IMG/VR virus record: IMGVR_UViG_3300014501_000065
Coordinates: 1 to 25,544 of that record
Reading direction: 5' to 3' (one strand)
Length of the DNA: 25,544 nt
DNA from: a virus
Numbering within the stretch: position 1 is the stretch's first letter; the number at the start of each line of letters is the position of its first letter. Of this stretch, positions 1 to 25,544 are shown in pieces. The translations under genes were made by a program, and so were the position numbers. The notes under the pieces were generated by a model, which was not told the DNA's origin, searched no databases, and saw only the letters and a program-made list of their open reading frames with translations.

Positions 1-135
1 ACGAGGCTGGCACCGACGAGGCTGGCACCGACGAGGCTGGCACCGTCGAGGCGGGCACCGTCGAGGCTGGCACCGTCGAGGCTGGCACCGTCGAGGCTGG
101 CACCGTCGAGGCTGGCACCGTCGAGGCGGGCACCG
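1..135. repeat. 15-bp in-frame tandem repeat (nine units)
   Basis: Nine consecutive 15-bp units fill 1-135 and continue off the window. Three units are acgaggctggcaccg, four are tcgaggctggcaccg and two (46-60 and 121-135) carry gcgggc in place of gctggc. The period equals five codons and encodes the pentapeptide repeats of the overlapping leftward gene. Such near-identity implies recent slippage or recombination and potential copy-number variation between relatives. Confidence 0.95.
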
Positions 136-260
136 GTTGCGTATGCCCATTTTACCGACAGTCCGAGCTTGATGCTGTACGCTGCATTTTCGGTGCAATC
201 GATCTCAGCCGTAAACTGCACAGCGCCAGAAAATCGGTCCAGAACATCGAATTTAATCAT
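1..260 (-). CDS. Pentapeptide-repeat protein, C-terminus cut by window edge
   Basis: Leftward gene with ATG at 258-260, still open at position 1, so 86 codons are visible. A strong ribosome site (GGAGGG, 6 bases before the ATG) sets the start. The first ~40 residues form a globular-looking leader (begins [10 protein letters not shown]). From about residue 43 the chain is a run of five-residue repeats of the G-A-S/R-L-D/V type. This is the A(D/N)LxX pattern of pentapeptide-repeat proteins, which fold into a right-handed quadrilateral beta-helix. Family members include DNA-mimic gyrase inhibitors, but most phage copies have no known role. The start overlaps the stop of the upstream gene (ATGA), so it is the visible end of a coupled leftward operon. 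The repeats are almost identical at DNA level, suggesting recent expansion. Family assignment is firm; function is unknown. Confidence 0.85.
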
Positions 261-427
261 GACTTTCCCTCCGTTGCCTTCTGCATTTGTTCGCGCCCAA
301 GAGCCTTACAGCAGGCACGATACCCAGCCCGCCATGCGATCGCCTCTCCGGTGCCGTGCACGTAAGGGCAATCGCGGTAGGATCTTCCGCGGTCTGCGTC
401 CGTCCATCCTCGCTCGAATGCGGTCAT
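257..427 (-). CDS. Small Rmf/CrpP-like protein (56 aa)
   Basis: A 56-codon leftward gene; its TGA overlaps the ATG of the pentapeptide-repeat gene. An AGGA about 13 bases before the ATG supports the start, although its spacing is long. The protein starts [12 protein letters not shown] and has the layout G-W-x-D-A ... CPY ... W-R-A-G-Y-R-A. This resembles the ribosome modulation factor / CrpP group: short proteins (about 55-65 aa) with a conserved CP(Y/F) and a following W-x-x-G-W/Y, basic and helical. Known Rmf dimerises ribosomes in stationary phase. The resemblance is by pattern only, so a ribosome-binding role is inference; a generic small phage protein remains possible. Confidence 0.6.
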
Positions 428-439
428 TTCGCATTTTTC

Positions 440-574
440 CTACAGCCAGCCAGCGGCGATGGCGGCCCAAAAGACGACCGTCGCAAGGAAAAGCCCAATT
501 GTGACATGCTTATCCGGTTTAGACACACAGCCACTACCCCTTGTGTTTGGCGCGGTTGATGGATTTTCGCGCAT
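440..574 (-). CDS. Small single-pass membrane protein (44 aa)
   Basis: A 44-codon leftward gene, begins [10 protein letters not shown] and ends with a hydrophobic segment (residues ~24-44, rich in L, V, F, A, I, W) that could span the membrane once. The N-terminal half is polar, so the N terminus would probably be cytoplasmic. It starts 5 bases after the stop of the upstream (frameshifted) gene, and the next gene starts 12 bases downstream of its own stop. A weak AAGGG lies about 10 bases before the ATG. Position in a run of tightly packed small genes supports it. No function can be assigned. Confidence 0.6.
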
Positions 575-579
575 GACCA

Positions 580-725
580 CTAACCCTTGATCTTGGCGAG
601 AGCGGCGAGAGCGGCGAATGCATCGAAGCCGAACCCGTGTTCCCGAACGATCCGAGGTGGCGCGTTTCGACCTCAGCCGAGACGACGTGCGCCGGATTTA
701 TCAACTTGCCGTCGATTTCGATCAT
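580..725 (-). pseudogene. Small phage gene with apparent frameshift near 664-669
   Basis: The start is ATG at 723-725 with GGAG 7 bases upstream, and it overlaps the stop of the gene before it (ATGA). The first frame reads MIEIDGKLINPAHVVSAEVE, which looks like genuine protein. It then runs into a low-quality reading that overruns the next gene and stops at 534. The frame one base away instead gives NAPPRIVREHGFGFDAF followed by an Ala/Leu-rich end and a TAG at 580-582, just before the next gene's start. The simplest reading is one gene broken by a 1-base deletion (or 2-base insertion) near the A-run at 665-667. It may be a real mutation, a sequencing error or, less likely, programmed slippage. 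Confidence 0.6.
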
Positions 726-1060
726 GGGGTTCTCCATTCCGGGAAGGGCCGTTCAATAGCGCGGTCCCACCATCGCTTGCGGAGCCCACGGAAGCCTGGG
801 ATAGGTTCGTCGATGGTGCAGGCTACCGCGCCGCCCTTGCGAACGATTGCGCCGCCCCACATGCCCGTGACGGGCGACCAGCCGCGAAGCTTCCCATGGG
901 CCACGACGTAAAACCGCTCGCCGGGCTTAATCAGCGACCGATAGCTGTGCTCGGTAAACCAACCCCATTCCTCGCCGCTTTCGGGCGCGCCGGCCGGATC
1001 GCCTTCGGCAATCCACTCTTCCCAAAAGCCCTTCGGGCAAGTGCCTACAAGGTCAACCAT
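722..1060 (-). CDS. Conserved-type phage protein, possibly PUA/ASCH-like
   Basis: A 112-codon leftward gene; ATG at 1058-1060 with AGGGA 7 bases upstream (a TTG six bases earlier is less likely). It is rich in Trp, Gly and Arg. Segments such as KPGERFYVVAHGKLRGW, then GGAIVRKGGAVACTI, then GFRGLRKRWWDR suggest a compact beta-barrel. The order 'permitted-input, then V-V-A-x-G-K-L-R-G-W' recalls ASCH/PUA-like nucleic-acid-binding folds, but this is only a fold guess. Its stop overlaps the ATG of the following gene. Coding status is secure; function is not. Confidence 0.75.
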   Translation of the reverse strand: MVDLVGTCPKGFWEEWIAEGDPAGAPESGEEWGWFTEHSYRSLIKPGERFYVVAHGKLRGWSPVTGMWGGAIVRKGGAVACTIDEPIPGFRGLRKRWWDRAIERPFPEWRTP

Positions 1061-1069
1061 CGTCAATCC

Positions 1070-1213
1070 CTAGCGTTTTGCGCGGACACAAGCGGTAGCG
1101 GGTCGCGGGCATCTGTGTGTGTCAACCGGATAAGCATGAATTGTGAGGATGGCGGAAACCTCGTGGATGGCGACGACCAGCACGTCGCCGATCGCCCGTA
1201 GCTGCTCGGTCAT
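1070..1213 (-). CDS. Hypothetical small protein (47 aa)
   Basis: Starts at ATG 1211-1213 (MTEQLRAIGD), preceded by AGGGG at 9 bases. A longer reading from 1261 exists but runs into the upstream gene. The N-terminal ~27 residues are an amphipathic or mildly hydrophobic helix (DVLVVAIHEVSAILTI); the tail is basic with two cysteines. The ATG overlaps the stop of the upstream gene (ATGA), supporting translational coupling. No recognisable family. Confidence 0.55.
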   Translation of the reverse strand: MTEQLRAIGDVLVVAIHEVSAILTIHAYPVDTHRCPRPATACVRAKR

Positions 1214-1563
1214 GGTTTCGCCCCTAAAGTTGCATTGTGCACGTCGCATACTGCGGCACAAACCTCGCTATCCTCAGCATCGAGGATGCGATGACCTCCG
1301 CAACAGACGAAAAAAACGCGGTTCTTCTCGTCGAAATCAAAACCCCATGCACCGGCATACTGCTTCGGGATAAGCGCCCATGGGTTTAGCTCTTCCGTGG
1401 CCGACGCCAATGCATTGACCGCCCGCACGATCAACCGCGCATCCTCCGCGGAAGCCGCCACGGCGACCTGCCGGCGCGCGCCCTTGCGCGTTTCGGTATA
1501 GACCGGCCATCCGGCCGCCGTTCGGCCCGGCGCGCTCCACGGGCGATTAAGGGCTTCGGTCAT
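1210..1563 (-). CDS. Hypothetical phage protein (117 aa)
   Basis: Starts at ATG 1561-1563 (MTEALNRPWS) and overlaps its neighbours by ATGA at both ends. The middle contains a helix with the pattern SAEDARLIVRAVNA, a motif often seen in small uncharacterised phage proteins. It is followed by a cysteine-containing C-terminal part (VFFVCCGGHRIL and VCAAVCDVHNA). The four cysteines and two histidines could bind metal, but the spacing is not a classic finger. The Shine-Dalgarno is weak (AGAAG), consistent with coupling to the preceding gene. No known function. Confidence 0.7.
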   Translation of the reverse strand: MTEALNRPWSAPGRTAAGWPVYTETRKGARRQVAVAASAEDARLIVRAVNALASATEELNPWALIPKQYAGAWGFDFDEKNRVFFVCCGGHRILDAEDSEVCAAVCDVHNATLGAKP

Positions 1564-1754
1564 GACGCAGCTTCTTTCTCGGCTTCGCGGATGGCATAAG
1601 CGAGCGAAGCGCGGTAATTGAATTTGCGGCCGATCATTACCAGGCCGATTGACCGACCGCCGCCAATTTCGACCCATAAGAGAACTTGACGCCATCCGCG
1701 GCGCTGAAGGGCGGCGCGGAACTGTGCGCGGGTCATGTCGCGCGGCCGTTTCAT
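1560..1754 (-). CDS. Hypothetical basic small protein (64 aa)
   Basis: Start chosen at ATG 1752-1754 (MKRPRDMTRAQF) because of an excellent GGAGGG five bases upstream. The alternative upstream ATG at 1782-1784 has no ribosome site. The protein begins with a basic helix (TRAQFRAALQRRGWR), then a hydrophobic beta-like stretch (LLWVEIGG, SIGLVMIG) and ends in a charged helix. Its stop overlaps the next ATG. No recognisable family. Confidence 0.65.
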   Translation of the reverse strand: MKRPRDMTRAQFRAALQRRGWRQVLLWVEIGGGRSIGLVMIGRKFNYRASLAYAIREAEKEAAS

Positions 1755-1834
1755 GGCTCCCTCCGCTCGATCTCGGCGAAACATTCGGCGTGCAGCCAGC
1801 TTGCTGGCCCGGATGATGGCGGCCTGGAACTCAT
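1751..1834 (-). CDS. Tiny coupled gene (27 aa)
   Basis: A 27-codon frame, ATG 1832-1834 to TGA 1751-1753, starting MSSRPPSSGP and ending EIERREP. Its ATG overlaps the stop of the gene before it and its TGA overlaps the ATG of the gene after it, the same ATGA linkage used throughout this operon. It also bridges what would otherwise be a 76-base gap. It may serve mainly to couple translation to the downstream gene. Conservation cannot be judged from one sequence. Confidence 0.4.
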   Translation of the reverse strand: MSSRPPSSGPASWLHAECFAEIERREP

Positions 1835-2025
1835 GGCCGATTGTCCGTGATGGCGATTTGGTCGCAGTGACAGCCGCCGCGATAGGAACCGGCTTCGTCT
1901 GTCAATTTGACTAGATACCAGCCCGGCATGTCGGCGGCGTAAGGGCGCACGATCTTGCCGGGGACGACCTTACCGCCAGCGTAGGTGTAAATAATTTGGG
2001 TTCCGCGCTTTAGGGTTTTTGTCAT
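1831..2025 (-). CDS. Hypothetical SH3-like small protein (64 aa)
   Basis: Starts at ATG 2023-2025 (MTKTLKRGTQ) with GAGGG about 9 bases upstream. It is the first gene after the 2079-2107 promoter. The alternating hydrophobic/glycine pattern (GTQIIYTYAGG, VPGKIV, WYLVKLTDEAG, GGCHCDQIAITDN) looks like a small five-strand SH3-type barrel. Many tailed phages encode such proteins with unknown roles. It heads the leftward cluster of coupled small genes. Function unknown. Confidence 0.7.
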   Translation of the reverse strand: MTKTLKRGTQIIYTYAGGKVVPGKIVRPYAADMPGWYLVKLTDEAGSYRGGCHCDQIAITDNRP

Positions 2026-2078
2026 CGGACTATCCCTCGATGGTGGCGGGCCGGCGGCCCCAAAAGCTAACGATGATG

Positions 2079-2107
2079 GTTAGACGCTATTGGCGTGCTG
2101 GTGTCAA
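2079..2107 (-). promoter_or_regulatory. Sigma70-like promoter for the leftward small-gene cluster
   Basis: On the minus strand a perfect -35 TTGACA (2102-2107) is separated by 17 bases from TCTAAC (2079-2084), a plausible -10. The predicted start is near 2072, about 47 bases before the ATG at 2025. It lies in the gap between the leftward genes at 2149-2478 and 1831-2025, so the cluster has its own promoter as well as possible read-through from ssb. Confidence 0.55.
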
Positions 2108-2114
2108 GCGTCTA
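2081..2114. promoter_or_regulatory. Inverted repeat flanking the promoter, candidate operator
   Basis: Perfect 8-bp arms TAGACGCT (2081-2088) and AGCGTCTA (2107-2114), separated by 18 bases. One arm covers most of the -10 and the other begins at the end of the -35 of the leftward promoter. A second shorter inverted repeat (ctaac 2067-2071, gttag 2079-2083) overlaps the -10 as well. Placement fits a repressor operator; the regulator is not in this window. Confidence 0.45.
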
Positions 2115-2148
2115 TTTTGGACCTACCGATCGGGCGGGAAAATCGACA

Positions 2149-2478
2149 TTAGTTTTCGGACGATTTAATTCGGGCCGTATTGGCGGCCGCGCGCGCCAGC
2201 ATGTCCCGCAACGCCTGCTTGCTGTCCATCGGCGCCGGCGGCTGGTTCGGACTTAGGAGATCGATCCCTCGCTGGTCCGGCGGCAATGCCGATGGATACC
2301 ATGGCGGTCCAAACCTGCCAGAGCCACGCGGACCGGGTTTAGGGCTGGCTAGGGTACGTTTGACCGTGACGGGCGGTGATCGGTAAGGGATTGGCACCGC
2401 CGCAGCACGGGCGGGTGCCTTAGTAGGCCGTCGAAGCGCGGCCGTCGTCGATCGCTTGAAATTCCGGGCGCGAGCCAT
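2149..2478 (-). CDS. Hypothetical Pro/Arg-rich protein (109 aa)
   Basis: Start chosen at ATG 2476-2478 (MARARNFKRS) with GAGGG 7 bases upstream. The longer reading from 2577 would overlap the end of ssb and has no ribosome site. The N-terminal two thirds is basic, proline-rich and probably disordered (RRPTKAPARAA, VKRTLASPKPGPRG). The C terminus holds a helix (SKQALRDMLARAAANTARI). It lies directly downstream of ssb and likely shares its transcript. A nucleic-acid or protein-tether role is possible but unsupported. Confidence 0.6.
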   Translation of the reverse strand: MARARNFKRSTTAALRRPTKAPARAAAVPIPYRSPPVTVKRTLASPKPGPRGSGRFGPPWYPSALPPDQRGIDLLSPNQPPAPMDSKQALRDMLARAAANTARIKSSEN

Positions 2479-2560
2479 ATCAGCCCTCAGATATAACGCG
2501 GGAGGCCGGACGTTGCGCTCTTGCCCGGCCGCCCTGGGGAAAACGAAAGGGACGTCAAAC

Positions 2561-3013
2561 TTAGAACGGAATTTCATCGTCCATGTCCGCCGATGACTTG
2601 CGGGCTACTGGAGCGGCAGCAGCAGCCGGACTTGGCTCCTCGGACTCGCCGCTAGGTTGGGCGGCATCCTTCCAAGACAGCTTCGTGATCCGGCCACCAA
2701 AGGACTTTACCACGACCTCCGTCGAATATCGGTCCGCCCCAGACTGGTCTTTCCACTTTCGCGTCTGCAATTGGCCTTCGACGTAAACCTGGTCGCCCTT
2801 TTTACAGTACTGCTCGACGAACGTGACCAGATTGTCGTTGAAAATCACAACCTTATGCCACTCCGTCTTCTCCTTTTTCTCGCCACTCCCCTTGTCGCGC
2901 CAGTTCTCCGATGTCGCCACCGAAAAATAGGCCATCGTGCGCCCGTCAGGCAAATGCTTGACCTCCGCATTACCTCCAAGCCGACCCACCAAAATCACCC
3001 TGTTCACCGACAT
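2561..3013 (-). CDS. ssb: Single-stranded DNA-binding protein
   Basis: A 150-residue leftward gene. Start at ATG 3011-3013 (MSVNRVILVGRLGG) with AGGAGG five bases upstream; the earlier start at 3058 lacks this. The N-terminal ~105 residues are the OB-fold of bacterial-type SSB: NRVILVGRLG, the conserved TEWHKVVIFN strand, and KKGDQVYVEGQLQTRKW then DRYSTEVVV. After a Pro/Ala/Ser-rich linker the chain ends DMDDEIPF, the acidic tip used to recruit replication and repair partners. It coats single-stranded DNA during replication or recombination in the cytoplasm. It opens the leftward operon from the divergent control region. Confidence 0.97.
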   Translation of the reverse strand: MSVNRVILVGRLGGNAEVKHLPDGRTMAYFSVATSENWRDKGSGEKKEKTEWHKVVIFNDNLVTFVEQYCKKGDQVYVEGQLQTRKWKDQSGADRYSTEVVVKSFGGRITKLSWKDAAQPSGESEEPSPAAAAAPVARKSSADMDDEIPF

Positions 3014-3041
3014 GCAGTCCTCCTGCTCGCCAAGTTTTGAT

Positions 3042-3070
3042 TTGACAACGCCGGACATTTTTCGCTAGAT
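3042..3070 (+). promoter_or_regulatory. Possible plus-strand promoter ahead of a short transcript
   Basis: Perfect -35 TTGACA at 3042-3047 with a 17-base spacer to CTAGAT at 3065-3070. It points right, away from ssb, towards the terminator at 3188-3213. The -10 is only moderate. Confidence 0.3.
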
Positions 3071-3082
3071 TAGTAACGAAGT

Positions 3083-3107
3083 CAATACGTAAGTAAGTAT
3101 CGTATTG
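3083..3107. repeat. Inverted repeat, candidate operator
   Basis: Arms CAATACG (3083-3089) and CGTATTG (3101-3107) are perfect and flank an 11-base centre (taagtaagtat). The left arm overlaps a minus-strand TTGACT (3080-3085). A dimeric regulator acting on ssb transcription would fit, but this is inference. Confidence 0.4.
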
Positions 3108-3187
3108 TCTGTACTACTAGTATATAGATTTGATTAGTAAACCCATTCCAAAAAGTAGTATTCGTCCCAAAATTGTTACATTTAACT

Positions 3188-3213
3188 GCCCGGCCTTAGA
3201 GCCGGGCTTTAAT
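3188..3213 (+). terminator. Rho-independent terminator
   Basis: Perfect 7-bp stem gcccggc (3188-3194) / gccgggc (3201-3207) with a 6-base loop, followed on the plus strand by tttaat. The T-tract is short, so strength is moderate. It insulates the 3266 promoter from rightward transcription that starts further left. Confidence 0.6.
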
Positions 3214-3265
3214 CACCATCATCGATAGACAAGTCGGACAAACTGGTAAAACCAAGGCAATCCTC

Positions 3266-3294
3266 TTGTCTCTTGTCGATTATCCGCTTAAAAT
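3266..3294 (+). promoter_or_regulatory. Sigma70-like promoter for the rightward virion module
   Basis: TTGTCT (3266-3271), 17-base spacer, TAAAAT (3289-3294), the latter matching five of six consensus -10 bases. The predicted start is near 3301, giving a ~47-base leader before the ATG at 3348. TTGTCCG repeats begin just downstream. Confidence 0.5.
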
Positions 3295-3310
3295 AAGGGT
3301 TGCTACCGGA

Positions 3311-3326
3311 TTGTCCGATTTGTCCG
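3311..3326 (+). repeat. Paired TTGTCCG direct repeats downstream of promoter
   Basis: TTGTCCG occurs at 3311-3317 and 3320-3326 (9-base period), about +10 to +26 relative to the predicted start. An inverted copy, CGGACAA, lies at 3235-3241 upstream of the promoter. The arrangement brackets the promoter and could be a regulator-binding set. Confidence 0.35.
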
Positions 3327-3347
3327 GCTGCATGAACGGAGGCAGTA

Positions 3348-3656
3348 ATGCCAGCACGTCCACCGATTATGATCCGCGATCCGGAAACGGGCGAAATGCG
3401 GCCTCGTGGCGAGATACCAAAGCCGCCGCCAGCCGTTTCCGACGCCCCGCCGACGTACCCTCTCGATCAAGTGCTCGACCGTGCCCGCCTTGACGACTAC
3501 CTGATTGACGCGCTCGAAGCTGGTGGGCCGGATGGCTTCGCGAGAGCTCTTGCCTACCTCCACCGCCAGATCACGGAATCGATCTTGTGTGTACTGGTCG
3601 ATGGCGAAGACCTCGGCGCCGATGGGCTGGATGACACGATCTACAACCACGGGTGA
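3348..3656 (+). CDS. Hypothetical protein upstream of terminase (102 aa)
   Basis: Starts at ATG 3348 with GGAGG 7 bases upstream. The N-terminal ~40 residues are proline-rich and probably disordered (RDPETGEMRPRGEIPKPPP). From ~40 there is an acidic helical part (PLDQVLDRARLDDYLIDALE, then FARALAYLHRQITESILCVL). It is the first gene of the rightward unit and precedes the small terminase by ~106 bases. A packaging accessory or late regulator would fit its position, but no family is recognised. Confidence 0.65.
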   Translation: MPARPPIMIRDPETGEMRPRGEIPKPPPAVSDAPPTYPLDQVLDRARLDDYLIDALEAGGPDGFARALAYLHRQITESILCVLVDGEDLGADGLDDTIYNHG

Positions 3657-3695
3657 CTAGCGATGGCTCGCCCGGCGGTTTCAGGACGATTCGAC

Positions 3696-3729
3696 GCCGC
3701 CCTGCCAGGGGTAGCGGCTCGTATCTTTT
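3696..3729 (+). terminator. Weak terminator-like hairpin before terS
   Basis: Stem gccgc (3696-3700) / gcggc (3714-3718) with a nested ccct/aggg helix, followed after seven bases by ctttt. It sits between the 3348 gene and the terS promoter. The stem is broken and the T-run is short and displaced, so it is uncertain. Confidence 0.25.
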
Positions 3730-3756
3730 GAAAATCTCTGAAAAACAAATTATTAT
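3728..3756 (+). promoter_or_regulatory. Strong sigma70-like promoter placing the start at the terS ATG
   Basis: TTGAAA (3728-3733), exactly 17 bases, TATTAT (3751-3756); each hexamer matches five of six consensus positions. A start 7 bases past the -10 falls at 3763, the A of the small-terminase ATG. There is no Shine-Dalgarno, so the mRNA is predicted to be leaderless. Confidence 0.65.
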
Positions 3757-3762
3757 CGCTCT

Positions 3763-4236
3763 ATGCCAAAGCAAAAAGGCGGAGCGCGCCCCGGAGCCGG
3801 ACGGCGAGCAGGCGGAAAGAACAGAGCGACGATCGAGCGCGAGTTGCTCGCGAAGCAGGCCATCGCCGACGCCAAGGCATCGCGCAAGCCGCTCGCGAAG
3901 GAAGTGCTTGCGGACTACATGCACGGCTTTACGGCCGATGCCGCACGCTGCAAGAAGCGCGGCGACCTGAAAAGATTTCGGGAATGGGCTGCGCTCGCAG
4001 TCGAGTGCGCGAGGGCATTGGCACCGTTCGAGAGCCCGCGCTTCTCAGCCGTGGTTATCGGGGCTACCGTCGTGACGAAGGTCGTGGTCGAGGGGGGAAT
4101 GCCGGACGATTTTGCCGCGGCACCGATACCGCTGGAACCTGGGACTGTGGTTAGGGCGGATGAGGCAACGCCGGTCGCCGGCCCTGAGCCCGAGGTTTTG
4201 CCGCTGGCGCTGCCCAAGGTAATAAATGCCCGCTGA
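3763..4236 (+). CDS. terS: Terminase small subunit
   Basis: A 157-residue protein starting MPKQKGGARPGAGRRAGGKN. The K-G-G-A-R-P-G-A-G-R motif at residues 5-14 is the typical N terminus of one class of phage small terminases and related DNA-binding proteins. A central helical region follows (residues ~24-85), then a Val/Pro-rich C-terminal tail of the kind that contacts the large subunit. It would recognise the packaging site and stimulate the TerL motor. It overlaps terL by 11 bases. No ribosome site precedes the ATG, and the promoter at 3728-3756 predicts a leaderless start. Confidence 0.8.
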   Translation: MPKQKGGARPGAGRRAGGKNRATIERELLAKQAIADAKASRKPLAKEVLADYMHGFTADAARCKKRGDLKRFREWAALAVECARALAPFESPRFSAVVIGATVVTKVVVEGGMPDDFAAAPIPLEPGTVVRADEATPVAGPEPEVLPLALPKVINAR

Positions 4237-5581
4237 AGTCTTCGCCGACATGCCCATGCCGGACGCCACTTTGGCGCGGGTGAGGCTGCCCATCTTCCAC
4301 GCCGCGCAAATCAAGCTGCGCTGGATTATGCGATACAACCGCTATGTGGCGGGCCGCTGCGGGCGTCGGTGGGGCAAGAATGTTCTCGGGGAGGCGACCG
4401 CAGCGGATGACGCATCGCACGGCCGGCTGGTCGGATGGTTCGCCCCGGAGAACAAGCGGCTTTCAGAATCCTACAACGTGATCCGGGACCTGCTCGAGCC
4501 GATCATCAAAAGCTCCGACAAGACCCACGGGATTATCCGGACGATTACGGGCGGGGCTGTCGAGTTTTGGTCGCTCGAAGATGAGAATGCCGGCCGGTCG
4601 CGGAAATATCACCGGGTTATTTTAGACGAGATTGCGTTCTGCAAGCCCAAGGCGATCGACATTTGGACGCGCTCGATTAAACCGACGCTGCTCGATTACA
4701 GCGGCCGCGCGTTGATGATGAGCAACACCAACGGCATCGACGCGGATAATTTCCTCTACGACATTTGCCACAATCCCGCGCACGGCTTTGTGCAGTTTCA
4801 CGCGCCGACGAGCTCCAATCCGTTCCTGCCCCGTGAGGAAATAGCCAAGCTGCAGCGGGACAATCAGCCGTTGGTCTATCAGCAAGAGTATCTTGCGGAA
4901 TTTGTGGATTGGTCGGGATCAGCTTTCTTCTCTCGCGAGAGCCTGCTCGAGAACGGCCAGCCCGCAGAGATGCCGGTGCGGTGCGAGGCCGTGTTCGCGG
5001 TCATCGACACGGCCACGAAGACCGGCAAGAAAAACGACGGAACCGCTGTTGTCTATTTCGCCTTGATCCGCAATGCCGTGCAGTTGGTAGGCCCTGCCGG
5101 CCAGGTAGGTGCGCGCTACCGGCTGGTCATCCTCGATTGGGATCTCGCGCAAATCGAAGGCGCGCTGCTCGAGACGTGGCTTCCCAACGTGTTCGATATG
5201 CTAAAGGACTTTGCGGTCACTTGCCGGGCGAACCGCGGATCGATCGGGGCCATGATCGAAGACAAGTCCTCTGGCATGGTGCTTTTGCAGCAGGCGGTGC
5301 GCCGCGGATGGCCGGCCTATCCGATCGAATCCCCGCTGACTAAGGTGGGGAAGGATGAGCGCTGTATTTCTGTATCGGGATATGTCCATCGTGGAATGGT
5401 CAAAATCTGCCGCCACGCCTACGACAAGGTGACTAACTACAAGGGTACGACGCGAAATCATCTCCTCGGGCAAATGGTTGGCTTTCGGGTTGGCGATAAG
5501 GATGCCACGCGGGAAGATGACGCTTTGGATGCCGCAGTGTATGGTATCGCCATAGCGCTTGGAAATGAGGAAGGCTTCTAA
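4226..5581 (+). CDS. terL: Terminase large subunit
   Basis: A 451-residue packaging ATPase/nuclease. The ATPase half has a Walker-A-like loop GRCGRRWGKN (residues 43-52), with Asn in place of the usual Ser/Thr after Lys. It also has Walker B VILDEI (131-136) with the catalytic Glu, and the coupling motif MMSNTNG (164-170). The C-terminal RNase H-like nuclease shows its acidic triad at AVIDTATK (D261), MIEDKSSG (E345/D346) and DDALDAA (431-437). Start ATG at 4226 has AAGG 6 bases upstream and overlaps the end of terS. The enzyme cuts concatemeric DNA and pumps it into the prohead through the portal. Length is normal for the family. Confidence 0.95.
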   Translation: MPAEVFADMPMPDATLARVRLPIFHAAQIKLRWIMRYNRYVAGRCGRRWGKNVLGEATAADDASHGRLVGWFAPENKRLSESYNVIRDLLEPIIKSSDKTHGIIRTITGGAVEFWSLEDENAGRSRKYHRVILDEIAFCKPKAIDIWTRSIKPTLLDYSGRALMMSNTNGIDADNFLYDICHNPAHGFVQFHAPTSSNPFLPREEIAKLQRDNQPLVYQQEYLAEFVDWSGSAFFSRESLLENGQPAEMPVRCEAVFAVIDTATKTGKKNDGTAVVYFALIRNAVQLVGPAGQVGARYRLVILDWDLAQIEGALLETWLPNVFDMLKDFAVTCRANRGSIGAMIEDKSSGMVLLQQAVRRGWPAYPIESPLTKVGKDERCISVSGYVHRGMVKICRHAYDKVTNYKGTTRNHLLGQMVGFRVGDKDATREDDALDAAVYGIAIALGNEEGF

Positions 5582-5588
5582 ACAGGGA
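5580..5588 (+). promoter_or_regulatory. AAACAGGGA element, ribosome site of the 5597 gene
   Basis: First occurrence (one mismatch, G in place of final A) of an element found ahead of five virion genes. Here the AGGGA lies 8 bases before ATG 5597 and starts at the last base of the terL stop. Confidence 0.5.
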
Positions 5589-5596
5589 GAACGGAA

Positions 5597-5947
5597 ATGA
5601 CGGAACAACTTAACGATCAGTCGGCGGAGAAACTCAATGGCGCGGCGTCCGCCACGCAAGCCCAAAAGATTGAAGCGCTGTTAGCGGCCGGTATTCGGCA
5701 AGTTGTAGGCACGATGTTTCGCGGGATCATGGTATCGGCGCCCGGCGTGCCGCCGCATGTGGTGATGAACCTGATCGCCAAGGAATCGGGTAAGATCATG
5801 GCGGAGGCTGTGAATGGGGAACTGGCCGCGGTGCTGCAATTGCGCACCGGCTTCAAAAAGATGTTCGAGAATGGCGTCAATTCCGTTCCATCCATACGAC
5901 CGCTGCCGGGCGCGCAAATGAGCGTGATGCCGCCAGCGCAGGGATGA
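5597..5947 (+). CDS. Hypothetical protein between terL and portal (116 aa)
   Basis: Begins MTEQLNDQSAEKLNG after a good AGGGA site. The N-terminal ~25 residues are polar. A mildly hydrophobic helical centre follows (IRQVVGTMFRGIMVSAPGVP, then HVVMNLIAKESGKIM), then a helix up to the Pro-rich end. It sits 8 bases before the portal start and so is co-transcribed with packaging genes. It could be a portal- or motor-associated accessory protein, but no family was recognised. Confidence 0.7.
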   Translation: MTEQLNDQSAEKLNGAASATQAQKIEALLAAGIRQVVGTMFRGIMVSAPGVPPHVVMNLIAKESGKIMAEAVNGELAAVLQLRTGFKKMFENGVNSVPSIRPLPGAQMSVMPPAQG

Positions 5948-5954
5948 GAACGAA

Positions 5955-7517
5955 GTGGCCCGGATCGATATTAACGAATCAACGCTAGGCAACTCCCTTA
6001 CGGAGTTGCTTTGCGCTGACGAAATCGTCCCGGGCGATACGCCGTCCTACGAATTATGCAAAATCATTTACGCCTATCACACACTTGGCGGGAAGATCGC
6101 CGAGTCGCCTATCGCCATGGCGCAATCGCAGGACCGGGAAATAAGCGTCCCTGACAGCCCGGGCGAAATGGTGCGCGATGAATTTGTCCGCGTGTGGAAG
6201 GAAATGCAGACGGACGAATACATCTTCAACACAGCTACGCTGGCCCGCGTTTATGGGATCGCGTCTCTGGCGTCGAAGAGCCCGGGCATCTCTCCTAGCG
6301 TGCCCATAGAGCCGAAGAAAATCGCGGACCTGCCGATCACGTTCTCCGTCTTTGATCCGCTCAATACGGCCGGCAGCTTGGTTCTGAACCAAGACCCCAA
6401 CGCCATCGACTTCATGAAGCCGACGACCATTTCCGTTTCTGGTGAGTTCTACCACCGCTCCCGTGCCGTCACGATCATGCACGGCAGGCCGATTTACATC
6501 CTCTACACGTCATCGGCCTTTGGATTCGTTGGACGCAGCGCCTACCAGCGTGCGCTGTTCCCGCTGAAGTCTTTCGTCCAGACGATGATCACGGACGACC
6601 TGATCACGAAGAAGGCCGGCGTGTTCATCGCCATGCTCTCCGTGGCCGGCGCTATCGTCGACAGGATCATGCAGGTAAGTGCCGGCCTAAAGCGCCTGTT
6701 CGTACAGCAATCCACCACGGGCAACGTCATCTCGATCGGGAAGGATGAGAAGATCGAGACGTTGAACATGCAAAACATCGACGGCGCCTACGGCATGGCG
6801 CGGAAGAATATTCTTGAGAACATTGCCGTCTCCGACGACATGCCGGCGCAATTGCTGAATTCCGAGACGTTCGCGGAGGGCTTTGGCGAAGGCAGCGAGG
6901 ACGCCAAGTCCGTGGCGCGCTACGTCGACCGCGTGCGCCTGTGGATGGGTCCGCTGTATGACTTCATGACGCCTATCGTACAGCGCAAGGCGTGGACGCC
7001 GGACTTCCTCAAGCGGGTGCAGACCAAATATCCGGACTATCAGATCAGCTTTGAAAAGGCCTATTTCCAATGGGCGAATTCCTTCACTGCGGTCTGGCCG
7101 TCGCTGTTGACCGAACCGGATTCGGAGAAGGTCAAGACCGATGACGTGAAGCTCAAAGCGATCATTGCCACCATCGAGGTCTTTGGCCCGATGATGGACC
7201 CGGAGAACAAATCGACCTTGCTGGCGTGGGCGCAGGACAATCTGAACGAAAACAAGATCATGTTCCAGACGCCGCTATCTCTCGACTTCGAGGCGCTGGC
7301 GGAATACGTGCCGCCGCAGCCCGCCACGGGCGACGCTGGTGCCGAACCCAAAGAGCCTAAGCCGTTCGCAGCGCAGGATTCGGCCGGCGCGCGCCAACGC
7401 CGCATGATGCGCAAACTGACGGAGGGGGAGCTTGCGGACTTGGTGACGATGATGGAGCAGAGCCCGCTTAACTTGCCCAAGGCCAATGGGCACATAAACG
7501 GAAGCGCACACCGATGA
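5955..7517 (+). CDS. Portal protein (DUF1073-like)
   Basis: 520 residues starting at GTG 5955; no ATG is available near the N terminus, and GAGAACGAA lies just upstream. The N-terminal part (SPIAMAQSQDREISVPD, then VWKEMQTDEYIFNTATLARV-YGIASLA, residues ~50-105) matches the style of DUF1073-type portals. The middle carries the long helices expected for a portal stem and wing, and the end (residues ~450-520) is a charged tail. Position directly after the terminases and before the MuF-like gene is the canonical portal location. Twelve copies would form the DNA channel at one capsid vertex and dock TerL. The call rests on position, size and partial similarity. Confidence 0.8.
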   Translation: MARIDINESTLGNSLTELLCADEIVPGDTPSYELCKIIYAYHTLGGKIAESPIAMAQSQDREISVPDSPGEMVRDEFVRVWKEMQTDEYIFNTATLARVYGIASLASKSPGISPSVPIEPKKIADLPITFSVFDPLNTAGSLVLNQDPNAIDFMKPTTISVSGEFYHRSRAVTIMHGRPIYILYTSSAFGFVGRSAYQRALFPLKSFVQTMITDDLITKKAGVFIAMLSVAGAIVDRIMQVSAGLKRLFVQQSTTGNVISIGKDEKIETLNMQNIDGAYGMARKNILENIAVSDDMPAQLLNSETFAEGFGEGSEDAKSVARYVDRVRLWMGPLYDFMTPIVQRKAWTPDFLKRVQTKYPDYQISFEKAYFQWANSFTAVWPSLLTEPDSEKVKTDDVKLKAIIATIEVFGPMMDPENKSTLLAWAQDNLNENKIMFQTPLSLDFEALAEYVPPQPATGDAGAEPKEPKPFAAQDSAGARQRRMMRKLTEGELADLVTMMEQSPLNLPKANGHINGSAHR

Positions 7518-7747
7518 TCAGCCCCCGCTATCGACAGATGAAGCGCAACTTGACAGACGGCATGGTATTTCAGCTTTCGCCCGCTCTGTGCGCTCCCATG
7601 ACCGGACCCTTCGCGCCGGTTAATCCAGCCGATTATAAGGCGCGCGCCAAGCTCTGCACCGATCACGTGGCGAACCCGCGTATCAGCCCGGAAGCGCGGG
7701 CGGCCTTTACGGCCCTACTGGATGAGTTTCATAGGGGGTGGAAATGA
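7514..7747 (+). CDS. Hypothetical small protein (77 aa)
   Basis: Starts at ATG 7514, overlapping the portal stop (ATGA), and ends with TGA overlapping the next ATG. It is basic at the N terminus (MISPRYRQMKRN) with a C-terminal helix (SPEARAAFTALLDEFHRGW). Coupling on both sides supports it as a real member of the head operon. No family recognised. Confidence 0.65.
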   Translation: MISPRYRQMKRNLTDGMVFQLSPALCAPMTGPFAPVNPADYKARAKLCTDHVANPRISPEARAAFTALLDEFHRGWK

Positions 7748-7926
7748 GCGTGGTATTCTTTCGCGACTATGAGCACCGTGGCCGCAGCGCAGATGTCGGG
7801 CGTGACCCGGTCGGATCGGCGCTGATCATCATTCTGCCCACGGTCAGGGTGGAGCGGTATCTGGCACCTCCGAAGGTAGGTCCGCTGATCCGGGTAGAAC
7901 CGCCGGCAGACTGCGCCCGCTACTAA
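7744..7926 (+). CDS. Hypothetical small protein (60 aa)
   Basis: ATG at 7744 with AGGGGG six bases upstream; a GTG at 7738 is a poorer start. Begins MSVVFFRDYEHRG and has a short hydrophobic stretch (SALIIILPTVRV, residues ~27-38) that looks like beta strand rather than a membrane span. It overlaps the genes on both sides (ATGA and TAATG). Function unknown. Confidence 0.6.
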   Translation: MSVVFFRDYEHRGRSADVGRDPVGSALIIILPTVRVERYLAPPKVGPLIRVEPPADCARY

Positions 7927-9377
7927 TGCTTGACCGCCTGCGCTCATTTCAGGACGTGCTTGCCGCCGCAATAGCCGACATGGCGGAGCACGGATTTGAT
8001 TCGATCGAAAGAATTGCGAAGTGGACCCGCGAGCTGCGGATGGCCGCGGAACGGTCCATGATATCGCCGCAATCTCTCGAAGATCAGATGCGGCAAGGCC
8101 TCGCCGCCATTTACCGCCGCATGGTCGATCAGGGCGGGATCTTCAAATACAACCCAGGCGTCGAGCGGTTCACGCTGGAAAACATCAAGCCGACGCTGCG
8201 CAGCGAACTGGACCGCCGGATAATAGCGAGCGCCAACCTGATAAAGCTAAACCGCGCGGAGGCGATTGAGAAAACCCTACGTCGCTTTCAGGGCTGGTCG
8301 ACGTCCATCCCGCCTGGCGGGGTTTCCGCTGAGACGCGTGCGGAGGTCAAGGCCAACGTGCGCAAGTCGCTGGCCTCGCTGAATTGGGAAGAACGTCGCG
8401 TTTTGATTGACCAAGGGCATAAACTTACGGCGTCCCTATCGGAGATCCTCGCAACGGACGGCGGGGCGATAGCAGCCGAATGGCGTTCGAATTTCAGGCA
8501 GCCGGGGTATGATGCGCGGCCGGATCATGTTGAGCGCGATGGGAAATTTTATCTCGTTCGGGATTCGTGGGCGCACCAAGTTGGCTTCGTGAAGAAAGGC
8601 CCCAACGGCTACTACGATGAGCATGAAGCGGTCGGCCAGCTCCCCTTCTGCAGGTGCTATGCCATCTGGAAATTTTCACTTCGCGACCTCCCAACCGACA
8701 TGCTGACCGCCAAGGGCAAAGCGGCGCTGGCCGGTGCGCGCGAGCAAGCGGCACGAGCGGATGCAACATCAGAGGGTGTTTATGCAACCAAAGCCAAAAA
8801 TATGCACAGTAATGCCACCAAAGGACATTTGGCGTCTGGTGGCGGCGTCTCGGAAGGCGTGGCGGGTGCGCAAGCGCATAAAGGCCGCGCGCGAGCTGAC
8901 AGCGCTGACTTCCCGCACGGCGGCTCTTCAATTCCCGTTCCGGTAGATCGTGACCATGACGTCGCTTGGATGTTCGTCGTCTCGCGCAATTGCGAGCGGT
9001 TGTACGCTGATCGCACGCTGCCGCGATCGATCACGATCAAGGGCAAGACGTTCGACCCTGCGCAGTTAGGATGGGCGCATGAGCGCGCCGAATGGCTGCA
9101 CATGATGCGGATGGTGGCCGCCTTCCTCGATCTGTACGGCCGGCACCCCGGCGATCAGGAGCGCGTGGAGATTTACCTCGTGTCCCACCAGTTCGGCATT
9201 GCGGCCGAGCATGAGGAGGCGGATCGCATGGGCGTGGATTGGGATGCTTGGGAGGCGTGGTCGCGCGGGGAGCTTGCCCGGCTTGAGCACAGGGCTATTC
9301 GGCGGCCGCCTATTGATCCGCACGTCAAGCCCGCGCCGCATGACCGGCGCGAGCCGATGGAGAACGTGGCCGCCTAA
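7926..9377 (+). CDS. MuF-like head morphogenesis protein fused to an HExxE domain
   Basis: 483 residues, start ATG 7926 overlapping the previous stop (TAATG). Residues 1-260 look like a MuF/SPP1 gp7-type minor head protein: long helices, then RPDHVERDGKFYLV (199-211) and GQLPFCRCYAIW (237-248), the usual His/Cys-containing MuF end. A Gly/Ala/Ser linker (~270-335) leads to a distinct C-terminal domain (336-483). This starts IPVPVDRDHD, then has a beta segment PRSITIKGKTFDPA (366-379), WAHERAEW (383-390, an HExxE core), SHQFGIAAEHEEAD (420-433) and a charged end. Similar stand-alone domains occur in alphaproteobacterial phages; the H/E pattern recalls zincin peptidases. MuF fusions to effector domains are known (polyvalent proteins). 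Peptidase activity here is inference. Confidence 0.75.
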   Translation: MLDRLRSFQDVLAAAIADMAEHGFDSIERIAKWTRELRMAAERSMISPQSLEDQMRQGLAAIYRRMVDQGGIFKYNPGVERFTLENIKPTLRSELDRRIIASANLIKLNRAEAIEKTLRRFQGWSTSIPPGGVSAETRAEVKANVRKSLASLNWEERRVLIDQGHKLTASLSEILATDGGAIAAEWRSNFRQPGYDARPDHVERDGKFYLVRDSWAHQVGFVKKGPNGYYDEHEAVGQLPFCRCYAIWKFSLRDLPTDMLTAKGKAALAGAREQAARADATSEGVYATKAKNMHSNATKGHLASGGGVSEGVAGAQAHKGRARADSADFPHGGSSIPVPVDRDHDVAWMFVVSRNCERLYADRTLPRSITIKGKTFDPAQLGWAHERAEWLHMMRMVAAFLDLYGRHPGDQERVEIYLVSHQFGIAAEHEEADRMGVDWDAWEAWSRGELARLEHRAIRRPPIDPHVKPAPHDRREPMENVAA

Positions 9378-9634
9378 CGGTGCAGGAGAGTGCCGATGTT
9401 GGCGAAGCTCAGCAGGCAGGCGATCGCCTCGAAGCAGATGAGGATAACGATGATCGCAATTAGTGCCCCGAGCAGGATGCGAAAGACCGAAACGACGATC
9501 CCCCATCCGGTGCCGAGAGCAACGCCCATTTTCGAGATGGCGTAAGGGATCACAAGCTGAAGGATCAGAATGACCGCACCGACGACGACGCAGAGGATCA
9601 GGACGTTTTTCAGCCAGTCGAATGAGAAGCACAT
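9374..9634 (-). CDS. Small two-pass membrane protein, leftward inside virion operon
   Basis: 86 residues, the only leftward gene in the rightward module. ATG at 9632-9634 (MCFSFDWLKNV) with AAGGGA 8-9 bases upstream. Two strongly hydrophobic segments (residues ~9-30, VLILCVVVGAVILILQLVI, and ~45-76, IVVSVFRILLGALIAIIVIL) predict two membrane spans with a short Gly-containing turn. Its stop overlaps the stop of the MuF-like gene (tail to tail). The GGAAC/CGTT promoter at 9661-9686 indicates control by the host stress sigma factor EcfG. Together these mark it as a moron-type cargo gene expressed outside the lytic programme. It could protect the membrane, exclude other phages or, less likely given its orientation, act as a holin. 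Confidence 0.8.
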   Translation of the reverse strand: MCFSFDWLKNVLILCVVVGAVILILQLVIPYAISKMGVALGTGWGIVVSVFRILLGALIAIIVILICFEAIACLLSFANIGTLLHR

Positions 9635-9660
9635 TTTAGGAATCCCTTTTCGGAAAGGAT

Positions 9661-9686
9661 AACGTGTTGCCTGGTTCTAGAGTTCC
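9661..9686 (-). promoter_or_regulatory. EcfG (general stress response)-type promoter
   Basis: On the minus strand GGAAC (9682-9686) is followed after exactly 17 bases by CGTT (9661-9664). This is the established alphaproteobacterial EcfG consensus (GGAAC-N16/17-CGTT). The predicted transcript start is near 9654, about 20 bases before the ATG, and leaves the AAGGGA ribosome site intact. Confidence 0.6.
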
Positions 9687-9748
9687 TAACGCAAAACCCG
9701 CACCCGTGCTATAGAAGCACCTCGGCAAAAACCTTTTCGGGGCTGACG

Positions 9749-10039
9749 ATGAAAGAACTGAAGCTGACCGATGGCGAGCTTCAAGCCCTCATTGCGCCGG
9801 TGCTCTGTAAGAAACTCAGGGCCGCTGGGTTCAAGATGGGGACCGCGAGCGACGAGGAATCGTCCTCGTTTTTCTTCCCGATTAATTTCAATCTGACCGG
9901 AAATTGCTATGTCTTTCGGGACGCAGACGGCATTTGGACGATCGGGCAGGAGGATGCCGTGATACACGACCGCGTGTCATCCGCCATGCGTTTGCACATC
10001 GCGGCTATCAATGACGCCGCCGCCAAACACGGGACCTAG
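9749..10039 (+). CDS. Hypothetical protein (96 aa)
   Basis: ATG 9749 (MKELKLTDGELQAL) with CGGGG 7 bases upstream. An N-terminal helix is followed by a strand-rich middle (SSSFFFPINFNLTGNCYVFRD, split around residues 39-58) and a C-terminal helix (SSAMRLHIAAINDAAAKH). It resumes the rightward operon after the divergent membrane-protein promoter. The intergenic 9635-9748 holds an imperfect hairpin (gtgct/agcac, 9707-9721) that may belong to a promoter for this gene, but no good -35 is visible. Function unknown. Confidence 0.65.
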   Translation: MKELKLTDGELQALIAPVLCKKLRAAGFKMGTASDEESSSFFFPINFNLTGNCYVFRDADGIWTIGQEDAVIHDRVSSAMRLHIAAINDAAAKHGT

Positions 10040-10045
10040 CAGCCC

Positions 10046-11245
10046 ATGCCATTGCTTAGCGGTTCCGGCAAAGAAACGATCAGCGCCAATATCGCGACCG
10101 AAGTCAGGGCCGGCAAAGACCCTAAGCAGGCGGCTGCCATTGCCTATAGCAAGGCGCGCGGTGACATGCTGGATGGCATAGGCCGGGCGATAAACGCTGC
10201 GGCGGACAGCGTGCGGATTCTGGATTGCCGCGCGGACGCATGGTTTTCCAAGGGCACAGAGATAGCCGAGGATGCCGGCCGGATGACGCGCCGGGCCCAA
10301 GACGGGGCTGTGCTGGCGCAACGGCTGATCGATCGCGCCAAGGACGTGCGCGTCGGGCTGGCAAAGGCTGCGCGCGCCGCACGCGCTAAGGGCATGGCGT
10401 TTGAAGGCCTGCCGGAAAGCTCGCTAGCGGACGCGGAGAAGCGTGCCAGCCACGCATCCACAGACTACAGGCTGGCGCTTCAGAGCATCTCTCAGGGCAG
10501 CGCCGATGAAGTGCGCCGCTGGCTGGCGGAGGGTGCCGGCGATCTTCGCACTGCGGAAAGCCGGATTTCAGAGGTTGAACGCCAGGCATGGTCGGCTATA
10601 GCCAAGGTCGGCCCGCAGAAGCGGGGCCTTGATCTGCTGATTAGCAATGACGATGCGGATGAGGATACCCCGATTCCGTCACCGTCTGGCACGCCAGAGC
10701 AGCGCAACGCCATCGCGCTTTACCACAAGAAGGTCCAACGTGGAGAGATTAAGAACACCAAGGAAAACTGGACTAAGTACGCCAAAGAACACGGCTTGAA
10801 CGACGATGCGGAGATGGACGCCATGCCTGAGACGGGGATCAAAGCCTTAGCGGACTGCATAGGCGCGGCCGCTGATGCGATCGCCGGGCTGAGCAAGCGG
10901 GTTGACGCCTATGCCGCGCGCCGAGCGGATGACCATCGCGTGATCGGCGGGGTAGGATTTCAGGCAGTAGATGCGTTGTGCGATCTTCGGTGTGATGAAT
11001 GGTCGGAGGAGGCGCGGGAAGCTGCCTTAAAGGCACGCCAAGCCAATACGCCGGCAAAAGCTGACCCATCGAAACAGACGAAGATCTCTCGCGGTGAGTT
11101 GGATAAAAAACTAGGAGGCATGTCCACCGAAAAGCTCAACGGTGCACTGAACTCTGGTGGACTTGATAAAGGCGTCAAGAAAGCCATCGAGGAGGAGCTC
11201 GACAAACGAACCAAGAAAAATATTGAGGAATGGCGCAGCAAGTGA
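10046..11245 (+). CDS. Head-region protein with conserved phage N-terminal motif (399 aa)
   Basis: Starts MPLLSGSGKETISANI six bases after the previous stop; the ribosome site is weak. The N-terminal ~40 residues (GSGKETISANIATEV-RAGKDPKQAAAIAYSKAR) match a short phage module usually seen as a small separate protein near head genes. Here it is fused to a ~360-residue, mostly helical, charged region with two Ala-rich heptad-like blocks (~45-190 and ~265-330) and a Lys-rich end (~345-399, ISRGELDKKLGGMSTEKLN). It directly precedes the prohead NUDIX/DUF2213 gene and overlaps it. It may be an assembly chaperone or internal head protein. Confidence 0.65.
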   Translation: MPLLSGSGKETISANIATEVRAGKDPKQAAAIAYSKARGDMLDGIGRAINAAADSVRILDCRADAWFSKGTEIAEDAGRMTRRAQDGAVLAQRLIDRAKDVRVGLAKAARAARAKGMAFEGLPESSLADAEKRASHASTDYRLALQSISQGSADEVRRWLAEGAGDLRTAESRISEVERQAWSAIAKVGPQKRGLDLLISNDDADEDTPIPSPSGTPEQRNAIALYHKKVQRGEIKNTKENWTKYAKEHGLNDDAEMDAMPETGIKALADCIGAAADAIAGLSKRVDAYAARRADDHRVIGGVGFQAVDALCDLRCDEWSEEAREAALKARQANTPAKADPSKQTKISRGELDKKLGGMSTEKLNGALNSGGLDKGVKKAIEEELDKRTKKNIEEWRSK

Positions 11246-13182
11246 CCAAGGCGGCCGGGCTACTTTTTATCTCTCCGAAGGGAAACGCACTTTTCCTGCG
11301 CCGCACCGCGACTGCAAACGATTGCCCCTCATGCTGGGATTTTCCCGGCGGCGGGCAAGAAGGCACCGAATCCGCAGAGCAAACCGCCGTTCGAGAAGCG
11401 AAAGAGGAAATAGGCTTTCTCCCGGATGGCGTCCGCAAGCTTCACACCAGAACCAAGAGCTCCACGACCACATTGGGCGTGGCGGACCCCGGCGCGCCGG
11501 CTGTTTCATTCCCTGTTTCGGCTGGCGCGCCGGCGGCTTCTCCCGTGGCCCCGTCGCTGCAACCGCAGCCAGCCATGCCACCGGACATCGACTTTTCCAC
11601 TTTTCGCCAGTACGTCGACGAAGAATTCACCCCTACGTTGAATGATGAGCATGACGGCTTCGCGTGGGCACCTATCCCCACGCCGCCGCAGCCGTTGCAC
11701 CCCGGATGCCGGATCGCGCTCGAGCGCATCGGCATGAACGAACTGGACGTGGCGCGCGCCATCGCGGACGGACGGCTTACGTCTCCACAGCAGTACGAGA
11801 ACATTTGGCTGTTCGCGATTCGCATTACCGGAACGAGTGCGTCCTATCGGCCCAAGCTCGATGAATTCGTGCATCGCAGCCCGGAAAATTACCTGAATGA
11901 GGAATTCTTGGCGCGGTGCAACGGCCTGCCAATTATCCTGCGCCATCCTGATACGGCGATCCTGAATTCGGAGGAATTTCAGAAGCGTATTGTCGGCACA
12001 GTCTTTTTACCGTACATTGCCGGAGACGAGGTGTGGGCCGTTACCAAAATCTACGTCGACGGCGCCGCCCAAATAATGCAGGAGCAGGACCTTTCGACAT
12101 CCCCCGGCGTCAATTTCGCGGACTTCACGGTTAATGCGCGGCTTACGCTTGAGGACGGGAAAAAGGTTCTAATCGAGGGCGACCCTAGTCTTATCGACCA
12201 CGTAGCGATCTGCGAGTTGGGTGTGTGGGACAAGGGCGGCGACCCTTCAGGCATTCGATCCGAAGCTAGAGAGGATTCAGCGATGACGGCGGAAGAGCAG
12301 GCGGCAGCCGACAAGGCCAAAAAGGACGCTGCGGAGGCCGAAGAGAAGGCCAAGAAGGACGCCGCTGAAGCGGAGGAAAAGAAAGCCAAGGCGGACGCCG
12401 CCGAAAAGGAGCGCACCGACGCCGATGCTGGTTCGGCACTGGACAAGACGCTTTCGCACATCGCCGACAGCGTTAAGGCCATGACCGACGCCGTCGGCAA
12501 TCTCGGCAAGCGCATGGACGCCATCGAGGGCACGGGGAAGGAAAAAGCTCCCCCGTTCAAGGCCGATGACGCCGAGAAGGAAAAGGAAGAAAAAGAAAAG
12601 GCCGAAGAGAAGACCAAGGCGGACAAGGCCAAGAAGGACGCCGACGACAAGGAGAAAGAAAAGGAAAAGGCCATGGCCGATTCCGTCGACATCACCAAGC
12701 GCATTGCCGAAGTCGAGAAGGCCGTGAAAGAGCATGGCTCTCGGATCGTGCAAATCTCCGACGATGACCATCAGCTACTCGCCGACGCCTGGTCGCGCGC
12801 TGATTCCATCTTCAGCGCATTGGGCAAGCAGACGCCCCGCGCCATGCCCGGCGAAACGGCATCCGGCTATGAGCGCAGGACCGCGCGCCTGCTTAAAGAA
12901 CACAGCCCGACGTGGCAAAAGGCGGACGTGAACAAGGCCTTCGCGGATGACGCCTCATTCGGCATCGTGCGCGATCAGATCTTCAGCGAGGCTATGCAGA
13001 CTGCCCGCAATCCGGTGAACGTGCCGGCGGGCCAACTGCGCATGATCGAGCGCAAGCAGGACGGTCACACCATTCGGGAATTCGTCGGCGATCCGCGTTC
13101 GTGGATGAATCCCATGGCCGGCCCGGTGCAATTGCGTGGTGAGGGCAATTGGCTGCACGCCAATCTCGGCAAGAGCAACTGA
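11230..13182 (+). CDS. NUDIX-DUF2213 prohead protein with scaffold-like C-terminus
   Basis: 650 residues. Residues ~1-165 form a NUDIX hydrolase-like domain. It has a complete Nudix box G-x5-E-x7-REUxEExGU at 41-63 (ends REAKEEIGF) and the later LNDEHDGFAW strand (137-146), split by a Pro/Ala-rich insert (~88-118). Residues ~165-345 are DUF2213-like (ILRHPDTAILNSEEF, GTVFLPYIAGDEVWAV, DLSTSPGVNF), a group held to be phage prohead proteases or precursors. From ~352 the chain is Lys/Glu/Ala-rich coiled coil, scaffold-like, ending in a folded tail (~510-650). Start ATG 11230 has GAGGA touching it; GTG 11242 overlaps the previous stop (GTGA) and is a real alternative. The gene immediately precedes the capsid genes, as expected for protease/scaffold. 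Confidence 0.8.
   Translation: MAQQVTKAAGLLFISPKGNALFLRRTATANDCPSCWDFPGGGQEGTESAEQTAVREAKEEIGFLPDGVRKLHTRTKSSTTTLGVADPGAPAVSFPVSAGAPAASPVAPSLQPQPAMPPDIDFSTFRQYVDEEFTPTLNDEHDGFAWAPIPTPPQPLHPGCRIALERIGMNELDVARAIADGRLTSPQQYENIWLFAIRITGTSASYRPKLDEFVHRSPENYLNEEFLARCNGLPIILRHPDTAILNSEEFQKRIVGTVFLPYIAGDEVWAVTKIYVDGAAQIMQEQDLSTSPGVNFADFTVNARLTLEDGKKVLIEGDPSLIDHVAICELGVWDKGGDPSGIRSEAREDSAMTAEEQAAADKAKKDAAEAEEKAKKDAAEAEEKKAKADAAEKERTDADAGSALDKTLSHIADSVKAMTDAVGNLGKRMDAIEGTGKEKAPPFKADDAEKEKEEKEKAEEKTKADKAKKDADDKEKEKEKAMADSVDITKRIAEVEKAVKEHGSRIVQISDDDHQLLADAWSRADSIFSALGKQTPRAMPGETASGYERRTARLLKEHSPTWQKADVNKAFADDASFGIVRDQIFSEAMQTARNPVNVPAGQLRMIERKQDGHTIREFVGDPRSWMNPMAGPVQLRGEGNWLHANLGKSN
12283..13182 (+). 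CDS. Nested scaffold protein from an internal start
   Basis: In-frame ATG at codon 352 of the 11230 gene has a textbook ribosome site, AGAGAGGA (12268-12275), 7 bases upstream. Translation would give a 299-residue protein: ~155 residues of Lys/Ala/Glu/Asp-rich coiled coil (starts MTAEEQAAADKAKK) plus the folded C-terminal domain that could bind capsid. Domain order and layout mirror lambda C/Nu3, where the scaffold is made from an internal start inside the protease gene. This is inferred from the sequence. Confidence 0.55.
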   Translation: MTAEEQAAADKAKKDAAEAEEKAKKDAAEAEEKKAKADAAEKERTDADAGSALDKTLSHIADSVKAMTDAVGNLGKRMDAIEGTGKEKAPPFKADDAEKEKEEKEKAEEKTKADKAKKDADDKEKEKEKAMADSVDITKRIAEVEKAVKEHGSRIVQISDDDHQLLADAWSRADSIFSALGKQTPRAMPGETASGYERRTARLLKEHSPTWQKADVNKAFADDASFGIVRDQIFSEAMQTARNPVNVPAGQLRMIERKQDGHTIREFVGDPRSWMNPMAGPVQLRGEGNWLHANLGKSN

Positions 13183-13200
13183 TCCGCGGGACTACGCCTT

Positions 13201-13210
13201 AAACAGGGAA
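13201..13210 (+). promoter_or_regulatory. AAACAGGGAA element, not adjacent to a start codon
   Basis: Perfect copy of the recurrent element, 36 bases upstream of ATG 13247. The gene has its own site (AGGAG), so here the element is not the ribosome site. It may be a displaced leader or carry another function. Confidence 0.45.
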
Positions 13211-13246
13211 CAGTTTTAGGCAAGAGCTACTCAGGAGAGCACCGCA

Positions 13247-14146
13247 ATGGTTGCGACGATTGGCTACAATCCATATCCGCAGATCGCCGGGAACAACGGT
13301 CTGTTCAACGCGACCTCCACGGGCCTTCGACAGGGCACCGCCTATGCCGATCCATCGACGCGCTATCGCCTGCGCGCTGGCATCCTCTCACAGAATGAAA
13401 CGCTGCCCATGTGGGGCGGTGTTGGCCTTTACGCCTTCGTGCCGGGCGGCAGTCTGGGCACTGTGGGTTCACCCGGAAACCCGAGCTACAGCCTTGGCCC
13501 GATCGTCGGTCGCGCCGCAGCGCTGACCAGCACTTACGCGCTGGCGGGCTTCTCCGTCTTCGATGAGGCCTACGGCATGGTGACGACGCCGCAGAGCCCG
13601 GTCCCGCTGGCCGCATCCGGAATGCAGGTCAATTGGTATCCGCTTGGCTCGCTGGCTCGTATCGTGGTGGCTTGTGACCCGACTCTCGTCGACCTGCGCG
13701 GCGCGGTGATCAAGCCGCTGGTGTCGTGGGACTTCACGAACCAACTGCTCATCCCGTATCTGGCCGGCATCACCATCACCACGGGCAGCACCTACAATAA
13801 CACGACCGGCGTCATTACGCTGATCCTGCCGACAACCGGTTTCGATCCCGGCGACTCCGTCACCCTTGCCAGCCTTACCGGCACTGGTGCCTATGCCAGC
13901 CTCGACGGTATCTGGACGGCGTTGACAGTCACCGGCACGACGGGGGCAACCCTGCAAGGGCCGATAGGCGTTGGCGCTTCGACCATCACTGGCGGCACGC
14001 TGACGGTGGGCGGCGCCGCATCGGCGGCCCTTCCGGTCACGGTGCTGGATATCCAGACATCGAACTGCGAAACCGTGGAATACAACGCGGCGACCAATTC
14101 TGCATCGTACAACTACAACGGTGCGGCGGCCGTCATTCAGCTCTAA
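13247..14146 (+). CDS. Virion structural protein upstream of major capsid (299 aa)
   Basis: ATG 13247 with AGGAG 8 bases upstream. Begins MVATIGYNPYPQIAGNNGLF; the body is Gly/Thr/Ser-rich and beta-like. Around residues 175-260 there is an Ig-like stretch (ITTGSTYNNTTGVITL, GDSVTLASLTGTGAYASLDG, TGTTGATLQGPIG) of the type found in decoration or fibre domains. It lies between the scaffold and the major capsid gene, where capsid decoration or minor capsid proteins are often encoded. No catalytic motif. Exact role not certain. Confidence 0.7.
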   Translation: MVATIGYNPYPQIAGNNGLFNATSTGLRQGTAYADPSTRYRLRAGILSQNETLPMWGGVGLYAFVPGGSLGTVGSPGNPSYSLGPIVGRAAALTSTYALAGFSVFDEAYGMVTTPQSPVPLAASGMQVNWYPLGSLARIVVACDPTLVDLRGAVIKPLVSWDFTNQLLIPYLAGITITTGSTYNNTTGVITLILPTTGFDPGDSVTLASLTGTGAYASLDGIWTALTVTGTTGATLQGPIGVGASTITGGTLTVGGAASAALPVTVLDIQTSNCETVEYNAATNSASYNYNGAAAVIQL

Positions 14147-14179
14147 TCGCTCTAATCGGGTTCACGAGGAAACAAGGCA

Positions 14180-15202
14180 ATGTCGATTCAGGCCCACGCT
14201 TTCGTCACTTTGAGCCCGTCATTCGTTGAACCGGAGTTTTTGCTGCAATACAGCCAAGCCTCCGGCTTCATCGATTTGCTGGCGGAAGGGCAGTTGCGGG
14301 TCCGCATGGCTGAGGATGACCTGCTCGTTTACATGAAGCAGATGAATGTCCGCACCAAGATGGCGGCCAGTCAGGCGGGATCTCAGGAATTGCCGAGCGT
14401 CGATATTCAGACCTCGATGATTTCGGCGCCCAGCTACCTGCTGCAGGTGCGCAACGAGTACAATCACCACGACGTCGCCGCCGGTAGCCGGTGGGGCTTT
14501 GCGGTCCCGGAAGCGTACCGCTTGGGCGGTAGGCAGGCGAACTTCCAGCTTTGCCGGGACGCCAATCTGTTCGGCATGAACCCGCAGAACGGCGAGGGCA
14601 TCATCAACGCGCCGAACGCCACAGCGATCAATCTGCCGGCGGACTCGAACGGCAACACGACGGTCATCACTTACGACAACGGCCAGATGGCGTTCTTCCT
14701 CGCGCAGCAAGTGCTGAACATCAAGACCGGCACCTATCAGCTCGGCATCGGCAAAAAGTTCACCATCATCGGACCGCAGCGCACGCTTGGTCTATTCGAG
14801 TACAACGTGGTCCAGCTTGTGCAGTTTCAGCGGCCGGGCGCGGGCACTACGTCGACCGCCGGCACCGTCAAGGAAATCTTGATGAGCAACGGCGATACGC
14901 TGATCTGGGCCTATGACGACACGCTGATCGGCGCCGGGGCCGGAGGTGCCGATCTGGTCATCGTCATCATGCCGGAAGTCGACAAGCCTAAGGGCGACCA
15001 GCCGGTCAATACCAACATCTTCGCCAGCCTGCTTCCGGGTTCCAAGGTGTGCGCCACACAGTATTGCGACATGGCGGCTCCGCGCGAGATTATCTCCCCG
15101 CTCGCCGGCGGCGCCACGGACTTCCTTCAGGAATGGCGCATCACGTCCGGATGGGTGCCGCGGCCGCAATGCCTGCGGCTCATAAGCATGAGCTATCAGT
15201 GA
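14180..15202 (+). CDS. Major capsid protein (DUF2184-like)
   Basis: 340 residues, ATG 14180 preceded by GAGGAAACAAGG. Sequence resembles DUF2184-type capsid proteins: MSIQAHAFVTLSPSFVEP at the start, YHxxD-like NEYNHHDVAAGSRWGFAVPE (~93-112), GKKFTIIGPQRTLGL, DTLIWAYDDTLIGAGAGG and the C-terminal VNTNIFASLLPGSKV. HK97-fold capsid subunits assemble into the icosahedral shell. It follows scaffold and decoration genes, the expected place. Size is suitable for a shell protein. Confidence 0.8.
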   Translation: MSIQAHAFVTLSPSFVEPEFLLQYSQASGFIDLLAEGQLRVRMAEDDLLVYMKQMNVRTKMAASQAGSQELPSVDIQTSMISAPSYLLQVRNEYNHHDVAAGSRWGFAVPEAYRLGGRQANFQLCRDANLFGMNPQNGEGIINAPNATAINLPADSNGNTTVITYDNGQMAFFLAQQVLNIKTGTYQLGIGKKFTIIGPQRTLGLFEYNVVQLVQFQRPGAGTTSTAGTVKEILMSNGDTLIWAYDDTLIGAGAGGADLVIVIMPEVDKPKGDQPVNTNIFASLLPGSKVCATQYCDMAAPREIISPLAGGATDFLQEWRITSGWVPRPQCLRLISMSYQ

Positions 15203-15233
15203 CGCGTGTGGCCGCCTAGCGCCGCTTCCGCCT

Positions 15234-15243
15234 AAACAGGGAA
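15234..15243 (+). promoter_or_regulatory. AAACAGGGAA element ahead of the 15251 gene
   Basis: Perfect copy. Its AGGGAA lies 7 bases before TTG 15251 and 13 before ATG 15257, so the TTG is the better spaced start. Confidence 0.5.
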
Positions 15244-15250
15244 CCGACCA

Positions 15251-15868
15251 TTGATCATGCAACACAATCAGCAGGAAGGCGGCCTTCACCGCCTGTTCAT
15301 CGCCAACGTAAGCAAGCAGGTGCAGGTCGTTTGCTATCGGCTGGATTACAGCAAAGACGGCGAATTGAAGGACGCCAATCGGCGCTACGTGGGCCACAAG
15401 CAGCAGGACATTCCGGCCGGGCAGCAGCGCATGATCGGCGGCCAGTTCCACATCATGCAGATCACCGAGATTGTCGACCAGCTTTCACCCTACGGCCTCG
15501 TCGGCGTCGTCGACGTGCCGCGCCTGCCGAACAAGGTCGTGCCGTATGTCTACAGCATAGACAAGCCGGTCCCGGCGGCGATCATGGAGAAGTTGAAGGC
15601 CTTCAACATGGGCATCCAGATCGAAGACGGCCGGGTGCGCAGGCAGAAGGCCGCCATCGTCACGAACGAGATGGTGCAATCCACCGTGGCACAGCAATTC
15701 CTTGAGGTCGGCATTCCGGATGCGCCCTCCGACAAAATGTCCGTCGCTTTCGAGCAGGAAGAGCAGACGGAGGCGGGTGAGAAGCTCATCGAGGAAGGCT
15801 ACAGGGTGGATGCTTCCGCCGCTGCGCCGGCGGCGCCCAGAAAACGCGGGCGTCCGCGCAAGACCTGA
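15251..15868 (+). CDS. Head-region protein with basic AT-hook-like tail
   Basis: 205 residues from TTG 15251 (or 203 from ATG 15257). The N-terminal ~130 residues look folded (HRLFIANVSKQVQVVCYRL, VGHKQQDIPAGQQRMIGG, SPYGLVGVVDVPRLP). The tail is Ala/Pro-rich and ends RKRGRPRKT, an AT-hook-like R-G-R-P that could touch DNA. It is placed between major capsid and the DUF4054-like connector. The recurring AAACAGGGAA is its ribosome site. No family recognised; it may bind packaged DNA or act as a decoration protein. Confidence 0.7.
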   Translation: MIMQHNQQEGGLHRLFIANVSKQVQVVCYRLDYSKDGELKDANRRYVGHKQQDIPAGQQRMIGGQFHIMQITEIVDQLSPYGLVGVVDVPRLPNKVVPYVYSIDKPVPAAIMEKLKAFNMGIQIEDGRVRRQKAAIVTNEMVQSTVAQQFLEVGIPDAPSDKMSVAFEQEEQTEAGEKLIEEGYRVDASAAAPAAPRKRGRPRKT

Positions 15869-15886
15869 TACTGGCCGGGAGGCGCG

Positions 15887-16384
15887 ATGACTATTCCGCA
15901 GCCGACCCTCGCGGGTTTTCAGAATTTCATCACTACAATCATGCTGGTGCCGGTATCGGCTTTGCCGCCCTCGTCGCCGTTCATCGCCTATGCCTTCGCG
16001 AACGCGCTGGCGATCGTTAACCCGGCGCTTCGGGCCGTTTGGATACCGCAATGGGACGCCGCGGGCGTGGCGCTTAATTCCGGTGGCTGGACGATATACG
16101 CGGAGGCTGTCTATAATCTTGCGGCGCACAATTTGATTGCATACGCGCCGGACCAGCCAGGCTTTACTTACTTCGCCAAGCTGCGCAAGAAGTTCAACAT
16201 GCACGGATTTGTGTCCGGCGTGGTGCAGTCGTCCGGCGATGAGGGTACGTCCGTCAGTCTTGTCGTGCAGGAAGCGGCGAAGGAATTCACGCTCATGAAT
16301 TTACAGCAGCTTAAAACGCCTTACGGACGGACTTATCTCGGAATTGCGCAGTCATACGGGCCGAGTACATTCGGAATGAACTGA
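15887..16384 (+). CDS. Head-tail connector (DUF4054-like)
   Basis: 165 residues; ATG 15887 with GGGAGG 5 bases upstream. A helical pattern with PFIAYAFANALAIVNPALRAV (split at ~31-50), YAEAVYNLAAHNLIAYAPD (~68-86) and a more variable C terminus matches the general layout of DUF4054 head completion proteins (conserved A-x-x-x-x-A-H-x-L). These occupy the ring under the portal and receive the tail. Order capsid, small protein, DUF4054, tail completion supports it. Assignment is by position and pattern. Confidence 0.6.
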   Translation: MTIPQPTLAGFQNFITTIMLVPVSALPPSSPFIAYAFANALAIVNPALRAVWIPQWDAAGVALNSGGWTIYAEAVYNLAAHNLIAYAPDQPGFTYFAKLRKKFNMHGFVSGVVQSSGDEGTSVSLVVQEAAKEFTLMNLQQLKTPYGRTYLGIAQSYGPSTFGMN

Positions 16385-16402
16385 TCCCCGTGGAGATTTT
16401 TA

Positions 16403-16987
16403 ATGGCAAACCAGAACAACGTCCTGTTCGGCCCTTTCGGAGGCACGCCCAACGTCTCGGATGGCGCGCTGTTCGACAACCTCACGACCTCGGCTAATTT
16501 TCAGGTCAAATCCAGTAGCGGCGTATTCCAAGGTCTAGGCGTCAACACCGCAGGGACGAGTTCCGCAGTCACGTTGTATGACGGGCTTAGCGCCGCGGTG
16601 ACGATCACTCTCGCCAGCCCAGGCGTATTCACGTGGGCCAAACACGGGCTCGCCGCCGGTGCTGCGGTCAAGTTCACCACGACCAGCGCGCTCCCGACCG
16701 GGCTTACCGCGAACACGACCTACTATGTTGCCGCCGACACAAACCTGACGATCAACACGTTCGCCGTCTCGGACACCAAGGCGCACGCGCTGGCCGGCAC
16801 CAACCAGGTCAACACTTCCGTCTCGCAGGCCGGCGTTCAAACTGGCTGGAACGTCTCGACACCGATCGGGACCTATTCGACCACGGCGCAGAATTTCCTC
16901 CGGGTAGGTGCCGCGTTCTTCCTTGGCCTCATCGCAATCGCGACGGATAGCGGGGGAGCGGCGAACCAGACCGTCCTGTATAACTGA
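16403..16987 (+). CDS. Virion structural protein with Ig/beta-sandwich features
   Basis: 194 residues; ATG 16403 with TGGAG 9-10 bases upstream. Begins MANQNNVLFGPFGGTPNV. Rich in Thr, Ala, Gly and Val; residues ~65-125 contain the phage Ig-like pattern (GVFTWAKHGLAAGAAVKF, LPTGLTANTTYYVAA, TNQVNTSVSQAG). Its stop overlaps the next start (TGATG). It lies between the connector and the tail-completion protein. May be a decoration, neck or tail protein; no enzymatic signature. Confidence 0.65.
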   Translation: MANQNNVLFGPFGGTPNVSDGALFDNLTTSANFQVKSSSGVFQGLGVNTAGTSSAVTLYDGLSAAVTITLASPGVFTWAKHGLAAGAAVKFTTTSALPTGLTANTTYYVAADTNLTINTFAVSDTKAHALAGTNQVNTSVSQAGVQTGWNVSTPIGTYSTTAQNFLRVGAAFFLGLIAIATDSGGAANQTVLYN

Positions 16988-17439
16988 TGCCGACATTACA
17001 CCTCGGCGTCCTCGACGTTCCCTACCAAAACGCTCCGTCCAAGCGGCAGCGCAAGGTGCGCGCAAATACGGTGACGACGGGCGACGTCGCGGGTTGGCTG
17101 GAAAACCGCTACCACATCCTCGAGAATTTCTACGAGATCCACAAAGAGGATATTGCGGGCGATCTTGAGGGTTCCCTATCCGGCGCGCTCGAGACTTTCC
17201 TGTTAGGCGGCCCACTGACGGTTGATGCGTTCGGCACGGCGACGTCCAAGATCGAGGACCGCATGAAGCAGTTTCTCGCGCAGGGCGAGATGGAGAAGAT
17301 CGGCTATCCGGGCGTGCCGACGCAGGCGGCGCTGGAAGGCATAAATCATCGCTTCAAGAAATCCAAAACCGGGCGACGCCGCCCAAGTTTTGTGGACACC
17401 GGATTATATAGCGCAAGTCTGAAATCATGGATCGATTGA
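16987..17439 (+). CDS. Tail completion / neck protein (HK97 gp10-like position)
   Basis: 150 residues; ATG 16987 overlaps the previous stop (TGATG), so no separate ribosome site is needed. Contains a helical N-terminal half (VAGWLENRYHILENFYEI, then DLEGSLSGALETFL) and ends with RRRPSFVDTGLYSASLKSWI, a D-T-G-x-Y/L-x-x-S ending common in neck and tail-completion proteins. Its end overlaps the GIY-YIG endonuclease start by 13 bases. Function inferred from motif and place. Confidence 0.6.
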   Translation: MPTLHLGVLDVPYQNAPSKRQRKVRANTVTTGDVAGWLENRYHILENFYEIHKEDIAGDLEGSLSGALETFLLGGPLTVDAFGTATSKIEDRMKQFLAQGEMEKIGYPGVPTQAALEGINHRFKKSKTGRRRPSFVDTGLYSASLKSWID

Positions 17440-18392
17440 ATTACGTCTACATTGTTTTCCGGCCGGATGGCTCTCTGCTCTATGTGGGCAAGGGCACCGG
17501 GGAACGGTGGAAGCGCCACAAGTCTAGAGCGTCAAGCAATGCGCATTATGCCAACGTGCTTAAACAGGCCGGCGGCACGCTGCCGGTGTCTATTATCGCC
17601 AGCGGGTTAAGTGAACCGGAATCATTTGCTCTTGAGGGCATACTTACTGAAAGCATAGGCATAGAATCGGAAGGCGGCCCGCTGGTAAATTGTGGGCATG
17701 GTGGGCGTGGTGGCCCGGTAGGCGTAAAGCGCTCATCTGAATGGCGCGCACACAGGCGGCTTAAGGCAATAGAGCTATGGTGTGATGAAAGCTACCGGGC
17801 GAAAATGCTGCGCGCTGATCGTGGCCGATCCGGTGGCAGGGCGCCACGCAATCCCGCCTTCAAGGCTGCTATGTCGGCAAGGCTTCAGGGCAATACTCAT
17901 ACGTTAGGCTATAAGCACACGGATGAGACACGGGCTAAGATGAGCCGCGCCAGAAAGGGCGTGCCCAAGAAGCCTGAACACGTTGTAAATATGAGTGAAG
18001 CCGCAAAGAGAGGCTGGATCAAAAGACGGCTTGGTTCCATTGTTTCTGAAGAAACACGTGCAAAAATCCGAATCGCCATGTGCGGGCGAATTGTCTCGGA
18101 AGAGACTCGCGCCAAATTATCAGCAGCCAAAAAGGGATGGAAGCCGCCGCCTCTATCTCCCGAGCATCAGGCTAAACTCACATTCGCCAGTCATCGACAT
18201 ACTGCTGAGGCGAAGGAAAAAGTAGCCGCTTCTAAGCGAGGCAAGCCGCTGTCGCCTGCGCATCGTGCGGCTATATCTGCCGCTAAGATAGGCAAGCCAG
18301 GGCATTCCCATACGGCGGAGAGCCGGGCAAAAATAGCGGCAGCAGCCTTAGCCCGCCACGCTCGACGTTTGGGACAGAGAGAAGCAAGATGA
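17427..18392 (+). CDS. GIY-YIG homing endonuclease with NUMOD3 repeats
   Basis: 321 residues. Residues 7-33 show the GIY-YIG core (YVYIVFRPDGSLLYVGKG, then R and H at ERWKRHK). From ~165 to 300 the chain has repeated NUMOD3 DNA-binding units: KHTDETRAKMSRARKG, VSEETRAKIRIAMCG, VSEETRAKLSAAKKG, LSPAHRAAISAAKIGK and HTAESRAKIAAAALAR. Such enzymes cut an empty target site and drive copying of their own gene. ATG 17427 lies inside the previous gene and the stop overlaps the next ATG (ATGA), so it is inserted seamlessly between two virion genes without disrupting them. Its codon use is more A/T-rich than the neighbours, a sign of transfer. Confidence 0.9.
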   Translation: MDRLNYVYIVFRPDGSLLYVGKGTGERWKRHKSRASSNAHYANVLKQAGGTLPVSIIASGLSEPESFALEGILTESIGIESEGGPLVNCGHGGRGGPVGVKRSSEWRAHRRLKAIELWCDESYRAKMLRADRGRSGGRAPRNPAFKAAMSARLQGNTHTLGYKHTDETRAKMSRARKGVPKKPEHVVNMSEAAKRGWIKRRLGSIVSEETRAKIRIAMCGRIVSEETRAKLSAAKKGWKPPPLSPEHQAKLTFASHRHTAEAKEKVAASKRGKPLSPAHRAAISAAKIGKPGHSHTAESRAKIAAAALARHARRLGQREAR

Positions 18393-18718
18393 CCGCCTCA
18401 CCGCTCGTCGACCGCGCCACCGCATACAAGAAGCTCACCCAGCATCAGTTCATCCCCGGCATGGGCTACTTGGCGCATTCCGGGCCGCCAGAACTTCCTG
18501 CGGTCGCTAAAGGTACGAAGAACTGCATACCCCCGGCCGGAACGAAGGACGGCTCAGCGCACGTCCTAAAGCCGCCGGGAGGCGCTCCGCCGATGCGGAT
18601 GCTTTGGATCGAAGCAGAGCGCGCTTGGGCGTCGCCGAAGCCCGCCACGGGAAACCGGTTAGCCTGGACAACCGATCACCTCACAAAGGCCGGTTGGGAA
18701 TACATAAAGGCCGCCTGA
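18389..18718 (+). CDS. Hypothetical virion-module protein (109 aa)
   Basis: ATG 18389 overlaps the endonuclease stop; GAGAGAAG lies upstream, inside the endonuclease gene. Pro/Gly-rich and basic, with several Trp (MRMLWIEAERAWASPKP, ATGNRLAWTTDH, AGWEYIKAA). It might be a minor tail or connector component by position. No family recognised. Because the endonuclease abuts it so tightly, the gene must have lain directly after the 16987 gene before the insertion. Confidence 0.55.
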   Translation: MTASPLVDRATAYKKLTQHQFIPGMGYLAHSGPPELPAVAKGTKNCIPPAGTKDGSAHVLKPPGGAPPMRMLWIEAERAWASPKPATGNRLAWTTDHLTKAGWEYIKAA

Positions 18719-18783
18719 GTTTCGGCGCTTGCTCCAACGGGCTTTTCGCTGTAAATCTCTCTTTCGCTTTCGTCGTTTGCTGA

Positions 18784-18793
18784 AAACAGGGAA
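18784..18793 (+). promoter_or_regulatory. AAACAGGGAA element ahead of the 18826 gene
   Basis: Perfect copy. It sits 6 bases before ATG 18800, whose frame is a shadow, and 32 before the real ATG 18826. Confidence 0.45.
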
Positions 18794-18813
18794 CCCACTA
18801 TGACCATGCAACA

Positions 18814-18825
18814 AGGGGATTCCCT
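18814..18825 (+). other. Hairpin masking the ribosome site of the 18826 gene
   Basis: AGGG (18814-18817), loop gatt, CCCT (18822-18825) ends one base before ATG 18826. The paired AGGG is the gene's Shine-Dalgarno. The stem is only 4 bp and may be marginal. Confidence 0.3.
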
Positions 18826-19302
18826 ATGGCTAACTACGAAGCGCCGCTGCTTCAGGGTACGCTCTCCACGACCTTCAAGACCGCTGGTGCCCTGTGGTCG
18901 ACCGGTACCCGCCGCATCCAGCTTTATGAAGCGGAGTTCGGCCAAACTGGTGCGCTGTCGAGCACGGACTGCCAGGTCCAGTGGGATCTCTCGCGCTTCG
19001 GCGCCACCGCCATCCTCACCGCAAGCGCCATCGTCCCCAATCTCATCGATACCGCCGACTCCTCGCCGCTCGCGCAGTTCGCTAATGCGGCCACCGCAGA
19101 GCTGACCTATACGACGGCCGGATTCGGTTTGTCATTGAAGAGCTGGGCAATCAACCAAAGGGGAAGTTATCGTTTTCGTTGCCTCGACGACGGAGACAAC
19201 ATCCTTATTCCGGCAACCGCCGTGACTGGCATCGGCCTCCGTGCGCTGAGTTCGAACTTTACCGCCACGGGCCTAGGCAACATCAGTTTTCTTGAAAGAT
19301 AA
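18826..19302 (+). CDS. Virion-associated protein (158 aa)
   Basis: ATG 18826 with AGGGG 7 bases upstream. Beta-rich, starts MANYEAPLLQGTLSTTFKTAG and ends RALSSNFTATGLGNISFLER. The pattern (LYEAEFGQTG, DCQVQWDLSRFG, LKSWAINQRGSYRFRC, NILIPATAVTGIGLRAL) resembles a conserved structural protein I have seen in phage virion clusters. No enzymatic motif. It is last before a strong terminator, closing the first rightward unit. Confidence 0.6.
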   Translation: MANYEAPLLQGTLSTTFKTAGALWSTGTRRIQLYEAEFGQTGALSSTDCQVQWDLSRFGATAILTASAIVPNLIDTADSSPLAQFANAATAELTYTTAGFGLSLKSWAINQRGSYRFRCLDDGDNILIPATAVTGIGLRALSSNFTATGLGNISFLER

Positions 19303-19326
19303 GACACTTCAACGTCTTACAATGAG

Positions 19327-19354
19327 AAAGGCCCCTTTCCCTGGGGCCTTTTTT
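19327..19354 (+). terminator. Strong rho-independent terminator
   Basis: Perfect stem aaaggcccc (19327-19335) / ggggccttt (19343-19351) with a 7-base loop, running into a six-T tract. It separates the capsid-connector unit from the HNH and host-interaction genes. Confidence 0.9.
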
Positions 19355-19368
19355 GTGCTTATAAAAAC

Positions 19369-19403
19369 GAAGGCCCGGACCGTTTGCGCGGTCTCGGACC
19401 TTC
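19369..19403 (+). other. Second long imperfect hairpin
   Basis: gaagg-cccg-gaccg (19369-19382) pairs imperfectly with cggtctcggaccttc (19389-19403) around a tttgcg loop. It lacks a T-tract. It may be a 5' element of the HNH transcript or a mobile-element boundary. Confidence 0.4.
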
Positions 19404-19431
19404 TGAGCATCAAACCTGTGGAGCAGGATCA

Positions 19432-20100
19432 ATGCCTTTCGAGATTATAAGCCGCGCCGATGCGCTGGCAAAAGGCCTCAAACAATATTTTACCGGCAAG
19501 CCGTGTAAGCACGGCCATATCGCGATACGATTGATTGGTGGTCCGTGCATTGAATGCCATCGAATACATACAGCGAGCTACCGAAAAGCAAATCGCGAAA
19601 AGCACAATTCGTGGGGCAAGGAAAATCCGGAACGTAGACGGATTTCTCAGCAAAGATATTTAGAATCCCACCCAGAGCGTCGCCGGAAATCACAGTTAGA
19701 TTGGGTTGACCGCAATAGAGAGCAATTCCGTGAATATCAGCGCGGTCTTAGAAAGCGCCTTCGCCGGGATGATCCGGATTGGCGGCTCCGTCAAAATTTG
19801 CGGGGTCGGCTTCGAAAGGCCCTGGTCCGCGCCAGCGCTGCTAAATCCGGAAAAACCTTCGATCTAGTCGGTTGTACCGTTCCAGAATTGAAGGCTCATC
19901 TTAAACGCCAGTTTTCCGTCGGCATGACGGAGGAAAACTACGGTCATGGTCCTAACAAATGGAATGTCGATCATAGGATTCCGTGTGCCGCCTTTGATTT
20001 GACCGATCCTGAACAGCAGCGATTATGCTTCCACTTTTCAAACCTTCAGCCAATGTGGCATTATCTCAATGTAGCTAAAGGAGCGCGGGTCAATGCCTAG
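19432..20100 (+). CDS. HNH homing-type endonuclease
   Basis: 222 residues from ATG 19432, with AGGA 3-4 bases and GGAG about 10 bases upstream; the frame opens at 19384, but MPFEIISRADALAKGLK is the natural start. Near the N terminus is K-P-C-K-H-G-H with C-I-E-C-H (residues ~23-45), a Cys/His cluster likely to bind zinc. The middle is a long basic helical region (RRKSQLDWVDRNREQ, RKRLRRDD). The C terminus has the HNH nuclease: KWNVDHRIPCAAFDLTDPEQ, CFHFSNLQPMWHYLN, N-x-x-K-G. This is a common phage free-standing HNH enzyme. Its A/T-richer codons and own terminator-flanked position suggest mobility. It overlaps the next gene by 8 bases. Confidence 0.85.
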   Translation: MPFEIISRADALAKGLKQYFTGKPCKHGHIAIRLIGGPCIECHRIHTASYRKANREKHNSWGKENPERRRISQQRYLESHPERRRKSQLDWVDRNREQFREYQRGLRKRLRRDDPDWRLRQNLRGRLRKALVRASAAKSGKTFDLVGCTVPELKAHLKRQFSVGMTEENYGHGPNKWNVDHRIPCAAFDLTDPEQQRLCFHFSNLQPMWHYLNVAKGARVNA

Positions 20101-20392
20101 CCTTAATCGCTTCAAGCCCGGCTCGATTGGGCAATATTTTGAAGGTCCGCAATGGGACGGAAAATGCGTTGAGGTTTATAGTTCCGTCTGCGCGCACTGC
20201 CAGCATCCGACCGAATTTCTCAGCATGAAGAAAATGCGAGATTACGTCGATATTTGTCGGGGCTGTATGAGGTTGATCTGTGAGAAATGTGCGGCCGGAC
20301 CGTGCAGGCCTTTCGAGCAGGAAGCGGAGCGCCAGGAGCGTGAAGCCCGGCTTCAAGCGCGGGTGGAGGCGCAGGGCTGGCGCTGCTACTAG
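20093..20392 (+). CDS. Cysteine-rich zinc-type phage protein (99 aa)
   Basis: ATG 20093 with AAGGAG about 9 bases upstream, inside the HNH gene. A C-x-x-C pair (VCAHCQH) and then CRGCMRLICEKCAAGPC give many cysteines, a likely two-zinc knuckle (residues ~31-66). A charged helical C terminus follows (EQEAERQEREARLQARVEAQG). Similar small proteins occur in alphaproteobacterial phages near structural genes. DNA, RNA or protein binding is possible; no specific function known. Confidence 0.7.
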   Translation: MPSLNRFKPGSIGQYFEGPQWDGKCVEVYSSVCAHCQHPTEFLSMKKMRDYVDICRGCMRLICEKCAAGPCRPFEQEAERQEREARLQARVEAQGWRCY

Positions 20393-20432
20393 GCCGTCGG
20401 CTATCTTGGAATTGAAACGGGGGAGCTTCACG

Positions 20433-20957
20433 ATGCCATGCAATTCGTGCGCGCACTGGATCAGGGCGCGAAAGACGATCTACGAAAGCGGCGATGAGGT
20501 CTTCAACTTCCAGGCGCCGGAGGGGAAGGGGCATTGCGACGCGATCGACCTCGACACAGATCCCGAGTTCGGCTGCACGAAGTTCGATGCCGAGAAGCCA
20601 TATCTCGGCGTGGACGATCAACCGCACGTCATCGTTGCCCACAAGAGCGGCGCGCCTTGGCACTACAGCGTTTCAGGCCCGTGCCCGGATTGCGCCGGCA
20701 AGGGCAACGCTGGCGATACTGGATGCCACCGCTGCGCCGGGACGGGCAAGGTCCGATATTACGACGACGGCTATATCGGCGAGGAACGCACGCGGCTGCA
20801 TCCGAAGGAACGGGAGCAGGCGGGCAAGCCCAAATGCGCGGATTGCGGCCGTGAGGTAGAGCGGGCCTGGAAGGTCTGCCCGGCGTGCGGTCACAAGTTG
20901 GATGCCGAATCGCCCATTGAGGTCATCAAGGACGCCGACGCGGGGCTTCCTATCTAG
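20433..20957 (+). CDS. DnaJ-type zinc-finger protein (174 aa)
   Basis: Start at ATG 20433 (MPCNSCAHWIRARK) with GGGGAG about 7 bases upstream. The longer frame from 20280 is a shadow of the preceding gene. It has an N-terminal C-x-x-C (residues 3-6), then a DnaJ-like CxxCxGxG pair at ~86-105 (CPDCAGKGNAGDTGC-HRCAGTGKV) and a C-terminal zinc ribbon (KCADCGREVERAWKVCPACG, ~140-159). DnaJ cysteine-rich domains bind unfolded or partner proteins; without a J domain this would be a binding or assembly factor. Likely chaperone-type role for tail or fibre proteins is inference. Confidence 0.7.
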   Translation: MPCNSCAHWIRARKTIYESGDEVFNFQAPEGKGHCDAIDLDTDPEFGCTKFDAEKPYLGVDDQPHVIVAHKSGAPWHYSVSGPCPDCAGKGNAGDTGCHRCAGTGKVRYYDDGYIGEERTRLHPKEREQAGKPKCADCGREVERAWKVCPACGHKLDAESPIEVIKDADAGLPI

Positions 20958-20972
20958 GTTTTTGTCACACGA

Positions 20973-20982
20973 AAACAGGGAA
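20973..20982 (+). promoter_or_regulatory. AAACAGGGAA element, ribosome site of the glycosyltransferase gene
   Basis: Perfect copy; its AGGGAA lies 7 bases before ATG 20990. Confidence 0.5.
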
Positions 20983-20989
20983 ATGAGCG

Positions 20990-23356
20990 ATGAGAAGCGA
21001 GACCTTCTGGAAGTGGTTTGAGGAAGAGGCGCGTCCGAAACTGGCCGGGCGCGCTGGCACATTCGCCAAAATGTTCGAGCATCTCGACAAGCTCGACCGG
21101 CCGGTGACGATAGTGGAGACGGGCTGCGCGCGCCGCGATCCGGCGATTGAGGAATCTTGGAAGCTGGACGGGTGCAGCACGTTTTTGTTCGACCGCTATG
21201 TCGGTTGCGCCGCTCCCGAATCGCGGGTTTTCTCCGTTGACCTTGATCGCGAGGCGGTAAGGGCGTGTTGCGGTCGTGTGAGCTTGAGCTTCCAGACGAC
21301 GGTGACGGCGCAGGACAGCGTTGATTATCTCAAGGCTCTAGCGGTGCCGCACTGGTTCAAGGCTGATCTGCTCTACCTCGACTCCTTCGACTACGTCGCA
21401 TGGAATCCGCTGCCCAGCGCAATGCACCATCACGCGGAGCTTATGGCGGCGATGCCCATGATCCGGCCGGACACGCTGGTCGTGGTCGACGATTCGCCGG
21501 CCATGGTGGACGACCAGAACCGGCTTGAGGTAGGCGGCAAGGGCACCATCGTCGCCAAGCACATGCTGCTCTGCGCCGCTGACATGGAATTCTGCGAGTA
21601 TCAAACCGGTTGGACCAACGTAGGGCCAGCGCGCCATCGAAGCGACGAGGATTTAGACCATCTGGTAGCGCGTGCGCGCGGACACGTCGAAGGCAACCGG
21701 CTTGTGGCCGCAGAGGGCATTTACCGGCTGATCCTCGGAATCACGACGCCGCCGGTAAAGCCGCATTCGCGGGTGGCGCATGGGGAGGCGTGCGACTTTT
21801 ACGCCCGGCTGGCGGTGCAGCGCATGAAGTTCGGCACGGCCGCGGATTGGTGGCGCGAGGCGCTCTCCGCTGACCCTATGGCGACGGACTACCGGCTGGA
21901 TCTGATCGTGAATGCCCTTATGCCCATGGGCAACGTGAAGCTGGCACGGGTGGAGGGCGAGCGGGCTACCAAGATAGCGCCGGATTATTGGCGAACGTGG
22001 CACGTCTTCGGCGGAGTGCTGCACATGCTCAACGAGAGCGAGGAGGCGACGGCGGCCTATGATCGGGAGATAGCGGCGGCGCCGGAAGAGCCGGACGGGG
22101 CGCTCGACCGCATCAGCATAGCGATCGAGGTTGGCGACTATGACAAGGCGCGGGATTTTATCCCGGGCGTCATGGCGACGGATCGCCGCGGCGACGCTCT
22201 ACATTGCCTCGCGATGATCGCCCACCGTGAGCATAAGCACGAGGAAGCGATCGTATTGTTTGACGAAGCGATAGCGTGGCAGTGCAGCGACATTCCGATG
22301 GCGCACTGGAACAAGTCGCTCTCGCTGCACGCCATAGGGCGCTACCGGGAGGGCTGGGAAGAGCACACTTGGCGGGCCAAGGCTTTCAAGACGCCCATGC
22401 TCTCCCTGCCGCCGCGGCGCTTTACGGTGCCGATGTGGGACGGCACGCAGCCGGTGACGAAGGAAGACGGCACGCGCGCCGTGGTGCATGTCCACGCTGA
22501 GGCGGGGTACGGCGACAACATCGCCATGCTGCGCTTCCTGCCGCTGATCGAGGAAATGGGCTACGCGGTGCATTATGAGGCGTCGCCGGGCATGGCGGAG
22601 ATGGCGGCCTACAGCTTTCCCACCGTCACCGTAATGCCCAAGGCGCCGGACTATCCGGGCGCGCTCGGGCTCAAGCCGTTCGATTATCACATTCCGATCG
22701 GGGAGCTTCCGCACGTCTTCAAGATCGAGGTCGATTCGGTCCCGTGGCGCGGGCCGTACATCAAGGCGGACCCGATCTTGATCGATAAATGGCACGCACG
22801 GACTTGGCCGCGGCGCTGGCATAGGAATACGCGCCTGATCGGCTTGTGCTGGTCGGCCGGCATCCGCGAGGGAATCCATCTTCGCGAATACGGAATGAGC
22901 AAGTCGGTTCGGTTCGAGGACTTCCGCCCTCTTTTTGGCTGGCCTCATACGCAAATACTAAGCAGTCTAGCCCAACAGCCGGATATTTTCGTTTCGCTTC
23001 AGGTCGGCCCAGAACGAACCGAACGCGCCGAACCGGTCATTGATATCCTCCCCGACCGTCCGTCATGGGCAGAGACGGCGGCGCTGGTTGCGAACCTAGA
23101 CCTCGTGATTACGGTCGACACGGCGGTTGCTCACCTCGCCGGCGCGATGGGCAAGCCGGTGTGGGTCATCAGCCGTAAGGACGGCATGTCGTGGCACTTC
23201 ATGTGCGAACGGCCGGGCGCGCCTTGGAACGAGCGCAGTCCGTGGTATCCTTCCGCCAGAGTTTTTCGCCAGCGCGAATTTGATACCCCACACTTTTGGG
23301 ATGACGTTATATCTGATATAGGCATGGAATTGCGGTCAATGTCGGCCGCAGCATGA
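20990..23356 (+). CDS. Methyltransferase-like / TPR / glycosyltransferase three-domain protein
   Basis: 788 residues with three parts. (1) Residues ~1-215: class I methyltransferase-like fold (TIVETGCARRD at 40-50 as motif I, FSVDLD 81-86, ADLLYLDSFDY 125-135, LVVVDDSP 163-170), closest in style to Methyltransf_24. (2) Residues ~220-465: helical TPR-like repeats (e.g. EEATAAYDREIAAAPEEPDG, HEEAIVLFDEAIAW). (3) Residues ~495-788: GT9/heptosyltransferase-like glycosyltransferase of the bacterial TPR-GT type (HAEAGYGDNIAMLRFLPL at 502-519, IGLCWSAG 617-624, FVSLQVGP 667-674, VITVDTAVAHLAGAMGKPVW 706-725, PWYPSARVFRQ 751-761). It would transfer a sugar from a nucleotide donor; the TPR part may bind the protein acceptor. 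Its place before fibre and adhesin genes suggests virion or surface modification. Substrate unknown. Confidence 0.85.
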   Translation: MRSETFWKWFEEEARPKLAGRAGTFAKMFEHLDKLDRPVTIVETGCARRDPAIEESWKLDGCSTFLFDRYVGCAAPESRVFSVDLDREAVRACCGRVSLSFQTTVTAQDSVDYLKALAVPHWFKADLLYLDSFDYVAWNPLPSAMHHHAELMAAMPMIRPDTLVVVDDSPAMVDDQNRLEVGGKGTIVAKHMLLCAADMEFCEYQTGWTNVGPARHRSDEDLDHLVARARGHVEGNRLVAAEGIYRLILGITTPPVKPHSRVAHGEACDFYARLAVQRMKFGTAADWWREALSADPMATDYRLDLIVNALMPMGNVKLARVEGERATKIAPDYWRTWHVFGGVLHMLNESEEATAAYDREIAAAPEEPDGALDRISIAIEVGDYDKARDFIPGVMATDRRGDALHCLAMIAHREHKHEEAIVLFDEAIAWQCSDIPMAHWNKSLSLHAIGRYREGWEEHTWRAKAFKTPMLSLPPRRFTVPMWDGTQPVTKEDGTRAVVHVHAEAGYGDNIAMLRFLPLIEEMGYAVHYEASPGMAEMAAYSFPTVTVMPKAPDYPGALGLKPFDYHIPIGELPHVFKIEVDSVPWRGPYIKADPILIDKWHARTWPRRWHRNTRLIGLCWSAGIREGIHLREYGMSKSVRFEDFRPLFGWPHTQILSSLAQQPDIFVSLQVGPERTERAEPVIDILPDRPSWAETAALVANLDLVITVDTAVAHLAGAMGKPVWVISRKDGMSWHFMCERPGAPWNERSPWYPSARVFRQREFDTPHFWDDVISDIGMELRSMSAAA

Positions 23357-23368
23357 AAGAAAAATTAT

Positions 23369-24676
23369 ATGTTTTCATGCGAGCCGTTGTTGACCCAGTA
23401 CATTGCACCGCCGCCGTTATGGCTACCGCAGATCGGCGGGACGGTACCATCGCTGTTCGCGGACTTCACCACCGAAGGCGGTAACGATTACTACTGGTAC
23501 AACGGCGCGCAATATGCAGGCTACGCTGCATGGCTCTTTGCCCTGTCGGGGACATTCTCTAGGTCATCCGCAGCCTATTACACCAACGCATCAGGACTTC
23601 TTGCATCGGCAGGGAATAACGTCCTGCGGTTTGATTACAATCCGTCAACGCTGGTCTCGAATGGCGTCTTGCTAGAGGGGACGAGTACTAACCATTCTCT
23701 CAATTCCGGAAATGCACTGTCGTGGACGACACTCGATGGCGCGACGAGAGCTGGTGGCGTCAGCGATCCAACTGGCGGAACTGCTGGCGTAACTATTACC
23801 TCAGCAGCAGGGACGGGGTTGCACGACATAAGAGTTGGTAGCATAGGCTCCCAAACGAGCGGAAACACCGTCACGCATAGCTTTTTCGTAGCACGGGGAA
23901 CGGCTCCCTACGTGTATGTTGGGGACTACGCCCAGGCGAACTTTCCTGGGATTACTTTGAGGTGGTCAGACCTTTCCATTTCAACAAACGGCATACAGAG
24001 CGCAACCGGAGCGGTATCGCCCACGGCGTGGGCCGGGTGGTATCGACTGAGCATTACTTTTGTATTGGACACGGCTAGCTCAAGCCCAGTTGTAGGGCCT
24101 GCGGTCGCATCTGCGGCTTCCATCGGAAATAATAGTAACGCCTATACGGCGGCGGGCACCGAGACGGTGAACGTCTGGGGCGCGCAAGGCGCAGAAACCC
24201 TCCCCTTCGCCTCCTCCTACATCCAGACGACATCGAGCACGGCAAGCCGGAGCGCGGATGGTCTGTATGTTCCGTGGACCGCCGCCACATTTGCGGCGCT
24301 GCTCAAGTCGATCAATCAGGGAACCATTACAAACGCACGCCTGCTCGATACCGGCACCAACGGATTGCTTTATCAGACCGCCGGGCCAGATGTGACCACC
24401 AACAACGGCTCGCAGACGCTGGCGGCCGGCGTCAACGCATGGGGGTCTGCCAATAAGCTTGTCGTCGGAGGTTCCCCCGGCGGTCGCGTGCTATCGGCCA
24501 ACGGCAATGTGGCGCAGACCGATGCCAATGCGCTGGTCGCCTCGGCCGGGACCAATATGTACCTCGGTGCGTCCTCCGATGGCAGCAAGCCATCCTACGG
24601 GGATGTAGAGACGTTCGGTCTGTGGTCGATCGCGCCGACAGCCGGTCAGGCGGCAACCTTGAGCACACTGCCATGA
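23369..24676 (+). CDS. Fibre/spike-like protein with carbohydrate-binding domain (435 aa)
   Basis: ATG 23369, 12 bases after the glycosyltransferase stop; the ribosome site is weak (AAAGAAAAA). Residues ~85-110 contain NGVLLEGTSTNHSLNSGNAL, the 'L-x-E-G-x-x-T-N-x-x-x-x-S' signature of phage head-spike/fibre carbohydrate-binding domains with a concanavalin-like fold. A long beta-rich part follows, including WYRLSITFVLDTASSSPV and ETVNVWGAQGAETLPFASSY with a conserved G-A-Q. It is rich in Ser, Thr, Gly and Asn, suiting glycosylation. Probable role: receptor or polysaccharide binding at the tail tip or fibre. Its stop overlaps the next start (ATGA). Confidence 0.75.
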   Translation: MFSCEPLLTQYIAPPPLWLPQIGGTVPSLFADFTTEGGNDYYWYNGAQYAGYAAWLFALSGTFSRSSAAYYTNASGLLASAGNNVLRFDYNPSTLVSNGVLLEGTSTNHSLNSGNALSWTTLDGATRAGGVSDPTGGTAGVTITSAAGTGLHDIRVGSIGSQTSGNTVTHSFFVARGTAPYVYVGDYAQANFPGITLRWSDLSISTNGIQSATGAVSPTAWAGWYRLSITFVLDTASSSPVVGPAVASAASIGNNSNAYTAAGTETVNVWGAQGAETLPFASSYIQTTSSTASRSADGLYVPWTAATFAALLKSINQGTITNARLLDTGTNGLLYQTAGPDVTTNNGSQTLAAGVNAWGSANKLVVGGSPGGRVLSANGNVAQTDANALVASAGTNMYLGASSDGSKPSYGDVETFGLWSIAPTAGQAATLSTLP

Positions 24677-25095
24677 CTCACCAGATCGACATCCTTCTGG
24701 TCTATGCCAATGAAGCAGCCGCGCAGGCCGACCCGGCGCTTGCGCCCTATGTCTCCAATGGCAATTGGGACCTCAGTCACGTCTTTCCTGGCATCCAGAT
24801 ATGGTCCACGGCCAACGACACGACCTCTACGGAGACGGTCAACGGCCAGCCGGTCACTGTCGTCACCCATCAATACCAGCCGGGATATGCGCTGATCCTG
24901 TCGCTGCCGGGTGACCCAACGACGATTGCGGCGGCATGGCAGGGTGATGCGGCGACCGTGCTGATTGCCGACCGGGATGCGGCCTTGGCAGGGCAGTCGT
25001 TCATTCTCTATTCGACGCTGACTGATGCGCAATTGGAACCTATGATGATCCAACCAACGCCGGCCGGCTCGAATTATCCGTTCGGCTCTCCCTAA
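24673..25095 (+). CDS. Hypothetical protein between fibre and adhesin (140 aa)
   Basis: ATG 24673 overlaps the fibre stop, so it is translated by coupling. Starts MTHQIDILLVYANEAAAQAD, then has Thr-rich and beta-type stretches (DTTSTETVNGQPVTVVTH, YQPGYALILSLPGDPTTI) and a Pro/Asn end. It could be a fibre assembly or tip protein by location. No domain recognised. Confidence 0.6.
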   Translation: MTHQIDILLVYANEAAAQADPALAPYVSNGNWDLSHVFPGIQIWSTANDTTSTETVNGQPVTVVTHQYQPGYALILSLPGDPTTIAAAWQGDAATVLIADRDAALAGQSFILYSTLTDAQLEPMMIQPTPAGSNYPFGSP

Positions 25096-25119
25096 TACCG
25101 GAAGAAGGATGGCTAACAG

Positions 25120-25544
25120 ATGCCCGTGATTTTTCTAACGGGGGCGGGCAACTTTACCGTTCCGGACGACTGGAATTCTAACGCGAACACGATCGAGAGC
25201 CTGTCTGGCGCTGGATCTGGTGCGGCAATGGGCGGAGCCGGCGGCGGCGCGGCTTACGCCAAGGCCGTGAACATCGCTCTGACGCCCGGCGCTTTGATAG
25301 CTTTCAGCGCCGGAGCTGCGGCTAATGACACTTGGTTCAATGGATCGGCCGTCATCGGCTCAACTTGCGGCGCGCCTGCCGGCATCAGCGGATCGACCAC
25401 TGTAGGCGGCCTCGGCGGCGCGGCATCAGGTTGCTATGGGGGCATTGGCGGGGGAACCGCCAACCCTGGTGTGCCCTATGCTTATTCGGGCGGCCTTGGG
25501 GGCAGTCTTTCAACAGACGGGGGCGGCGGGGGCGGCGGGGGCGG
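25120..25544 (+). CDS. Glycine-rich tail adhesin, C-terminus beyond window
   Basis: ATG 25120 with AAGGA about 10 bases upstream; open to the window end (141 codons seen). Starts MPVIFLTGAGNFTVPDDW, the T-G-x-G-x-F-T-V-P-x-D/N-W motif that opens many phage fibre/glycine-rich domains. It then has long Gly-rich loops (GAGSGAAMGGAGGGAA, GGIGGGTANPG) and ends in a run of Gly codons from a ggggg(c) tract. Poly-glycine loops of this kind form host-binding faces in some phage adhesins. Likely host-range determinant. Confidence 0.7.
   Translation, partial: MPVIFLTGAGNFTVPDDWNSNANTIESLSGAGSGAAMGGAGGGAAYAKAVNIALTPGALIAFSAGAAANDTWFNGSAVIGSTCGAPAGISGSTTVGGLGGAASGCYGGIGGGTANPGVPYAYSGGLGGSLSTDGGGGGGGG

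Follow-up and report, generated by a model that had tools for sequence, protein, structure and literature searches.

The window, by which we mean the whole 25,544-nt stretch of viral DNA analysed here, encodes in one frame a methyltransferase (MT), a TPR solenoid and a glycosyltransferase (GT), and lies within a family of loci in which domains, conserved residues, a conserved four-gene cassette and a constant pairing of GT and methyltransferase were all established by computation. The best overall explanation, to which we give a probability of roughly 0.6, is a cytoplasmic enzyme of two reactions that puts a methylated sugar on a virion protein, most likely the ANYE protein encoded upstream (Table 1). 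Phage virion glycosylation and TPR-GTs are already known; the MT fusion and the cassette appear to be undescribed, and we found no account of either in the literature searched.

Table 1. Features of the enzyme, its cassette and the adjoining genes in the window
Feature	Position	Strand	Basis or remark
ANYE protein, 158 aa	18826..19302	+	44-91% identical orthologues in 32 IMG/VR contigs
Endonuclease VII/HNH-type homing endonuclease-like gene between ANYE and ZN1	19384..20100	+	phrog_1035, E 4e-21
ZN1, small Cys-rich protein (zinc-binding type), 99 aa, CxHC...CRGCM...CxxC	20093..20392	+	same place in nearly all cassettes
ZN2, Cys-rich protein, 174 aa, DnaJ-like CxxCxGxG and C-terminal zinc ribbon	20433..20957	+	alignment
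MT-TPR-GT fusion enzyme, 788 aa	20990..23356	+	single uninterrupted frame, ATG at 20990 to stop at 23356
Class I SAM methyltransferase domain, residues 1-215 (also ~1-212)	20990..21634	+	model, Foldseek, invariant residues
Methyltransferase domain, residues of note: E43-T44-G45, D84, D109, D131, H146, D167-D168			
TPR solenoid, all-helical, residues ~216-465	21635..22384	+	Pfam, PDB, model
GT-B/GT9-like glycosyltransferase domain, residues ~470-788	22385..23353	+	Glyco_transf_9 in 12/12 orthologues
GT-B/GT9-like domain, motifs: E504-x-G-x-G-D509 and D710-T711...H715			
Tail protein (fibre-like), variable neighbour outside the constant cassette	23369..24676	+	phrog_5939, E 7e-30
Gly-rich protein, 28% Gly, cut by window end, variable neighbour	25120..25544	+	

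An earlier note on this DNA had read the frame as a methyltransferase, TPR repeats and a GT9-type C-terminus, a reading borne out by Pfam, the orthologues, AlphaFold and Foldseek; the Pfam search and the AlphaFold model of positions 20990-23356 recovered both a methyltransferase and a GT fold. In the window enzyme itself the Pfam model Methyltransf_24 matches weakly (E 0.025 at full length, 0.0037 for the domain alone; score 18.5, below the cut-off of 26.3), and the assignment holds nonetheless because the same model is matched by its relatives, at E<0.1 by 40 of the 42 homologous domains (the best E being 6.8e-9) and at E<0.01 by nine of the 12 full-length orthologues. Built on the 42-sequence alignment, the AlphaFold model of the domain (pLDDT 93.2, pTM 0.91) resembles COMT-type O-methyltransferases (Foldseek E 1.4e-6, TM 0.5-0.6), and the features of a class I O-methyltransferase are present, namely a Rossmann-type SAM fold, a glycine motif, an acidic residue after strand 2 and metal-site acidic residues. 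Ten residues (E43, T44, G45, D131, H146, E150, D167, D168, G183 and K184) are invariant among the 42 homologues, and residue 84 is Asp in 39 and Glu in three. A profile from three sequences gave no useful PDB match; with all 42, D131 aligned, in a weak PDB match, onto the LDS Asp of a family-3 O-methyltransferase. In several phages, stand-alone MT relatives are surrounded by GT2, GT11, GT4 and nucleotide-sugar genes; in others they occur near DNA-metabolism genes (exonuclease). This mixed tally was taken with no background control, and the exonuclease neighbours mean that the substrate class of the MT is not fixed by its relatives.

Several Pfam TPR models match residues 331-457 of the enzyme and up to 11 of the 12 full-length orthologues; this part also matches consensus-TPR structures in the PDB, and its helix pairs are present in the AlphaFold model. 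The solenoid stands directly before the GT-B domain, as in OGT- and FlmG-type enzymes (Pfam, AlphaFold, Foldseek). Glyco_transf_9 scores 25.3 bits on the window enzyme against a curated Pfam cut-off of 22, a match that spans only a C-terminal motif of ~33 residues (692-724), and is matched by all 12 full-length orthologues at E<0.01; a heptosyltransferase I model also matches (NCBIfam/Pfam searches). Since a GT profile found no significant homologue in the PDB, homology to heptosyltransferases by sequence being insignificant there, the GT9 assignment rests on Pfam and the fold. E504, G506, G508, D509, D710, T711 and H715 are invariant across 12 fusions. Two other memberships were rejected: GT41, of which there was no model among the Pfam/NCBIfam matches, GT9 and heptosyltransferase I matching instead; and the TibC/AAH-type BAHT family, as the GT part has only C620 and C739 and the N-terminal part is the MT plus helices. 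For the full-length model (pLDDT 83.6; pTM 0.65, so that the mutual placement of the domains is not readable from it) Foldseek places SPINDLY and O-GlcNAc transferases first (E 3e-10), at a global TM of just ~0.35, and the likeness to protein glycosyltransferases pointed out earlier is supported.

That methylation is part of the function is most strongly indicated by the presence of a methyltransferase beside or within the TPR-GT in all 27 cassettes, the window's included, by two unrelated routes. An MT of the enzyme's own family is fused in 20 of the 26 further cassettes (21 of 27 with the window). In the remaining six, which have no fused MT, the METHYLTRANSFERASE replacement is an FkbM-type methyltransferase (PF05050, confirmed in all six), encoded upstream within the cassette and in most of them immediately preceding the TPR-GT, whose start codon overlaps the FkbM-type stop in L166 and L168. 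FkbM-type methyltransferases are an O-methyltransferase family. The pairing recurs outside the cassette: in three contigs (L042, L068 and L096) TPR-GT and MT are distinct genes of a single run, and in Synechococcus phage BUCT-ZZ01 a TPR-GT encoded next to tail-fibre and BNR genes carries a methyltransferase-like part at its C-terminus. This persistence of the pairing, fused, as neighbours and with an unrelated MT substituted, supports the suggestion that MT and GT act on one product. L173 and L174 carry one further methyltransferase-like gene, and L190 has a different N-terminal domain with a putative methyltransferase-like motif, by sequence reading. A 255-aa gene between the TPR-GT and MT genes of L096 (5075-5842), its ends overlapping theirs, may be a third partner.

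The same MT-TPR-GT fusion occurs in 22 viral records, the window and L095 included, at 45-60% identity to the window enzyme where measured; scans of IMG/VR yielded, apart from the window, 11 contigs that carry the fusion in full (45-51% identical over full length), and the nearest relative, L164, is 59-60% identical. Because named phages match either MT or TPR-GT alone (23-36% identity), and bacterial genomes offer TPR-GTs, mostly ~30% identical, whose matched stretches never take in the MT, the fusion is phage-specific in the material searched. A midpoint-rooted TPR-GT tree, in which L190 forms a long branch, places all 22 fused rows (window, L095 and 20 others) on one side of a branch with support 91/97, not starred, and is compatible with a single fusion event within a group otherwise using FkbM. 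In L095/L194 the fusion runs across contig ends, accompanied only by distant ANYE and ZN1 copies, both downstream, and ZN2 was not found in the 7.9 kb preceding it; L095, its cassette not being intact, was omitted from the cassette count.

When the window's neighbouring genes were compared by phmmer with the fusion contigs, ANYE, ZN1 and ZN2 were found in almost every one, and the fibre, poly-Gly gene, capsid gene and others were unmatched. A scan with ANYE gave six contigs with distant copies in addition to the 32 bearing orthologues. Among those 32, a TPR-GT lies downstream of ANYE in 26 (the enzymes of L180 and L181 are identical), five stop before the enzyme's expected place or just past its start, and in L189 ANYE is present with the enzyme undetected in a 47.6-kb contig, so that ANYE does not strictly need the enzyme. 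The full ANYE-ZN1-ZN2-enzyme cassette is thus found in 26 contigs beyond the window, ZN2 being unfound by search only in L190. An in-frame enzyme start overlaps the ZN2 stop in 14 of 20 fused relatives, and the two genes are 32 bp apart in the window; here the genes share a strand, the gaps around the enzyme are 12-32 bp, there is no excess of terminator-like sites, and a transcription unit shared with the neighbours, as previously proposed, is plausible.

ANYE drew no noteworthy match from Pfam, PHROGs, NCBIfam or the PDB, and neither ANYE nor ZN2 has any match among 50,697 named phage records. ANYE is better conserved than the enzyme (90.5% identical in L164), and its gene often follows the major capsid gene at a distance of a few kb, a position that makes it a candidate virion protein; in L189 the ANYE orthologue (3051-3533) directly precedes scaffold-like and major head protein (phrog_9953) genes. 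ZN2 has weak DnaJ_CXXCXGXG and zinc-ribbon matches, and ZN1 and ZN2 may be chaperones or adaptors. A second homing-endonuclease-like gene (17427-18392, GIY-YIG/NUMOD3) lies on the other side of ANYE from the one at 19384-20100, the two flanking it; a homologue of the latter occupies the same place in L090/L167, and L175 also has one.

The activity, donor sugar, reaction order, target and benefit to the phage that we infer would fit together as follows. Enzymes in which TPR repeats precede a GT-B domain, such as OGT, SPINDLY and FlmG, glycosylate proteins; this indicates a protein substrate, which the TPR solenoid would grip as it does in O-GlcNAc transferase and in FlmG of Caulobacter. The GT9-like domain would move a sugar from a host nucleotide-sugar donor onto a side chain, Asp509 probably serving as the base; its G-D motif suggests that this residue would be the counterpart of the catalytic Asp of TibC. 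The fused O-methyltransferase, of the metal-dependent type (D131, D167, D168), would cap a sugar hydroxyl with a methyl group from S-adenosylmethionine, either before or after sugar transfer; the transferred sugar is the most likely acceptor, given that an FkbM-type enzyme can fill the role and that MT relatives lie amid glycan genes. Constantly co-encoded, near the capsid gene and better conserved than the enzyme, ANYE is the best candidate substrate; the fibre or other virion proteins expressed alongside could be targets in its place or in addition, and constant adjacency would not in itself prove ANYE to be the substrate. The phage might gain in adsorption, particle stability or shielding.

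The earlier note had looked downstream for the target, to a carbohydrate-binding fibre and a poly-Gly adhesin. The enzyme gene does precede a fibre-like gene, which starts 12 bp after it, and a Gly-rich one, but its constant partners are the three upstream genes, whereas those downstream vary, and no domain match backs 'carbohydrate-binding' for the fibre or 'adhesin' for the Gly-rich frame. By BLAST, just one other cassette contig, L166, has a match to the window fibre (there also phrog_5939), and a poly-Gly gene falls within the downstream stretch examined in nine of 26 cassette loci. Adjacency therefore does not support either protein as target across the 26 related cassettes, and, ANYE, ZN1 and ZN2 being nearly always kept while the downstream genes vary, a constant co-encoded protein is the better substrate candidate. 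Specific glycosylation of the downstream fibre or Gly-rich protein, with ANYE merely a linked gene, would accord with the fibre-like genes that follow the enzyme in many cassettes, their ends sometimes touching or overlapping, and with the cyanophage TPR-GTs that adjoin tail-fibre genes; we nevertheless consider it unlikely, as conservation across the locus is lowest in the downstream gene, and L164 keeps its closely similar ANYE yet has a downstream gene different from the window's.

Modification of a glycan on the host surface (LPS core, capsule or O-antigen), also raised earlier, would change adsorption or superinfection, the GT9 domain acting like an LPS heptosyltransferase and the MT capping the chain. 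GT9 relatives do include LPS heptosyltransferases, and free-standing MT relatives do occur in nucleotide-sugar clusters, but a TPR solenoid indicates a protein substrate (PMC7591256), the gene is fixed in a cassette with ANYE near capsid genes, among the structural genes of phages from several capsid families, and we noticed none of the partners of serotype conversion (flippase, lipid-linked GT) in the cassettes, all of which makes this reading improbable. We think it slightly less probable again that MT and GT act on the same protein at separate sites, the MT methylating a side chain or terminus and not the sugar: the class I fold carries no sugar-specific signature, and the sugar O-methyltransferase MycE stands just at rank 44 among the best 50 Foldseek matches of the MT model, but FkbM-type methyltransferases substitute in the same cassette and the MT family has glycan-gene neighbours in other phages. 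To action on DNA, yielding a hypermodified base with a sugar and a methyl group, we give very little credence. Phage glycosyltransferases are known to modify DNA (PMC12619734), and some MT relatives lie near exonuclease genes; the TPR-GT architecture, however, is that of protein glycosyltransferases, the gene is positioned among structural genes, and base-modifying genes were not noticed in the cassettes.

Compared two by two, the cassette contigs had on average 0.70 of their cassette genes similar by BLAST, versus 0.05 of their other genes, both estimates applying within the stretches examined and to mechanically picked ORFs. Only one of 22 cassette contigs, L164, has matches to the terminase and capsid gene of the window, and the capsid genes of ANYE-bearing phages belong to PHROG families 264, 9953 and, weakly, 371, so that the cassette looks like a moving unit. 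We tentatively raise the possibility, with doubt somewhat the stronger, that the four genes form a self-contained, horizontally moving module for dressing virions, in which ANYE, two Cys-rich helpers and an enzyme coating ANYE with an O-methylated sugar pass among phages of differing capsids and fibres. Phage particles are seldom regarded as glycoproteins, and the unbroken pairing of TPR-GT and methyltransferase, together with the differing capsid genes, suggests that methyl-capped virion sugars could be a general, transferable trait. The small expressible set, one enzyme and one short candidate substrate, makes direct testing feasible, and the enzyme is a possible single-chain tool for the production of methylated glycoproteins.

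Other parts of the material also drew attention. In the head-gene region of the window, a 650-aa frame (11230-13182) is an unusual fusion of a Nudix hydrolase-like part at the N-terminus (phrog_1198, E 2e-9) with a large remainder that matches phrog_6216 (E 4e-130). Pentapeptide-like repeats at the left end (1-260) are cut by the contig end, and the minus strand at 2561-3058 encodes, by its sequence, a probable single-stranded DNA-binding protein with an acidic DDEIPF tail. In L007 (Marine virus AG-345-E08) a TPR-GT appears amid RCC1-like repeat, oxygenase-like and sulfotransferase-like genes, and the locus, read in the same way, resembles a broader protein-decoration locus.

Among known systems, the cyanophages S-SRM01 and BUCT-ZZ01 and the uncultured podovirus ctDrO704 have a TPR-GT near tail-fibre or capsid genes, as here, but at ~20-30% identity and without the N-terminal MT of the window's family; ANYE and ZN2 were unmatched in the collection that holds them. 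In Che8-type mycobacteriophages, phage glycosyltransferases have been linked to glycans on capsid and tail proteins (Freeman et al. 2023, as cited in PMC11256854 and PMC12619734); these are different phages from the window's, and the likeness lies at the level of phage-encoded enzymes linked to virion glycans. TibC and AAH are, as the window enzyme would be, GT-B protein glycosyltransferases with a catalytic Asp, theirs acting on adhesins, and in TibC the Asp is the catalytic base (PMC4358343); TibC, however, has a beta-barrel at its N-terminus and an iron finger of four Cys, where the window enzyme has MT and TPR parts and two Cys in the GT. O-GlcNAc transferase and SPINDLY (GT41), the top Foldseek matches of the full model, share the order of TPR solenoid and GT-B catalytic part, but at 12% identity, and the window GT is GT9 by Pfam, with an added methyltransferase. 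FlmG of Caulobacter crescentus is a soluble TPR-GT that glycosylates flagellins via its TPR domain (PMC7591256, eLife 2020). It is bacterial, has no fused methyltransferase, and its target is flagellin and its donor pseudaminic acid; the likeness is one of architecture, a single soluble protein in which a substrate-binding TPR part precedes a GT-B domain, and, as predicted for the window enzyme, of setting, the proteins of a surface structure being modified in the cytoplasm before assembly.
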